This document shows positions 1 through 64,000 of a stretch of DNA of 64,000 bases, piece by piece. The DNA is from Achromobacter sp. MYb9. GTDB lineage: Bacteria > Pseudomonadota > Gammaproteobacteria > Burkholderiales > Burkholderiaceae_B. Below the pieces are notes generated by a model. The model saw only the letters and a program-made list of their open reading frames with translations. It was not told where the DNA came from and searched no databases. The translations under genes were made by a program, and so were the position numbers. The stretch's first letter is position 1. Each line of letters begins with the position of its first letter. The stretch covers positions 372,001-436,000 of the forward strand of contig NZ_PCOQ01000002.1 in NCBI RefSeq assembly GCF_002975275.1. The letters run 5' to 3'.

Positions 1-60
1 GGGGTGAAGTAAGGGGCTGAAGTACGGCGGTGCTCGGCGAGCCCTCATTGTTCGCAAGGT

Positions 61-90
61 AAAAGGCCGCGGCAATGTGCCGCAGCCTTG
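61..90 (-). terminator. Probable intrinsic terminator of gatCAB
   Basis: Read on the minus strand this is a GC-rich hairpin (arms AAGGC-GCGGCA and TGCCGC-GCCTT, each with one bulged base, loop ATG) followed by four T residues. It lies just after the gatB stop codon, as expected for the end of a gatC-gatA-gatB transcript. Confidence 0.6.
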
Positions 91-115
91 ATCAGCGTGA
101 TCCCCGTTCGGGCGG

Positions 116-1573
116 TCAGCTATCGAGCTTTTGCTTGAGCAGGTCGTTCACTTGCTGCGGGTTGGCCTTGCCGCGGGCGGCCTTCATGATCTGGCCCACC
201 AGCGAATTGAACGCCTTTTGCTTGCCGGCCCGATACTCTTCCACAATGGCCGGGTTCGCGGCCAGCACCTCGTCGATCATGGTGCCGATGGCGCCCGTGT
301 CGCTGATCTGCTTCAGGCCACGCGCGTCGATGATGGCGTCCGCGTTGCCGCCGTTCTCGCCGGCCCACATGGCGCCGAAGACTTCGCGGGCGATCTTGTT
401 GGAGATCGTACCGTCGATGATGCGGCCGATCAGCGCGGCCAGCGCCGGCGCTTGCACCGGCGAATCGGCGATGCCCTTTTCTTCCTTGTTCAAGGCCGCG
501 GCGACTTCGCCCATGACCCAGTTGGCGGCCAGCTTGGCTTGGCCCGCCGGCAGCGCGCGCGCCACGGCCTCGAAGTAGGCGGCCAGATCGCGGCTGACGG
601 TCAGTTGGGCGGCGTCGTAGGCGGGCAGGCCGAATTCCGATTCGAAGCGGGCGCGCTGGGCGGCCGGCAGTTCGGGCATGGTGGCGCGCACCTCGTCCAC
701 CCAGGCAGGCGAGATCACCAGCGTGGGCAGGTCGGGGTCGGGGAAGTAGCGGTAGTCGTGCGCGTCTTCCTTGCTGCGCATGCTGCGCGTTTCGTCGCGG
801 TCGGCGTCATACAGGCGCGTTTCCTGGACGACCGTGCCGCCGTCCTCGATCAGTTCGATCTGGCGGCGCGCTTCATAGACGATGGCGCGTTCCAGGAAGC
901 GGAACGAGTTGACGTTCTTGATCTCGGTGCGGGTGCCGAATTCCTTCTGGCCCACCGGGCGCACCGACACGTTGGCGTCGCAGCGGAACGAGCCTTCCTG
1001 CATGTTGCCGTCGCAGATGCCCAGCCAGACGACCAGGCTGTGCAGGGCGCGGGCATAGGACACCGCTTCGGCGGCCGAGCGCATTTCGGGCTCGGTCACG
1101 ATTTCCAGCAACGGCGTGCCGGCGCGGTTCAGGTCGATGCCGCTGGCGGGTGCGCCATTGGCCAGGGTGAAGTCGTCGTGCAGCGATTTGCCGGCGTCTT
1201 CTTCCAGGTGCGCGCGCGTCAGGTTGACGGTTTTTTCTTCTTCGCCCACGAAGAACGACAACGAGCCGCCCACGACCACCGGCAGTTCGTATTGGCTGAT
1301 CTGATAGCCCTTGGGCAGGTCGGGGTAGAAGTAGTTCTTGCGCGCGAAGACCGAGCGCGGCGCGATGGTGGCGCCCACGGCCAGGCCAAAGCGGATGGCG
1401 CGTTCGGCCGCGCCGCGGTTCATGACCGGCAGGCTGCCCGGCAAGGCCAGATCGACTTCGTTGGCGTGCGTGTTGGGCGCGGCGCCGAATGCGGTGCTGC
1501 TACCCGAAAAAATCTTGGAGCCGGTGGAAAGCTGGGTATGCGTTTCCAGGCCGATGACGATTTCCCAGTTCAT
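116..1573 (-). CDS. gatB: Asp-tRNA(Asn)/Glu-tRNA(Gln) amidotransferase subunit B
   Basis: GatB binds the mischarged tRNA and activates Glu or Asp so that GatA-derived ammonia can amidate it. It acts in the cytoplasm within the GatCAB complex. The N-terminus [17 protein letters not shown] is the family signature, followed by the GatB catalytic cradle and a C-terminal GatB/YqeY helical tail (about residues 335-485). At 485 residues it has the usual length. An ATG five codons upstream exists, but the chosen start matches family N-termini. It is the last gene of gatC-gatA-gatB. The gap to gatA holds a palindromic repeat rather than a gene. Confidence 0.96.
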
Positions 1574-1619
1574 TATCTGTAATTCCAATCAATAGTGCCG
1601 CAGCGGCGCGCGCGAGCGA

Positions 1620-1686
1620 CGCCGGGCCGCCCCAAGGCGCTGGCAGCCCCCTCGGGGGGCAGCGAACGAAGTGAGCGTGGGGGTCT
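1620..1686 (-). repeat. Palindromic intergenic repeat between gatA and gatB
   Basis: A GC-rich structured stretch starting 2 nt after the gatA stop codon. It contains a strong hairpin with a CCCCC-TC-GGGGG centre extended by GCTG/CAGC, and next to it the dyad CGAACGAAGTGAGCG. Its shape and position match the element after argB near 14.6 kb. I recall similar sequences recurring between genes of Burkholderiales, but that is memory and not a search. It may act as a terminator or processing signal inside the gatCAB transcript. Confidence 0.5.
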
Positions 1687-1688
1687 CA

Positions 1689-3206
1689 TCAAAGCGGGGA
1701 CCGCTTATGCCAGTCGGTGACTTGTTGGTAGCGGTCGGCGATGGCTAGGAGCTTGCCTTCGTCGAAGTAGTTGCCGATGATCTGCAGGCCGACTGGCCGC
1801 CCCGAGCCAAAACCGCAAGGGATGGACATGGCGGGCAAGCCCGCCAAGCTGACGCCCAACGTGTAGACGTCGGCCAGCCAGTCGGCCGTCGGGTCGTCGC
1901 GGTTGTCGCCGATGTTCTTGGCCACCGTCGGTGTGACCGGGCCCATGATCACGTCGCACTGGCCCGCATAGGCGCGCTGGAAATCCTGCGCGATCAGGCG
2001 GCGCAGGCGTTGCGCTTGCAGGTAGTAGGCGTCGTAGTAGCCGTGCGACAGCACGTAGGTGCCGATCAGGATGCGGCGCTTGACCTCGCTGCCAAAGCCT
2101 TCGGCGCGCGAGCGGCTGATCATTTCGGTCAGGTCGCCGTACTGTTCCGTCCGGTGGCCGTAGCGCACGCCGTCGTAGCGGGCCAGGTTGCTGGATGCTT
2201 CCGCGGGGGCGATGACGTAGTAGGCGGGGATGGCGAGTTCCGTGCGCGGCAGCGATACCGGCACGCGCACAGCGCCCAGCGCCTCGAACTGGGCCAGCGC
2301 GGCTTCCACCGCGGCGGCCACGTCGGCGGCCAGGCCGGCGCCGAAGTACTCTTCCGGCACGCCGATGCGCAGGCCCTTCAGAGGCTGGCTGCCGGCGGCG
2401 TCGAACGCGGCCTGAGCCGAATCGAAGTCGCGGCGGACGCGGCCGGGTTCGTTCACGGCGGCATCGCACTTTTCCAGGCTGGTGGCATCGCGCGGGTCGA
2501 AGCCGCTCACGACGTCCAGCATTTCAAGCAAGTCGCGGCTGCTGGCGGCCAGCGGGCCGGCCTGGTCCAGGCTGGAGCCGAACGCCACCATGCCGTAGCG
2601 CGACACCGTGCCGTAAGTCGGCTTGATGCCGCTGACGCCGCACAAGGCAGCGGGCTGGCGCACCGAACCGCCGGTGTCGGTGCCGGTGGCGGCCGCCACC
2701 AGGCGCGCGGCGACGGCGGCGGCGGAACCGCCCGACGAACCGCCCGGCACGGCCGCGTGGTCCCAGGGGTTCTTCACCGCGCCGTAGGCCGAGTTCTCGT
2801 TGCCGGAACCCATGGCGAATTCGTCGCAGTTCAGCTTGCCGATGGACACGGCGCCTGCCGCGGCCAGGCGGTCGACGACGGTGGCGTCGAACGGGCTGAC
2901 ATAGCCTTCCAGCATCTTGCTGCCGGCAGTCGTGCGCCAGCCGCGGGTGACGAACGCGTCTTTGTGGGCGATGGGTACGCCGGCCAGCGGGCCTGCGGAA
3001 CCGGCGGCCAACGCGTCGTCGGCGGCGCGGGCCTGGGCCAGCGTCAATTCAGCGTCAATATGTAAAAAGCAATTCAGGCCGCTGGCCGCCTCGGCGGCCG
3101 CCAGGGCGCTTTGCGCCAGTTCGACGGCGCTGACCTGGCGTTGGGCGAGGGCCGCGCGCAAAGCGGCGATCCCCTCGAATTGGGTATGCAAGGCAGGTTT
3201 TGTCAT
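1689..3206 (-). CDS. gatA: Asp/Glu-tRNA amidotransferase subunit A
   Basis: The amidase subunit that hydrolyses glutamine and delivers ammonia to GatB. It belongs to the amidase signature family: the catalytic Lys lies in PIAHKD (Lys82), followed by the Gly/Ser-rich block [15 protein letters not shown] and the cis-Ser/Ser segment [11 protein letters not shown]. The 505-residue length is normal (E. coli lacks the gene; typical GatA is 480-510). It sits 3 nt downstream of gatC, so the two are probably translationally coupled. A small complex partner (GatC) and the tRNA-binding subunit (GatB) flank it, so GatCAB is complete here. Confidence 0.97.
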
Positions 3207-3209
3207 GGC

Positions 3210-3518
3210 TTAGTCGAGGACTTTAGGGACCAGGAACAAGCCTTCCTGGGCGTCGGGGGCGTTGGCCAGCAGCGCCTCGCGGCGCGTTTCCGAGCTGGCC
3301 TCGGTCACGGCGTCTTCACGCAGGCGCAGCACAATGTCCTCATGGGCGGACAGGGGGTGGGCCAACGGCTCGACGCCTTGGGTGTCGACGGACTGGAGCC
3401 GTTCGATCAAGTGGAGAATGCCGTTTAACTCGGCCTGCGCAAGGGTGCGCTGGTCGGGGGTCAGTTCGATTCTGGCCAGCCGGGCAATGCGGGCCACATC
3501 TGTGTCATTGAGCGCCAT
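3210..3518 (-). CDS. gatC: Asp/Glu-tRNA amidotransferase subunit C
   Basis: A small 102-residue stabilising subunit that wraps between GatA and GatB. The N-terminal segment VARIARLARIELTPDQ is the GatC signature helix, and the length is typical. It is the first gene of the operon, divergent from mreB across a 227 bp gap. The presence of gatCAB implies that Gln-tRNA or Asn-tRNA is made by transamidation in this organism; whether glnS or asnS is also present cannot be seen here. Confidence 0.95.
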   Translation of the reverse strand: MALNDTDVARIARLARIELTPDQRTLAQAELNGILHLIERLQSVDTQGVEPLAHPLSAHEDIVLRLREDAVTEASSETRREALLANAPDAQEGLFLVPKVLD

Positions 3519-3594
3519 AGGGATTGCAAAATCGATAAGCGAAGGCCGAAGGGCGGGACCGGGCAGTATGTACCCGCCAATCCCGTTACAAAGC

Positions 3595-3623
3595 TTGAAT
3601 AGCCTGCATTTATGCGCTATTTC
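3595..3623 (+). promoter_or_regulatory. Candidate sigma-70 promoter for mreB
   Basis: TTGAAT, 17 nt, TATTTC in the divergent gatC-mreB gap, about 120 nt upstream of mreB. The gap is more AT-rich than its surroundings. The match is moderate and other hexamer pairs are possible in the same stretch. Confidence 0.3.
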
Positions 3624-3739
3624 CGGGGAAATTATAAGTTATGATTCACGGTTTAATCGCCGTGATGACAGGCGGGCCCGACGTTTTTCGGGTCAGACGC
3701 CCCACGACTTGAACCCAATTCCCCCCAGAATTTAGCTGA

Positions 3740-4789
<1,050 letters not shown>

Positions 4790-4873
4790 TACCGCCCGCC
4801 AGCCCGGAGCCCCGCTTTTTTACGGCTCCGGCCGCTGTGGGAGCTACGGACGCGGGCGTCCGGGCTGAGATTC

Positions 4874-5758
4874 ATGCAACGACAAGGGACCCCCCCCCTA
4901 TTCAGGCGCGGCCCACCTGCGGAGGTGCGGCTGGTCGTTCTGGTCGTCCTTGCTTTGGCCCTGATCATCATGGATTCGCAATGGCGCATGCTGGAACCGG
5001 CACGCCGCGCGATGTCCGTGGCGATTTACCCCTTCCAGCGTGCGGTCATGGCGCCGCGCGACCTCGTCCAGCAAGTCAATGAGTGGGTCAACGCGGCCAA
5101 CCTCATCCGTAGCGAAAACGAAGCCTTGCAGCGTCAGCGCATCGAACTGGCCCAGGTGGCCAGCCATGCGGCGCAACTGGCCGCCGAAAACGCACAACTG
5201 CGCCGTCTGCTGGGCGTGACCGACACCGTGGCGCAATCGGCCGTGGTGGTCGAGGTCATGTACGAACCCACCAACGCGTTCACCCAGCGCCTGGTGTTCA
5301 ACAAGGGCAGCAAGGCCGGCCTGGCGCCGGGCATGCCCGTGATCGACGAAGGCGGCGTGGTCGGGCAGATCGTCCGCGTGACGCCGATGACGGCCGAAGC
5401 CGCGTTGGTGACGGATGAGCAGGTGTCCATTCCCGTCCAGCTGCTGCGCAACGGGCTGCGGCTGATCGCGTTCGGCGGCAATTCGCCGGGCAAGATGGAA
5501 GTCCGTTACCTTGCCGCCAATGCCGATATCAAGGAAGGCGATACTATCGTCACCAGCGGCGTCGGCGGATTGTTCCCCGCCGGCTTGCCCGTGGCCAAAG
5601 TGACCTCGGTCGAACGCGACACCGCCTCCGGTTTCGCGCGTGCCGTGTGTGAACCGCTGGCCCATCCCGAACGCTATCGCCACTTCCTGGTCTTGCAGGT
5701 GGATGTGGCCCGCGCCGAGTCCAACCGTCAGGAGGTCGATTCCGGTGGATCGGACTAA
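4874..5758 (+). CDS. mreC: Rod shape-determining protein MreC
   Basis: Periplasmic scaffold of the elongasome that links MreB to PBP2. A short cytoplasmic tail is followed by one membrane helix (about residues 18-34), a coiled coil (about 65-110) and two beta-barrel domains with the conserved NKGS, PGMPV and TSG-GG-FPAGLPV motifs. Length 294 is typical. Codons 6-9 are made from a run of nine C residues (4890-4898), an unusual slippage-prone tract at the 5' end of a shape gene. The 3' end overlaps mreD. Confidence 0.95.
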   Translation: MQRQGTPPLFRRGPPAEVRLVVLVVLALALIIMDSQWRMLEPARRAMSVAIYPFQRAVMAPRDLVQQVNEWVNAANLIRSENEALQRQRIELAQVASHAAQLAAENAQLRRLLGVTDTVAQSAVVVEVMYEPTNAFTQRLVFNKGSKAGLAPGMPVIDEGGVVGQIVRVTPMTAEAALVTDEQVSIPVQLLRNGLRLIAFGGNSPGKMEVRYLAANADIKEGDTIVTSGVGGLFPAGLPVAKVTSVERDTASGFARAVCEPLAHPERYRHFLVLQVDVARAESNRQEVDSGGSD

Positions 5759-6305
5759 TCAATCGCAACCCAGGCGCCGCCTGGGCACCCCCAGCAATGT
5801 GCACCCCGACCGCCTGTCCGGTCCGGCTCACGGCGTTTTCGTCTGGGCCACGGTGCTGCTGGTGTGGCTGGTGTCGCTGCTGCCATGGCGCTTGTGGCAG
5901 GGCGCGCCCGATGTGCTGCTTCTGATCATCGCCTTCTGGTGCGTGCACGAACCGCGCCGCGTGGGCCTGTTCACTGCATTTTTCTTCGGTTTGCTGATGG
6001 ACGTGCACGATGCGGGGCCGCTGGGCGAGCACGCGTTGTCGTACACGCTGGTCGCTTACGGCGCCGTGGTGCTGCATCGCCGGCTGCAACGATTCGACCT
6101 CTGGAGCCAGGCGATGCACATGCTGCCTGTCTTCTTCATCGCCCGTTTCCTGACCCAGATCATTCATGCCTGGCTTGCCGGCAAGTGGCCGGGCTGGGAC
6201 TGGTGCATCAGTGTGGCCATCACCGCCGCCCTGTGGCCGTTGGCGGGCTGGGTGCTGCACTTGCCGCAGCGCGGTGCCGACGACGCCGAATCCTCCTCCG
6301 CCTGA
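5745..6305 (+). CDS. mreD: Rod shape-determining protein MreD
   Basis: Polytopic inner-membrane protein of the elongasome, 186 residues with about five hydrophobic helices starting at FVWATVLLVWLVSLL. I chose the GTG at 5745 because GGAGG lies 9-13 nt upstream (5731-5735) and the upstream in-frame residues are the shadow of the mreC 3' end. The start therefore sits inside mreC, a 14 nt overlap that implies coupled translation. Small MreD proteins diverge strongly, so the call rests on hydrophobicity, length and its place between mreC and mrdA. Confidence 0.88.
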   Translation: MDRTNQSQPRRRLGTPSNVHPDRLSGPAHGVFVWATVLLVWLVSLLPWRLWQGAPDVLLLIIAFWCVHEPRRVGLFTAFFFGLLMDVHDAGPLGEHALSYTLVAYGAVVLHRRLQRFDLWSQAMHMLPVFFIARFLTQIIHAWLAGKWPGWDWCISVAITAALWPLAGWVLHLPQRGADDAESSSA

Positions 6306-6320
6306 CGGCGGCGTCGCGTC

Positions 6321-8249
6321 ATGTTCGAATTCAAGAAAACCGGCCAGCAGCAGAAGCAGCGCTTCCGCTTGCGCGCGTGGGTGGGCGGCGTGTTCGCCCT
6401 GGTGTGTTTCGGCGTGCTGGTGGGGCGGTTCTGGTATTTGCAGGTCGACCGCTACGAAGGCCTGTCCGAACGCGCCGACCGCAACCGCATCGCGGTCGTG
6501 CCGATTCCGCCGCGGCGCGGCGAGATCCTGGACCGCAATGGCGAAGTCCTGGCGCGCAACTACCGCACCTATACGCTCGAAGTGGTGCCGGCCCACGCCG
6601 GCAACATGACGGAGCTGTTCGAACGCCTGACCGAAGTCGTCTACATCAGCCCCGCCGACCAGCGGCGCTTCAAGCGGCGCGCGGCGGAGTCCAGCCGCTA
6701 CGCCAGCCTGCAATTGCGCAACAACCTGAACGAGACCGAGGCTGCCTGGTTCGCCGCGCACTCCTTCCAGTTCCCGGGTGTCGAGCTGCGCGCGCGATGG
6801 GTGCGCGAGTACCCGCAGGGCCTGTCCGCCGCGCACGTGGTGGGCTACATCGGCCGTATTGCGGAGGGCGACAACGAAGAGCTGGAACGGGCCGGCCAGT
6901 TGGGCAACTACCGCGGCACGGATGTCATCGGCAAGAAGGGCATCGAGAAAACCTGGGAAGAGCAGCTGCATGGCCGCACCGGCCTGGAAGAGGTCGAAGT
7001 CACGGCGGGCGGACGCCCCATGCGCACGTTGCGGCGGATCGACCCGGTGCCGGGCTCGGACATCATGCTGTCCATCGATCTGGGTCTGCAGAAGGTGGCC
7101 GAAGAGGCTTTTGAAGGCCAGCGCGGCGCGCTCGTCGCGATCGACCCGGACACGGGCGAGGTCCTGGCCTTTGTCTCGCAACCGTCCTTCGACCCCAATC
7201 TGTTCGTGGATGGCATCGACGTGGACAACTGGCGGATGCTGAACGAATCGCCGGACCATCCGCTGATCAACCGTCCGCTGTATGGCACTTACCCGATCGG
7301 CTCGACCTACAAGCCCTTCGTCGGCCTGGCCGCCCTGGAACTGGGCAAGCGCCGCGCGACCGACCGTATTTCCGACCCGGGCTACTACGAATTCGGCGGG
7401 CAGAAGTTCCGCAACGCCGGCGGCGCCGCCTATGGCATGACCGACATGCACAAGGCGATCGTGGTGTCGTCCGACACGTATTTCTATTCGCTGGGCCCCG
7501 AGATCGGCGTGAACGCGCTGCACGATTTCACCAAGCAGTTCGGGTTTGGCCAGATCACCGGCATCGACCTGGAAGGCGAAAAGCGCGGCGTGCTGCCGTC
7601 CACGGACTGGAAGCGCGCCGCCTACAAGGACAAGGACCGCCAACGCTGGTACGCGGGCGAAACCATTTCGGTGGCCGTGGGCCAGGGCTACAACGCATTC
7701 ACCTTGTTGCAACTGGCGCAGGGCACGTCGACGCTGGCCAACAATGGCCTGTACCGCCGCCCGCACCTGGTGCACGCCGTGCGCGACCCGCGCAGCGGCG
7801 TGGCCAAGCCCACCGAATCAACGCCCGACTACCGGATCCCGCTGAAGCAGGCCAACGTGGATGTCATCAAGAACGCGATGGCGGACGTGGTGCGGGCGGG
7901 CACCGCGCGCCGCGCGTTCGCCAACGCCCCATACCAGGCGGCCGGCAAGACCGGCACGGCGCAGGTGTTCAGCCTGCGCGGCGGGCACTACCGCGCCAGC
8001 GCCATCGACGAACGCCTGCGCGACCATGCGCTGTTCATGGGGTTCGCGCCGCTGGAGCATCCCCGCATCGCCGTGTCGCTGATCGTCGAGAACGCCGGCT
8101 GGGGCGCCAGCGTGGCGGCTCCCGTGGCGCGCAAGGTGTTCGACTACTGGCTGGCCAAAGACCGCCAGGACAAGATCGTGCGGCCGGAACGGGCCGATCC
8201 GCTGGCCTCGGTCGAAACCATTACCTCTGACGTGGTGCGCCAACAATGA
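6321..8249 (+). CDS. mrdA: Penicillin-binding protein 2 (peptidoglycan transpeptidase)
   Basis: Class B PBP that crosslinks peptidoglycan during elongation, partner of RodA. A short cytoplasmic tail and one membrane helix (about residues 20-40) precede the dimerisation domain and the transpeptidase domain with its three motifs: STYK (nucleophile Ser328), SSD (about 382-384) and KTGTAQ (from Lys543). The 642-residue length fits PBP2 (E. coli 633). It starts 15 nt after mreD and its last codon overlaps the rodA start in an ATGA arrangement. Confidence 0.96.
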   Translation: MFEFKKTGQQQKQRFRLRAWVGGVFALVCFGVLVGRFWYLQVDRYEGLSERADRNRIAVVPIPPRRGEILDRNGEVLARNYRTYTLEVVPAHAGNMTELFERLTEVVYISPADQRRFKRRAAESSRYASLQLRNNLNETEAAWFAAHSFQFPGVELRARWVREYPQGLSAAHVVGYIGRIAEGDNEELERAGQLGNYRGTDVIGKKGIEKTWEEQLHGRTGLEEVEVTAGGRPMRTLRRIDPVPGSDIMLSIDLGLQKVAEEAFEGQRGALVAIDPDTGEVLAFVSQPSFDPNLFVDGIDVDNWRMLNESPDHPLINRPLYGTYPIGSTYKPFVGLAALELGKRRATDRISDPGYYEFGGQKFRNAGGAAYGMTDMHKAIVVSSDTYFYSLGPEIGVNALHDFTKQFGFGQITGIDLEGEKRGVLPSTDWKRAAYKDKDRQRWYAGETISVAVGQGYNAFTLLQLAQGTSTLANNGLYRRPHLVHAVRDPRSGVAKPTESTPDYRIPLKQANVDVIKNAMADVVRAGTARRAFANAPYQAAGKTGTAQVFSLRGGHYRASAIDERLRDHALFMGFAPLEHPRIAVSLIVENAGWGASVAAPVARKVFDYWLAKDRQDKIVRPERADPLASVETITSDVVRQQ

Positions 8250-9382
8250 AGCGCCTGGGCCTTATCCTGCTACGCGTCTTCACGGCGTTCGATTGGCCGC
8301 TATTGGCGATCTTGATGATGTTCGCGGCGCTGGGCCTGACCGTCATGCATTCGGCGGTGGGCGGCACCGATTGGCGGTTCGCCGAACAGTCGCGCAACTT
8401 CGTCATCGCGTTCCTGGCGATGTGGACGATGGCGCTCATTCCACCCAAGTGGCTGATGAAGCTGGCCTTGCCTTTCTACGTGGTGGGCGTGGTGCTGCTG
8501 CTGGGCGTGGAGTTTTTCGGGGAAACCAGCAAGGGCGCGACCCGCTGGCTGAATCTGGGCGTGACGCGCATCCAGCCTTCCGAGATGATGAAGATCGCCG
8601 TGCCGATGATGCTGGCCTGGTACTTCCAGCGTCACGAAGGCGCGGTGCGCATCCGCGACTTCCTGGCCGCCGCCGCCATGCTGGCCGCGCCGTTCGGCCT
8701 GATCGTGCTGCAGCCTGATCTGGGCACGGCGCTGCTGGTGTTCGGCGCCGGCTTTTTCGTGATCTATTTCGCGGGTCTGTCGTTCAAGCTGCTGGTGCCG
8801 GTGATGCTGGCCGGCATCATCGCGATCGGCACGCTGGTGTATTACGAGGACCAGCTATGTGAACCGGATGTGGACTGGGTGGTGCTGCACGATTACCAGA
8901 AGCATCGGGTTTGCACGCTGCTCAACCCCAGTTCCGATCCGTTGGGCAAGGGCTTCCACACGATCCAGTCGATGATCGCCGTGGGCTCGGGCGGCGTGTA
9001 CGGCAAGGGCTACATGAAGGGTACGCAGACGCACCTGGACTTCATCCCGGAACGCACGACGGACTTCATTTTCGCGGTGTACGCCGAAGAGTTCGGCCTG
9101 TATGGCGGCATCGCGATCCTGGTGCTGTATGGCCTGATGATGGCGCGCGGCCTGACGATCGCTTCGCGGGCCTCGTCACAGTTCGGGCGCTTGCTGGCGG
9201 GGGCGCTGACGATGATGCTGTTCATCTATGTGTTCGTGAACGTGGGGATGGTGACGGGGATCTTGCCGGTCGTCGGTGTGCCGTTGCCGTTCATGAGTTA
9301 CGGCGGGACGGCGTTGTTCACGATGGGAATCGCGTTCGGGATCATGATGAGCATCAGCAGGCATCGGTCGGCGAAGGGTTGA
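8246..9382 (+). CDS. rodA: Peptidoglycan glycosyltransferase RodA (SEDS family)
   Basis: Multi-span SEDS glycosyltransferase that polymerises lipid II together with PBP2. It has 378 residues with about ten hydrophobic helices. Family landmarks are GATRWLNLG-RIQPSEMMK, the segment DFIFAVYAEEFGL containing the conserved acidic residue, and the C-terminal GVPLPFMSYGGTA. It overlaps mrdA by 4 nt and is the last gene of the shape operon. A structured repeat element begins 39 nt after the stop codon. Confidence 0.96.
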   Translation: MKRLGLILLRVFTAFDWPLLAILMMFAALGLTVMHSAVGGTDWRFAEQSRNFVIAFLAMWTMALIPPKWLMKLALPFYVVGVVLLLGVEFFGETSKGATRWLNLGVTRIQPSEMMKIAVPMMLAWYFQRHEGAVRIRDFLAAAAMLAAPFGLIVLQPDLGTALLVFGAGFFVIYFAGLSFKLLVPVMLAGIIAIGTLVYYEDQLCEPDVDWVVLHDYQKHRVCTLLNPSSDPLGKGFHTIQSMIAVGSGGVYGKGYMKGTQTHLDFIPERTTDFIFAVYAEEFGLYGGIAILVLYGLMMARGLTIASRASSQFGRLLAGALTMMLFIYVFVNVGMVTGILPVVGVPLPFMSYGGTALFTMGIAFGIMMSISRHRSAKG

Positions 9383-9421
9383 TGCGGGAGTGAGGGTCGT
9401 CGTGTAGTGCTTCGTGGGTCG

Positions 9422-9583
9422 CCCGTCGGCGTGGGCGGCATGGGCACTCGCGCCCACGATTGCGGTCCGGCGCGCAGGCGCCGGACTTCCCCTTCGTCAT
9501 CTTCGTCCAGGCCTACGGCCTTCCCTTCAGATTCCCTCGGGCGCATCGAGGTTGCTCGCGCCCATGCCGCCCACCCCGACGGG
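9422..9583 (+). repeat. Structured element, copy A, with 24 bp terminal inverted repeats
   Basis: Terminal arms 9422-9445 and 9560-9583 pair in 23 of 24 positions. They enclose an 86 nt core (9457-9542) shared with copy B. The core holds hairpin 1, GTCCGGCGC/GCGCCGGAC with a 4 nt loop (9465-9486), and hairpin 2, AGGCC/GGCCT with a 3 nt loop (9509-9521), separated by unpaired pyrimidine-rich segments such as CCCCTTCGTCATCTTCGTCC. No transposase is nearby and there is no T-run after the outer stem. It may be a structured RNA in the rodA 3'UTR or a miniature palindromic mobile element. Confidence 0.75.
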
Positions 9584-9646
9584 CTCACGCCGTCTTGGCT
9601 CGGCGCGTTGCTGGGCCTGTCAATCATGTCGAGATTTGCGGGGCCC

Positions 9647-9680
9647 GCCGATTGCGGCCGCGCGGGCGGCCACAATCGGC
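9647..9680. repeat. Strong 14 bp dyad with 4 nt loop
   Basis: Arms beginning GCCGATTG and ending CAATCGGC pair at all but one position around a GCGG loop. No T-run follows on either strand, so it is not a standard intrinsic terminator. It lies between the two larger structured elements. Confidence 0.55.
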
Positions 9681-9770
9681 ATACGCGTGGTGCGTCGTCA
9701 GGGGGGTGATCGCTTGCGCGCTTGCGTGGAGGGATTGCTGATGGGCCCGCAATCAAGTGGGGGGGGTAGA

Positions 9771-9833
9771 GATGGGCGGCGCGCGGCAGGGAGCCTGTTG
9801 CGTATGCAGACCCTCTCGCGCACGCCGCCCATC
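9771..9833. repeat. Long dyad with perfect 11 bp outer arms
   Basis: GATGGGCGGCG (9771-9781) is perfectly complementary to CGCCGCCCATC (9823-9833). The 41 nt between them contain further partial pairing (CAGGG with CCCT). The layout resembles the outer arm plus inner structure of the two larger elements but the core sequence is different. Confidence 0.5.
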
Positions 9834-9933
9834 CGGCACAGGGGTTCAAGTGGCGATTAGCGGCGGCCCGTTTTCTTGCCTATACGCGTGGCGGCAGCAC
9901 GTCGATGCAAGACGCCGCGTAAGCCCCCAAAGG

Positions 9934-9959
9934 CCGCCCGCGCGGCCGGCCGGGGGCGG
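9934..9959. repeat. GC-rich dyad
   Basis: CCGCCC and GGGCGG arms around a self-complementary GCGCGGCCGGCCGG centre. It is a short hairpin in the same gene-free region, with no T-run. Confidence 0.35.
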
Positions 9960-10050
9960 GCACTACAAGTTATTTCTCTTCTCGATGCCGTATGCCAGAA
10001 CCCTAAGCATGCAGCTCGCCCCAGCTGACGTCCGCTTTCAACTGCGCGAG

Positions 10051-10212
10051 CCCGTCGTGGCGGTGGCCTGCCGGACGCGGGGAGTCGATAAGCCCGAGGG
10101 AATCTGAAGGGAAGGCCGAAGGCCTGGACGAAGATGACGAAGGGGCAGTCCGGAGCGAAGGCTCCGGACCGCAATCGTTGACCCGCGTCCGGCAGGCCAC
10201 CGCCGCGACGGG
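10051..10212 (-). repeat. Structured element, copy B, with 31 bp terminal inverted repeats
   Basis: Terminal arms 10051-10081 and 10182-10212 pair in 30 of 31 positions. The core (10092-10177, minus strand) matches the core of copy A at 78 of 86 positions by hand alignment; six of the eight differences fall in hairpin 1. Hairpin 1 here is GTCCGGAGC/GCTCCGGAC, so a C-G pair in copy A has become A-T with pairing kept. Hairpin 2 is AGGCC/GGCCT. The element starts 41 nt after the dehydrogenase stop codon, in the same sense as that gene. Confidence 0.75.
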
Positions 10213-10253
10213 CGTCTCAAGAACCCGCACCCGCCGTCACCACACACACACCA

Positions 10254-11306
10254 TCAACCCGGCAACGCCTCCGGCACACCCAGGTCAGACGCCAGCTTCT
10301 TCAACCCATCCCAGATCCGGCTATCGAACTCCACCGAATCTGCGTTCACGGCGCGGTTGCGGGCTTCGTATTCGCCCGGATACTGCACCGCCTCGACGCC
10401 CGGCTGCGGTTTGCACGCATGCAGGTAGTCGATGAACGCGCCGACTTCCATCGTGCGCCAGTCGGTGTTGAAGTCCACTTGCGGGTCCAGCAGCAGCGCG
10501 AACATGTTGTTCGTGGCCACGCCGTTGCGGGGGTGTTCGGGCTGGATGGTGCCGCCGCCTGACAGGACGCCGGCCAGCAGTTCCGCCACCAGGCCCAGCG
10601 CATAACCCTTGTGGCCGCCGAAGGGCAGCAGGGCGCCGGGCGGGTCCGAGAACAGCGCGTTCGGATCGGTCGTGGGGTTGCCGTCGGCGTCGATGAGCGA
10701 CCCGGGGGGCGCTTGTTCGCCCTTGGCCGCCAGCACGCGCGCCTTGTTCACGGCGATGGAGCTGGTGGCCATGTCCACGATGAACGGCGGGCGGCCGCCG
10801 GGCAGCGGGCCGGCGAAGCACAGCGGGTTGGTGGTCAGGCACGCCTGGGCGCCGCCAAACGGCGCCACGGTGGGCGCGCGGTTGATCACGTTGGTGAAGG
10901 CCAGGAGGATCAGCCCCTTGGCCGCCACCATTTCACCGAAGTGGCCCATGCGGCCCAGGTGATGGCTGTGGCGCAGCGTCACGATGCACTGCCCGTGTTC
11001 CTGGGTGCGCTCGATCGCTTTTTCGATAACGACCTTGCCGACGTACTGGCCCAGGCCGTGGTGGCCGTCATAGGCAAGCATGGCGCCGCGGTCGTTGACC
11101 AGCTCGGGCCGGCCGTCGGCCTGGGCCAGGCCTTCGGACAGCACGCGCCGGTAGTTGGTCAGGATCGACAGGCCGTGGCTGGTGTAGCCGACCCGGTCGG
11201 ACTCGACCAGATGTTCGGCCACGTCGCGGGCGATGTCTTCGGGCACGCCTTGCGCCATCAGCACGCGGCGGCCGTATTCATTGGCTTGGGCCAGGGAGAG
11301 TTTCAT
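10254..11306 (-). CDS. Malate/L-lactate dehydrogenase-family oxidoreductase (LDH2/MDH2)
   Basis: NAD(P)-dependent 2-hydroxyacid dehydrogenase of the LDH2/MDH2 oxidoreductase family, which also includes YbiC, ureidoglycolate dehydrogenase and delta-1-piperideine-2-carboxylate reductase. Family marks are VTLRHSHHLGRMGHFGEMVA, NPLCFAGP, DMATS-IAVNK and PFGGHKGYALGLVAELLAG. At 350 residues it is of normal size. AAGGAGAA sits just upstream of the start. It lies 12 nt after a SLC13-type carboxylate transporter, which suggests that the imported dicarboxylate or hydroxyacid is its substrate. The exact substrate cannot be read from the sequence. Confidence 0.85.
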   Translation of the reverse strand: MKLSLAQANEYGRRVLMAQGVPEDIARDVAEHLVESDRVGYTSHGLSILTNYRRVLSEGLAQADGRPELVNDRGAMLAYDGHHGLGQYVGKVVIEKAIERTQEHGQCIVTLRHSHHLGRMGHFGEMVAAKGLILLAFTNVINRAPTVAPFGGAQACLTTNPLCFAGPLPGGRPPFIVDMATSSIAVNKARVLAAKGEQAPPGSLIDADGNPTTDPNALFSDPPGALLPFGGHKGYALGLVAELLAGVLSGGGTIQPEHPRNGVATNNMFALLLDPQVDFNTDWRTMEVGAFIDYLHACKPQPGVEAVQYPGEYEARNRAVNADSVEFDSRIWDGLKKLASDLGVPEALPG

Positions 11307-11318
11307 GATGCGTTCTCC

Positions 11319-12812
11319 TTAAAGCCAGCCGAGCCAGCGCCAGTACGTCGCGCCCATGACCAGCATCAGCAGGTAACCCACGATGGTGACGATGATGCCG
11401 ACTTTGGCGAACTGCTTGGCGTTGAAGGTCTCCGTGCCCAGGCAAACCATGTTCTGCGGCGCGTTGATCGGCAGGATGAAACCGTAGCTGACCACGAAGC
11501 CCAGCAGCATGGTCATGCCCAGGCGGCTGAAGTCGCCCGGCAGCGTGGCCAGCACCGAGATCAGGATGGGCAGCATGGCCGAGGTCAGCGCGGTGGCGCT
11601 GGCGAAACCCAGGTGGATGATGATCAGGAACGCGGCAAGGATGGCGAAGATCGCCAGCGGGCCCAGTTGATCCAACCCGGTGTGCGCCACGACCTGGTTG
11701 CCCAGCCATTGGCCTGCTTGCGTCGTCAACAGGGCGGTGCCCAGGCTGATGCCCACGCCGAACACGATGACCGTGCCCCATGGGATGCGCGCCTGCACGT
11801 CTTTCCACGTCATCACGCCAAAGCGCGGCAGCATCAGCAGAACCAGGCCGAAGTAAGTGGTCGAGGTGGTGTCGAACTTGTGCAGCTTGCCTTCGGTCGA
11901 CCAGAACAGCAGCAGCATGACCGACACGGCCATCAGGCGCTTTTGCGCGCCCGTCATGGGGCCCAGCTCAATCAGCGACTTTTCGACTGCTTCCTTGCCT
12001 CCGGCGATGCTGTCGCTTTCCGGCGGCAGCATCTTCAGCACGACGAAGATCAGCACGGCCGACATGATCAGCGACCAGGGGGCGCCGGCGATCAGCCAGT
12101 CCGACCACGCCACGCGTTCGCCAAGCATCTTTTCCATGAAGCCGACCGTCAGCAGGTTCTGCGCGGCGGCGGTCTGGATGCCAACGTTCCAGATGCTGGT
12201 GGCCTGCGCCACGATGATCATGATGCCGGCGGCGATGTTCGACCGCTTGTCCACGCCGAAGGCCGCGATGACGCCCATCATGATGGGCACCACGGCCGCG
12301 CTGCGCGCGGTGGCGCTGGGCACGACCAGGCTCAGCACGATCGTCACGGCGATACATCCGATCAGGATGCGGCGCGTGCTGGTGCCGACTTTCGACAAGG
12401 TGACCAGCGCGATGCGCCGGTCCAGCCCGGTGAAGGTCATGGCGGCGGCAATGAACAAGGCGCCGGTGACCAGCGCCAGCGCCGAATTCGAGAAACCGTT
12501 AAGCGCCATGCTGATGGCGGCGGACGTGCCGTACAGCACGTTCGGGTCTTTGATTGTCGGAGCCGTGCCCAACAGGAAGGCCATCAGCGTCGTGATCATG
12601 ATCGCGCTGGCTTCGTAAGACACGGCTTCGGTAATCCAGACCACCACGGCAAACGCCAGGATCGCCAGCATGCGGTGGCCCGCGACCGGCAGGTCGGCAG
12701 GCAGGGGCATCATCAGCACCCCGATCATCACCAGGATGCCGGCGACGAGTCCGATTGGAATTTTTGCTTTCTTGGGGGCTTGCGAGGCAGGGACAGCGGC
12801 TGGCGCAGTCAT
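11319..12812 (-). CDS. SLC13/DASS-family carboxylate transporter
   Basis: Inner-membrane symporter of the divalent anion:Na+ family (CitT/YbhI-like), 497 residues with about 12 hydrophobic segments. Visible landmarks are VPSATARSAAVVPIM (an SNT-like substrate loop), the matching segment FASATALTSAMLPI and PINAPQNMVCLG near the C-terminus. I chose the second of two ATGs because GGAG lies 6 nt upstream of it and directly abuts the first. It is in an operon with the LDH2-type dehydrogenase. Likely substrates are malate, succinate, tartrate or citrate; the specificity is inference. Confidence 0.85.
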   Translation of the reverse strand: MTAPAAVPASQAPKKAKIPIGLVAGILVMIGVLMMPLPADLPVAGHRMLAILAFAVVVWITEAVSYEASAIMITTLMAFLLGTAPTIKDPNVLYGTSAAISMALNGFSNSALALVTGALFIAAAMTFTGLDRRIALVTLSKVGTSTRRILIGCIAVTIVLSLVVPSATARSAAVVPIMMGVIAAFGVDKRSNIAAGIMIIVAQATSIWNVGIQTAAAQNLLTVGFMEKMLGERVAWSDWLIAGAPWSLIMSAVLIFVVLKMLPPESDSIAGGKEAVEKSLIELGPMTGAQKRLMAVSVMLLLFWSTEGKLHKFDTTSTTYFGLVLLMLPRFGVMTWKDVQARIPWGTVIVFGVGISLGTALLTTQAGQWLGNQVVAHTGLDQLGPLAIFAILAAFLIIIHLGFASATALTSAMLPILISVLATLPGDFSRLGMTMLLGFVVSYGFILPINAPQNMVCLGTETFNAKQFAKVGIIVTIVGYLLMLVMGATYWRWLGWL

Positions 12813-13133
12813 ATCCATCTCCGGTTGAGGTCAAACTTCCGACACACTCCCCGCGAGCACGGGTTTGTTCAATTCGATGTGTCGGTGCTACAGGATGATC
12901 GTGACGGCATTGAGGAAAACCCGTATTGATGTGGGTCAAACCGAAGAAGATATGTACTTGTAGAAACCCACCTCGGGCATTATGCTCGTCCGCCCTTGGT
13001 CGTCGCAAGCTTTGGAATGTTGCGTAAATGCACACCAATTGTGTCGAACGAGACCGAGGCGTCCTCAGAGGCCCTCCGGTAATTCGTTCGTGTTATGGCG
13101 CAAATGTGCCAACAATCGACCGCAATGGGTGAT
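12813..13133. other. Intergenic stretch between transporter and slmA
   Basis: About 320 bp, somewhat more AT-rich near 12890-12970. It should hold the promoter of the transporter-dehydrogenase pair on the minus strand. I see a weak dyad GGCGCA-AA-TGTGCC near 13096 but no convincing gene or RNA. Confidence 0.4.
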
Positions 13134-13709
13134 TCAGCCCAGGGCCAGGCGCAGTTGTTCGTCCAGGTGCAGCGTGGGCGCCACGCGCCAGCCGCTCTGC
13201 GCATAGCGCAGCCACCGGCCCAGCACCAGGTGCGTCAGCAGGCTGGCGTGCGCGGCGACGTTCGCGTCCGGCGGCAGGCCGCCGTCGGTGATGGCGATAC
13301 GCAGCGATTGCTTCAGCGAGGTTTCGATGCGGTCGTTGATGTGGTTGATGCGTTCTTGCAGCCGGTTGTCTTCCGTGACCAGTGCGTCCCCGGTCAGCAC
13401 GCGCGTCATGCCCTTGTTGCGTTCCGAGAAGGTCAGCAGCATCGAGACGGTCTTGTGCGCCTGGGGCACGCCGTAGGGTTCGGCGGTGGCAATCTGGTTC
13501 ACCAGCGTGAAGATACTGGTTTCGATGAATTCGATCAGCCCTTCGAACATCTGCGCCTTGCTGGCGAAGTGCCGGTACAGCGCGGCTTCCGACACTTCAA
13601 GGCGCGCGGCGAGGGCGGCCGTGGTGATGCGGGACGCATGCGGCTGCTCTAGCATCTCGGCCAGTGTCTGCAGAATCTGGGTCTTGCGCTCGCCGGGTTT
13701 GCTCGCCAT
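13134..13709 (-). CDS. slmA: Nucleoid occlusion factor SlmA (TetR family)
   Basis: TetR-fold DNA-binding protein that blocks FtsZ assembly over the nucleoid. At 191 residues it matches the family, with the N-terminal helix-turn-helix ITTAALAARLEVSEAALYRHF (about residues 28-48), F-SK--MFEGLIEFIE just after it and a helical ligand/dimer domain with the FSERNKGMTRVL-GDAL segment known from SlmA. It stands 54 nt downstream of the HAD phosphatase on the same strand. The argB-HAD-slmA order is one I associate with Bordetella relatives. Confidence 0.88.
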   Translation of the reverse strand: MASKPGERKTQILQTLAEMLEQPHASRITTAALAARLEVSEAALYRHFASKAQMFEGLIEFIETSIFTLVNQIATAEPYGVPQAHKTVSMLLTFSERNKGMTRVLTGDALVTEDNRLQERINHINDRIETSLKQSLRIAITDGGLPPDANVAAHASLLTHLVLGRWLRYAQSGWRVAPTLHLDEQLRLALG

Positions 13710-13763
13710 GGAAGGAACTGCTCTCGCGCAGGCTTGACGGTGAATGGGGGGAGGAGCGCGCCG

Positions 13764-14522
13764 CTATCCCCGCAGGGGACGTCGGCGTAACAACAAATCA
13801 CTGACGGAGTTTACCCGCAAGTCGACGTAGGCCGGACGATGGGAGCGGCCACGGGAAAAGGGAGTGCCGGGGTGATAGACATGTACTGTCCGCACGCCAG
13901 CCTGGCGTGCGCCGCGCAGGTTGGCCAGTGTGTCTTCCACCAGGACGGCACGATGGGCGGGCACACCTTCGCGGGCCAGCACATAGCGCAGCAGCGCGGG
14001 CGACGGCTTGGGTCGGAATTCACCGTGCAGTCGCATGTGCTCGATGGCCCACAGGCTGTCGAACTGGCGCAAGATGCCCAGTCGGGCCAACACCGCGCGT
14101 GCGTATCGCAGCGGTGCGTTGGTCAGCAGCACCTTGCGGCCCGGCAACTGCCGCAGCTTGTAAGCCAGCGCCTTTTCAGCGCGTACCAGCGAATTGACGT
14201 CGAAGTCGTGGCTGCGGTGCAGGAAGTCGTGCGGATTCACGCCGTGGTGGCGCACCATCCCGATCATCGTGGCGCCGTAGCGCTTCCAGTACAGCCGGCG
14301 CACGTCGTTGGCCGTGTCGATGTCGACGTTCAAGGCTTCGGCCACGGCCATCGTCATGCCGTGGTCGATCTTGGGGAAAATGGCGTGCGAGGTATCGTGG
14401 AGCGTATTGTCCAGATCGAACAGCCACAGGCGTTCGGAAACGCCCGTGGCCACGCGGCGCGAACGGCGCATGCGCACCGCCGGCCGCAGCAATTGTCGGC
14501 GCGCTTGCATCAAAAACGCCAC
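13764..14522 (-). CDS. HAD-family pyrimidine 5'-nucleotidase-like phosphatase
   Basis: Cytosolic HAD hydrolase of the pyrimidine 5'-nucleotidase (SDT1/YjjG-like) subgroup. Motif I is LWLFDLDNTLHDT (about residues 32-44), motif II is LLTNAP, and a Lys (RPKPSP) precedes motif III VLVEDTLANLRGA. It is likely to remove phosphate from a nucleotide or small metabolite; the substrate is unknown. The start is uncertain: the frame opens with GTG, ATGs follow at codons 5 and 18, and none has a clear ribosome site. The N-terminal 28 residues are Arg-rich and may not be translated. Confidence 0.8.
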   Translation of the reverse strand: MAFLMQARRQLLRPAVRMRRSRRVATGVSERLWLFDLDNTLHDTSHAIFPKIDHGMTMAVAEALNVDIDTANDVRRLYWKRYGATMIGMVRHHGVNPHDFLHRSHDFDVNSLVRAEKALAYKLRQLPGRKVLLTNAPLRYARAVLARLGILRQFDSLWAIEHMRLHGEFRPKPSPALLRYVLAREGVPAHRAVLVEDTLANLRGARQAGVRTVHVYHPGTPFSRGRSHRPAYVDLRVNSVSDLLLRRRPLRG

Positions 14523-14535
14523 TGGAGAAACGGGT

Positions 14536-14637
14536 CGCCCAGATCCGGGCCGCCCAGATCCGGGCCGTGCGGATCCGGCTCCGCCGGTCCGCAGCGGCGC
14601 CCCCTGGGGGGCGCCGCGCAGCGCTGCGGGGGGAACA
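14536..14637 (-). repeat. Tandem 15-mer and palindromic repeat after argB
   Basis: Two exact head-to-tail copies of CGCCCAGATCCGGGC (14536-14565) and a degenerate third copy are followed by the hairpin at 14594-14617 (GCGGCGCCCC arm with a GGGGCGCCGC partner). The block abuts the argB stop codon, much as the element at 1620-1686 abuts gatA. It may terminate or stabilise the argB transcript. Confidence 0.5.
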
Positions 14638-15679
<1,042 letters not shown>

Positions 15680-15740
15680 CGACAAATAACCGGCATTCAG
15701 GTAAATTGGGGCGTTTTCGAGAGCGCGGCGCCCCGCAAAA

Positions 15741-15782
15741 GGGGGCGAATCCGCACCCGGGCGGACATGGGCCCCCATTTTT
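15741..15782 (+). terminator. Attenuator-like hairpin with T-run in the leader of the MetQ-like gene
   Basis: A two-part hairpin: outer arm GGGGGC (15741-15746) with GCCCCC (15771-15776), inner arm TCCGC (15750-15754) with GCGGA (15761-15765), then ATTTTTA. It ends about 20 nt before the start codon of the downstream gene, so if it is transcribed it would stop transcription before the gene unless it is refolded. Confidence 0.5.
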
Positions 15783-15802
15783 ATCCCTATAAGAGGCAAA
15801 AC

Positions 15803-16591
15803 ATGCGTTTTAACTTCGTCCGCTCTGCCCTTGCGGCATCGGCCTTCCTGGTGGCGGCCAATGCCGCCCATGCTGAAAAAGTGGTGGTGGGCGCGACCCA
15901 GGTGCCGCACGCCGAAATCCTGGAAGTGGTGAAACCGCAGTTGGCCAAGCAGGGCGTCGAGCTCGACATCAAGGTGTTCAGCGATTATGTGCAGCCCAAC
16001 CTGCAACTGGCCGACAAACAGCTGGACGCCAACTTCTTCCAGCACAAGCCCTATCTGGATGCGTTCAACAAGGACCGCAAGGCCACGCTCGTACCGGTGG
16101 CGCTGGTCCACGTCGAACCCTTCGGCGGCTACTCCAAGAAGATCAAGAGCCTGTCCGAACTGAAGGACGGCGCTTCGGTCGCTATTCCGAACGACCCGTC
16201 CAACGGCGGCCGCGCGCTGGTGCTGCTGCAAAAGCAGGGCGTGATCAAGCTGAAGGATCCTTCCAACATTCTGGCGACCGCCGCCGATGTGGTCGAGAAT
16301 CCCAAGAAGCTGAAGTTCCGCGAACTGGAAGCCGCGATGCTGCCGCGCTCGCTGGACGACGTGGACCTGGCGCTGATCAACACCAACTACGCGCTGGAAG
16401 CCGGCCTGGTGCCCACCAAGGACGCGCTCTTCATCGAGGGCGCCGATTCGCCCTACGCCAACATCCTCGTGACCCGCGCCGACAACAAAGATGCGCCGGG
16501 CATCAAGAAGCTGGTCGATGCCCTGCACACGCCCGAGGTGAAGAAGTTCATCCAGGAAAAGTACAAGGGCGCCGTGATTCCGGCGTTCTGA
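15803..16591 (+). CDS. MetQ/NlpA-family substrate-binding protein
   Basis: Periplasmic binding protein of the methionine ABC importer family (262 residues, PF03180-type). Marks include VGATQVPHAEILE, NPxLQLADKQLDANFFQH-PYLD and VAIPNDPSNGGRAL. The signal peptide (residues 1-23) ends AHA, with no lipobox cysteine, so it should be soluble, whereas E. coli MetQ is a lipoprotein. AAGAGG precedes the ATG. No metN or metI is adjacent, so the permease and ATPase must be encoded elsewhere. D/L-methionine is the likely ligand. A terminator-like leader precedes the gene. Confidence 0.88.
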   Translation: MRFNFVRSALAASAFLVAANAAHAEKVVVGATQVPHAEILEVVKPQLAKQGVELDIKVFSDYVQPNLQLADKQLDANFFQHKPYLDAFNKDRKATLVPVALVHVEPFGGYSKKIKSLSELKDGASVAIPNDPSNGGRALVLLQKQGVIKLKDPSNILATAADVVENPKKLKFRELEAAMLPRSLDDVDLALINTNYALEAGLVPTKDALFIEGADSPYANILVTRADNKDAPGIKKLVDALHTPEVKKFIQEKYKGAVIPAF

Positions 16592-16615
16592 ATCCGGCCA
16601 GTCTCAGGCCAGCCA

Positions 16616-16646
16616 TGAAAAAACCGCCCATCGGGCGGTTTTTTCA
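16616..16646. terminator. Bidirectional intrinsic terminator
   Basis: Near-perfect palindrome with AAAAAACCGCCC and GGGCGGTTTTTT arms and an ATC loop. It lies between the convergent MetQ-like and redoxin genes, with A-runs and T-runs suitable for both directions. Confidence 0.85.
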
Positions 16647-16666
16647 TGGGGAGGCGGGCGGCGCGT

Positions 16667-17161
16667 CTAGCCGGCGGCCAGCGCCTTTTCCACGGTGGCG
16701 TGAAATTCGGCCACGTCGTATTCGCCCAGATAGCGCTTGATGATGTGTCCCTGCTTGTCGATCAGGAAGGCCGTGGGCGTCAGGCGGATGTCGCCGAAGG
16801 CGCGGGCGATGTCGCCCTTGGTGTCCAGCGCCACGGGGAAGGGCAGCTTGCGCTGTTCGGCGAAGTTCAGCACGAAGTTGGGCGGGTCGTAATCCATGGC
16901 GACGGCCACGGCCTCGTAGCCCTTGCTGGCGTACTGTTTATAGGCCGCGATGGTTTCGGGCATCTGCTTCACGCAGGTCACACAGCTGGTTGCCCAGAAC
17001 TTGACCAGCACGACCTTGCCGCGCAAGTCCTGCATCGAGAAGGACTTGCCTTCCAGCGTGGTGAAGGTGACATCGGGCGCGGTCTGGGCGGGGCGCCAGA
17101 CGAACCAGGCGCCGATGCCGACCGCGACCAGGACGGCCAGGGCTACGATGGCTTTTTTCAT
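16667..17161 (-). CDS. TlpA/ResA-like membrane-anchored thioredoxin
   Basis: A 164-residue periplasmic thiol-disulfide protein. An N-terminal membrane anchor (residues 4-21) is followed by an AhpC-TSA/redoxin fold with the active-site pair Cys60-Val-Thr-Cys63 and the cis-Pro segment LTPTAFLID. CVTC is not the usual CPxC motif, so its redox potential may differ. Its start overlaps the dolP stop by 4 nt (ATGA), placing it in the diaA-dolP-redoxin operon. It probably reduces periplasmic disulfides; the target is unknown. Confidence 0.85.
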   Translation of the reverse strand: MKKAIVALAVLVAVGIGAWFVWRPAQTAPDVTFTTLEGKSFSMQDLRGKVVLVKFWATSCVTCVKQMPETIAAYKQYASKGYEAVAVAMDYDPPNFVLNFAEQRKLPFPVALDTKGDIARAFGDIRLTPTAFLIDKQGHIIKRYLGEYDVAEFHATVEKALAAG

Positions 17162-17898
17162 TTGATGGGCATGGCCTCTACGCCGTTGCTCGTGCCGGCC
17201 GCGTTGCCGCTGGGTGCTGCGCCGGCGCCGCTTTCAATGGGCGCCTTGGTTTCCGTGGATTGGTCCCGGGTGCTGCTGTTGGACAGCCGGATCGCTTCTT
17301 CCCGGCTGATGGTCTCGAACAGTTTAACCACCTTTGCGACGCCGCCGACGTCGGCCGTGGCATTCGCTGCGTAGTCGCCCTCGGCCTGCGTGACCTTGCC
17401 CATCAGATAGACGACGCTGTGGTCCGTCGTCAGTGCGATGGTGCCGGACGGCACGTACTTGGTGTTGATCAGCGCGGTCTTTACTTTAGAGGTCAGCCAG
17501 GTGTCGTTCGAGCGGGTGCCGAACGACGCGATCGGGCCCACGTTCAACTGGTTGATGACCTGTTTGACGTTTTCGATGCCCTGGGCGATGGCGGTGGCCT
17601 GGCTTTTTGCCTCTTCGGAGGGCACGTCGCCCGTCAGCAGCAGGTGGCCGCCGTAGGCCATCGCATTGACCCGGGCGGTATCGCCCAATTTCTGGGAAAT
17701 CTGGCTTTGCGCCTTGAAGGCCATGTTCTGGTCTTCAAGCTGAGTGCCGGACGTGCGGCGGTCCGTGACCACGACCGCCGTGGTGGCGGCGGCGCCGCCT
17801 ACGATCAGGGGCGCGCAGGCCGTCAGCGACAGCGCCGCGGTGGACAGGGCGGCCGCTAGCATCAGGGGGCGGACTGCGGTTCTGACGTCAGAAATCAT
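17158..17898 (-). CDS. dolP: Outer-membrane lipoprotein with two BON domains (DolP/YraP-like)
   Basis: Lipoprotein whose signal ends LTAC (Cys28). Two BON domains follow (about residues 68-130 and 140-205), ending in a low-complexity Ser/Ala/Gly tail of about 40 residues. In E. coli, DolP keeps the outer membrane intact and lies beside diaA, yraN and rsmI, as here. At 246 residues it is longer than E. coli DolP (191), the excess being the disordered C-terminal tail. It overlaps diaA (ATGA) and the redoxin gene. Confidence 0.85.
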   Translation of the reverse strand: MISDVRTAVRPLMLAAALSTAALSLTACAPLIVGGAAATTAVVVTDRRTSGTQLEDQNMAFKAQSQISQKLGDTARVNAMAYGGHLLLTGDVPSEEAKSQATAIAQGIENVKQVINQLNVGPIASFGTRSNDTWLTSKVKTALINTKYVPSGTIALTTDHSVVYLMGKVTQAEGDYAANATADVGGVAKVVKLFETISREEAIRLSNSSTRDQSTETKAPIESGAGAAPSGNAAGTSNGVEAMPIK

Positions 17899-18488
17899 TC
17901 AGTGTCTCCAAGCAGAAGAGCGTCGATGCCGTCGCACAGTGCGTGCAGCAGCAGAATATGGACTTCCTGGACCCGCATCGTGCGGTCGCTGGGAACACAT
18001 AGATGGACGTCCATGGGCGTAATGAGTTCCCCCATGACGCCGCCGCCCTTGCCCGTCAGGGCAAGAACATGCATCTCGCGCGCGCTGGCGGCTTCCATGG
18101 CGCGGACCACGTTGGGGGAATTGCCGCTGGTGGAGATCGCCACCAGCACGTCTCCGGCCTGGCCGAAGGCGTTGACCTGGCGTTCGTAGATTTCATCGAA
18201 GCCGTAGTCGTTGCCGACTGCGGTGAGAATCGCGGTGTCGGTATTGAGCGCGATGCCCGCCAGCGGCAGGCGCTCGCGTTCGAAGCGGCCCACCAGTTCG
18301 GCGATGAAATGCTGCGCATCCGCGGCGGATCCGCCGTTGCCGCAAGCCAGAATCTTGCCGTTGTTCGCCAGGGCGCCGAATAGCACGTCCACCGCCACCG
18401 CCAGCGGTTCGGCCAGGACGTTCATACTTTGTTCGCACGCAGCCATGGCGTCGCGAAAGTGCGACGTCATACGAGAGGTCATATCCAT
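17895..18488 (-). CDS. diaA: SIS-domain protein DiaA / GmhA family
   Basis: A 197-residue SIS-fold protein with CGNGGSAADAQHF (about residues 49-61), the conserved NTDTAILTAVGND loop and STSGNSPNV. GmhA (sedoheptulose-7-phosphate isomerase) and the DnaA-binding initiator protein DiaA are close homologues. I prefer DiaA because the neighbours dolP, yraN and rsmI are the E. coli diaA neighbours. The isomerase alternative remains open. Three in-frame ATGs within 7 codons make the exact start uncertain. Confidence 0.8.
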   Translation of the reverse strand: MDMTSRMTSHFRDAMAACEQSMNVLAEPLAVAVDVLFGALANNGKILACGNGGSAADAQHFIAELVGRFERERLPLAGIALNTDTAILTAVGNDYGFDEIYERQVNAFGQAGDVLVAISTSGNSPNVVRAMEAASAREMHVLALTGKGGGVMGELITPMDVHLCVPSDRTMRVQEVHILLLHALCDGIDALLLGDTE

Positions 18489-18530
18489 GGCCGCGATTAT
18501 CTCACGCGGCGGTCACCCTGTTCTGTCGAT

Positions 18531-18560
18531 CCGTAACGACGCTGCGGCAGGACGTTACGG
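18531..18560. repeat. Perfect 8 bp dyad upstream of diaA
   Basis: CCGTAACG (18531-18538) pairs with CGTTACGG (18553-18560). It lies 43 nt upstream of diaA in the 110 bp yraN-diaA gap. It could be an operator or a weak terminator for yraN; there is no T-run. Confidence 0.35.
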
Positions 18561-18598
18561 TGGCGTCCGGCCGGAGTTGTCCACGTCCGGCGTCGGCC

Positions 18599-19081
18599 TC
18601 AAGGCAGCAGGAAAGCGGCGCGCAGCCATTGAGGTTGGCCGGCGTCGAACACCACGGCGTCGAAGCGGGCCGGCGGCGGCGTGCCGTGCCAGTGCCGCCG
18701 GGTCAGTTCCGGCAACCATTGCGCGGCGGCGCGGGCCAGCCGGGCCTGCTTGTCGCGGCCGATGCTGGCCGCGGCGCCACCGTAGCGGGTTGGGCCGCGG
18801 GCCCGGACCTCCACGAACACCAGCGTGTCGCCGTCGCGCATGGCCAGGTCAATTTCGCCCGCCCGGGTCCAGAGGTTGCGGGCCAGCAGCACCAGGCCCT
18901 GGGCCAGCAGCAGGCGCAGCGCGGCGTCTTCATGGAAGTCGCCGCGGCGTTGCATGGGTGAGCGGCGCACGGGCGCGTCTTCCGGCGCGCCACGTGGCCG
19001 GGCGCGGCGGCGGCGCTTGTCCGCGCGGCGCCGCGCGGCCAGCGCCAGTTCGCAGGCCAGGCGCAGGGTGTCGTCCGTCAT
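18599..19081 (-). CDS. yraN: UPF0102 (YraN) endonuclease-fold protein
   Basis: Small protein of the YraN family with a restriction-endonuclease-like core: [23 protein letters not shown], then [21 protein letters not shown] containing the E-D-ExK pattern. The molecular role is not established. I start it at MTDDTLRL (160 residues); a longer frame would run into the divergent rsmI promoter. An Arg-rich insert (residues about 20-45) precedes the conserved part. The gene lies between rsmI and diaA, as in many proteobacteria. Confidence 0.82.
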
Positions 19082-19114
19082 GGGGGCTCCGAAGGGGCGG
19101 GCATTGGCGGCTAC

Positions 19115-19138
19115 ACTGACATGGTTTTCCGTGTCAGT
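19115..19138. promoter_or_regulatory. Dyad in the divergent yraN-rsmI promoter region
   Basis: ACTGACATGG-TTTT-CCGTGTCAGT, nine of ten positions paired. It lies 8 nt upstream of the rsmI start and 33 nt upstream of yraN, next to a TACACT hexamer. This is a possible operator; no regulator is known to me for this site. Confidence 0.3.
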
Positions 19139-19146
19139 AGGCTGCA

Positions 19147-20082
19147 ATGAATCAAAATGTCTCACCCCCGCCTGCCGGCGATGCCTGGAACCGCGTGGCT
19201 GAACGCGTGGCCGGGCAGCATTGGCCTGCGTCGACGTTGTACGTCGTGGCCACGCCGATCGGCAACCTGGGCGACCTGGGGCTGAGGGCCTGGCATGCCC
19301 TGCAACGCGCCGATGTGATCGCGGCCGAAGACACGCGGGCCAGCCGGACCTTGTTGGACGCCTGGGGCGTCAGCACGCCGCTCATGGCGGCCCACCGCCA
19401 CAACGAGGCCGCCGCCGCGCAGGCCATCTGTGAACGCTTGGCGCAAGGCCAGCGCGTGGCGCTCGTGTCGGACGCGGGCGCGCCCGCCGTCAGCGATCCG
19501 GGCGCGCGCGTGGTGCGCGCCGTGCGCGAAGCGGGGTTCACCGTGGTGCCCGTGCCCGGTCCCAGCGCGGTGATTACGGCCCTGATGGGTAGCGGCGTCA
19601 CCACCGACGAAAACCCGGCTTATGCCTTCGCCGGCTTTCCGCCGCCCAAGGCCGTGGCGCGCCAACGCTGGCTGCGTTCCTGGTGCGCCTTGCCGGCGCC
19701 GGTCGTCATGTTCGAGTCGCCGCACCGGTTGGCCGCCACCCTGGCCGATCTGCTGGAGGTCTGCGGCCCCGACCGCCAACTGACCGTCGCGCGCGAGCTC
19801 ACCAAACGATTTGAAGAGATCGCTACCTTCACGCTGGGCGAGGCCGCAGGTTGGCTGGCCGCGGACTCGCATCGCGAACAGGGCGAATTCGTGTTGATTG
19901 CCCACGCGCAAGCCGGACAAGACGTCGACGAGGAAACCGACCCTCGCACGGACGTGCTGCTGGACGCGTTGCTGGAATCGATGTCGGTGCGCGACGCCAC
20001 CCGCGTGGCTGCCAAGGTCACGGGCGTAGCGCGCGACGTGTTGTACAACCGGGCGCTGGCCCGCAAGAAGTCGTCGGAGTAA
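19147..20082 (+). CDS. rsmI: 16S rRNA (cytidine(1402)-2'-O)-methyltransferase
   Basis: Adds the 2'-O-methyl group to C1402 in the decoding centre of 16S rRNA using SAM. It belongs to the tetrapyrrole methylase fold: [50 protein letters not shown] and [15 protein letters not shown] are classic RsmI motifs. The C-terminal extension ends [10 protein letters not shown], as in the family. At 311 residues it is slightly longer than E. coli RsmI (286). It is divergent from yraN and followed after 3 nt by ogt. Confidence 0.96.
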
Positions 20083-20085
20083 GGC

Positions 20086-20670
20086 ATGGTGTATTCAACG
20101 GTCGTGGCGAACAAGCCCGCCGATCCCCTCGAACCGATCACCTATCGCGATATGCCCACGCCGCTGGGTGAAATGCGCCTGGTCGCCAGCCCCAAGGGCC
20201 TGCGCGGCGCGTGGTTCACTGACCAGGAACTGCTGCCGTCGGCCGAAGGCTGGACGCATTCCGAAACCGATCCCATCCTGGAGCAGGCGCGGCGCGAGCT
20301 GGACGAATGGTTCTTGGGCAAGCGCCGCGGCTTCGATGTGGCGCTTGATCCCGTGGGCACGACATTCCAGCACAAAGTCTGGCACGCGCTGTGCGCGCTG
20401 GATTTCGGCAAGCTCGCCAGCTATGGCGATCTGGCGCGCACCGTCGGGCGTCCGAAGGGCGCGCAGGCGGTGGGCGGCGCAGTGGGCCGCAACCCGATCA
20501 TCATCATCATCCCCTGTCATCGCGTGATCGGCGCCGATACCTCGCTGACGGGCTTCGGTGGCGGCTTGCCGCGCAAGCAGGCGCTGCTGGCGCACGAAGG
20601 CAACCGGTATGTCAGCCGCAACGCGCGTGCGCGCCGCGTCTGCGACGGACAGGCCGAACTGCCCTGGTAA
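20086..20670 (+). CDS. ogt: Methylated-DNA-[protein]-cysteine S-methyltransferase
   Basis: Suicide repair enzyme that moves a methyl group from O6-methylguanine or O4-methylthymine to its own cysteine. The active-site motif IPCHRVIGAD contains Cys144. The helix-turn-helix and Arg finger segment is TFQHKVWHALCALDFGKLASYGDLA. Length 194 is normal. Before the active site, the usual NP-IPIIIPCHR reads NPIIIIIPCHR, encoded by tandem ATC codons. It follows rsmI by 3 nt, so the two are probably co-transcribed. Confidence 0.93.
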   Translation: MVYSTVVANKPADPLEPITYRDMPTPLGEMRLVASPKGLRGAWFTDQELLPSAEGWTHSETDPILEQARRELDEWFLGKRRGFDVALDPVGTTFQHKVWHALCALDFGKLASYGDLARTVGRPKGAQAVGGAVGRNPIIIIIPCHRVIGADTSLTGFGGGLPRKQALLAHEGNRYVSRNARARRVCDGQAELPW

Positions 20671-20682
20671 GTGCGGATAGGG

Positions 20683-20699
20683 GGCGGGTGTGACCCGCC
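20683..20699. terminator. Hairpin between convergent ogt and rlpA
   Basis: GGCGGGT-GTG-ACCCGCC, a perfect 7 bp stem located just after the ogt stop and just before the rlpA stop on the opposite strand. It lacks a clear T-run, so it is a weak or factor-assisted terminator. Confidence 0.45.
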
Positions 20700-20706
20700 G
20701 CCGTGC

Positions 20707-21663
20707 TTATTGCGCGGCGATGCTCGGCAGGATGCCGATTCGGTCCGACACCAGCTGCACGGCGTCCAAGGCGCTTTGCCGATCGGGGTAAGGCCCGATT
20801 CTGACCCGATACAGGTTGTTGGATTGTTCCACCTGCGCGGGCGGCGCGCCCGCCGTGCCCAACTGCGAATTGATGCGGGCGACGAGCGATTGCGCGTTGG
20901 CCGGCTGGCTGAACGCGCCCACTTGCAAATAGACCGTGCCCGCGCCGCCCGACGGGGTTTGGCGCACCGGCGCGGAGCCCGGGGCAGGGCCTGGCAGCGG
21001 CTCGGCTGTCAGCGCGACGGGCTCGGCGGCCACCGGCGCCAGCACGGGCAACGAGCCCGTGGCGGAAGCGGGTTCCGGCGCGGCCGGCGCGCCCTGCGAG
21101 GCCAGCCGGCGGATCTCCGCTTGCGGAATGCTCTCCACGACCACCTGGCCGCTGCCCGGCCCGATGATCCCCAGCTTGTACGCCGCGACATAGGACAGGT
21201 CCATGATCCGGTCGCTATGGAACGGCCCGCGGTCGTTCACGCGCACGACGATCGTCTTGCCGTTGACCAGGCTCGTGACGCGCGCATAGCTGGGGATGGG
21301 CAGCGTCGTATGGGCGGCCGTCATGGCGTACATGTCGTAGGACTCGCCGATGGACGTGGAATTGCCGTGGAATTTCTTGCCGTACCAGGACGCAATGCCG
21401 CGCTGCTTGTACGGTTGGCCGCTGGTGTCCGGCACATAGCGCTGGCCGAACACCACGTAGGGCCGGTTGGCGCCGCTGGCGTAGGGTTCGATGCGCGGCA
21501 CCGCGTCGGGTATCTGGTCCAGGTTGGACGGCGGGTTGGCGTCCGGGCCGTCGTCCTTGTAATAACCGCCGCCCTTTTTGCGTCCACCGGTGGATGAGCA
21601 TCCCGCCACGGCAATGGCCAGCAGCAACATCAGGATAAGGTGGAGCGGGCGGGACAGGATCAT
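20707..21663 (-). CDS. rlpA: Septal-ring lytic transglycosylase RlpA (lipoprotein)
   Basis: Outer-membrane lipoprotein that cleaves stem-less glycan strands at division sites. The lipobox AVAGC puts the lipidated Cys at residue 22. A double-psi beta-barrel domain follows (about residues 80-180, with GIASWYGKKFHGNSTSIGE and VRVNDRGPFHSDRIMDLS). After a Pro/Ala-rich linker comes a C-terminal SPOR domain (about 243-318) that binds denuded peptidoglycan. At 318 residues it is normal. Its ATG overlaps the rapZ stop (ATGA). Confidence 0.93.
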   Translation of the reverse strand: MILSRPLHLILMLLLAIAVAGCSSTGGRKKGGGYYKDDGPDANPPSNLDQIPDAVPRIEPYASGANRPYVVFGQRYVPDTSGQPYKQRGIASWYGKKFHGNSTSIGESYDMYAMTAAHTTLPIPSYARVTSLVNGKTIVVRVNDRGPFHSDRIMDLSYVAAYKLGIIGPGSGQVVVESIPQAEIRRLASQGAPAAPEPASATGSLPVLAPVAAEPVALTAEPLPGPAPGSAPVRQTPSGGAGTVYLQVGAFSQPANAQSLVARINSQLGTAGAPPAQVEQSNNLYRVRIGPYPDRQSALDAVQLVSDRIGILPSIAAQ

Positions 21664-22538
21664 GCGGATTCGGTGGGCAATTGGTTGCGGTGGCGCACCA
21701 GCAGGGGGTCGTGATCGGCGAAGCGCAGGGCCAATTGCTCGACCACATAGACCGAGCGGTGCTGGCCGCCCGTGCAGCCGATCGCCACGGTCAGGTAGTT
21801 GCGGGTGTCTTGCGTGTACTGCGGCAGCCAGCGGTTCAGGAAACCGGCGATATCGTCGATCATCTGCCCGACCTGCTCATACCCCGCCAGCCACGTGGCC
21901 ACGGGTTCGTCGCGGCCAGTCAGCGGGCGCAGGTTGCGGTCGTAATGGGGGTTGGGCAGGCAGCGCACGTCGAACACCAGATCGGCGTCGCCGGGCACGC
22001 CGCGCTTGTAGGCGAAGGATTCGAACGTCAGCACCAACGGCGCCCGGTCGGCCTGGATCAGGTCGCGCACCCAGGCGCGCAATTGGCCGGGCGTCAGGTC
22101 GGACGTGTCGATCACGTGTTCCTGCTCGCGCAGCGGCGCCAGCAGTTCGCGCTCCAGCGCGATGCAGTCGGTGAGCGACGGCGCGGTGCCGCCGCGCTGC
22201 AGGCGGTCGGTCAGCGGATGGCGGCGCCGGGATTCCGAGTAGCGTTGCACCAGCGTCGAGGTGTTGGCGTCCAGGAACACCACGCGCAGGCTGGTGCCCA
22301 TGGCGCGCAGGGCCGTGACCACGTCGGGCAGCTCTGCCAGTTCGCCGGGGGACCGGACATCGATGGCGACGGCAACGCGCTCCAGGCCGTCATCCCGCGC
22401 GTTGGCGATGAACTCGGTCAGGAAGCGGACGGGCAGGTTGTCGACGCAGGTGTAGCTGGCATCTTCAAGCATGCGCAGGGCAACGGATTTGCCTGAGCCT
22501 GAGATGCCGGTGACAAGGACGACTTTCAACATGGACAT
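21660..22538 (-). CDS. rapZ: RNase adapter protein RapZ (YvcJ family)
   Basis: P-loop protein with Walker A GISGSGKS (residues 11-18) and DNLP just after, and a C-terminal domain ending IGCTGGQHRSVYVVEQLA with its RNA-binding signature. In E. coli RapZ controls glmS through GlmY and GlmZ. In betaproteobacteria these sRNAs are not established, so the local role may instead be UDP-GlcNAc sensing. At 292 residues it is typical. In many proteobacteria rapZ is next to ptsN and hprK; here 3.7 kb of other genes separate them. Confidence 0.94.
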   Translation of the reverse strand: MSMLKVVLVTGISGSGKSVALRMLEDASYTCVDNLPVRFLTEFIANARDDGLERVAVAIDVRSPGELAELPDVVTALRAMGTSLRVVFLDANTSTLVQRYSESRRRHPLTDRLQRGGTAPSLTDCIALERELLAPLREQEHVIDTSDLTPGQLRAWVRDLIQADRAPLVLTFESFAYKRGVPGDADLVFDVRCLPNPHYDRNLRPLTGRDEPVATWLAGYEQVGQMIDDIAGFLNRWLPQYTQDTRNYLTVAIGCTGGQHRSVYVVEQLALRFADHDPLLVRHRNQLPTESA

Positions 22539-22779
22539 GATTGTGGCACGCTTTTCCAGGACGATGCCGGCGGGATGGCATCTGGTATGGCCGTAAACTG
22601 GGAATCTGCGCCTGTACCGTTTCGTGTGCCCTGGCGTAAGCTTGGGGCCGGATACTTGATCGATTCACTTACGCGCCCCGCCGTCATGCGTTTCGGGGGA
22701 TTGGAATTCGACCTAGATGTTAGCCCTCATTTCGTTTTGTAGTGTTTCACTGCCGCGGTTTGGGGCGATTTTCCGCGTG
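22539..22779. other. Divergent gap rapZ - cytochrome c
   Basis: About 240 bp. It must hold promoters for both directions. It includes the in-frame but probably untranslated region upstream of the chosen cytochrome start. I see no convincing hexamer pair or RNA gene. Confidence 0.3.
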
Positions 22780-23475
22780 ATGCCGGCAGCTGTTGTTGTC
22801 TTTATGGCAACGTCCGTCCTGGCGCAGCCTGCCGCTCCCGACACATTGCGCCCCGACACCATGGCGGCCCGGGTCGCGGCCTGTACGGCCTGCCATGGCG
22901 CGCAGGGCAAGGCCGGCACCGACGGCTATTACCCGCGCCTGGCCGGCAAGCCGCAGGACTACCTGTATCACCAATTGTTGAATTTTCGGGACGACCGCCG
23001 CCAGTACCGCCCCATGGCGCATCTGCTGGCCGGCCTGCCCGACGACTACCTGCGCGAGATGGCCGCGTATTTTTCCCAGCAGCATGTGCCGTATCCGCCG
23101 CCGACGCGCGCGCAGGTGTCCAACGCCACGATGGAAGCCGGCCGCACGCTGGCCTTGCACGGCGACGCTGCCCGCGGCCTGCCCGCCTGTGCTTCCTGTC
23201 ACGGCGCCGCCCTCAGCGGCCTGATGCCGGCCATCCCCGGTCTGCTGGGCTTGCCGCGCGACTACATCGGTTCGCAGATCGGCAGCTGGAAGAACGGCCT
23301 GCGCCGCGCCGCCGCGCCGGACTGCATGGCCGATATCGCCAACAAGCTCACTCCCACCGACATCGGCGCCCTGGCGGCGTGGCTGTCGTCGCAACCGGTC
23401 GTCGAGCCCTATGCGCCCGAGGCCGCCGGATCGCTGCGCCTGCCTGCGGAATGCGGCAGCCAGGCTCAACGCTGA
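22780..23475 (+). CDS. Dihaem c-type cytochrome (cytochrome c4/c553-like)
   Basis: Periplasmic electron carrier with two haem c sites, CTACH (residues 35-39) and CASCH (137-141), in two similar halves of the c4/c553 type. The signal peptide ends at about residue 15 (SVLAQ). I start at MPAAVVVF because the upstream in-frame residues are not signal-like. The mature protein is about 215 residues. It is followed after 10 nt by a trihaem cytochrome, so the pair probably forms an electron relay. No catalytic dehydrogenase is adjacent. Confidence 0.85.
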   Translation: MPAAVVVFMATSVLAQPAAPDTLRPDTMAARVAACTACHGAQGKAGTDGYYPRLAGKPQDYLYHQLLNFRDDRRQYRPMAHLLAGLPDDYLREMAAYFSQQHVPYPPPTRAQVSNATMEAGRTLALHGDAARGLPACASCHGAALSGLMPAIPGLLGLPRDYIGSQIGSWKNGLRRAAAPDCMADIANKLTPTDIGALAAWLSSQPVVEPYAPEAAGSLRLPAECGSQAQR

Positions 23476-23485
23476 AGGGCGCCCG

Positions 23486-24769
23486 ATGAAATTGCTGAAG
23501 AGAATTCTCTGTGCATTGTTGCTGGCCGTGGTGGTTACCGCGGGCGCCCTGTATTGGCTGGGCACGCGTGATGACTCCAGCACCGGGCCCGCCGCGGCGC
23601 CCGCCGACGCCTCCACGCTGATCGAGCGCGGGCGCTATCTGGCGCTGGCGGGCAATTGCATGGCCTGTCACACCAGCCGGGGCGGCAAGGCGCTGGCGGG
23701 CGGCACGCCCATCCCGACGCCGTTCGGCACCGTGTTCGGCCCGAACATTACCCCCGACGACAAGACCGGCATCGGCACGTGGACCGCCGATGACTTCTGG
23801 CAGGCGCTGCATAACGGCAAATCGAAAGACGGCACGTTGCTGTATCCCGCCTTTCCGTACACGGAATACACGCGGGTCACGCGCGCCGACGCCGATGCGC
23901 TCTATGCCTATCTGCGCAGCGTGGCGCCCGTCAGCCAGCCCAATCGCCCACCCGAATTGGACTTCCCGTACGACCAGCGCGCCTTACTGGCCGCATGGCG
24001 CGCGCTGTACTTCAAGCCCGGCGTGCGGGAAACCGACGCGAGCCAGTCGGTGCAGTGGAACCGCGGGCGCTATCTGGTCGAAGGGGTGGGGCACTGCGCG
24101 GCCTGCCATACGCCACGCAACAGCCTGGGTGCGACGCGCGCGTCGGCGTCCCTGACCGGTGGCGTCATTCCCGTGCTGGACTGGTATGCCCCGCCGCTGA
24201 CCAACGACATGCAGACGGGCATGGGTCGCTGGACGGCGGCCGATATCGCGGCCTTGCTCAAGACCGGCATTTCCGCGCATTCCAGCGCTAGTGGACCGAT
24301 GGCCGAAGTGGTGCTGGGCAGCACGCAGCACCTGACCGACGACGATGCGTTGGCGATCGGGGTCTACATCAAGTCGCTGCCAGCCACGCCGGCCTCCACG
24401 CCGCGCCAGCAGGTGGCGGCCGCGCCGGCTGTGATGGAGCTGGGCAGCAAGATCTACGAACAACAGTGCGCGCAGTGCCATCAGTCGAAAGGCGAGGGAA
24501 GCGGCACGGCCTGGCCTGCGCTGGCGGGCAACCCCACGGTGACGGCGCCGTCGCCCGTCAACGTGATCCGCATGGTGCTGGATGGCGGCTATGCGCCGGC
24601 GACGGCGGCCAACCCCCGGCCGCACGGCATGCCGCCGTTCGGGCAGATCCTGAATGACAACGACATCGCCATGCTGGTGTCGTACCTGCGCAATAGCTGG
24701 GGCAACGAGGCCGGCGGCGTCACGGCGCTTGAGGTCAAACGGGCGCGCGCGGCCTCGACGTTGAACTGA
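23486..24769 (+). CDS. Membrane-anchored trihaem cytochrome c (alcohol/gluconate dehydrogenase cytochrome-subunit type)
   Basis: A 427-residue protein with an N-terminal membrane helix (about 4-24) and three haem c sites: CMACH (58-62), CAACH (204-208) and CAQCH (328-332). The layout, with PTPFGTVFGPNITPD after haem 1, matches the cytochrome subunit of membrane dehydrogenases such as gluconate, sorbitol or alcohol dehydrogenase, which pass electrons to quinone or oxidase. No flavin or PQQ subunit is next to it, so its partner is elsewhere. The start has AAGGG upstream and a 10 nt gap after the dihaem gene. Confidence 0.85.
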   Translation: MKLLKRILCALLLAVVVTAGALYWLGTRDDSSTGPAAAPADASTLIERGRYLALAGNCMACHTSRGGKALAGGTPIPTPFGTVFGPNITPDDKTGIGTWTADDFWQALHNGKSKDGTLLYPAFPYTEYTRVTRADADALYAYLRSVAPVSQPNRPPELDFPYDQRALLAAWRALYFKPGVRETDASQSVQWNRGRYLVEGVGHCAACHTPRNSLGATRASASLTGGVIPVLDWYAPPLTNDMQTGMGRWTAADIAALLKTGISAHSSASGPMAEVVLGSTQHLTDDDALAIGVYIKSLPATPASTPRQQVAAAPAVMELGSKIYEQQCAQCHQSKGEGSGTAWPALAGNPTVTAPSPVNVIRMVLDGGYAPATAANPRPHGMPPFGQILNDNDIAMLVSYLRNSWGNEAGGVTALEVKRARAASTLN

Positions 24770-24787
24770 CGTTGCCTTGACGGCGCG

Positions 24788-26221
24788 CTAGCGCGGCCGG
24801 ACCGCCTGCGCGCAGGCTTGCCGCGCCAGGGCCCCCAGCGTTTGGATGGCGGTGTCGTGCGCAGCGTCCCAGGGGTGCCCATAGTTCAGGCGCACGGCGC
24901 TGGCGAACTGGCCGCTTGCCGAAAATATCGGGCCGGGCGCCACGCTGATGCCGCGCGCCAGCGCATCGCGATGCAAGGCCAGCGCATCCACCGCTGCGGG
25001 CAACTCCAGCCACAGGAAAAATCCTCCCTGCGGACGCGTCACGCGCGTGCCGGCGGGGAACTCGCGCGCAATCGCATCGGCCATGCGTTCTTGCTGCGCC
25101 TGCAGCGTTTCGCGTAGCCGGCGCAGATGGCGGTCGTAGCCGCCTTGTTCCAGGTACTCGGCGATCGCACCCTGCGCGGGGCCCGACGCGGACAGCGTGG
25201 ACGTCAACTTCAAGCGCTGCACGCGCTGCGCGTAGCGGCCGGCGGATACCCAGCCGATGCGGTAGCCAGGCGCCAGGCATTTGGAAAACGACGAGCAATG
25301 CAGCACCAGCCCCTGCTTGTCGTAGGCTTTGGCGGGCACCGGCCGCGCAGCGCCAAAATACAGTTCACCGTAGACGTCGTCTTCGATCAGCGGGATGTCG
25401 TGGCGCGCCAGCAATTCCACCAATTGCCGCTTCCTGTCGTCCGGCATCAGGCTGCCCAGCGGGTTCTGGAATTGCGTCATCAGCCAGCAGGCCTTGGGGG
25501 CGTGCCGCTGGATGGCGGCTTCCATCGCGTCCAGGTCGATGCCGGTACGCGGATGGGTCGGCACTTCCAGCGCCTTGAGCCCCTGTCGTTCAAGTGCCTG
25601 CAATGCGCCGTAGAACGTGGGCGCTTCGACGATCACGGTATCGCCCGGCTGGGTGACAGCTTGCAGGCACAGGTTCAGCGCTTCCAGCGCGCCGTTGGTC
25701 ACCACGATGTCGCTGGCGGGCACGTTGATGCCGCCGATCAGGTAGCGCAACGCGATCTGCCGTCGCAGGCCCGGATTGCCAGGGCTCAAGTCTTCGACGG
25801 TATCCAGGGGATCGTGGCGCTTCAGGTGCGTGGCCATCGCTTGCGCCAGCCGCGCCAGCGGAAACAGCAATGGCGAGGGAAAGGCGGACCCCAATGGCGT
25901 CACGTCGCGGTTGCGCACGGACCCCAGGATGTCGAAGATGCGTTCGCTGATCGCGAGTTCGGTGGACTCGCCGTCGGGGCTGGATGCGCCTGGTTCGGGG
26001 GGAAGGGATTCCGCGGGGGCGTGCACGTAGTAGCCCGAGCGTGGCTGCGCACGGATGAGGCCGCGCGCTTCCAGCAGGTAGTACGCCTGGAATACCGTGG
26101 AAGGGCTGACGCCCCGGGCCGCACAGGCATCGCGCACGGACGGCAGTTTGTCGCCGACACGCAATACGCCATCCGCGATCGATTTGGCGATCTCGGCGGC
26201 CAGGGTTTCGTACAGGCTCAC
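24788..26221 (-). CDS. MocR-type transcriptional regulator (GntR HTH + aminotransferase domain)
   Basis: A 477-residue fusion. The N-terminal GntR winged helix (about residues 5-72, with LPSVRDACAARGVSPSTVFQAYYLLEA spread across it) is followed by a class I/II aminotransferase domain carrying the PLP lysine in SFSKCLAPGYRIGW (about Lys313). Such PdxR/MocR proteins sense PLP or amino-acid-like ligands. No aminotransferase, pdxST or transporter gene is adjacent; the neighbours are the cytochrome genes (convergent) and hprK, so its target is unclear. Confidence 0.9.
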   Translation of the reverse strand: MSLYETLAAEIAKSIADGVLRVGDKLPSVRDACAARGVSPSTVFQAYYLLEARGLIRAQPRSGYYVHAPAESLPPEPGASSPDGESTELAISERIFDILGSVRNRDVTPLGSAFPSPLLFPLARLAQAMATHLKRHDPLDTVEDLSPGNPGLRRQIALRYLIGGINVPASDIVVTNGALEALNLCLQAVTQPGDTVIVEAPTFYGALQALERQGLKALEVPTHPRTGIDLDAMEAAIQRHAPKACWLMTQFQNPLGSLMPDDRKRQLVELLARHDIPLIEDDVYGELYFGAARPVPAKAYDKQGLVLHCSSFSKCLAPGYRIGWVSAGRYAQRVQRLKLTSTLSASGPAQGAIAEYLEQGGYDRHLRRLRETLQAQQERMADAIAREFPAGTRVTRPQGGFFLWLELPAAVDALALHRDALARGISVAPGPIFSASGQFASAVRLNYGHPWDAAHDTAIQTLGALARQACAQAVRPR

Positions 26222-26243
26222 GGTGCCGCGTGGCGACGCGCGT

Positions 26244-27170
26244 TCATTTACTGCTTTGCAGGATCGCCATGGCCTGGCGTTCCATGAACTCGCCCAGCGT
26301 ATCGATACCGCGCAACTTGAGTATCGTGTTGCGCACGGCGGCTTCGACCAGCACGGCCAGGTTGCGGCCGGCGGCCACTTGCAGCATCACCTTGCGCACG
26401 GGCAGGCCCAGCATGTCTTGCGTGATGTCTTGCAGCGGCAGCCGTTCGAACTTGTCTTGCGCGGTGGCGCGCACCAGATGCACGATCAGTTTCAAGCGCA
26501 TCTTCCGGCGCACCGAGGTTTCGCCGAAGATGGTGCGGATGTCGAGCAAGCCCAGGCCGCGCACTTCCAGCAGGTTCTGCAGCAGTTGCGGGCAGTGGCC
26601 TTCGATCATGTTGGGCGCGGTGCGCGAGAATTCCACGGCGTCGTCGGCCACCAGGCCGTGCCCGCGTGAAATCAGTTCCAGCGCCAGTTCGCTTTTGCCC
26701 AGGCCGGACTCGCCGGTGATCAGCACGCCCAGGCCCAGCACGTCGAGGAATACGCCGTGCACCGTGGTGGTGGGCGCAAGCTTCTTGCCGAGGTAGATGC
26801 GCAGCAGGTCGATCAACTGGGCGGCGGCCACGGGGGTGGACAGCAGCGGAACCTGATGCTGGTCGCATTGGTCGACCAGGTCTTGCGGCGGCGTCAGGCC
26901 GTCGGCCAGCAGGATGGCGGGCACGCCGCCGATCAGCAGCTCGTCCATGTGGTGCATGCGGCGGCGCAGGTCGAAGCGCGTGTAGTACGCCAGTTCTTCC
27001 TGCCCGAACACCTGGATGCGCGAGGGGTGGATCAGGTTCAAGTGGCCGACGAGGTCGGCGGCCGCCATGCCGTCATCGGGAATTGCGCGGTCCGCGGCGC
27101 CTTGGCCCGAGATCCAGTTGAAGGGGATTTTGTCGGCGTTGTCGTCGACGAGTTCCTGCACCGTGAGCAT
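26244..27170 (-). CDS. hprK: HPr kinase/phosphorylase
   Basis: Phosphorylates and dephosphorylates a seryl residue of HPr. The P-loop is [14 protein letters not shown] (about residues 153-166), followed by the capping segment and the HprK signature [19 protein letters not shown]. The 308-residue length is typical. In betaproteobacteria HprK works with an incomplete PTS that has regulatory rather than transport roles. It lies 20 nt downstream of ptsN on the same strand. Confidence 0.95.
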
Positions 27171-27190
27171 GGCAGCGTTTCCGCGGAGGG

Positions 27191-27646
27191 TCAGAGTTGG
27201 CCGGTCGTGAGCATCTTGTGGACGATGGCCGGATCGGCCTCCGTGGCCAGGGCCTCGCGCAATGCCTTGTTGGACATCAGTTGAGCGAGTTCGGCCAGGA
27301 TGTCCAGGTGCTGCTGGGTGGCCGTTTCCGGCACCAGCAGGCAGAGCAGCATCGACACCGGTTGCCCGTCGGGCGCGTCGAAGGTGATGGGCTGCGCCAG
27401 GCGGATGAATGCCGCCAGCGCCTGCTCCAAGCCCTTCACGCGGCCATGGGGAACGGCAACGCCCTGCCCAAGGGCAGTGGAGCCTAGGCGTTCCCGGGCA
27501 AACAGGCTGTCGAACACGAGCGCACGCGCCAGGCCATGGTTGTTTTCAAAGAGAAGGCCGGCTTGTTCGAATGCTCGTTTCTTGCTCGTTGCGAGCATAT
27601 CGAGCACGACGTTGCCGGCGGGTAGGATGCGCGACAAATGATTCAT
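27191..27646 (-). CDS. ptsN: Nitrogen-PTS EIIA component (EIIA-Ntr)
   Basis: A 151-residue EIIA of the mannitol/fructose type used for regulation. The phosphoacceptor His lies in [14 protein letters not shown] (about residue 67). N-terminal residues [27 protein letters not shown] align with the family, so the ATG at 27646 is sound even though no ribosome site precedes it. A perfect TATAAT lies only 6 nt upstream of the ATG, which would give a leaderless or nearly leaderless mRNA. It is followed by hprK. Confidence 0.94.
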
Positions 27647-27652
27647 CGGATC

Positions 27653-27679
27653 ATTATATGGTTATATGACGCAGTGCAA
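27653..27679 (-). promoter_or_regulatory. Candidate ptsN promoter adjoining the start codon
   Basis: On the minus strand TTGCAC (27674-27679), 15 nt, TATAAT (27653-27658). The -10 box is consensus, while the spacer is shorter than the usual 17. The expected start of transcription falls on or beside the ptsN ATG. Confidence 0.45.
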
Positions 27680-28024
27680 TAAATTGGCCTCGCGCCGTGC
27701 CCATAGTGTGGGCGGACGGCCGTACGGCAAGAGCGACAGCATAGACTGATCGCGCCGGATTGTGGGCATTCCAGGGGGCGAAGGTGTTTTCAAAAGCGCC
27801 AATAGGGTGCGAAAAGCCGGAAATCCACTACGCAACGAGGCTTCTCCGGAAGAAACCGAAGATTCAGGGACAAAGCTCTTGGGGGAGTCACGCGGAAGGG
27901 GGAGTGCGGGGACTTTTGCCGATGCCCCGGCTGGACTGACGTCTAGCGGGACACCGGGACTTAGGCAGGATTTCTAGAATCGCTGTTTAGCTTGATCGCC
28001 CAGGGCGAGTGATCATGAAGCGCA
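27659..28024. other. Intergenic stretch between hpf and ptsN
   Basis: About 370 bp between two minus-strand genes, with less coding-like base use than the surroundings. A 71-codon GTG-start frame on the plus strand (27762-27977) has no ribosome site and no recognisable family. Small dyads exist (GCCCA-TAGTG-TGGGC at 27701; GGGG/CCCC near 27915). I see no gene; an unannotated small RNA cannot be excluded. Confidence 0.4.
27994..28014 (-). terminator. Possible hairpin terminator of hpf
   Basis: On the minus strand GATC-ACT-CGCCC-T-GGGCG-ATC, about 11 nt after the hpf stop codon. There is no good T-run. Confidence 0.3.
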
Positions 28025-28363
28025 TTACTGCTGGGGTGGCGAGAGGCTCGCCGCTTGCCGCTTCACGGACTCCGCTGAGTGACTTCGTACCTTGTCCTTG
28101 TGCTTGATGACCTGACGGTCGACTTTGTCAGCAAGAAGGTCTATGGCTGCATAGAGATTTTCATCGGTTGCTTCACAATGAATGTCTTTACCGCTAAGAC
28201 GCATGGTGATTTCGGCTCTATGCCGCAGGGGCTCTACTGAGAGCATGACCTGGGTATCGATGACGTGATCGAAATGCCGCAGCACTCGCGCCAATTTGTT
28301 CATGACATATTCCCGGATTGCCGGGGTGACGTCGAGGTGACGACCGCAGATGCTCAGGTTCAT
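28025..28363 (-). CDS. hpf: Ribosome hibernation-promoting factor (HPF/YfiA family)
   Basis: A 112-residue ribosome-binding protein that inactivates 70S ribosomes under stress. The S30AE fold is recognisable from MNLSICGRHLDVTPAIREYV and HRAEITMRLSGKDIHCEATDENLYAAIDLLADKVDRQV. The start is chosen at MNLS because AAGGAGAG lies just upstream. The C-terminal tail is short, so it is the short HPF type. Its usual upstream neighbour rpoN is missing between it and lptB. A promoter candidate lies at 28459-28486. Confidence 0.93.
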   Translation of the reverse strand: MNLSICGRHLDVTPAIREYVMNKLARVLRHFDHVIDTQVMLSVEPLRHRAEITMRLSGKDIHCEATDENLYAAIDLLADKVDRQVIKHKDKVRSHSAESVKRQAASLSPPQQ

Positions 28364-28458
28364 AGCGTGCTCTCCTTCTAAAAGAGAAAAATGGGTGCGC
28401 AAAATGCGCGGTGAGGTCGTTAGGCGTTCTCCTTTATTTGGGTGGTTCGTTAAGTACT

Positions 28459-28486
28459 AGTGTATAGACTCGGGCCGATAAAACAA
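28459..28486 (-). promoter_or_regulatory. Candidate sigma-70 promoter for hpf
   Basis: On the minus strand TTGTTT (28481-28486), 16 nt, TACACT (28459-28464), in an AT-rich patch 96 nt upstream of the hpf start. It implies that hpf is transcribed separately from lptB. Confidence 0.4.
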
Positions 28487-28585
28487 GCTGACCTAGCGCA
28501 AGAACATGGCATTTTTATGGCGGAGTCCCAGGGGAGTATCCCTCCTTGCCCGCAGGGGGCCTAGGGGTCTTCCCCAGGGTGCCAG

Positions 28586-29380
28586 TTACATGCGGAAGTG
28601 CTCGCCCAGATAGACGCGGCGCACGGCCGGATCGCCCACGATTTCGTCGGGGTGGCCGTCGGTCAGCACTTTGCCTTCGCTGATGATGTAGGCGCGGTCG
28701 CAGATGCCCAGCGTTTCGCGCACGTTGTGGTCGGTGATCAGCACGCCGATGCCGCGGCCCTTCAGGAACCGGACGATGCGCTGGATTTCGATGACGGCGA
28801 TGGGGTCCACGCCGGCGAAGGGCTCATCCAGCAGGATGAAGCGCGGGCTGGTCGCCAGCGCGCGCGCGATTTCCACGCGGCGGCGTTCGCCGCCCGACAG
28901 CGAGATCGCGGCATTGCTGCGGATATGGCCGATCTGGAGCTCTTCCAGCAAGGCTTCCATCTGCTCGTTGATCTTGGGCGTGGAAAGCGCACGGCCGTCT
29001 GCGTCGACCTGCAATTCCAGCACGGCGCGGATGTTCTGTTCCACCGTCAGCCGACGGAACACGGAGGCGTCCTGCGGCAGGTACGACAGGCCCATGCGCG
29101 CGCGCTTGTGGATCGGCATTGCCGTGATGACCGAGCCGTCGATTTCGATGCGGCCGGCATCCGCGGGCACCAGGCCCACGATCATGTAGAAGCTGGTGGT
29201 CTTGCCGGCGCCGTTGGGGCCAAGCAGGCCGACGACTTCGCCGCTGACGACGGACAGGGACACGTCCTGCACCACGGTCCGGCCGTTATAGGTCTTGCGC
29301 AAACCGGTTGCGCGCAGGCTGCCCTGCTTGACCCCCGAGGGGGCGGAGGTCACGGGGGTCGGCACAGAAGGTTGGTTCAT
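28586..29380 (-). CDS. lptB: LPS export ABC transporter ATP-binding protein
   Basis: Cytoplasmic ATPase that powers LPS extraction by LptFG. All ABC motifs are present: Walker [10 protein letters not shown] (about residues 54-62), Q-loop LPQDASVF, signature LSGGERRR and Walker [15 protein letters not shown] 25-residue Ser/Pro/Thr-rich N-terminal extension precedes the domain and may be partly untranslated. It follows lptA by 33 nt in the kdsD-kdsC-lptC-lptA-lptB cluster. Confidence 0.96.
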
Positions 29381-29413
29381 CGTGGCTGCGAGTGGTGTTG
29401 CATGGGGGGCGGC

Positions 29414-30064
29414 TTAGCGCCCTTTCTTGGCGGCTTGTTGCTTGCGGCATTCGGCGACCGCCGCGTCCGACTTGGCGCGGGGTTCGGCGACCGAGCGGAC
29501 GCGTCCGCCAGCGGCTGCGGAATTGGGGCCGCCTTGGGCTTCGTACGTGCCGGTTTTCTCGTTGTAGCGTACCCGTTCGCCGCGAATCGTGTCGAACGGT
29601 TTGCCACAGACATAACGGACGACCACGGCTTGGCCGATCAGGTCGAAGGTGTTCTTGGTGCCGTCGTATTCGGCGCGCAGCCCCTTGCCTTCGATCAGTT
29701 CGAAGGTCTCGGGACGTTCCTGGCGGATGGTCACGACTTTGCCTTTGTTGGCCGTCGCCGTGCCGTATTGGCCGCCCTGGGCGTCCTCGTGCATTTCCAG
29801 CGTATCGGAGGTCAGCGTCATGAGGCCGCGCGTCATGTTGACGTTGCCCGTGAAGACGCTTTGCTTTTTCACGTCGTCATAGTGCAGGGTGTCCGACAGG
29901 ATCAGCGTGCTGGGCTCCTCGGCGGGGGTTGCCGCCTTGCTGGCGCCGGCTGCGGGCTTGGGCGCGGCGTCCTGGGCGTGGGCCGGCGCAAGCACCGAAG
30001 CCGTCAGCAGGACCGCGCCGAGCAGGCGGGTCGTCGGGGCAAGGAGAATCCGGAGGTCGGTCAT
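29414..30064 (-). CDS. lptA: LPS transport periplasmic protein LptA
   Basis: Forms the periplasmic bridge that carries LPS between LptC and LptD. The signal peptide (residues 1-30, ending AHAQD) is followed by an OstA-type beta-jellyroll with LILSDTLHYDDVKKQSVFTGNV and GKGLRAEYDGTKNTFDLIGQAVV. At 216 residues it is a little longer than in E. coli (185), with a basic, low-complexity C-terminus. It overlaps lptC by 4 nt. Confidence 0.92.
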   Translation of the reverse strand: MTDLRILLAPTTRLLGAVLLTASVLAPAHAQDAAPKPAAGASKAATPAEEPSTLILSDTLHYDDVKKQSVFTGNVNMTRGLMTLTSDTLEMHEDAQGGQYGTATANKGKVVTIRQERPETFELIEGKGLRAEYDGTKNTFDLIGQAVVVRYVCGKPFDTIRGERVRYNEKTGTYEAQGGPNSAAAGGRVRSVAEPRAKSDAAVAECRKQQAAKKGR

Positions 30065-30693
30065 GGCTTTTTCTGGTCAGAGTTGTTGGCGGGTATCTCG
30101 GTCCGGCGTTGTTGCCTGCCTTCGGAACCGGAGATCTCGACGTCCGTCGACGCGGATACCTGCAATTGGCGTGTTTTGTTGTTGTAGTGCATGCCCTTGC
30201 CGTTCATGCGCGAACGGCCCTTGATCACCTCGGCGGGCAGATCCGTGAAAACCACATCTTCGTCCGGCAGGATGATCAACTGCTGGCTGCGCACGTCCAG
30301 CACGTCGTTGTTGGCGTCGGGCTGGCGATGCACGTGCGCGTCGCCGTTCATGACGATGCGCTTGCCGCCTTGCTCCATCACGGCGGTCTTCGAGACGCCC
30401 ACCGTGATCGGGTTGGCTTCGCGTTGGCCCACCGCGCGCGGCGCGGTGATGTGGTACGAGTCATCGTCCGGAAAGTGTTCGGCGTATTCGCCTTCCAGCC
30501 GGTTGATGGGGCGTCCCGACGGATCGGTGCGCAGCATCACGAAATCGCGTGACCACGCGTCCATCTCGTGCGTGAGGCGCCGCGGCGGGTCCACCTGGAT
30601 GGCGCGCTGCGCGTAATCGGCCGCCCACCACGAACTGGTGACGAGCACCAGCAGGAGGAACAGCGCGATCAGTGAAGGGAAACGTTCTTTCAT
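30061..30693 (-). CDS. lptC: LPS export protein LptC
   Basis: Bitopic inner-membrane protein (one helix at about residues 7-27) with a periplasmic jellyroll that accepts LPS from LptB2FG and passes it to LptA. I start at MKERFPSL (210 residues); the longer frame upstream is the shadow of kdsC. Conserved features are the membrane helix and DDSYHITAPRAV and VMNGDAHVHR. The C-terminal tail is hydrophilic. It starts 37 nt after kdsC and overlaps lptA. Confidence 0.9.
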   Translation of the reverse strand: MKERFPSLIALFLLLVLVTSSWWAADYAQRAIQVDPPRRLTHEMDAWSRDFVMLRTDPSGRPINRLEGEYAEHFPDDDSYHITAPRAVGQREANPITVGVSKTAVMEQGGKRIVMNGDAHVHRQPDANNDVLDVRSQQLIILPDEDVVFTDLPAEVIKGRSRMNGKGMHYNNKTRQLQVSASTDVEISGSEGRQQRRTEIPANNSDQKKP

Positions 30694-30730
30694 CAGGTTC
30701 GCCGCGCGGGCGTGTGCGGGTTCAAGAGGG

Positions 30731-31339
30731 TCATTGGATGGCGCCGGGGCCAAGCAGGCCCGGCGCCGCCAGGAATGCGCCAAGGCGCCCCTGGGAGGCC
30801 AGCAGCAGGTCGCAGCATTCGCGCACCGCGCCGCTGCCGCCCGGTTGCGTCGAGACCCAATGCGCTGCCTGGCTGACATAGCCGGGCGCGTTCGGCACGC
30901 TGACGGCGAAGCCGGCGCGCTGCATGGCCGGCAGATCGATGATGTCATCGCCCATATAGCCGGTCTGATTCAGTTGGACCGCGTTGCGCTGCGCAAGTTC
31001 TACCAGGGCCGCGCCCTTGTCGCGAACGCCCTGCATGACTTCCGCGATGCCCAGTTCGGCGGCGCGGCGCGCCACGATGGGGCCCGAGCGGCCCGTCATC
31101 AGCGCCACCTTCAGCCCGCCTTCCATCAGCAGGCGCAGGCCGTGGCCGTCCAGTGCGTGGAAGCGCTTTTGCAGTTCGCCGCTTTCGCCATAGTAGAGGC
31201 TGCCATCGGTCAGCACGCCGTCGACGTCGAAGACCATCAGGCGCACCGCTGCGGCACGGTCGCGCACGGTGGCGGGAATACGGGCAAGGACCAGCGCTTC
31301 GGCCGGGTGAGTCACGGAAGCAGGAAGATTCATAGTCAT
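30731..31339 (-). CDS. kdsC: 3-deoxy-D-manno-octulosonate-8-phosphate phosphatase
   Basis: Removes phosphate from Kdo-8-P to give free Kdo for LPS core. Small HAD enzyme without a cap domain: motif I LMVFDVDGVLTDGSLYYG (about residues 34-51), motif II ALMTGRSG, and motif III YMGDDIIDLPAM. At 202 residues it is close to E. coli KdsC (188). It overlaps the kdsD stop by 4 nt, and the two enzymes act in the same pathway. Confidence 0.95.
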   Translation of the reverse strand: MTMNLPASVTHPAEALVLARIPATVRDRAAAVRLMVFDVDGVLTDGSLYYGESGELQKRFHALDGHGLRLLMEGGLKVALMTGRSGPIVARRAAELGIAEVMQGVRDKGAALVELAQRNAVQLNQTGYMGDDIIDLPAMQRAGFAVSVPNAPGYVSQAAHWVSTQPGGSGAVRECCDLLLASQGRLGAFLAAPGLLGPGAIQ

Positions 31340-32325
31340 ACCACTTTAGCGGCCATCAGATCGTGCATGTGCAAGGCGCCGAGCAGCGCGCCATCGTTGT
31401 CCAGCACCAGCATCTGGCTGAGCCGGAGCTCGTCCATCTGCTGGGCGGCTTCGACGGCAAGCGCGTCGGGGTTGATGCTGCGTGGCGACCGGGTCATGCC
31501 GGCCTCCACGGTCAGACTGCGGATATCGCCGTGCCGGGCGATCAGGCGGCGCAAATCGCCGTCGGTGAAGATGCCCAGCGGGCGGTGCTGCGCGTCGGTG
31601 ACGACGGTCATGCCCATGCCTTTGGCCGACATGACTTCCAGCGCCTGGGACACCGGGGTGCCGGACAGCACGATCGGCAGGGCGTTGCCCTGGCGCATGA
31701 CGTCGCGCACGTGGGTCAGCAGGCGGCGGCCAAGGGCGCCGCCCGGATGCGACCGCGCGAAATCCTGGGGGCCGAAGCCGCGGGCTTCCAGGCAGGCGAC
31801 CGCGAGGGCGTCGCCCAGGGCCAGCGCTGCCGTGGTGCTGGCCGTGGGCGCCAAATTCAACGGGCAGGCCTCCAGCGCCACGCTGCCATCCAGGTGCACA
31901 TCGGCCAGCAGGGCCAATTCCGATTGCGGGTGGCCGGTGATCGCCACCAGCTTCGCGCCCATGCGGCGCGCCACCGGCAAGATGGTCAGCAGCTCTTGGC
32001 CGGCGCCCGAATACGAAATGGCGATGACGACATCGTCCCGCGTGATCATGCCCAGGTCGCCATGGACGGCTTCCGCGGCGTGCACGAAGAAGGCCGGGGT
32101 GCCGGTCGAGGCGAACGTCGCGGCGATCTTGCGGGCGATATGGCCCGTCTTGCCGATGCCGGTGACGACGACCCGGCCGCGGCAGGCCAGCAGCAGGGCG
32201 ACGACCTGGGTGAAGGTGTCGTCCAGCCGGGCGGACAGGTCCAGCAGACCCTGACTTTCGATTTGCAGCGTTCTGCGCGCGGATGCCAGCGCGGTATCGG
32301 ACGATGTAGTGGGATGATCAGTCAT
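31336..32325 (-). CDS. kdsD: Arabinose-5-phosphate isomerase
   Basis: Converts ribulose-5-phosphate to arabinose-5-phosphate, the first committed step to Kdo. The SIS domain (about residues 35-175, with [27 protein letters not shown] and the [11 protein letters not shown] loop) is followed by two CBS domains (about 205-329). Length 329 equals that of E. coli KdsD (328). It begins the kdsD-kdsC-lptC-lptA-lptB run and is divergent from purT. Confidence 0.95.
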
Positions 32326-32429
32326 GCGGCGATTTTAATATCAGTATGCGGGTTTGCCCCCAGCAGGGGCGTATGGCATCCTGGCGGCTGTTTTCAACGG
32401 CTTTCAATCCTTCTATCCAGGCCCGCTCC

Positions 32430-33647
32430 ATGTCCAGCATTTCCAGCCCCGTCCTTGGCACGCCCCTGTCCCCCCTGGCCACCCGAGTCATGCTGCTCGG
32501 GTCGGGTGAATTGGGTAAAGAGGTCATCATTGCCCTGCAGAGGCTGGGCGTGGAAGTCATTGCGGTGGACCGGTACGCGGATGCGCCGGGCCACCAGGTG
32601 GCGCACCGGGCGCACGTGGTCTCGATGACCGACGCGGACGCCCTGAAGAAGATCATCGAACAGGAACGGCCGCACGTTATTGTCCCCGAAATCGAGGCTA
32701 TTGCCACGAGTTTGCTGGTGGAACTGGAAGCGGCCGGCGTGGCGCGCGTGACCCCGACCGCCCGCGCGGCCCAATTGACCATGAACCGCGAGGGTATCCG
32801 CCGCCTGGCGGCCGAGACCCTGGGCCTGCCGACTTCCCCCTATAAATTCGTCGACACCGAGGCGGAACTGCGCGCCGCGATCGACGGCGGCATCGGCTAC
32901 CCCTGCGTCATCAAGCCGGTCATGTCTTCGTCCGGCAAGGGCCAGTCGGTGATCAAAAGCGCGGACGATGTGGGGCAATCGTGGCGCTACGCCCAGGAAG
33001 GCGGCCGCGTGGGCGGTGGCCGGGCCATCGTCGAAGGTTTCATCCGCTTCGACTATGAAATCACCCTGCTGACCGTCCGCGCCCGGGGCGCCGACGGCCG
33101 CGTCGAGACCCACTATTGCGAGCCCATCGGCCACAAGCAGGTCGATGGCGACTACGTCGAAAGCTGGCAGCCGCACCCGATGTCGCCCGCCGCGCTGGCG
33201 CGGGCCCGGGAAATCGCCCTGGCCGTCACGGCCGACCTGGGCGGGCTGGGCATCTTCGGCGTCGAACTGTTCGTGGCCGGCGACCAGGTCTGGTTCTCGG
33301 AAGTCAGCCCGCGTCCGCACGACACGGGCATGGTGACCATGATCACGCAGGCCCAGAACGAATTCGAATTGCACGCCCGCGCGCTGCTGGGGCTGCCGGT
33401 GGACACCCGCCTGCGCCAGCCGGGCGCCAGCAGCGTCATCTATGGCGGGGTGGATGCCGCCGCCGTGTCGTTCCATAACGTGGCGGAAGCCCTGGCGGAA
33501 GCCGGCACGGATATCCGCCTGTTCGGCAAGCCCGAATCCTTCGTCAAGCGCCGCATGGGCGTGGGCCTGGCCGTCGCCGACGATGTCGCGACCGCCCGCG
33601 CCAAGGCCAAGCGCGTGTCCGCCGCCGTTTCGGTTAAGGCGGGCTGA
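32430..33647 (+). CDS. purT: Formate-dependent phosphoribosylglycinamide formyltransferase
   Basis: ATP-grasp enzyme that makes formyl-GAR from GAR, formate and ATP in purine synthesis. The start at MSSISSP gives 405 residues, close to E. coli PurT (392). Landmarks are [53 protein letters not shown] and [14 protein letters not shown]. It is monocistronic, divergent from kdsD, with a terminator at 33703-33733. Confidence 0.96.
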
Positions 33648-33702
33648 TATCGCCGGGCGACGCCCGACCTGTTGTCGTTCCCCCGGGGTACCGCCCCGTT
33701 CG

Positions 33703-33733
33703 CAGCCACCCGCCTTTCGGCCGGTGGCTGTTT
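33703..33733 (+). terminator. Intrinsic terminator of purT
   Basis: CAGCCACC (33703-33710) pairs perfectly with GGTGGCTG (33723-33730) and is followed by TTT. It lies about 55 nt after the purT stop. Confidence 0.7.
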
Positions 33734-33794
33734 GCATTGGGTGTCTCCCCGACCGAAGCGAGGCTTGCGCCGTTGCCCCTACCGCCAGTGTGGT

Positions 33795-33823
33795 TTGCGC
33801 TTTCGCACAGTTTGTTCGATAAT
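33795..33823 (+). promoter_or_regulatory. Candidate promoter of the gbsR-cyd region
   Basis: TTGCGC (33795-33800), 17 nt, GATAAT (33818-33823). It has ideal spacing and a -10 close to consensus. The predicted transcription start falls inside the dyad at 33823-33840. Confidence 0.5.
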
Positions 33824-33840
33824 TTCAGGAATTACTGAAA
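33823..33840. promoter_or_regulatory. Candidate operator dyad overlapping the transcription start
   Basis: TTTCAG-GAATTA-CTGAAA, perfect 6 bp arms with a 6 bp spacer, starting at the last base of the putative -10 box. A dimeric winged-helix repressor bound here would block transcription; the adjacent GbsR/MarR gene is the natural candidate. Confidence 0.45.
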
Positions 33841-33855
33841 GCGGTGTAACTGTAT

Positions 33856-33895
33856 TTATCAGCCATGCCGTGATCCGACTCGTTGGCGCTGATAA
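33856..33895. promoter_or_regulatory. Second dyad just upstream of the regulator start codon
   Basis: TTATCAGC (33856-33863) pairs perfectly with GCTGATAA (33888-33895), 24 nt apart, with the right arm ending 3 nt before the ATG. It may be an operator or an mRNA hairpin that hides the ribosome site. Confidence 0.35.
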
Positions 33896-33898
33896 CTC

Positions 33899-34444
33899 AT
33901 GGTTCTTACCCCTCAAAACGAACGCTTCGTGCTGCATTTCGGCGAAATGGGCAGCCGCTGGGGCGTGAACCGCACCGTGGGCCAGATCTACGCCCTGCTG
34001 TTCCTGCATCCCGACCCGCTGAATGCCGACGACATTGCGGAAACGCTGGGGTTCTCGCGCTCGAACGTCAGCCTGGGACTGAAAGAGCTGCAGTCTTGGC
34101 GGCTGGTCAAGCTGATCCACCAGGTGGGCGACCGCCGCGACTACTTCGAGACGCCCAAAGACGTGTGGGAGATCTTCCGCATCCTGATGGAAGAAAAGCG
34201 CAAGCGCGAAATCAATCCCACGCTCACCTTGCTGCGCGACACCTTGCTGGAAACCCCTTCGGGGCCCAACGACGCCTACGCGCAGCAACGCATGACCGAA
34301 ATGCTGGAGCTCATCGAACTGTCTTCCGGATGGTTCGATGAGGTTCAACGCCTGCCCCCGGAGACCGTGCAAAAGCTCATGCGACTGGGTTCGCAAGTGC
34401 AAAAAGTGCTGGGCTTCGCCGGCAAATTGCGGGGCAAGGGCTAA
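33899..34444 (+). CDS. GbsR/MarR-family transcriptional regulator
   Basis: A 181-residue winged-helix protein of the GbsR type. The segment MGSRWGVNRTVGQIYALLFLHPDPLNADDIAETLGFSRSNVSLGLKELQ spans residues about 17-65 and contains the recognition helix; a wing (VGDRRDYFETPKDVW) and a helical dimerisation part follow. Known GbsR members respond to choline or glycine betaine, but this one lies 129 nt upstream of cydA on the same strand, so a role in cytochrome bd control is more likely. Dyads in its leader suggest self-control. Confidence 0.88.
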   Translation: MVLTPQNERFVLHFGEMGSRWGVNRTVGQIYALLFLHPDPLNADDIAETLGFSRSNVSLGLKELQSWRLVKLIHQVGDRRDYFETPKDVWEIFRILMEEKRKREINPTLTLLRDTLLETPSGPNDAYAQQRMTEMLELIELSSGWFDEVQRLPPETVQKLMRLGSQVQKVLGFAGKLRGKG

Positions 34445-34464
34445 GTGGCTCATCCGCCCCGATT

Positions 34465-34474
34465 TTTCAGGAAA
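34465..34474 (+). promoter_or_regulatory. Half-site TTTCAGGAAA upstream of cydA
   Basis: Repeats nine bases, TTTCAGGAA, of the left half of the 33823-33840 dyad, in the 129 nt gap between the regulator and cydA. It has no matching right half. It might be a weaker site for the same regulator. Confidence 0.25.
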
Positions 34475-34573
34475 CCTCTATGAAGTTGTTTGCAACGCCC
34501 GTAACATGGCGCGAGAGACGGCCTGGGAACCATGCCGGTTGCCGCGGCACCTCCACTGCTTGGGAGCGCCCCA

Positions 34574-36148
34574 ATGATTGATCTCGACGTTGTAAATCTG
34601 TCGCGATTCCAGTTTGCCGCGACCGCGCTTTACCACTTCCTGTTCGTCCCTCTCACGCTTGGCCTGTCGTTCATCCTGGCCATCATGGAAAGCGTGTACG
34701 TCATGACCGGCCGCCCCATCTGGAAGCGGATGACCATGTTCTGGGGCACGCTTTTCGGCATCAATTTCGCGCTCGGCGTCGCCACCGGGGTGGTGATGGA
34801 ATTCCAGTTCGGTATGAACTGGTCTTACTACAGCCACTACGTAGGCGACATCTTCGGCGCCCCGCTTGCGCTGGAAGGGCTGATGGCCTTCTTCCTGGAA
34901 GCCACCTTCGTCGGCCTGTTCTTCTTCGGCTGGAACCGCATGTCCAAGGTCAGCCACCTGGTGGTGACCTGGCTGGTGGCGTTCGGCACGAACTTCTCGG
35001 CCCTGTGGATCCTGATCGCCAACGGCTGGATGCAGAACCCGGTGGGCGCGATTTTCAATCCCGACACCATGCGCATGGAGATGACCGACTTCGCGGCGGT
35101 GATCTTCAACCCGGTGGCGCAAGCCAAGTTCGTGCACACGGTCAGCGCGGGCTACGTGGCCGGCGCCATGTTCGTGATGTCGATCAGCGCCTGGTACCTG
35201 TTGAAGGGGCGTCATACCGACCTGGCCAAGCGTTCGATGGCGGTGGCCGCCAGCTTCGGCCTGGCGGGCGCGCTGTCGGTCGTGGTGCTGGGCGACGAAA
35301 GCGGCTACCTGACCACGGAACACCAGAAGATGAAGATCGCGGCGATGGAGTCGATGTGGCACACCGAGCCCGCGCCGGCATCCTTCAACCTGATCGCGAT
35401 CCCCAACCAGGCTGAACGCAAGAACGACTTCGCCATCGAGATCCCGTACGTCATGGGCATCATCGGCACGCGTTCCCTGACCACGCCGCTGCTGGGCATC
35501 GATGACCTGATCCTGCGCGCTGAAAACCGCATCCGCGATGGCATGGTTGCCTACGACGCGTTGCAGAAAATCCGCGCCAATCCCAAGGACGTGGACGCGC
35601 GCCTGACGTTCGACAAGACCTGGCCCGACCTGGGCTACGCCTTGCTGGTCAAGCGGTATCAGGAAGACATGAGCAAGGTCACCGAAGCCGATATCAAGAA
35701 GGCCGCGGTGGACACCGTGCCCAATGTGGCGCCGCTGTTCTGGGCGTTCCGCATCATGGTGGCGGTGGGCATGTACCTGATTCTGTTCTTCGGCGTGGCG
35801 TTCTGGCTGGCCTCTCGCGGCCGCCTCGATAGCCGCCGCGGCCTGCTCAAGGTGGCGTTGTGGAGCCTGCCGCTGCCATGGGTCGCCATTGAAAGCGGCT
35901 GGTTCGTGGCTGAATACGGCCGCCAGCCCTGGGTGATCGAGGGTGTGCTGCCAACGTACTACGCCGCCTCGGGCCTGACGATCGCCGACCTGGCCATCAG
36001 CCTGGCTATCTTCCTGGTGCTGTACACGGTCCTGCTGATCATTGGCGTGAAGGTAATGTTGCACGCCATCAAGGCGGGTCCGAAATCCGATGGGCCGACG
36101 GCGGGCAACGCCGCCGCCGATCCTGTGCGCGCCGCCGTGCGCGCCTGA
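34574..36148 (+). CDS. cydA: Cytochrome bd ubiquinol oxidase subunit I
   Basis: Carries the haems b558, b595 and d and the quinol site of the high-affinity terminal oxidase. I start at MIDLDVVNLSRFQFA (524 residues; E. coli 522). His21 in ALYHFLF corresponds to the high-spin haem ligand, and KFVHTVSAGYVAGA holds the b558 ligand. The GRQPW motif is present. The periplasmic Q-loop region (about residues 255-380) appears full length, as in E. coli, and not the short type. It is the first structural gene of the operon. Confidence 0.96.
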   Translation: MIDLDVVNLSRFQFAATALYHFLFVPLTLGLSFILAIMESVYVMTGRPIWKRMTMFWGTLFGINFALGVATGVVMEFQFGMNWSYYSHYVGDIFGAPLALEGLMAFFLEATFVGLFFFGWNRMSKVSHLVVTWLVAFGTNFSALWILIANGWMQNPVGAIFNPDTMRMEMTDFAAVIFNPVAQAKFVHTVSAGYVAGAMFVMSISAWYLLKGRHTDLAKRSMAVAASFGLAGALSVVVLGDESGYLTTEHQKMKIAAMESMWHTEPAPASFNLIAIPNQAERKNDFAIEIPYVMGIIGTRSLTTPLLGIDDLILRAENRIRDGMVAYDALQKIRANPKDVDARLTFDKTWPDLGYALLVKRYQEDMSKVTEADIKKAAVDTVPNVAPLFWAFRIMVAVGMYLILFFGVAFWLASRGRLDSRRGLLKVALWSLPLPWVAIESGWFVAEYGRQPWVIEGVLPTYYAASGLTIADLAISLAIFLVLYTVLLIIGVKVMLHAIKAGPKSDGPTAGNAAADPVRAAVRA

Positions 36149-36161
36149 GGGGGAGAAGCAG

Positions 36162-37316
36162 ATGGATACCCTTATTCCTTTTGACTATGGCACCTTGCGC
36201 GTGATCTGGTGGGTGCTGCTGGGCGCGTTGCTGATCGGCTTCGCCGTCATGGACGGCTTCGACCTGGGGGTGGCCGCCTTGCTGCCCGTCGTGGCCAAGA
36301 CCGACGCCGAGCGCCGCGTGGTGATCAACGTGGTCGGCCCCGTGTGGGAAGGCAACCAGGTCTGGCTGATCACGGCGGGCGGCGCGATCTTCGCTGCCTG
36401 GCCGCTGCTGTATGCCGCGTCGTTCTCCGGGTTCTACCTGGCGATGATGTTGGCGTTGATTGCGCTGATCCTGCGTCCCGTGGGCTTCAAGTACCGCAGC
36501 AAGATGGAAGGCAGCCGCTGGCGCAACAGCTGGGATGGCGTGCTGTGTTTTTCGGGCGTGGTGGCCTCGCTGGTATTCGGCGTGGCGGTCGGCAACATCA
36601 TTCTGGGCGTGCCGTTCACGTTCCAGGGTTCCGCGCTGCGAATGATGTACGAAGGCCATTTCTACCAGCTGTTCACGCCGTTCGCGCTATTGTGCGGCGT
36701 GTTGAGCGTGGTGATGCTGGCCATGCACGGCGCGGTGCTGCTGGCCTGGCGCACGGAAGACCCCATTTCGTCGCGGGCCCGCAATTGGGGGCGTCTGCTG
36801 GCGTTGCTGACGGTGGCGCTGTTCGTCGCGGGCGGCTTCTGGGTCGCGGGCGGTCTCAACGGCCACGTCATCACCAGCGCGGTCGACATGAAGGGGCCGT
36901 CGGACCCCATGCTCAAGTCCGTGAGCGTGCAGGCCGGCGCCTGGATGGCCAACTACGCGAAATGGCCGTTGATGTGGATCGCGCCCGCGCTGGGCGTGGC
37001 CGGTGCGGTGCTGGTGCTGCTGCTCTTGAGCGTGCGCGCCCATGTCCTGTCGTTCCTGGCCTCTGCGCTGTCGATCGCGGGCGTCATCCTGACCGTGGGC
37101 TTTTCGCTGTTCCCGTTCCTGATGCCGTCGTCGACCAACCCGCAAGCCGGCCTGACCGTCTGGGACGCGTCGTCCAGCCATCTGACGCTGTGGATCATGG
37201 TGATCGCGGTGGTCATCTTCCTGCCTATCGTCACGCTCTACACCGCCTGGGTGTATCGCGTCATGCGCGGCAAGGTCACCCATGATTCCGTGGGCGACAC
37301 GCCCAACTCTTACTGA
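36162..37316 (+). CDS. cydB: Cytochrome bd ubiquinol oxidase subunit II
   Basis: Membrane partner of CydA, 384 residues with about eight helices. The conserved N-terminal run includes WWVLLGALLIGFAVMDGFDLG and GPVWEGNQVWLI. GGGGGAGAAG lies just upstream of the ATG. It starts 13 nt after cydA and is followed by cydX. Length agrees with E. coli CydB (379). Confidence 0.96.
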   Translation: MDTLIPFDYGTLRVIWWVLLGALLIGFAVMDGFDLGVAALLPVVAKTDAERRVVINVVGPVWEGNQVWLITAGGAIFAAWPLLYAASFSGFYLAMMLALIALILRPVGFKYRSKMEGSRWRNSWDGVLCFSGVVASLVFGVAVGNIILGVPFTFQGSALRMMYEGHFYQLFTPFALLCGVLSVVMLAMHGAVLLAWRTEDPISSRARNWGRLLALLTVALFVAGGFWVAGGLNGHVITSAVDMKGPSDPMLKSVSVQAGAWMANYAKWPLMWIAPALGVAGAVLVLLLLSVRAHVLSFLASALSIAGVILTVGFSLFPFLMPSSTNPQAGLTVWDASSSHLTLWIMVIAVVIFLPIVTLYTAWVYRVMRGKVTHDSVGDTPNSY

Positions 37317-37332
37317 AAAAGGAGCCTCCACC

Positions 37333-37458
37333 ATGTGGTATTTCTCGTGGATACTCGGCTTGGGCCTGGCGTGTGCGTTCGCTATCCTCAATGCAATGTG
37401 GTTCGAGCTGCGCGAAGGGCATTCGCATGACCCGCGCGCCAGCCGTGGCGACGAGTGA
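37333..37458 (+). CDS. cydX: Cytochrome bd small subunit CydX
   Basis: A 41-residue one-helix protein required for stable CydAB. It begins MWYFSWILGLGLACAFAI with the conserved Trp-Tyr-Phe and the membrane helix, then NAMWFELRE and a hydrophilic tail. AAGGAGCC precedes the ATG. It lies 16 nt after cydB, and its TGA overlaps the GTG start of cydD, so it is part of the operon. It is easily missed because of its size. Confidence 0.93.
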   Translation: MWYFSWILGLGLACAFAILNAMWFELREGHSHDPRASRGDE

Positions 37459-39206
37459 GCGGCGGCGCTAGCACCCTCGAGCACGATCCCTCGGCCAGTC
37501 TGCAGAAACCGCCGCGCGAACAGTCGCGGTGGTTGATGGCGCTTGCCAAGGCGGCGAGGGTTCCATTGATGCTGGCGGGGGCCGCGCCGCTGGTCAGCGG
37601 CGCCTTGCTGGTCGTGCAGGCGTGGCTGCTGGCCAGCGTGCTGGACGCGGCCATCGTCCGCCAGGCGCCGCGCCAGGAATTGCTGGGCGCCATCTTGGGC
37701 ATCGCCGGGTTGATGTTGCTGCGCGCGTGCATCACCTGGGCCGGGGAGCGCGCCGGGGCGGACGCCGCTGAACGCATCAAGCGCCACGTGCGCCAGGCGC
37801 TGTTTGCCCGGTTGGTGGCGAAGGGGCCGTACTGGAGCCGCGGCAAGGCGTCGGGTGAATTGGCCAGCGCGGTCGTCGACCAGGTCGAGGCGTTGGACGG
37901 CTTCTTTGCCAAGTACCTGCCCGCGATGGCCGCAGCCGCGATGTTGCCGGTGGCGTTTTCGGTGCTGTTGTTGCCGGTGGACGTGATCGCGGGTCTGGTG
38001 TTGTTGATCACCGCGCCGCTGATCCCGCTGTTCATGGCGTTGGTGGGGTGGGGCGCGCAAGGCGCCAGCCGCCGTCACCTGCGTGCTTTCGCTCGCTTGT
38101 CCGGCTTTTTCGCCGACCGCCTGCGCGGGCTGTCCACGTTGAAACTCTATGGCCGGGCGCAAGCCGAGGCGGCCTCTGTCGTGGCCGCCAGCGATGCGTT
38201 GCGCCAGCGCACGATGTCGGTGCTGCGCATCGCTTTCCTGTCGTCCGCGGTACTGGAGTTTTTCGCCGCGCTGGGCGTGGCGGGAGTGGCCGTATATATC
38301 GGCCTGACCTATCTTGGATTCCTGGACCTGCGGTGGTCGCCTCTGACCTTGCAGGCGGGCCTGTTCTGCCTGTTGATGGCGCCGGAGGTCTATGCGCCGT
38401 TGCGCCAGTTCGCCGCGCACTATCACGACCGCGCCACGGCGTTGGCGGCCGTGACGCAGATCGCCGTGCTGTTCGATGGCCTGCCGCAAGATGCCGAAGC
38501 TGGTCCGGCCGCGCCGGGGGCGGTCGCGCTGGCTGCGTCCGGTGCGGGCGCGCAGGTCGACGTGATTGGCTTGCGCGTGAACGCGCCCGGACGCGGGCAG
38601 ACTGTTCTGGATGGCGCCGGATTGCATCTGGCGCCGGGCGAGCAGGTCGCGTTGATGGGGCCCAGTGGCATCGGCAAGTCCACGTTGATCGAAGCCCTTG
38701 CGCGCTTGCGGCCGTTTGACGGCGAGGTCCGCATCGACGGCGTGCCGCTGGCCGACTGGGATGAAGCTGTCTTGCGCCAGCGCGTGGCGCTGATCGGGCA
38801 AAAGCCGCAGCTGCTGGCGGGGTCGATTGCCGACAACCTCCGGCTGGGCCGCCCGGGCGCGTCCGATGCCGAATTGCGCGACGCGGCCCGCCGCGCCTGT
38901 GTGCTGGAATTTTCGGACGAGCTGCCGCAAGGCCTGGACACGCCGCTGGGCAGCCGCGGCCATGGCCTGTCAGGCGGGCAGGCGCAGCGTGTTGCGCTGG
39001 CGCGCCTGTTCCTGCGGGATCCCGGGCTGATCCTCCTGGACGAACCCACGGCGCATCTCGACGAGGCTACCCAGGCCCGGGTGCTGGATGAAATCCTGGA
39101 ATTCTCCGTGGGCCGCACGTTGCTGCTGGCCACGCATGCGCCGGCGGTCGCGGCCCGGTTCGGTCGCGTGCTGCGGGTAGCGAGCGGAAAAGTGGAAGAC
39201 GCATGA
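37455..39206 (+). CDS. cydD: Glutathione/cysteine exporter ABC subunit CydD
   Basis: Half-transporter that with CydC exports cysteine or glutathione and is needed to assemble cytochrome bd. Six membrane helices (about residues 30-320) precede an ATPase domain with Walker A GPSGIGKST, signature LSGGQAQRVALARL and Walker B LILLDEPTAHLDEAT. The start is a GTG overlapping the cydX stop (GTGA). At 583 residues it matches E. coli CydD (588). Confidence 0.94.
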   Translation: MSGGASTLEHDPSASLQKPPREQSRWLMALAKAARVPLMLAGAAPLVSGALLVVQAWLLASVLDAAIVRQAPRQELLGAILGIAGLMLLRACITWAGERAGADAAERIKRHVRQALFARLVAKGPYWSRGKASGELASAVVDQVEALDGFFAKYLPAMAAAAMLPVAFSVLLLPVDVIAGLVLLITAPLIPLFMALVGWGAQGASRRHLRAFARLSGFFADRLRGLSTLKLYGRAQAEAASVVAASDALRQRTMSVLRIAFLSSAVLEFFAALGVAGVAVYIGLTYLGFLDLRWSPLTLQAGLFCLLMAPEVYAPLRQFAAHYHDRATALAAVTQIAVLFDGLPQDAEAGPAAPGAVALAASGAGAQVDVIGLRVNAPGRGQTVLDGAGLHLAPGEQVALMGPSGIGKSTLIEALARLRPFDGEVRIDGVPLADWDEAVLRQRVALIGQKPQLLAGSIADNLRLGRPGASDAELRDAARRACVLEFSDELPQGLDTPLGSRGHGLSGGQAQRVALARLFLRDPGLILLDEPTAHLDEATQARVLDEILEFSVGRTLLLATHAPAVAARFGRVLRVASGKVEDA

Positions 39207-40897
39207 AGAATTTGCTGTTGCTGGCGCCGTTGTACGCACGCCGAAAAAGCGGGCTTTTGCTCGCATTGTTCTGTGCGTTGGCAACCGTTGCCGCAGGCGT
39301 TGGCCTGTTGGGGGTGTCCGGTTGGTTCCTGACGGGCGCGGCCCTGGCGGGGGCAGGCGGGGTGTTCAACTTGTTCGCGCCGTCGGCGCTGGTGCGCGGC
39401 CTGTCATTTCTGCGCATCGTGTCGCGCTATGCGGATCGCGTCGTGGGCCACTCGGCTACCTTGCGTCTGCTGGCCGATCTGCGCGCCACGGTGTTCGGGG
39501 CGCTGATCAGGCTGACGCCGCGTCAGTTGGCGAAGTACCGCAGCGGCGATCTGGTGGCGCGAATGACGGGCGACGTCGATGCGCTGGATACCGTGTTCCT
39601 GTTCGTGCTGGCGCCGTTGGCGACCGCCATCCTGGGGGGCGCCGTGCTGACCGCAGTGCTTGGCATGTGGGTGCCGGCCGCCGCGCTGACGTTCGCGCTG
39701 GCGTTGCTGGCCGCCTGTGTCCTGGTGCCTGGGTGGCTGCTGCGCGCGGCGCGCAAGCCGGGCGCAGCAGCCCAGGAAAGCGCGTCGGGATTGCGCGCGG
39801 CGACGTTGGACGCGGTGGACGGCCACGCGGACATGGTGGCGTTGCATGCGCAGGCGCCGACCACCGCGCATTTCGAACGGCTGTGCGAAGCCAGCGCGCG
39901 GGCCCGTCGCAGCCAGGCCCGGGTGGCGGCGCGCGGACAGTGGTTCCTGCAAGTCGCGGCGGGCCTGTCGGTGTTGGCGTTGCTGTGGTTCGGGTTGGGG
40001 ACGCATGAGGCCGGGCAGATCGAAGGCCCCGTCCTGGTGGGCTTGTTGCTGGCCGTGATCGGCATTTTCGAAGTGGCGGGGCCGATCATGCGCGGCGCGT
40101 CCCGCATGGGGTCGGCGATGTCGGCCGCGGCGCGCATCCGGGAAGTGACGCAAGCGCAGCCGGACATGCAGGATGCGCCCGTCGTGCGCGCCTTGCCGTC
40201 CGCGGGGGCGCTGGAGCTGGACGGGGTCGTGTTCCGTTATCCGTCCCGGGGGCAGGGTGTGTACCCCGCAGTGCTGGACGGCGTCAGCTTGCGGGTCGAG
40301 CCCGGCGAGCGGGTCGCCATCATGGGGGCAAGCGGGCAGGGCAAATCCACGCTGTTGCATCTGATCCTGCGCCTGGAGGATCCGCAGTCGGGACAGGTGC
40401 GCTTCGGCGGCTGCGATGCGCGCGATTGCACGCAGGCGGATTGGCACCGGCGCATTGCATTGCTGTCCCAGGACGCCCCGGTGTTCCTGGGTACCTTGCG
40501 CACGAATCTGCTGATCGGCGACCCCGACGCGGACGATGCGGCGCTATGGGGTGCGTTGGACGCGGCCAGGCTGGGCGATTTCGTGCGTGGCCTGCCCGAC
40601 GGACTGGACACGTGGGCGGGCGAGACCGGTTCGCAGCTGTCGGCGGGCCAGGCGCGCCGCCTGTGCCTGGCGCGGGCGCTGCTGTCGCCAGCGGCGGTCA
40701 TCGTGCTGGACGAACCCACCGCAGGTCTGGACGCCGCGGCGCAGACCGACTTTTTCAATGACCTGGAACGCGCGGTGCGGGGACGCACGGTGGTGCTGGC
40801 CACGCACGCGGCCTTGCCCGCCGGCGCGGTCGACCGCTGCTACGAGTTGCGTCACGCTCGATTACATGACTTGTCACGGGAGGCAATCCTGGCTTAA
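39203..40897 (+). CDS. cydC: Glutathione/cysteine exporter ABC subunit CydC
   Basis: Partner of CydD, 564 residues. The N-terminal membrane domain is typical (LGVSGWFLTGAALAG with SFLRIVSRYADRVVGH). The ATPase domain has Walker A GASGQGKST, the deviant signature LSAGQARRLCLARAL and Walker B VIVLDEPTAGLD. The signature deviates at the second Gly (LSAGQ), common in CydC. It overlaps cydD by 4 nt. A small dyad, GCAAGG/CCTTGC (40906-40927), follows its stop. Confidence 0.94.
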   Translation: MKNLLLLAPLYARRKSGLLLALFCALATVAAGVGLLGVSGWFLTGAALAGAGGVFNLFAPSALVRGLSFLRIVSRYADRVVGHSATLRLLADLRATVFGALIRLTPRQLAKYRSGDLVARMTGDVDALDTVFLFVLAPLATAILGGAVLTAVLGMWVPAAALTFALALLAACVLVPGWLLRAARKPGAAAQESASGLRAATLDAVDGHADMVALHAQAPTTAHFERLCEASARARRSQARVAARGQWFLQVAAGLSVLALLWFGLGTHEAGQIEGPVLVGLLLAVIGIFEVAGPIMRGASRMGSAMSAAARIREVTQAQPDMQDAPVVRALPSAGALELDGVVFRYPSRGQGVYPAVLDGVSLRVEPGERVAIMGASGQGKSTLLHLILRLEDPQSGQVRFGGCDARDCTQADWHRRIALLSQDAPVFLGTLRTNLLIGDPDADDAALWGALDAARLGDFVRGLPDGLDTWAGETGSQLSAGQARRLCLARALLSPAAVIVLDEPTAGLDAAAQTDFFNDLERAVRGRTVVLATHAALPAGAVDRCYELRHARLHDLSREAILA

Positions 40898-40951
40898 GCG
40901 CGGTGGCAAGGTTATAGTTCGCCTTGCTTCAATTCTTCAGGGCCGCCTTCC

Positions 40952-41503
40952 ATGCAGACCGACAACGCCGAGTACATCCGGCGCACCATCCGCAGCGTTC
41001 CGGACTGGCCCCAACCGGGTGTCGTGTTCCGCGACATCACGCCGGTTCTGCAAGATCCGCGCGCGTTCCGGGTGCTGATCGATCTGTTCGTCTACCGTTA
41101 TATGCGCCAGCGCCTTGACCTGGTGGCGGGCGTCGACGCACGCGGCTTCATCGTGGGCAGCGTGCTGGCCTACGAACTGAATCTGGGTTTCGTGCCCGTG
41201 CGCAAGAAGGGTAAGTTGCCCTTTCGCACCGTGGCCGAGGAATACTCGCTTGAATACGGCAACGCCGCCGTCGAGATGCACACCGATTCCGTGCGCACCG
41301 GCCAGCGTGTGTTGCTGGTCGATGACCTGATCGCCACGGGCGGCACCATGCTGGCCGCCATCAAGTTGCTACAGCGCCTGGGCGCGAACGTGGTCGAAGC
41401 CGCCGCCATCATCGATCTGCCCGATCTGGGCGGTTCGGCCAAGGTGGCCGCCACCGGCACGCCGCTCTACACGGTCTGTCAGTACGGCGGCACCACGCCG
41501 TAA
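40952..41503 (+). CDS. apt: Adenine phosphoribosyltransferase
   Basis: Salvages adenine to AMP using PRPP. It has 183 residues, with [21 protein letters not shown] at the N-terminus, the substrate segment KKGKLPF and the PRPP loop [17 protein letters not shown]. It starts 54 nt after cydC. A TATAGT hexamer in that gap (within the CydC-end dyad) could be its own -10. Functionally unrelated to the oxidase, so co-transcription would be incidental. Confidence 0.95.
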
Positions 41504-41570
41504 TCGGCGGCGCGGCCGGGTGCCCGGTGTGCCGGGCCCTGGCCACGGCGTGCTCCGGGCGTCACCCGTC

Positions 41571-42461
41571 CTATGAATCGGACAGGCGGGGCTGGATGAA
41601 GTCCAGGAACGCCTTGGTTTTGGCGGGCAGCATGCGGGACGGCAGCAGTGCGAACAGCGGCAGGGGCGTCAGGCTCCAGTCGGGCAGCACGCGCACCAAT
41701 CCCGCCTGCTTGATGGCGCGCTCCATCGCATCGAACACCAGCAGCGGCGTAATGCCCAGCCCTTGGCCGGCCAGGCGTCCCAGCATGCCCACATTGTTCG
41801 CCGACAGGCGGCCGGAAACCTGCACGCGCTCTACCTTGTCGCCCGAGTGGAGCATCCAGAAAGAGGATTCCTCGCGCATGGTCGGCCGCAGGCATTCATG
41901 GTGCGTCAGGTCGGCGGGCACGCGCGGTTCGCCGTGGCGCGCCAGGTAGGCCGGCGACGCATACAACTGGTGGGCCATCAGCACGATCTTGCGCGAGATC
42001 AGGCTGGAATCGGGCTGCTGCCCGAAGCGCAGGATCAGGTCGAACGGATTGCTGATGGGGTCGATCGGGCGCATGCTCAGGTCGAAATCGCATTCGATGT
42101 CGGGATGCTGCTCTCGAAATTCACTGATGACGGCAGGCAGGAACAACTGGGCCAGGCTGGTGGGCAACGAAATGCGCAGGCGGCCCTTGGGCTGCACCGC
42201 CATGTCCAGCAACTGGTCGTGCGCGATGCGCGCTTCTTCCACGATGTGCCGGCAGCGTTCGAAGTAGATGGCGCCCGCTTCAGTCAGATCGATCTTGCGC
42301 GTGCTGCGGTTCAACAGGCGCATGCCCACGCTGCGTTCCAGTTCGCTGACCCGGCGAGAGAGCGTGGAGGTCGGAATATTCAAGGCTTCCGCAGCGTGGC
42401 TGAAGTTCTTGCGCTTGGCGACTTCGACGAAAAGCGCGATGTCGTTAAGCTGGATATCCAT
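41571..42461 (-). CDS. LysR-family transcriptional regulator
   Basis: A 296-residue LTTR. The N-terminal winged helix (MDIQLNDIALFVEVAKRKNF, then HAAEALNIPTSTLSRRVSELER) is followed by the periplasmic-binding-type effector domain, with PKGRLRISLPTSLAQ as the hinge. The subgroup resembles DsdC/AaeR-like regulators. I prefer MDIQ over an ATG six codons upstream, because a perfect inverted repeat (42480-42517) abuts the upstream start. It is divergent from the DUF4148 gene 382 bp away. The effector is unknown. Confidence 0.88.
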   Translation of the reverse strand: MDIQLNDIALFVEVAKRKNFSHAAEALNIPTSTLSRRVSELERSVGMRLLNRSTRKIDLTEAGAIYFERCRHIVEEARIAHDQLLDMAVQPKGRLRISLPTSLAQLFLPAVISEFREQHPDIECDFDLSMRPIDPISNPFDLILRFGQQPDSSLISRKIVLMAHQLYASPAYLARHGEPRVPADLTHHECLRPTMREESSFWMLHSGDKVERVQVSGRLSANNVGMLGRLAGQGLGITPLLVFDAMERAIKQAGLVRVLPDWSLTPLPLFALLPSRMLPAKTKAFLDFIQPRLSDS

Positions 42462-42479
42462 AAGGCCCTCTAGACTCAA

Positions 42480-42517
42480 AATTCCATTTCTGGCAGATTT
42501 GTATGATAAATGGAATT
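42480..42517. promoter_or_regulatory. Perfect 10 bp inverted repeat upstream of the LysR gene
   Basis: AATTCCATTT (42480-42489) and AAATGGAATT (42508-42517) are exact reverse complements 18 bp apart, just upstream of the LysR start. Its position, AT-richness and symmetry fit an LTTR autoregulatory site. Confidence 0.5.
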
Positions 42518-42843
42518 ATTGTCCCGCCAGCAGAAATGTCTATTTCCCCACGCGGAACTTCCTGTTCCCGGCGGGTGGCCGCAGGTTCCGCGACCCAGCT
42601 TGCTTGTAGCTGAATGCCTGCAGGGCTTGTCGCGCCTGGCTTGGCAGAAAAGCTGCGCAAGAATCGCGCAGATGGCGCCGGATACATCGTGCAATTGTCC
42701 CATCCGTGAAAATATGTTCACCAAAATAAGGGTTTTTACTAGGCGCCAATCGCCAGATACTTCGTCCCAGCAATCAAACAGTCACATCGCAGCTGCCAGC
42801 CTGGCAGAAGACGCTGTGCAAGGTTTAGGATGGAGTCATCACA
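42518..42843. other. Intergenic stretch before the DUF4148 gene
   Basis: About 326 bp with no recognisable gene. It should contain the promoter of the DUF4148 gene, probably in the AT-rich part near 42710-42745. A GGATGGAG run just before 42844 serves as ribosome site. Confidence 0.4.
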
Positions 42844-43227
42844 ATGAAAGCCCTAGCAACCGCACTTATGGTCACCGCAACCCTGGTTGGCATGTCCGCC
42901 GCTCACGCCGATGGCAAGACGCGTGAACAGGTTCAACAAGAACTGCAGGCCGCCAAGGCCGCAGGCCAAGTCACGTTCGGCGAACTGGATTACCCGCCCG
43001 CCGCCGCTGCTCAGACCAGCATGACGCGCGATCAGGTGCAGCAAGAACTGCAAAGCGCCAAGGCCGCAGGCCAGGTCACGACCGCCGAACTGGACTACCC
43101 GCCCCGCGCTGCCGTGTCGCAGTCCGGCGGCAAGACCCGCGAGCAGGTCCGCCAGGAATTGGCCGAAGCCAAGGCCCGTGGCGAATACACCTTCGGTGAA
43201 CTGGACTACCCGCCCAAGGGCAAGTAA
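42844..43227 (+). CDS. Secreted DUF4148-type protein with three tandem repeats
   Basis: A 127-residue exported protein of unknown function. A signal peptide (residues 1-22, ending AHA) is followed by three copies of a 35-37 residue unit, each built as TR-QV-QEL--AKA-G--T--ELDYPP (starting at about residues 26, 61 and 98). DUF4148 proteins usually carry one such unit, as I recall; tripling is unusual. Short secreted proteins of this type are abundant in Burkholderiales. It ends at a clear terminator, so it is monocistronic. The nearby LysR gene may regulate it. Confidence 0.8.
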   Translation: MKALATALMVTATLVGMSAAHADGKTREQVQQELQAAKAAGQVTFGELDYPPAAAAQTSMTRDQVQQELQSAKAAGQVTTAELDYPPRAAVSQSGGKTREQVRQELAEAKARGEYTFGELDYPPKGK

Positions 43228-43676
43228 GGCCCGACGCCGGACGACGTCTGGCCCCGGATGGTCACGAGAAACCCCTTGAGACGCCGAGGGGTTTTTTATT
43301 GCCGGTTTGCGGCGGGGACGGCGACACAGTGTGGCGTTTTTGCCGCAAAACTGTGCGCGTGCTTGAACAAGTGTTGTCGGTGAATCCGGCACGCTAACGG
43401 GGTAAGAGCGCGCGCATTTTCGATTTGCGAGCAAAGATTCATATTTATTTTCAAGGCGTTAACGCAGGTTTCCAGACCTGGCGAGGTGTCAGCTGGCCGT
43501 CATTATCCCAACCATGGAAAGTAGTTCTTCGAAATCCGTGTTACTTCGGGTTGGCGCAAGCCGGACACTAGATTCCGTGCAGACGCCGCTTGCGTGTTCG
43601 CAGCGGCACGCAAAGGCCCCGTCGTTGGGACGGCGCGGTTGCGGATGCCTTTTATCTCGCCATTTTGGGGACTTAT
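43228..43676. other. Intergenic stretch before the porin gene
   Basis: 449 bp containing the terminator of the upstream gene (43269-43298) and the leader of the porin. The AT-rich patch at 43425-43460 is the likeliest promoter site. No small gene is convincing. A long 5' leader would be in keeping with control of porins by small RNAs, but that is inference. Confidence 0.4.
43269..43298 (+). terminator. Intrinsic terminator of the DUF4148 gene
   Basis: AAACCCCT (43269-43276) pairs with AGGGGTTT (43287-43294), followed by TTTTATT. It lies 42 nt after the stop. Confidence 0.8.
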
Positions 43677-44789
43677 ATGAAGAAGACGCTATTGGCCGTC
43701 GCGTTGCTGGCAGGCTTTGCCGGCGCCGCGCAAGCCGCAGACTCCGTGACGCTGTACGGCTTGATCGACGCCGGTATCGGCTACGAACAAGTGAAGTTCA
43801 ATGGGGTGTCGCAAAGCCGCTTCGGCGGCGTGCAGGGCGTGAGCAGCGGTTCGCGCTTCGGCCTGCGCGGCACGGAAGACCTGGGCGACGGCTTGCGCGC
43901 CGTGTTCACGCTGGAAGGCGGTTTCGGTCCCATGAACGGCAAGTCGCTGCAGAGCGGCCGCCTGTTCGGCCGTCAGGCCACCGTGGGCCTGGACAGCGAT
44001 TCCTGGGGCCGTCTGGAATTCGGCCGCCAAACGAACCTGGCGTCGAAGTACTTCGGTTCGATCGACCCGTTCTCGATCAGCTACAACACCGCGAACATGG
44101 GTACCACGTTCGGTAGCGCCAACACGATGCGCCTGGACAACCTGGTTCTGTACCAGACCCCGAGCATGGGCGGCTTCAAGGCAGGCGTGGGCTATTCGTT
44201 CAGCGCCGACGACAGCGTCAGCGACACGACCCAGACCGGCTTTGCCACGGGCGACAACAATCGCGTGCTGACCGCCGGCGTGCAATACGTCAACGGCCCG
44301 CTGAACGTGGCCCTGGCCTACGACCGTTTCGATCCGACGAACAAGCGCGTCGGCGGCAAAGACTCGGCCCGCATCCAGGAATACATCATCGGCGGTTCGT
44401 ACGACTTTGAAGTCGTGAAGCTGGCTGCCGCTTTCGGCCAGACCCGCGACGGCTGGTTCATCGGCCAGAACATGGGCACCACGCCCGACGGCATGAACAA
44501 CCTGGGTTCGTTCAAGTTGGCTGATGGCTTCCGCGCCAACTCCTACATGATCGGCGCCACCGTGCCGCTGGGCCGCCACGCCGTGTTCGGTTCGTGGCAG
44601 CGCGCCACCGCGGGCAACGACAAGCTGACGGGCGACGACGCCACGTTCAACGTGTACAGCCTGGGCTACACCTACGACTTCACCAAGCGCACCAACCTGT
44701 ACGCGTACGCTTCCTACGGCGACAACTACGCGTTCCAGCACGATGCACGCGACACCGCCGTTGCAATGGGTATTCGTCACCGGTTCTAA
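43677..44789 (+). CDS. General outer-membrane porin (Gram-negative porin family)
   Basis: Trimeric 16-strand porin of the betaproteobacterial Omp32/OmpQ type, 370 residues. A signal peptide (MKKTLLAVALLAGFAGAAQA, residues 1-20) is followed by SVTLYGLIDAGIGYE. The SRFGLRGTEDLGDGLRAVFTLE and LFGRQATVGL segments are the family signature, and the last residue is Phe in MGIRHRF, as required for Bam recognition. Selectivity cannot be read reliably. It is monocistronic. Confidence 0.93.
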   Translation: MKKTLLAVALLAGFAGAAQAADSVTLYGLIDAGIGYEQVKFNGVSQSRFGGVQGVSSGSRFGLRGTEDLGDGLRAVFTLEGGFGPMNGKSLQSGRLFGRQATVGLDSDSWGRLEFGRQTNLASKYFGSIDPFSISYNTANMGTTFGSANTMRLDNLVLYQTPSMGGFKAGVGYSFSADDSVSDTTQTGFATGDNNRVLTAGVQYVNGPLNVALAYDRFDPTNKRVGGKDSARIQEYIIGGSYDFEVVKLAAAFGQTRDGWFIGQNMGTTPDGMNNLGSFKLADGFRANSYMIGATVPLGRHAVFGSWQRATAGNDKLTGDDATFNVYSLGYTYDFTKRTNLYAYASYGDNYAFQHDARDTAVAMGIRHRF

Positions 44790-44909
44790 GCGGCAACGCA
44801 TCCGGCCGGGCCTTGCTGAATGCGCGGCTTATCTCCGTAAGCCGCCGAGTGACAGCGACCCCCCCCGCTTATTTGGGTCCGGCCGGGCGTGTTTGACGTA
44901 CAGAAGGGA

Positions 44910-44931
44910 AGGGCCTCCGCAAGGAGGCCCT
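44910..44931. terminator. Hairpin between convergent porin and ilvA
   Basis: AGGGCCTCC (44910-44918), loop GCAA, GGAGGCCCT (44923-44931), perfect 9 bp. On the minus strand it is followed by TCCCTTCT, so it suits ilvA best but can serve both genes. Confidence 0.6.
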
Positions 44932-44963
44932 CTCGCATTGGGGCGGCAGGCAGCGCCGGGCGC

Positions 44964-46490
<1,527 letters not shown>

Positions 46491-46630
46491 GAGTGAGGAC
46501 GTGGGCAGGATTATTGCAGGGAAAGCCGGGTTGCCCGAAAGGTTTATGGCCAGAATGACGCCGCGTGGACGGCGAAGGCGCGATCGATTCCTGATCGTTA
46601 CGTGCTTGGGCGCGGCTACACTCGCTCATC

Positions 46631-47167
46631 ATGGAAGAAAGCCTCTTATCCGCTGTTCACTGGCTGTTGGGAATGCTGGCGCTGCCCTCGGTGGGCCTGT
46701 CGGCCATTTTCACGGTGTCGCTCGTGTCCGCCACCTTGCTGCCGCTAGGCTCCGAGCCGGCGGTGTTCGGCTACATCAAGTTGTCGCCTGACATGTTCTG
46801 GCCTGCCGTTCTGGTGGCCACCGCGGGCAATACCGTGGGCGGGGCGATCAGCTATTGGATGGGCCTGGGCGCTGAAAAGGCCGTCGAGCGCTGGAAGGAA
46901 AAGCACCCCCATCCGCACCCCGACGCGACCGAAAGCGGCCGCATGCGCGGGCGCTGGAACGAGCGGGCGCATGACTGGATCCACCGCATGGGGCCGCCGG
47001 CCTTGCTGCTATCTTGGCTGCCCGCGGTGGGCGACCCGCTGTGCGCGGTGGCGGGATGGTTGCGGCTGTCGTTCTGGCCGTGCGTGCTGTATATGGCCAT
47101 CGGCAAATTCCTGCGTTATCTGGTGATGACCGCCAGCTTGCTGTGGTTCTTTCCCGGGCAGGTTTGA
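46631..47167 (+). CDS. YqaA-family inner-membrane protein (DedA/VTT superfamily)
   Basis: A 178-residue membrane protein of the SNARE-associated/VTT superfamily. Hydrophobic helices are broken by the conserved segments VSATLLPLGSEPAVFGY, GNTVGGAISYWMGLG and LSWLPAVGDPLCAVAGWLR. DedA relatives act as lipid (undecaprenyl-phosphate or phosphatidylethanolamine) flippases. YqaA itself has no assigned function. It is divergent from ilvA and has its own weak terminator (TGGGGA/TCCCCA near 47187-47211). Confidence 0.85.
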   Translation: MEESLLSAVHWLLGMLALPSVGLSAIFTVSLVSATLLPLGSEPAVFGYIKLSPDMFWPAVLVATAGNTVGGAISYWMGLGAEKAVERWKEKHPHPHPDATESGRMRGRWNERAHDWIHRMGPPALLLSWLPAVGDPLCAVAGWLRLSFWPCVLYMAIGKFLRYLVMTASLLWFFPGQV

Positions 47168-47240
47168 GGCTGACTGAAAGCTTAAATGGGGACGCATTGG
47201 TGCCGTTTCCCCACGCTTTTGGCCGGCTTCCTAGGGGTAT

Positions 47241-47269
47241 TTGGGGTCAAGTCCGGCTGATGGCATAAA
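47241..47269 (+). promoter_or_regulatory. Candidate promoter of the large oxidoreductase
   Basis: TTGGGG (47241-47246), 17 nt, CATAAA (47264-47269), in the AT-rich end of the 131 bp gap upstream of the oxidoreductase. The TAAAAT register with a 19 nt spacer is an alternative. Confidence 0.3.
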
Positions 47270-47298
47270 ATAATTTTTTATGGGCCCCTCTTGCCGCC

Positions 47299-50200
47299 AT
47301 GAACGCCCCACTCGCTAGCCACATCTTGAACGGGGCGATGCCGCCCGCAGCACCCGCGCGATTGCGCGAAATTCCCTACAACTACACGTCGTTTTCCGAC
47401 CGCGAGATTGTCGGCCGGCTATTGGGCGAAGACGCCTGGAGCCTGCTGTCCGACCTGCGCGGCGAACGCCGTACCGGCCGCTCCGCGCGGATGCTGTACG
47501 AAGTGCTGGGCGACATCTGGGTCGTGCGCCGCAATCCGTATCTGCAGGACGACCTGCTGGACAACCCCAAGCGCCGCAAGCAGCTCATCGACGCCTTGCA
47601 TCACCGCCTGGGAGAGATCGACCGCCGCCGCGAACCGGGCACGCCCACCGAGGAAGGCCACGATCCGCACCGTGACGAAAAGGTCGTTGGCCTGCTGGCC
47701 CGCGCCCGTTCCGCCATCGCCGCGTTCGAGGGCGAATTCGACCAGACCACCATGATGCGCAAGCAGGCGCAGAAGGTGCTGGGCCGCATCACGGCGCGCG
47801 ACAACATCAAGTTCGACGGCCTGTCGCGCGTGTCCCACGTGACGGACGCGACCGACTGGCGCGTGGAATACCCGTTCGTGGTGCTGACGCCGGATTCCGA
47901 AGACGAGATCGCCGCGCTGGTCACGGCCTGTATCGAGCTGGGCCTGACCATCGTCCCGCGCGGGGGCGGCACCGGTTATACCGGCGGCGCCATCCCGCTG
48001 ACGTGGAAGTCGGCCGTCATCAACACCGAGAAATTCGACAAGCTGGGCAAGGTCGAGTCCTGTATCTTGCCCGGGCTGACCGAGCCCGTGGCCGTCATCC
48101 ATGCCGGCGCCGGCGTGGTGACCAAGCGGGTGTCGGAAGCGGCCGAAGCCGCCGGCTTCGTGTTCGCGGTGGACCCGACGTCGGCCGAAGCGTCTTGCGT
48201 GGGCGGCAACATCGCCATGAACGCGGGCGGCAAAAAGGCCGTGCTGTGGGGCACCGCGCTGGACAACCTGGCCTGGTGGCGCATGGTCGATCCGGACGGC
48301 AACTGGCTGGAAGTCACCCGCCTGGAACACAACATGGGCAAGATCCATGATGTGGAGCTGGCCCGTTTCGAACTCAAGTGGTTTGACGGCAAAGGCAAGC
48401 CCGGCGAACGCCTGCTCAAGACCGAAACGCTGGAAATCAAAGGCCGCGTGTTCCGCAAGGAAGGGCTGGGCAAGGACGTCACGGACAAGTTCCTGGCCGG
48501 CCTGCCGGGCATCCAGAAGGAAGGTTGCGACGGCCTGATCACGTCCGCGCGCTGGGTGCTGCACCGCATGCCGCGCCACACGCGCACGGTCTGCATGGAA
48601 TTCTTCGGGCAGGCGCGCGACGCCATCCCGTCGATTGTCGAGGTCAAGGGCTACCTGGACGGCGAAGGCCGCGCGCGCGGCGCCATCCTGGCCGGGCTGG
48701 AACACCTGGACGAACGCTATCTGCGCGCGGTCGGCTACGCCACCAAGAGCAAGCGGGGCGTGCTGCCCAAGATGGTCCTGATCGGCGACATCGTCGGCGA
48801 CGACGATGACGCCGTGGCCGCTGCCGCCAGCGAAGTCGTGCGCCTGGCCAACACGCGCCACGGCGAAGGCTTTGTGGCCGTCAGCCCCGAGGCGCGCAAG
48901 AAGTTCTGGCTGGACCGCTCGCGCACCGCCGCCATCGCGCGCCACACCAACGCCTTCAAGATCAACGAAGACGTGGTGATTCCGTTGCCCCGCATGGGCG
49001 AATACACGGATCACATCGAACGCATCAATATCGAACTGTCGACCAGCAACAAGTTGAAGCTGCTGGGCGCGCTGGACGCCTACCTGTGCACCCCGCTGCC
49101 GGTGGGCAAGGCCGACGACGCCGATATCGAAAGCACTCGCGCCGAAGTGCTGGCCGACCGCACGCGCCAGGCGCTTGAGCTGCTGGGCAGCGTGCGCCAG
49201 CGCTGGCAATGGCTGCTGGACAACCTGGACCTGCCGCTGGCGCAGGCGTTGCCGGACCTGCAAGCGCTGGGCCTGGGCGACGTCCATGCCACGCTGACGG
49301 ACCGCTTGGCCGCGCAACCGACCGCCCGAGTGTTCGACGTGGTGCAGGACCGCACGATCCGCGTGTCCTGGAAGGTCGAAGTGCTGCCCGGCCTGCAGCG
49401 CGCGTTCTCCGGCGCCGCTTACAAGAAGATCGTCGATGAGCTCGTCGCCATCCACGGCCGCGTGTTGAAAAGCCGCGTGTTCGTCGCGCTGCACATGCAC
49501 GCCGGCGACGGCAACGTGCACACCAACATCCCGGTCAACTCGGACGACTACGAAATGCTGCGCGAGGCCCATCAGGCCGTCGACCGCATCATGCAGATCG
49601 CCCGCGACCTGGACGGCGTGATCTCCGGCGAGCACGGCATCGGCCTGACCAAGTACGAATTCCTGACCGAAGCCGAACTGGCGCCGTTCCAGGACTACAA
49701 GCGTCGCGTCGACCCCAACGGCCACTTCAACGCCGGCAAGCTGATGCCGGGCGCCGACCTGCGCCACGCCTGGACGCCCAGCTTCAACCTGATGGGCCAC
49801 GAGTCGCTGATCATGCAGCAAAGCGACATCGGCGCCATCTCGGAATCCATCAAGGACTGCCTGCGTTGCGGCAAGTGCAAGCCGGTGTGCGCCACCCACG
49901 TGCCGCGTGCCAACCTGCTGTATTCGCCCCGTAACAAGATCCTGGCGACGTCGTTGCTGGTTGAAGCCTTCCTGTACGAAGAGCAGACCCGCCGCGGTGT
50001 CAGCCTGAAGCACTGGGAAGAATTCGAAGACGTGGCCGATCACTGCACGGTCTGCCACAAGTGCTACAACCCCTGTCCGGTCGATATCGACTTCGGCGAC
50101 GTGTCGATGAACATGCGCGCCGTGCTGCGCCGCATGGGCCGCAAGTCGTTCAACCCGGGCACGGCCAGCGCCATGTTCTTCCTGAACGCCAAGGATCCGG

Positions 50201-51258
50201 CCACGATCAACGCCACCCGCAAGGCGATGGTGGGCGTGGGCTACAAGGTGCAGCGCGCCGCGCATGACCTGTTCTCGGGTCTTGTGAAGAAGCAGACGGC
50301 CAAGCCGCCGGCCACCGTTGGCAAGCCGCCGCTGCGCGAGCAGATCGTGCACTTCGTGAACAAGAAAATGCCCGGCGGGCTGCCCAAACAGGCGGCGCGC
50401 AAGCTGCTGGACATCGAAGACGCGAACTACGTGCCGATCATCCGGGACCCCAAGGCCACGACCGCCGACACCGAGGCCGTGTTCTATTTCCCTGGCTGCG
50501 GTTCCGAACGCCTGTTCTCGCAAGTCGGCCTGGCCACGCAGGCCATGCTGTGGCATGCGGGCGTGCAGACCGTGCTGCCGCCGGGCTACCTGTGCTGCGG
50601 CTATCCTCAGCGCGGCAACGGCATGACGGACAAGGCCGAGCAGATCATCACCGACAACCGGGTGCTGTTCCACCGGGTCGCCAATACGCTGAACTACCTG
50701 GATATCAAGACGGTGGTGGTCAGCTGCGGCACCTGCTATGACCAGTTGTCGGGCTATGAATTCGACAAGATCTTCCCGGGCTGCCGTCTGATCGACATTC
50801 ACGAGTACCTGCTTGAAAAGGGCATCAAGCTGGAAGGCGCCAAGGGCGTGCGGTACATGTACCACGACCCCTGCCACACGCCGATGAAGCTGCAGGAGCC
50901 GATGAAGACGGTGCGCGCCCTGGTGGGCGACGACGCCGTCAAGAGCGACCGCTGCTGCGGCGAGTCGGGCACCCTGGCGGTCAGCCGGCCGGACATCTCC
51001 ACGCAAGTGCGCTTCCGCAAGCAAGAAGAACTGCTGAAGGGCGATGCCGCGCTGCGCAGCGACGGCTTCGCGGGCGACGTGAAAGTGCTGACGTCCTGCC
51101 CGTCCTGCTTGCAGGGCCTGTCGCGCTATGAAGGCGACGTCAAGATGGAAGCCGACTACATCGTTGTCGAAATGGCCCGCCACATCCTGGGCGAAGGCTG
51201 GATGGAAGACTACGTGAAACGCGCGAACGCGGGCGGCATCGAGCGCGTGCTGGTGTAA
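47299..51258 (+). CDS. Large FAD/iron-sulfur oxidoreductase with DUF3683 domain (D-lactate/glycolate dehydrogenase type)
   Basis: A 1319-residue fusion, the longest gene in the window. An N-terminal DUF3683-like region (about residues 1-185) precedes a PCMH FAD-binding domain (about 195-400, with [17 protein letters not shown]) and an FAD-linked oxidase C-terminal domain with the [11 protein letters not shown] segment. Two 4Fe-4S clusters follow ([11 protein letters not shown] from residue 854; [12 protein letters not shown] from 916), then two CCG cysteine-rich domains (about 1065-1145 and 1190-1290; PGCGSE, CCGYPQ, CGTC, DPCH, CCGES, CPSC). It probably oxidises a 2-hydroxyacid such as D-lactate and passes electrons to quinone. 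No signal peptide; it stands alone. Confidence 0.88.
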
Positions 51259-51284
51259 GCGGCACGAGCAAGCCGCCTTTGCGC

Positions 51285-51319
51285 AAAAAAAAACGCGGCC
51301 AGCGATGGCCGCGTTTTTT
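51285..51319. terminator. Bidirectional intrinsic terminator
   Basis: AAACGCGGCC (51291-51300), loop AGCGAT, GGCCGCGTTT (51307-51316), flanked by nine A residues on one side and six T residues on the other. It separates the oxidoreductase and the convergent Bug gene. Confidence 0.88.
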
Positions 51320-51332
51320 ACGTCTTGCCGGA

Positions 51333-52301
51333 TCACTCCAGCTTGATGTTTGCCTTCTTGATGACGTCGGCCCAGGCGCTACGCTCCTGTTCGGCATACG
51401 CCTTGAAGTCCTGCGCGGACATCGGCATGGGGATCACGCCCATGTCCAGCATCTTTTGCGATACGGCGGGGTTTTTAAGCGTGGCGTCCAGATCGGCCGA
51501 CAGTTTCTTGACCACGGCTTCCGGCACGCCGGCCGGGCCGACCAGGCCTTGCCATGCATAGGCGGTGAAGTTGGCCACGCCTTGTTCGGCCATCGTGGGC
51601 GTGTCGGGCAGCACGGACACGCGCTCGGGGGTGGCGGCGGCCAGGACGCGCAACTTGCCGGCCTTCACGTTGGGCAGGCCCGAGGCCAGGTCGATGAACA
51701 TCACGTCCACCTGTCCGCCCAGCAGGTCCTGGATGGCGGGGGCGGCGCCCTTGTAGGGCACGTGCAGCAGGTTGGCGCCCGTGCGCTGCTTGAAGAGCTC
51801 CAGCGCCAGGTGATGCGGCGAGCCCGCGCCGGCGGAGGCCGCCGTCAGCTTGCCCGGTTCCTTCTTGGCGGCGGCCAGCACGTCGTCGACCGTCTTGTAC
51901 GGCGAATTGACGTTCACGGCCAGCAACAGCGGGAACTTGGCGATGCCGCCGATGTAGGTGAATCTGGCCGGATCGTAGGACAGCTTCGCGTACAGCGACG
52001 AGTTGAACGCCAGCGTGCCGGAGTCGGCCGTGCCGATCAGGTAGCCGGTGGGCTCGGCTTGCGCGATGGCCGTGGCGCCGATGATGGTGGCGGCGCCGGG
52101 GCGGTTTTCAACGACGATGGTCTGGCCCAAGGGCTTTTCCAGCCCACTGGCGACCGTGCGGGCCACCACGTCCGTGCCGCCGCCGGCGGGGTAGGGCACG
52201 ATCCAGCGGATCGGCTGCGTGGGCCAGGATTGGGCGGATGCCGTGGCGGCGGCCAGCGACAGGGCGGCCAGCGCCAATAGGCGCCGTGCGGGGTTCTGCA
52301 T
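51333..52301 (-). CDS. Bug-family (TctC-type) tripartite tricarboxylate solute-binding protein
   Basis: Periplasmic binding protein of a family greatly expanded in Bordetella and Achromobacter. The signal peptide (residues 1-23, ending ASAQS) is followed by WPTQPIRWIVPYPAGGGTDVVAR and NRPGAATIIGATAIAQAEPTGYLIGT. At 322 residues it is typical. No tctA or tctB membrane genes are adjacent, which is usual for orphan Bug genes. The ligand is likely a small carboxylate; it cannot be specified. Confidence 0.93.
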   Translation of the reverse strand: MQNPARRLLALAALSLAAATASAQSWPTQPIRWIVPYPAGGGTDVVARTVASGLEKPLGQTIVVENRPGAATIIGATAIAQAEPTGYLIGTADSGTLAFNSSLYAKLSYDPARFTYIGGIAKFPLLLAVNVNSPYKTVDDVLAAAKKEPGKLTAASAGAGSPHHLALELFKQRTGANLLHVPYKGAAPAIQDLLGGQVDVMFIDLASGLPNVKAGKLRVLAAATPERVSVLPDTPTMAEQGVANFTAYAWQGLVGPAGVPEAVVKKLSADLDATLKNPAVSQKMLDMGVIPMPMSAQDFKAYAEQERSAWADVIKKANIKLE

Positions 52302-52467
52302 GGGGTGTCTCCTCGTGCGGGGTCTGTATTGAGCGCGACGCCAGTGGCAATCGAGTCTTGCGCCGTCAGTGTGCGTCGCTATTTTTGCGACGCTATTATG
52401 CCTCGCGTTGCCACCGGAAAGGCGGGGTCATGCCCCCCGGTTTTCCCGCACAGCACCCCGCCGCGGG

Positions 52468-53187
52468 CTACTGCGGATCCGGGTAGGTGCGCGCCCCGAA
52501 GATCGCCGTGCCGATGCGCACTTCGGTCGACCCTTCCTCGATCGCCAGTTCGAAATCGCCGCTCATGCCCATCGACAAGCGATCCAGCGAGATCCCGGCG
52601 ATGTCTTCGGCGCGTAACTGGTCGCGTAGTTCGCGTAGCGCGCGAAAGCAGGCGCGGACTTCCTCGGGGTCAGGCGAATTCACGGCCAGCGTCATCAAGC
52701 CCTTTACCCGCAAGGTGGGGAATTCGGCGGCGATGCGCCGCAGGAAGGCGGCCACGTCTTCGGGGGCCATGCCAAACTTGCTGGGTTCCGCCGAGGTCTT
52801 CACCTGCACCAGGACGTCCAGCGTGCGGCCTTCGTTCAGCAGCCGGCGGTGCAGCGCTTCGGCCAGGTCGGGCCGGTCCAGGGACTGGACTTCGGTCGCG
52901 TCGCGGGCGGCGTCTTTGGATTTGTTGGTCTGCAGGTGCCCGATCAGCACCCATTGCAGGCCCTGGCCGCTCAACGCGGCGGCTTTCTGGCGAATTTCCT
53001 GCGTCTTGTTTTCGCCAAACCGGGTCAGGCCCAGCGCCATGGCTTCGCGGATCGCGTCCACGTCGAAGGTCTTGCTGACGGGCAGCAGGACGACGCTGTC
53101 GGGCGCGCGTCCGGCGCGCGCGCACGCGCGGGCGATGCGTTGCTGGATATGGGCGAGGCGCCCGGCCATGGTGTCTACGACGGTCAT
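52468..53187 (-). CDS. YggS-family PLP homeostasis protein
   Basis: Cytosolic fold-type III PLP-binding protein (PLPBP), 239 residues. The PLP lysine lies in LLPVSKTF (about Lys38), with GLTRFGENKTQEI, WVLIGHLQTNKSKDA and LSMGMSGDFELAIEEGSTEVRIGTAIFG marking the family. It buffers PLP and affects amino-acid pools rather than catalysing a known reaction. It stands alone between the Bug gene and a divergent aminotransferase. Confidence 0.93.
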   Translation of the reverse strand: MTVVDTMAGRLAHIQQRIARACARAGRAPDSVVLLPVSKTFDVDAIREAMALGLTRFGENKTQEIRQKAAALSGQGLQWVLIGHLQTNKSKDAARDATEVQSLDRPDLAEALHRRLLNEGRTLDVLVQVKTSAEPSKFGMAPEDVAAFLRRIAAEFPTLRVKGLMTLAVNSPDPEEVRACFRALRELRDQLRAEDIAGISLDRLSMGMSGDFELAIEEGSTEVRIGTAIFGARTYPDPQ

Positions 53188-53384
53188 GCAGCTCTCTTGC
53201 AGGAACAGGATGTCCCATAGTGTAGGACTGCGCAGGATCGTTTCGCCACACTGGCCGCTTTCGCCGTTGACCCTGCGTAATCGGCAGGCTTAGAATTTAT
53301 GGAGATTTGTTTATATTTCAATGTTCTATGCCACCTGTGCCGCCCGCCGGACGACACGGTTTCCCCCCTTTCCAGTCCCCCGCC

Positions 53385-54626
53385 ATGTCCAGCGCTGCGC
53401 CAGAATACGCCTTTGCCACGCCTTTCCTGAATCCCCCCGCTTCCCCCATCCGATCGCTCATGCCCTACGCCATGCGGCCGGGCACGATCTCGCTGGCGGG
53501 CGGCTACCCCGCGCAAGAGCTTTTCGATGTGGAAGGCCTGTCCATCGCGTCGACCCAGGTGCTGGCCCGCCTGGGCGCCTGCCTGCAGTATTCCAATATC
53601 GACGGCCAGGCCACCCTGCGCCACGAATTGGCGCGCCTGTCCGCCGCGCGCGGCCTGCAATGCAACGCCGACACCGAACTGATGGTGACCGGCGGATCGC
53701 AGCAGGCGCTGGCGCTGCTGACCCGCGTGATGTTGCAACCCGGCGACCACGCCATCATCGAATCGCCCGCCTTTCCGAATTCCGTCCAGGCCCTGCGCTA
53801 TACGGGCGCCACCGTGCATACCGTGCCCTCCGGGCCCGACGGGATCGATGTGGACGCGCTGGACGAGCTGGCCAGCCGGATCAAGCCGAAGATGGTCTGC
53901 GTGGTGGCGTCGTTCTCGAACCCGTGTGGCGCGACCCTTACGCGCCAGCGCCGCCTGCGGCTGCTTGAACTGGCGGTGAAGCACCGTTTCCTGATCGTCG
54001 AAGACGATCCCTACAGCGAATTGCGCTTTGCCGGCGAGGCGGTGCCGCCCATCGCCGCCCTGGCCGAGGGCGAGGCCCGGCATTGGGCGGTGTATCTGGC
54101 CAGCATGTCCAAAACGATGGCGCCCGCGCTTCGCATCGGCTGGCTGGTGGCGCCGCCCGAGATCCGCCGCCGCTGCGTCGGCGCCAAGGCGGCCGACGAC
54201 ATGGCTTCGTCCGCCTGGATCCAGGAAGTCGTGGCGCAATACCTTGCCAATGGCCGCTACGAAGAGCACGTGCCGCGCATTCGCGCCGCGTATGGTCGGC
54301 GTTGCGACGCGATGGCGGAATCGCTGGCCCGCGAACTCAACGGCCGCGTCCGCTTCAGCAAGCCCGAAGGCGGCATGTTCTTCTGGGCGCGCCTGACGGG
54401 CGACGTGGATGCCACGCGCCTGTTGCCTTACGCAATCGAGCACGAAGTGGTTTATGTGCCCGGCAAGGCGTTCTACGCCAATGCGGATCAGGCGGACCTG
54501 TTCGCCATGCGCATGTCGTTCGCCACCATGAACGAAAGCCAGATCGCCCAGGGCATGGTCCGGCTGGGCCGCGCGCTCGATGCCTGCGAAGCCAACGAAC
54601 CCGTGTCGATTTCGCTGGCGGCTTGA
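53385..54626 (+). CDS. PLP-dependent aminotransferase (class I/II, 2-aminoadipate type)
   Basis: A fold-type I aminotransferase, with the PLP lysine in YLASMSKTMAPALRIGW, the SNPCGATL loop and VEDDPYSELRF. It resembles the LysN/2-aminoadipate or valine-pyruvate aminotransferase subfamily, without the GntR helix of MocR. The start is uncertain: MSSAAPEY (413 residues) is used; an ATG at 53328 would add 19 Pro-rich residues, and neither has a clear ribosome site. It lies 180 nt upstream of an amino-acid binding protein, which suggests amino-acid catabolism. Confidence 0.85.
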   Translation: MSSAAPEYAFATPFLNPPASPIRSLMPYAMRPGTISLAGGYPAQELFDVEGLSIASTQVLARLGACLQYSNIDGQATLRHELARLSAARGLQCNADTELMVTGGSQQALALLTRVMLQPGDHAIIESPAFPNSVQALRYTGATVHTVPSGPDGIDVDALDELASRIKPKMVCVVASFSNPCGATLTRQRRLRLLELAVKHRFLIVEDDPYSELRFAGEAVPPIAALAEGEARHWAVYLASMSKTMAPALRIGWLVAPPEIRRRCVGAKAADDMASSAWIQEVVAQYLANGRYEEHVPRIRAAYGRRCDAMAESLARELNGRVRFSKPEGGMFFWARLTGDVDATRLLPYAIEHEVVYVPGKAFYANADQADLFAMRMSFATMNESQIAQGMVRLGRALDACEANEPVSISLAA

Positions 54627-54712
54627 TCCGGGCCACGCCCGCCCGCGCACGGCGTGGCTATGCTGAAGGCCGGTTCCGCCGTGCCCGCATCGGGCGGCGG
54701 ACGGGCATACCT

Positions 54713-54731
54713 AAATAAGCGCTTGTTATTT
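54713..54731. promoter_or_regulatory. Candidate operator AAATAA-N7-TTATTT
   Basis: A symmetric AT-rich site around AAGCGCTT, overlapping the start of a putative -35 box. It lies about 75 nt upstream of the amino-acid binding protein. Confidence 0.3.
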
Positions 54732-54756
54732 GGCGTGGGCGCTTCATGTCTATAAG
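54729..54756 (+). promoter_or_regulatory. Candidate promoter of the amino-acid binding protein gene
   Basis: TTTGGC (54729-54734), 16 nt, TATAAG (54751-54756), about 50 nt upstream of the start codon. Confidence 0.3.
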
Positions 54757-54805
54757 CTTCTCGCCTCGGCGCGTTCCCGCGCCCGGCATAACAGGAATCC
54801 AGGTC

Positions 54806-55822
54806 ATGAACATTGCAAAAGGATTGGCGGGCGCGGCGCTCTTGATGGCGGCGGCGCAAGGCGCGCAGGCGGCAACACTGGACGTCGTGCGTCAGCGCGG
54901 CGCAGTGGCTTGCGGCACGACCACGGGCTTCGCAGGTTTTTCGGCGCCCGACGCGCAAGGCAAATGGCAGGGGCTGGACGTGGATCTGTGCCGCGCCATC
55001 GCCGCAGCGGTTTTCGGCGACGCCGACAAGATCAAGGTGGTGCCGTTGAATTCTCAGCAGCGCTTCACCGCGCTGCAATCCGGCGAAGTCGACGTGCTGA
55101 CGCGCAACACCACCGTGACGCAGCAGCGCGATACCGCGCTGGGCATCATCCACGCTGGCATCAACTTCTACGACGGCCAGGGCTTCCTGGTGCCCAAGTC
55201 GCTGGGCGTGAAGAGCGCCAAAGAGATCAACGGCGCCACCATCTGCCTGCAGACCGGCACGTCCAACGAGAACACGCTGGCCGACTGGGCGCGCGCCAAC
55301 AACGTGACCTACAAGCCGGTGGTGATCGAGACCTTCAACGAAGTGGTGAACGCGTTCGCCGCGGGCCGCTGCGACGTCTTTTCCACGGATGCCTCGGGCC
55401 TGGCCTCGATCCGTATCTCGAAGCTGCAAAATCCCGACGACTACATCGTGCTGCCCGAGATCATCTCGAAAGAGCCGCTGGGCCCCTTCGTGCGCCAGGG
55501 CGATGATGCCTGGCTCAATATCGTGCGCTGGTCGTTGTCGGCAATGATCGAAGCCGAGGAATACGGCGTGACGTCCAAGAACGTGGACGAACAGGCCAAG
55601 AGCACCAACCCCAACATCAAGCGCATCCTGGGCGTCACGCCCGGCGGCGGCGCCAATCTGGGGCTGAACGAAAAATGGGCCTACAACATCGTCAAGCAGG
55701 TGGGGAACTATGGCGAGAGTTTCGAGCGCAACGTCGGCCAGGGTAGCCCGCTGAAGATCAAGCGCGGCCTGAATGCACAGTGGACGCAAGGCGGCTTGAT
55801 GTACGCGTTGCCGATCCGCTGA
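54806..55822 (+). CDS. General L-amino-acid ABC transporter substrate-binding protein (AapJ-like)
   Basis: Periplasmic family 3 binding protein, 338 residues. The signal peptide (residues 1-22, ending GAQA) is followed by TLDVVRQRGAVACGTTTGFAGF, GKWQGLDVDLCRAIAAAVFGD and VLTRNTTVTQQRDTALGI, the AapJ/BztA pattern. The start has AGGA upstream. No permease or ATPase gene (aapQMP) follows, since the next gene is convergent, so the importer must use components encoded elsewhere. It is probably for glutamate, aspartate or a wide amino-acid range. Confidence 0.9.
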   Translation: MNIAKGLAGAALLMAAAQGAQAATLDVVRQRGAVACGTTTGFAGFSAPDAQGKWQGLDVDLCRAIAAAVFGDADKIKVVPLNSQQRFTALQSGEVDVLTRNTTVTQQRDTALGIIHAGINFYDGQGFLVPKSLGVKSAKEINGATICLQTGTSNENTLADWARANNVTYKPVVIETFNEVVNAFAAGRCDVFSTDASGLASIRISKLQNPDDYIVLPEIISKEPLGPFVRQGDDAWLNIVRWSLSAMIEAEEYGVTSKNVDEQAKSTNPNIKRILGVTPGGGANLGLNEKWAYNIVKQVGNYGESFERNVGQGSPLKIKRGLNAQWTQGGLMYALPIR

Positions 55823-55834
55823 CCGGCTACCTCG

Positions 55835-56308
55835 TCATCCCCGCCGATACAGCTGCGCGATTTTCACAAAGGCGCTGCGCAATTCGCGCGTGCCTCCCTG
55901 GAGGATCACCGGCCGTCCCCGGTGGGTGAACACCACCAGCCGTTTCGAGAACAGCATGGGCACGAAGCGCGCGTAGCGCACGTCTTCCCAGGCGACTTCG
56001 CGGCGGGTGAACCACGTCTGGCGCAGGCCGCGTTCATCGATGGTGGTGATCGACGTCTGCATGTGCCACGACACGAACAGCAGGCCCACGAAGCACAGCA
56101 CCACCACCACCGCCAGCACGGTATCGAACGGCTGCGCGGGCGCGCGGATGGCGGTCGTCACCACCTGCACGCCCAGCACCGCCAGGATCACCCATGCCAG
56201 GATGCGCACCCAGTCGGGCCATGCTTGGCCCGACAGTGGCAGCGGGCCGATGTCGCGCAGCAACGCTGCGCGATCTTCCATGGCGGGGGCGGTGTCAGGC
56301 GTGGTCAT
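55835..56308 (-). CDS. Small membrane protein with a PH-like domain
   Basis: A 157-residue protein of unknown function. Two membrane helices (about residues 34-53 and 60-80) are followed by a short soluble part (TSITTIDERGLRQTWFTRREVAWEDVRYARF) that has the pattern of a bacterial PH (YdbS/YcxB-type) domain. It starts with ATG overlapping the stop of the HMG-CoA lyase gene, so it is co-transcribed with it. The functional link is unknown. The start at MTTPDT is chosen for this overlap. Confidence 0.65.
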   Translation of the reverse strand: MTTPDTAPAMEDRAALLRDIGPLPLSGQAWPDWVRILAWVILAVLGVQVVTTAIRAPAQPFDTVLAVVVVLCFVGLLFVSWHMQTSITTIDERGLRQTWFTRREVAWEDVRYARFVPMLFSKRLVVFTHRGRPVILQGGTRELRSAFVKIAQLYRRG

Positions 56309-57213
56309 GCGGCCCGTTTGGCGGCGATCGCGTTGCCGGCCCGGCTGGAACCCTTGCGGTTCAGATGGGCTGACATCCATTGGCCGATGTCGACCACGGC
56401 GTCAAAGTCCACGCCGGTGTCGATGTCCAGGCCGCGCAGCATGTAGAGCACGTCTTCGGTGGCGACGTTGCCGGTGGCGCCCTTGGCGTAGGGGCAGCCG
56501 CCCAGGCCGGCGACCGACGTGTGGAAGATGGAAATGCCGGTTTCCAACGCGGCCAGAATGTTGGCCAGCGCCTGGCCGTAGGTGTCATGGAAGTGGCCGG
56601 ACACGCGGGCCGGGTCGACCACGCGCGTGACCGCCGTCATCACGTCGCGCACGCGCTGCGGCGTGCCCACGCCGATGGTGTCGGCCACGTCGATCTCGTC
56701 GACGTGCATCGCCAGGTAGCGCTGCGCCACGTCGACCACGGACGCCACGGGAACGTCGCCCTGGTAGGGGCAGCCCAACGCGCAACTGATGCTGCCGCGC
56801 ACGCGGATGCCGGCTTCGCGCGCGGCTTGCACCACGGGTTCGAAGCGGGCGATGGACTCCGCGATGGAACAATTGATGTTCTTTTGCGAGAACGCTTCGC
56901 TGGCGGCGCCGAAGATCACGATTTCGTCCGCACCAGCGGCCAGCGCGCCTTCGAAGCCCTTCATGTTCGGGGTCAGCACTGAATAGATCGTGCCGGGCCG
57001 GCGTTCGATGCGTGCCATCACGTCGGCGCCGTCGGCCATCTGCGGCACCCACTTGGGCGATACGAACGAAGCGGCTTCCACATTGGGGAAGCCCGCGGCC
57101 GCCAGCCGGTTGACCAGTTCCACCTTGATGTCGGTGGGCACGAATTCCTTTTCATTCTGCAGACCGTCGCGAGGCGACACCTCGACGATCTTCACGCGGG
57201 AGGGCAAAGCCAT
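56305..57213 (-). CDS. Hydroxymethylglutaryl-CoA lyase-type enzyme
   Basis: TIM-barrel DRE metallolyase. VKIVEVSPRDGLQNEKEFV holds the metal/base motif, GCALGCPYQGDVP and HFHDTYGQALANIL follow, and VAGLGGCPYAKGATGNVATEDV carries the active-site cysteine signature of HMG-CoA lyase. It cleaves HMG-CoA to acetyl-CoA and acetoacetate in leucine breakdown, or acts on a related 3-hydroxyacyl-CoA. Length 302 is typical. The other leucine genes (liu) are not adjacent. Confidence 0.92.
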   Translation of the reverse strand: MALPSRVKIVEVSPRDGLQNEKEFVPTDIKVELVNRLAAAGFPNVEAASFVSPKWVPQMADGADVMARIERRPGTIYSVLTPNMKGFEGALAAGADEIVIFGAASEAFSQKNINCSIAESIARFEPVVQAAREAGIRVRGSISCALGCPYQGDVPVASVVDVAQRYLAMHVDEIDVADTIGVGTPQRVRDVMTAVTRVVDPARVSGHFHDTYGQALANILAALETGISIFHTSVAGLGGCPYAKGATGNVATEDVLYMLRGLDIDTGVDFDAVVDIGQWMSAHLNRKGSSRAGNAIAAKRAA

Positions 57214-57323
57214 GTCTCTTCCTGGTTCGGTATTGGGTGACGCGGCGCGCAAGGCTGCGGCGCTTGCGTCAATATTAGCGCCATCGCGCGGCAGTTCGCT
57301 TACGCCGCGCGGGGAATGCGGCC

Positions 57324-58436
57324 CTACTTCAGCCGTTGGTAGCGGCCATCGTCCAGACGGGCGACGCGGCCCTGTAATTCCAGTTCGACCAGTTGTGCTT
57401 GCAGGTCGCCGGTATTCAGTGTCAGACGCGTTTGCAGGGTGTCCAGGTGCAGCGGGTCGAAGCCAAGCGCTTCCAGCACGGGATGGTCGGGCAGCGGGGC
57501 TTCGGGCCGGGGCGCGGCGCGCACGGCGGGGGTGGGGCCGGCGCCCAGTTCATCGGTGATGTCGGCCGCGGTTTCCACCAGCTTGGCGCCTTGGCGGATC
57601 AGCGCATGGCAGCCGCGCGACAAGGGGGAATGGATAGAGCCAGGGATGGCGAAGACCTCGCGTCCGCTTTCACCGGCCAGCCGCGCCGTGATGAGCGAGC
57701 CGCTTTGCTTGGCCGCTTCCACTACCAGCACGCCGCGCGCCAGCCCGGCCACAATGCGGTTGCGTTTGGGAAAGTGCGGCGGCAAGGCCCCGGTGCCCAG
57801 TGGAAACTCGGAAACCAGCGCGCCATGCGCGGCGATGCGGTGCGCCAGGTCGCGATGGCGGGCGGGGTAGATGCGGTCGATGCCGGTACCCATGACGGCT
57901 ACCGTGCCCGCGCCCTCCGGACCGGCGTCCAGCGCGCCTTCATGCGCCGCCGCATCGATGCCCAGGGCCAGTCCGCTGACGACGCGCCAGCCGTGCGCGG
58001 CCAGGTGGCGGGCGAAGGCGCGGGCGTTTTCCTGGCCGCCGGGCGTGGCGTTGCGGGCGCCCACGACGGCCAGCGACGGGCCTTGCAGATAGGCCGGGTC
58101 GCCGGCGACATAAAGCAGGATGGGCGGATCCGCGATGGTCAGCAGGCTTTGCGGATAGGTGGGGTCGGCCAGCGTCAGGATGTGCCGGCCGGGGACGCTG
58201 ACCCATTCCAGCGCGTTGTCTACCTGCGCCGCCATGTCTTCGGGCATGGGCGCGGCCAATTGGCGCGCCAACGCCTCGGGAACATGGCGCACCAGCGCCG
58301 TGGCCCGTTGCGCGTAAATCTGTTCGGGCAGGCCCAGGGCGCCCAGCAGCATGCAGGCGGTGGCGGACCCGATATTGGGTTCCAGGGACAGCCGCAGCCA
58401 GGCGGCTAGTTCGGCGGAAGAATGCGTGAGCGGCAT
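57324..58436 (-). CDS. dprA: DNA-processing protein DprA
   Basis: Binds incoming single-stranded DNA and loads RecA during transformation. The extended Rossmann domain is clear: LAVVGARNATPGGQENARAFA, GLALGIDAAAHEGAL, GTGIDRIYPARH and PKRNRIVAGLARGVLVVEAAKQSGSLITARLA. A C-terminal winged-helix domain follows (about residues 305-370). I start at MPLTHSS (370 residues); the upstream frame is atypical. It is divergent from def-fmt, the widespread dprA-def-fmt neighbourhood. Confidence 0.93.
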   Translation of the reverse strand: MPLTHSSAELAAWLRLSLEPNIGSATACMLLGALGLPEQIYAQRATALVRHVPEALARQLAAPMPEDMAAQVDNALEWVSVPGRHILTLADPTYPQSLLTIADPPILLYVAGDPAYLQGPSLAVVGARNATPGGQENARAFARHLAAHGWRVVSGLALGIDAAAHEGALDAGPEGAGTVAVMGTGIDRIYPARHRDLAHRIAAHGALVSEFPLGTGALPPHFPKRNRIVAGLARGVLVVEAAKQSGSLITARLAGESGREVFAIPGSIHSPLSRGCHALIRQGAKLVETAADITDELGAGPTPAVRAAPRPEAPLPDHPVLEALGFDPLHLDTLQTRLTLNTGDLQAQLVELELQGRVARLDDGRYQRLK

Positions 58437-58663
58437 GGGGCAAGCGAGTAAGGCGTCGAAGGGTGCATGAGTGTCGCATGCGGGGCAGGACGGGCCCTGC
58501 GGGAGCGGGACGGAACTGTCGCGGCGGCCCCGCCGCACGGGCCTGAATAAACCGGGGACGCAGCAATGCCCGCAATGCTCGACTTAGCCGAAAACTATTA
58601 GAAATCAAGACTCTAATGAATTAAACTCTTAGGTAAGCATCAATCACTGGCGATACCCCTTCA

Positions 58664-59176
58664 ATGGCTTTACTTCCTATCCTTCGCTACCCGGACCCGC
58701 GCTTGCACAAAAAGGCCAAGCCGGTAGCCGAAGTCGACGACCGCATCCGTCAACTGGTGCGCGACATGGCCGAAACCATGTATGACGCGCCCGGCGTCGG
58801 CCTGGCCGCGACCCAGGTCGATGTGCACGAGCGCGTCGTCGTGATCGACGTGTCCGAGGACAGCAATGACCTGCTGACCCTGATCAACCCCGAGATCACC
58901 TGGCGCAGCGACGACTACAAGATCTACGAAGAGGGCTGTCTGTCCGTGCCCGGCGTTTACGACGAGGTCGAACGCGCGTCGCGTATCCGCTGCAAGGCGC
59001 TGGACATCGACGGCAAGCCGTTCGAGTTCGAAGCCGACGGCCTGCTGGCCGTGTGCGTGCAGCACGAGCTCGACCACCTGGAAGGCAAGGTCTTCGTCGA
59101 ATACCTGTCCAACCTGAAGCAGAACCGCATCAAGACCAAGCTGAAGAAAGCCGAGCGCGAAGCGCTGCGCGACTGA
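58664..59176 (+). CDS. def: Peptide deformylase
   Basis: Metalloenzyme that removes the N-formyl group from new proteins. All three motifs are present: [16 protein letters not shown] and [10 protein letters not shown], with Cys and two His as metal ligands. At 170 residues it equals the E. coli enzyme (169). It is first in def-fmt, 43 nt before fmt. The 125 bp upstream gap is AT-rich around 58590-58640 and probably holds promoters for both directions. Confidence 0.97.
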
Positions 59177-59219
59177 CGAGAAGCCCCCTCCCCAACCCGC
59201 TTGCCTTGTTCTTCATCCC

Positions 59220-60161
59220 ATGCGCCTAGTCTTTGCCGGCACGCCGGAGTTCGCCCGTATCGCCTTCGACGCCTTGCGGGCCGCAGGTCACGACATTGCC
59301 CTCGTCATGACGCAGCCCGACCGCCCGGCCGGACGGGGGCTGAAGCTTTCGCCCAGCCCGGTCAAACAGGCCGCGCTGGATGCGGGCATCCCCGTCGCTC
59401 AACCGCGCAGCCTGCGCCTGGACGGCCGCTATCCCGACGAAGCCGCCGAGGCCCGTGCGCTGCTGGAACAGGTGGCGCCCGATGTGATGGTGGTGGCGGC
59501 CTACGGCCTGATCCTGCCGCAATGGGTGCTGGATCTGCCGCGCCTGGGTTGCCTGAACATCCACGCCAGCCTGCTGCCGCGCTGGCGTGGCGCGGCGCCC
59601 ATCCAGCGCGCCATCGAAGCCGGCGATTCGCAGACGGGCGTGACGATCATGCAGATGGATCAGGGCCTGGATACCGGTGACATGCTGCTGGAGCGCGTGG
59701 TGCCCATCCTGGGCGATACCAATGCGGCGCAATTGCACGACGCATTGGCCCTGGCGGGCGGCGAGGCCATCGTTGAAGCACTGGCCGCATTGGCCCAAGG
59801 CGGCCTGACCCCGATCAAACAGCCCGAAGCCGGCGTGATCTACGCAGCCAAGCTGGACAAGGCGGAAGCGGCATTGGATTGCACCCAGTCGGCTGAATTG
59901 CTGGAACGCCGCGTGCGTGCCTTCAACCCGGTGCCCGGCGCCAGCATTCGCCTGCCCGGCTTGTCCGACCCCGTGAAGGTCTGGCGCGCGCAGGCGCTGG
60001 CGTCGTCGACGTCGGGGGAGCCCGGCAGCGTGTTGCGCGCCGATGCCTCGGGAATCGATATCGCGACGGGCAATGGCGTGCTGCGCCTGCTTGAATTGCA
60101 GAAAGCCGGCGGCAAGCGCCAGCCGGTAGACGTCTTCGTGCGCGGCTGGCAGCCGGCCTGA
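59220..60161 (+). CDS. fmt: Methionyl-tRNA formyltransferase
   Basis: Formylates Met-tRNA(fMet) with 10-formyl-THF. The N-terminal domain contains [19 protein letters not shown], the catalytic segment [17 protein letters not shown] and [12 protein letters not shown]. The C-terminal domain (about residues 210-313) binds tRNA. At 313 residues it matches E. coli Fmt (315). It works in series with def, the gene before it. The convergent CYTH gene ends 4 nt after its stop. Confidence 0.97.
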
Positions 60162-60165
60162 ACGT

Positions 60166-60684
60166 TCAAGTCCGGCGGTCGGCCAGCAAGTCCAGGTAGG
60201 CGCCCGACAGCAGCTGCGTGGGCGCCACGCCCAGGCTCTGCATCAAGGTCCGGGCTTCTTCCATGCCGGCTTCGGCGCTTTCGCCGTCGCGCAGCACCAC
60301 TTCCAATTCCAGGAATTCCCCCAGGCCCTCCACGTTGTCCAGGTGGATGCGGGTGCGTCCGGCCATGAACACCGTCCGCTGCTTTTTCACGCGGCCGATC
60401 GCGCCGTAGGCCCGCGTAAGCGCGTCGCGCAAGGTGCTGGGCGAATTGGTCGGCGAGATGACGTAGAAGCTCTCTTTGGGCCCGGTATCGTCGGCGCGCT
60501 GATAGAAGATCAGTTCACCCGTGCCATCGGCGAACGCGCGCAGCTTCAGCCGGCCGTGGGTGCAGGTGAAGAAGGTGTCGTCCTGGGCAATGAAAACCGG
60601 TTCTTGCCCGGACAGCGCGGCGGCCAGGGGCTCGATGGCCGCCAGGCTGTCGACCTGCGCCTTGATTTCCACGTTGCGTGCCAT
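60166..60684 (-). CDS. CYTH-domain protein (class IV adenylate cyclase-like)
   Basis: A 172-residue triphosphate-tunnel protein. The N-terminal NVEIKAQV matches the ExExK motif of CyaB-like members with Asn in place of the first Glu. Charged strands follow (LKLRAFADGTGELIFYQR, then KKQRTVF, RIHLDNVEGLGEFLELEVVL). Members include class IV adenylate cyclases and thiamine-triphosphatases; the substrate here is unknown. It is next to the PPOX gene (22 nt apart, same strand). Confidence 0.85.
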   Translation of the reverse strand: MARNVEIKAQVDSLAAIEPLAAALSGQEPVFIAQDDTFFTCTHGRLKLRAFADGTGELIFYQRADDTGPKESFYVISPTNSPSTLRDALTRAYGAIGRVKKQRTVFMAGRTRIHLDNVEGLGEFLELEVVLRDGESAEAGMEEARTLMQSLGVAPTQLLSGAYLDLLADRRT

Positions 60685-60706
60685 GCGGAGCGTCCTTCTT
60701 CCAGCG

Positions 60707-61333
60707 TCAATACAGGGTGCCGGCCACGCGCCCGGGCAGGTCGCGATCGTAGGTGGCGCCGTCGAAAGTGCCGGCGGTCAGGTCCGACAGGATGCGGCCG
60801 ACGCTGGGCAGGGCGCTGCGCGGCACCTGCGTCGCCGGATCCCACAGGCGCGAGCGCAACAGGGCGCGCGAGCACTGGAAGTACACCGTCTGCACGTCCA
60901 CGATCAGCACGGAGCGCGGCAGCTTGCCGTCGATCTCGAAGCGCGTCAGCAGCGCGGGTTCCACGCTGATGCGCGCCGTGCCATTCACGCGCAGGGTCTC
61001 GCCCACGCCAGGCACCAGGAACAGCAACGCCACGCGGGGATCGGTCAGGATGTTCAACAGGCTGTCGACGCGGTTGTTGCCGCGGCGGTCGGGCAGCAGC
61101 AGCGTCTTTTCATCTTCGACCACCACGAAGCCCGCCGGGTCGCCGCGCGGCGAAGCGTCCAGCCGGCCGGGGCCGGACGTGGCCAGCACCGCGAACGGCG
61201 CGGCTTCGATGAAGGCCTGATAGTGCGGATGCACGTGATCCACTTCCTTCTTCAGCGAGGCTTCTCCGGGCGAGCCATACAGCGCCTGCAAGGCGGCGGC
61301 GTCGGTGATGAGATGAGCGGGATCGGTGTGCAT
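60707..61333 (-). CDS. Pyridoxamine 5'-phosphate oxidase-family FMN protein
   Basis: A 208-residue split-barrel flavoprotein of the PPOX superfamily, likely the FMN-dependent MSMEG_1061 type. The core contains AAPFAVLATSGPGRLDASPRGD, FVVVEDEKTLLLPDRRGNNRVDSLLNIL and RVALLFLVPGVGETLRVNGTARIS. It probably uses FMN or F420 to reduce small molecules; the true substrate is unknown. It sits in the minus-strand run LOG, NTF2-like, HAD, PPOX, CYTH. Confidence 0.83.
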   Translation of the reverse strand: MHTDPAHLITDAAALQALYGSPGEASLKKEVDHVHPHYQAFIEAAPFAVLATSGPGRLDASPRGDPAGFVVVEDEKTLLLPDRRGNNRVDSLLNILTDPRVALLFLVPGVGETLRVNGTARISVEPALLTRFEIDGKLPRSVLIVDVQTVYFQCSRALLRSRLWDPATQVPRSALPSVGRILSDLTAGTFDGATYDRDLPGRVAGTLY

Positions 61334-61347
61334 GGCGGGGTCCAGGT

Positions 61348-61974
61348 TCAGGCCAGGATGGCGGGCAGGTCGTCGACGGTCAGGAAAATCTCGTTGGGGC
61401 CGCGTTCGCGGAGCGCGTCCACATGGTTATAACCCCAGGCGACGGAACCAACGTGCACGCCCGCCTTGCGGGCGGCGTCGATGTCGCGCATTTCGTCGCC
61501 CACCAGCAGGAAGCGGGCGGGGGCGATTTCGTGGCGGCGCATCAGGCGGTCGATCTTGGCAGCCTTGCCGAACAGGTCGGTGCCGCATTCGTAGTCGTCG
61601 AACAGCGCGGTGGCATCCGGGCCCAGCACGCGCTGCACGTTCTCGATGGAATTCGAGCTGATCACGGCCAACCGCAATCCACCGGCCTTCAGGCGCGCGA
61701 GCACCTCGGGAATGCCGTCGAACAGGTGCACGCTGGGATCGATGTCCTGCATCAGGGTGCGCACGTGCGACATGATCGCCGGCAGCTTCCACAGCGGTAT
61801 CCCCAGATACTTCAGGATGTCGGCGGCTTCGCGGTGGCGCAGGTTTTCGCGCTCCGACAGGTCGATCTTGCGGAAGCCGTATTTATCGGCCACGGTGTTC
61901 AGGATGGAATTGAACCAGGGCATGGTGTCCGCCAGGGTTCCGTCAAAATCAAAAGCGGCGATGTCGTATTTCAA
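61348..61974 (-). CDS. HAD-family hydrolase (phosphoglycolate phosphatase-like)
   Basis: A 208-residue HAD phosphatase with an alpha-helical cap. Motif I is AAFDFDGTLADT (residues 5-16), motif II VISSNSIENV, then AKIDRLMRR with the Lys, and motif III LLVGDEMRDIDAARKAG. No in-frame ATG fits; I use TTG at 61974, giving (M)KYDIAAFDFDG. It resembles Gph/PpaX. The substrate is unknown. It lies between the NTF2-like and PPOX genes. Confidence 0.85.
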   Translation of the reverse strand: MKYDIAAFDFDGTLADTMPWFNSILNTVADKYGFRKIDLSERENLRHREAADILKYLGIPLWKLPAIMSHVRTLMQDIDPSVHLFDGIPEVLARLKAGGLRLAVISSNSIENVQRVLGPDATALFDDYECGTDLFGKAAKIDRLMRRHEIAPARFLLVGDEMRDIDAARKAGVHVGSVAWGYNHVDALRERGPNEIFLTVDDLPAILA

Positions 61975-62003
61975 GTGGGATCCAGTAGACGGCGCAGGCG
62001 TGG

Positions 62004-62570
62004 CTACAAGCCGTTGGGGTGAAGCAGATAGTGGACAACCGGCGCCAGGGCTTCCAGCGGCGGCGCGCTGGCCACGACGCGGGCGGCGTTCGTCCAGGGG
62101 TAATCCAGCGCCAGCAGCCAGCCGAAGACGGCGGCCGTGTCGCCCGGCGGCAGCGTCACCATGGTTTCGATCGTGATGGTGAGGTCCGTGGCGCGGTATG
62201 GGGAGGCCTGGAATTTCCAGTCGTACCGGCCGCAGCCCACGCGCACGTTGCCGGTGGCCTTCTCGGTCATGGCCACGATCCAGTCGCATTGGTAGTCGGG
62301 CAGACAGGCGTCCGGTGCCGGCCGCGACAGGTAGAACGTGTAGACGTTGTCGTAGGTCTGGCCGAACTTGCGCACCAGCGTGTCGGCGATTGCCGCCAGC
62401 CCATGCGATTCGGGGGGGAAGGCGATGGCTTGCGTGCGCAGCGCCATTTTCAGCACGGCGTTGTCTGCGAATGCCCGCGACATGTAGTGCGGGCGATTCT
62501 CGTCCTTGGCGTGAAAATAGTCGCGCAGGACGGACTCGGTGCTGGAAGGGGACAACGAATCGGGCATCAT
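62004..62570 (-). CDS. NTF2-like (SnoaL-type) fold protein of unknown function
   Basis: A 188-residue protein with the pattern of a cone-shaped alpha+beta barrel: an N-terminal helix (SVLRDYFHAKDENRPHYMSRAFADNAVLKMAL), then strands including WIVAMTEKATGNVRVGCGRYDWKFQ and ITIETMVTLPPG. No catalytic residues stand out. The start MMPDSLSP is used; upstream residues would overlap the LOG gene. Its neighbours are HAD and LOG genes on the same strand. Confidence 0.65.
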   Translation of the reverse strand: MMPDSLSPSSTESVLRDYFHAKDENRPHYMSRAFADNAVLKMALRTQAIAFPPESHGLAAIADTLVRKFGQTYDNVYTFYLSRPAPDACLPDYQCDWIVAMTEKATGNVRVGCGRYDWKFQASPYRATDLTITIETMVTLPPGDTAAVFGWLLALDYPWTNAARVVASAPPLEALAPVVHYLLHPNGL

Positions 62571-62605
62571 TGCGTAAGCTTCCGTTGGGTCATGGGAGGG
62601 CGGCT

Positions 62606-63193
62606 TCAGGCCTTGATGGGATCGAACCACTTCGAGACATTGGGTGCCTCGTAGATGGCATAGCGGTCCAGCAAAACGGCGGGGTCTTCTTCCACCACCA
62701 GCATGTCTCGATGCTGGGGGCGGATGAACGCTTCATCGACGGCATGGTCCACGAACTGCACCAGCGCGTCGTAGTATCCCGCGATGTTCAGCAGGCCGCA
62801 GGGCTTCTGGTGCATGTTCAACTGCGCCCAGGTCCAGACTTCGAAGAACTCTTCCAGCGTGCCGGCGCCGCCGGGCAGCGCGATGAATCCGTCGGCCTTT
62901 TCAATCATCATGGCCTTGCGCTCGTGCATATTCTGCACCAGATGCAGTTCGGTCAGGCCGCGGTGCGCTTGTTCCTTCTTTTGCAGCAGCTCGGGTATGA
63001 CCCCGATCACGCGGCCGCCGCCCGCCAGCACTTCATTGGCCACGACGCCCATGATGCCGACCACCGATCCGCCGTACACCAGGCCCAGGTCCCGCTTGAC
63101 CAGTTCGCGCGCCAGCACGCGGGCCTGTTCGATGTAGTCCGGGCGGGAGCCCGGATTCGAGCCGCAATACACGCAAATGTTCTTCAGAGTCAT
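62606..63193 (-). CDS. LOG-family protein (nucleoside 5'-monophosphate phosphoribohydrolase type)
   Basis: A 195-residue Rossmann protein with the two LOG motifs: VYCGSNPGSRPDYIEQA and LVYGGSVVGIMGVVAN near the N-terminus, and LPGGAGTLEEFFEVWTWAQL, the PGGxGTxxE signature. It may release the base from cytokinin-like or ordinary nucleotides. Bacterial members outside plant associates have no fixed role. It heads the minus-strand run and is divergent from the ferritin-like gene. Confidence 0.92.
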   Translation of the reverse strand: MTLKNICVYCGSNPGSRPDYIEQARVLARELVKRDLGLVYGGSVVGIMGVVANEVLAGGGRVIGVIPELLQKKEQAHRGLTELHLVQNMHERKAMMIEKADGFIALPGGAGTLEEFFEVWTWAQLNMHQKPCGLLNIAGYYDALVQFVDHAVDEAFIRPQHRDMLVVEEDPAVLLDRYAIYEAPNVSKWFDPIKA

Positions 63194-63422
63194 AAAAAGT
63201 CGGAGATGGCCGTCCCGTTACAGATTGCGTCACGGGCTTTTCGGGAAGCCGATAGTTTACGCAAGGTTTGGCCAGGGGTTTTATTGCCCGGGGGCGCGGC
63301 CAAGCCCGGCGCAACGCAATGTTTGGACACAGCACGATCCGCCATGACCGGTAGACTGGGTTGTTCGGCACGACTGGAAATCCAGCGTCGTAGTGCTTTC
63401 ACTAACCCGAGGAGCTAACGAT

Positions 63423-63983
63423 ATGGAACACGCAACCCGAACCCCCCAGAACACGAGCCGCCCTTTCGACATGGACGTGAAGGCCATTCGCGCCAAGGCG
63501 CGCCAGGATATCGAATCGGGCGCCGTGACGGACACCTACCGCGCGGACCGGCAAACGGTGCTGAAGCTGCTGAACGAAGCACTGGCCACCGAGATCGTCT
63601 GTGTGTTGCGCTATAAGCGCCACTTCTTCATGGCACGCGGCCTGAATGCGGAACCGGTGGCGGCGGAATTCGCCGAACACGCCACGCAAGAGCAGGACCA
63701 CGCCGACCGCCTGGCCGAGCGCATCGTGCAGCTGGGTGGCGAGCCGAACCTGTCGCCCAAGGGACTCTTGGAGCGCAGCCATTCGGAATATGTCGAAGGC
63801 AACACGCTGGAAGAGATGATCAAGGAAAACCTGATCGCCGAACGTATCGCCATCGACAGCTACCGCCAGATGATCGAATACATTGGCGAACAGGACTCCA
63901 CCACGCGCCGTCTGTTGGAAGAGATCCTGGCGGTGGAAGAAGAGCACGCCGACGACCTGTCGGACTTCCTGGCAAAGGCGTAG
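63423..63983 (+). CDS. Ferritin-like (bacterioferritin-type) protein
   Basis: A 186-residue four-helix protein. The helices carry LNEALATEIVCVLRYKRHFFMA, AAEFAEHATQEQDHADRLAERI, IKENLIAERIAIDSYRQMIEYIGE and ILAVEEEHADDLSDFLAKA; E at the first helix, ExxxH at the second and EExxH at the fourth form a likely diiron site. It resembles the ferritin-like/Dps relatives found in Burkholderiales. AGGAG precedes the ATG. The role is probably iron storage or protection from oxidative damage. Confidence 0.88.
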   Translation: MEHATRTPQNTSRPFDMDVKAIRAKARQDIESGAVTDTYRADRQTVLKLLNEALATEIVCVLRYKRHFFMARGLNAEPVAAEFAEHATQEQDHADRLAERIVQLGGEPNLSPKGLLERSHSEYVEGNTLEEMIKENLIAERIAIDSYRQMIEYIGEQDSTTRRLLEEILAVEEEHADDLSDFLAKA

Positions 63984-64000
63984 AAGGGCAGCGCAAAAAA

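Follow-up and report, generated by a model that had tools for sequence, protein, structure and literature searches.

GbsR-type regulators of the genes for cytochrome bd oxidase, a respiratory enzyme that tolerates stress, have already been characterized outside Achromobacter. In Alishewanella sp. WH16-1, the GbsR-type protein CydE is encoded by the first gene of cydEAB, which it represses, sulfate causing derepression; its DNase footprint protects TATTTCAGAAATTTCTGAAAGTTCA and GGGATGCGCATATGCAAAT (Xia et al. 2018, PMC6096048, in the excerpts available). Excerpts of a second paper (Batista et al. 2025, PMC11837568) describe Chromobacterium violaceum CioR, a GbsR-type repressor of cioRAB which is encoded upstream of the bd oxidase genes and binds its own promoter; cyanide induction depends on CioR, and Zn or Fe abolish binding in vitro. 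Finally, the available part of a family survey (PMC6207618) reports that 34 of 179 gbsR-type genes adjoin cyd genes, adopts the name CydE, and finds CydE proteins to be 19-21% identical to B. subtilis GbsR. Given these two systems and the survey count, control of bd oxidases by this family is not new, and the terminal oxidase role that the initial annotation of our locus presented as a different use of the family has been in print since 2018.

The locus studied here belongs to Achromobacter sp. MYb9; the observation is sound, but the regulatory unit was already known from other genera. The locus lies within the window, i.e. the whole 64,000-nucleotide stretch analysed, in the + strand order purT, regulator, cydA, cydB, cydX, cydD, cydC:

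purT, ending at 33647, + strand: gene preceding the regulator
33795..33823, + strand: cydE promoter, TTGCGC - 17 nt - GATAAT, read directly, conserved in the genus, without a call in the generic scan
33823..33840, unstranded: putative CydE operator TTTCAG-N6-CTGAAA, TTTCAGGAATTACTGAAA, overlapping the -10 box and the expected start site
33899..34444, + strand: cydE, GbsR-type MarR regulator, 181 aa
34465..34473, + strand: TTTCAGGAA, half-site look-alike, read as the leader ORF Shine-Dalgarno
34480..34581, + strand: leader ORF, 33 codons, its stop overlapping the cydA start; translational coupling probable
34574..36148, + strand: cydA, cytochrome bd subunit I
36162..37316, + strand: cydB, subunit II
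37333..37458, + strand: cydX, small subunit
37455..39206, + strand: cydD
39203..40897, + strand: cydC

As in the available account of Alishewanella, a GbsR-type gene comes first in a cyd operon behind the operator bases TTTCAG-N6-CTGAAA, but the operon is cydEAB there and cydE-leader ORF-cydABX-DC here. CioR is likewise a GbsR-type regulator encoded upstream of bd oxidase genes, but it controls the short-Q-loop oxidase CioAB, on which quorum sensing and OsbR also act, and its binding site is assigned no motif (PMC11837568, excerpts). The Firmicutes proteins GbsR, OpuAR and OpcR belong to the same MarR-family branch and have an Mj223-like architecture, but their genes and ligands are those of choline and betaine (PMC6207618, available part). 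No report on CydE or CioR in Achromobacter was found among the literature matches listed.

Regulator Family and Genomic Context

The regulator matches Pfam MarR_2. Searching the PDB with a profile of 46 cyd-linked relatives retrieved Mj223 of M. jannaschii (1ku9) with an E-value of 1.8e-20, and 1ku9 was also ranked first (E 3.8e-09) when the predicted structure of the regulator (mean pLDDT 88.4, pTM 0.70) was compared with the PDB. As Mj223 served as the modelling template for GbsR (PMC6207618, available part), the GbsR-type label given by the initial annotation is right. Because CudC, a choline regulator, is the top-scoring NCBIfam model (E 2.5e-15), one could suspect a sensor of choline or betaine comparable to GbsR of B. 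subtilis, lying beside cyd genes by chance. However, this match reaches only 56.7 bits for a cut-off of 218; the gene is flanked by purT and cyd genes in all 43 Achromobacter loci, instead of betaine synthesis or Opu transport genes; and, according to the part of the survey available (PMC6207618), only members of the osmostress group possess the aromatic cage, which is missing from Alishewanella CydE. We thus regard chance neighbourhood of such a sensor as extremely improbable.

The regulator gene is located upstream of cydA, on the same strand, in 43/43 Achromobacter loci, and no + strand terminator-like site was found in the cydE-cydA interval. The genome carries two more relatives of bd-type subunit I, at G000:C6:120154-121473 and G000:C1:710446-711762 (39-40% and 27% identity); in the 1.5 kb upstream of them, the best CydE-type matches are 10/12 and 8/12, and neither is a convincing site.

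A Single Conserved Putative Operator at the cydE Promoter

Direct reading places TTGCGC at 33795-33800 and, after a 17-nt spacer, GATAAT at 33818-33823, the last T of this -10 box being also the first base of the dyad TTTCAGGAATTACTGAAA. The transcription start is expected to fall inside the dyad. A generic sigma-70 scan called no promoter at 33795-33823, where TTGCGC fits the consensus at 3/6 by reading. The promoter and its overlap with a perfect dyad are nevertheless as initially described, and near-invariant in the genus: TTTGCG and GTTTGTTCGATAATTTCAG are nearly unchanged across 43 Achromobacter genomes (our genus search, own genome included), and among ten inspected loci from related genera, seven share TTCGATAATTTCAG (L130-L135 and L139, not L136-L138). 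A -10-like hexamer stands in the same register (5/6) in 38 of 42 Achromobacter loci, versus 19 of 68 others with 5 or 6/6, so that the dyad/-10 overlap is the rule in Achromobacter and a minority arrangement outside.

Conservation of the dyad was evaluated in 162 regulator loci chosen among the matches listed, after dropping those that repeat genomes already included (L126-L129 and L190). A co-oriented cydA relative is present in the stretch taken for 113 of them (L096 being counted as cyd-linked although its cydA relative precedes the regulator) and not for the other 49, some of which may have cydA farther off, as the 3.5-kb loci cover 1.5 kb on each side. Within 250 nt upstream of the 113 cyd-linked regulators, the best match to TTTCAG-N6-CTGAAA scores 12/12 in 69 loci, 11 in 33, 10 in eight, 9 in two and 7 in one. 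At least 11/12 is thus reached in 102/113 loci, a figure which overstates independence because the loci have common ancestry, versus 2 of 2260 dinucleotide shuffles (one at 12, one at 11). The dyad is perfect in 37/43 Achromobacter genomes and scores at least 11/12 in 41/43, the exceptions being L114 (10) and L042 (9); poor sites outside the genus are those of L055 (9/12) and L096 (7/12). In four Achromobacter loci (L037, L114, L115 and L116), the dyad is displaced downstream, after GATAATTTCGGAAA, an arrangement reminiscent of a partial duplication of the site.

The many cyd-linked loci yield the operator consensus A/T-TTTCAG-N-AATT-N-CTGAAA-A/T-T. Scanning the genome for the 12 fixed bases with at most one mismatch, a search proposed with the initial annotation, returned 11 places versus 3 for a reversed control, whereas the 22-bp consensus with at most three mismatches returned the 33823 site alone (reversed control: 0). 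Being the sole match in the genome, the site looks like a dedicated local switch. Within the window, loose matches (at most three mismatches) occur at chance level (10 observed, 10.05 expected).

The first Alishewanella footprint site, TATTTCAGAAATTTCTGAAAGTTCA, and the 33823-33840 dyad agree in all 12 fixed bases. For the second, the best match in our own intergenic region is 12/19, which is no convincing counterpart; across loci, 18/110 reach 12, versus 54/1100 shuffles with at least 12, a slight excess.

Another dyad had been proposed next to the ATG of the regulator. Its arms, TTATCAGC and GCTGATAA, are indeed present inside 33856-33895 by direct reading, but this form exists in only one of the 43 genus genomes, our own, and is absent from the 42 others examined; its interpretation as a ribosome-site hairpin was rejected.

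The cydE-cydA Spacer

It had also been noted that nine bases of the operator recur upstream of cydA. The repeat is real: TTTCAGGAA is present at 33823 and at 34465 (two in the window versus 0.13 expected). At 34465, however, the partner half CTGAAA is missing (1/6 by reading), and the sequence sits just 5' of ATG 34480, the start of a 33-codon ORF which ends at 34581 within cydA, 94 nt separating ATG 34480 from ATG 34574. A true second CydE half-site adding repression within the operon would account for nine bases identical to half of the first dyad and for their retention at the leader in 39/43 genus genomes (TTTCAG alone in 41/43). What is preserved beyond these genomes is the ribosome-binding site: L120 and L123 are without TTTCAG at the leader yet retain GGATAA or AGGAAAA, and the leaders of six loci from related genera (L130, L131, L132, L134, L135 and L139) all lack TTTCAG, although a purine-rich ribosome site remains in them. 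A Shine-Dalgarno-like run precedes the leader ORF in 41/43 genomes by a pattern check, and the two misses, L024 and L032, have AGGGAA by reading. Moreover, a dyad of at least 10/12 occurs within 200 nt downstream of the regulator in none of the 113 cyd-linked loci. A second half-site is therefore very unlikely, and the Shine-Dalgarno sequence of the leader ORF is the better reading of TTTCAGGAA at 34465. Only the first dyad survives among the three sites put forward initially.

The length and frame of the leader ORF are preserved in 41/43 genus rows, and L131, L132 and L134 also carry a 33-codon ORF. A conserved peptide was considered and rejected: the 41 genus rows display 25 synonymous versus 82 non-synonymous changes (null 31.0, sd 4.5), and adding the three related-genus rows gives 44 to 126 (null 48.0), while cydE, the control in the same count, shows 174 to 38. 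The codon count excludes L120 (net 6 nt shorter, frame partly shifted) and L124 (1 nt longer). A structured RNA was unsupported as well, with no hit in Rfam at E-values of up to 1, an RNAalifold z of 0.04 for 38 distinct rows against 100 column shuffles, and hand-read stems which compensating changes do not preserve. Among the literature matches listed for a cydA leader RNA, the closest, PMC5105140, concerns in its available part a trans-acting RNA which base-pairs with Rickettsia cydA close to its 3' end, and not a leader. We propose with modest confidence, on the basis of sequence, that the leader is a translated ORF coupled to cydA.

The spacer block at 34462-34573 is highly conserved across Achromobacter, and neither peptide selection nor a fold above shuffles accounts for this. 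It could hold a second promoter. One may ask whether the 33823 dyad serves autoregulation only, cydA being transcribed from its own promoter in the 130-nt spacer under other oxygen regulators, with 34462-34573 as the control region. This is favoured by the conservation of the block within the genus, but no sigma-70-type site was found in the spacer, and the leader ORF keeps both its frame and the place where it stops, as would fit a transcript reading through from upstream. In addition, RT-PCR showed co-transcription of the regulator gene with the oxidase genes in Alishewanella (PMC6096048) and Chromobacterium (PMC11837568), according to the excerpts available. We consider a separate cydA promoter unlikely and retain a read-through transcript from the cydE promoter.

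Other Burkholderiales (L044-L047, L050, L054 and L060) carry small ORFs of ~70-86 aa with one hydrophobic stretch between cydE and cydA, where Achromobacter has the 33-codon leader. These small ORFs presumably resemble CydP.

A Sister Branch with a Different Putative Operator

A paralogue 50-55% identical to the regulator is encoded in 16 of 43 Achromobacter genomes, our own among them (L070:7958-8470, i.e. G000:C3:206957-207469, - strand), where the genes after it are those of an epimerase-DoxX_3 protein and a DUF2269 protein; the paralogue of other genomes is followed by DCC1-like thiol oxidoreductases. Its operator reads TTTCTG-N6-CAGAAA, with one site before the gene (G000:C3:207496-207513, TTTCTGTCTTGACAGAAA) and one after it (206877-206894, TTTCTGTATAGACAGAAA). 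Allowing at most two mismatches, a genome scan found just one further place (reversed control: 1).

The better upstream pattern in the 49 loci without co-oriented cydA is TTTCTG-N6-CAGAAA in 34, TTTCAG-N6-CTGAAA in 4 and a tie in 11. TTTCTG-N6-CAGAAA scores at least 11/12 upstream in 38/49, downstream (in the 200 nt after the gene) in 24, and on both sides in 23. Positions 14, 28, 31, 52, 53 and 60 distinguish the cyd-linked from the sister alignment. The 112 proteins with Ser53 are associated with the CAG type in 102 cases, the CTG type in none, a mixed operator in 4 and none in 6; for the 42 with Ala53, the counts are 33 CTG, 0 CAG and 9 mixed (8 of the 162 proteins could not be scored at residue 53). 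Nine Ser53 proteins which have Ser60 retain the CAG type, indicating residue 53 rather than 60. The recognition helix begins at residue 54 in the predicted structure. As the two branches are related by descent, the match between residue 53 and operator is a correlation and not proof.

Our tentative proposal, for which the odds are somewhat short of even, is that two sister repressors have diverged by inversion of the inner half-site bases. Ser53, usually with Gly60, would go with TTTCAG-N6-CTGAAA; Ala53, mostly with Thr/Asn59 and Ser60, would go with TTTCTG-N6-CAGAAA, and the genes downstream of this second type encode uncharacterised membrane and redox proteins (epimerase-DoxX, DUF2269, DCC thiol oxidoreductase). 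Residue 53, where the recognition helix begins, would be decisive. If it sets operator choice, a single fold can serve two insulated regulons in the same genome. The cyd-linked L147 combines Ala53 and Gly60 with a mixed operator, as would an intermediate. The paralogue operator and the way it tracks Ala53 versus Ser53 are new here; neither DUF name appears among the literature matches listed for GbsR/MarR with DUF2269 or DUF393.

In L094 (1367-2785), a 472-aa membrane protein whose match to a cytochrome c domain is weak and under the cut-off is encoded after a CydE-like regulator (Ser53, operator 11/12); it is perhaps another haem enzyme under CydE-like control.

Proposed Regulation and Significance

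The position of the operator, its conservation, its uniqueness and the bases it has in common with the published footprint are direct observations. Alongside them, we infer that CydE binds and represses in Achromobacter, with co-transcription and translational coupling. Control of the regulator and the cyd operon by the regulator itself, as initially proposed, is very probable, judging from sequence and analogy, with the dyad in the cydE promoter as the site of action, but not through a second site. With high confidence, we thus take the gene at 33899 to be cydE, its product binding the single 33823 dyad and repressing itself and cydABX, probably also cydDC, with no second site at 34465 and a leader which probably couples cydA translation. 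A CydE dimer would bind the single dyad at 33823-33840 and cover the -10 box and start site, which would block the promoter. From this one promoter, cydE would be transcribed with cydABX and probably cydDC, so that CydE would repress both itself and the operon. Some signal would then release CydE; sulfate is the one reported for Alishewanella CydE, whereas CioR is reported to respond to Zn/Fe in vitro and to cyanide in vivo. Finally, the short ORF using the ribosome-binding site at 34465 ends inside the cydA start and would probably couple cydA translation.

The logic of CydE and CioR was previously known; what is new here is the test of operator conservation, together with the range over which it extends. 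Achromobacter are opportunists of the cystic-fibrosis lung, and our analysis carries a known regulator over to this genus. The operator consensus, being drawn from many cyd-linked loci, makes cyd control predictable from sequence, and the sister-branch operator provides a testable two-way DNA code, together with a first entry point to an operon that is uncharacterised.
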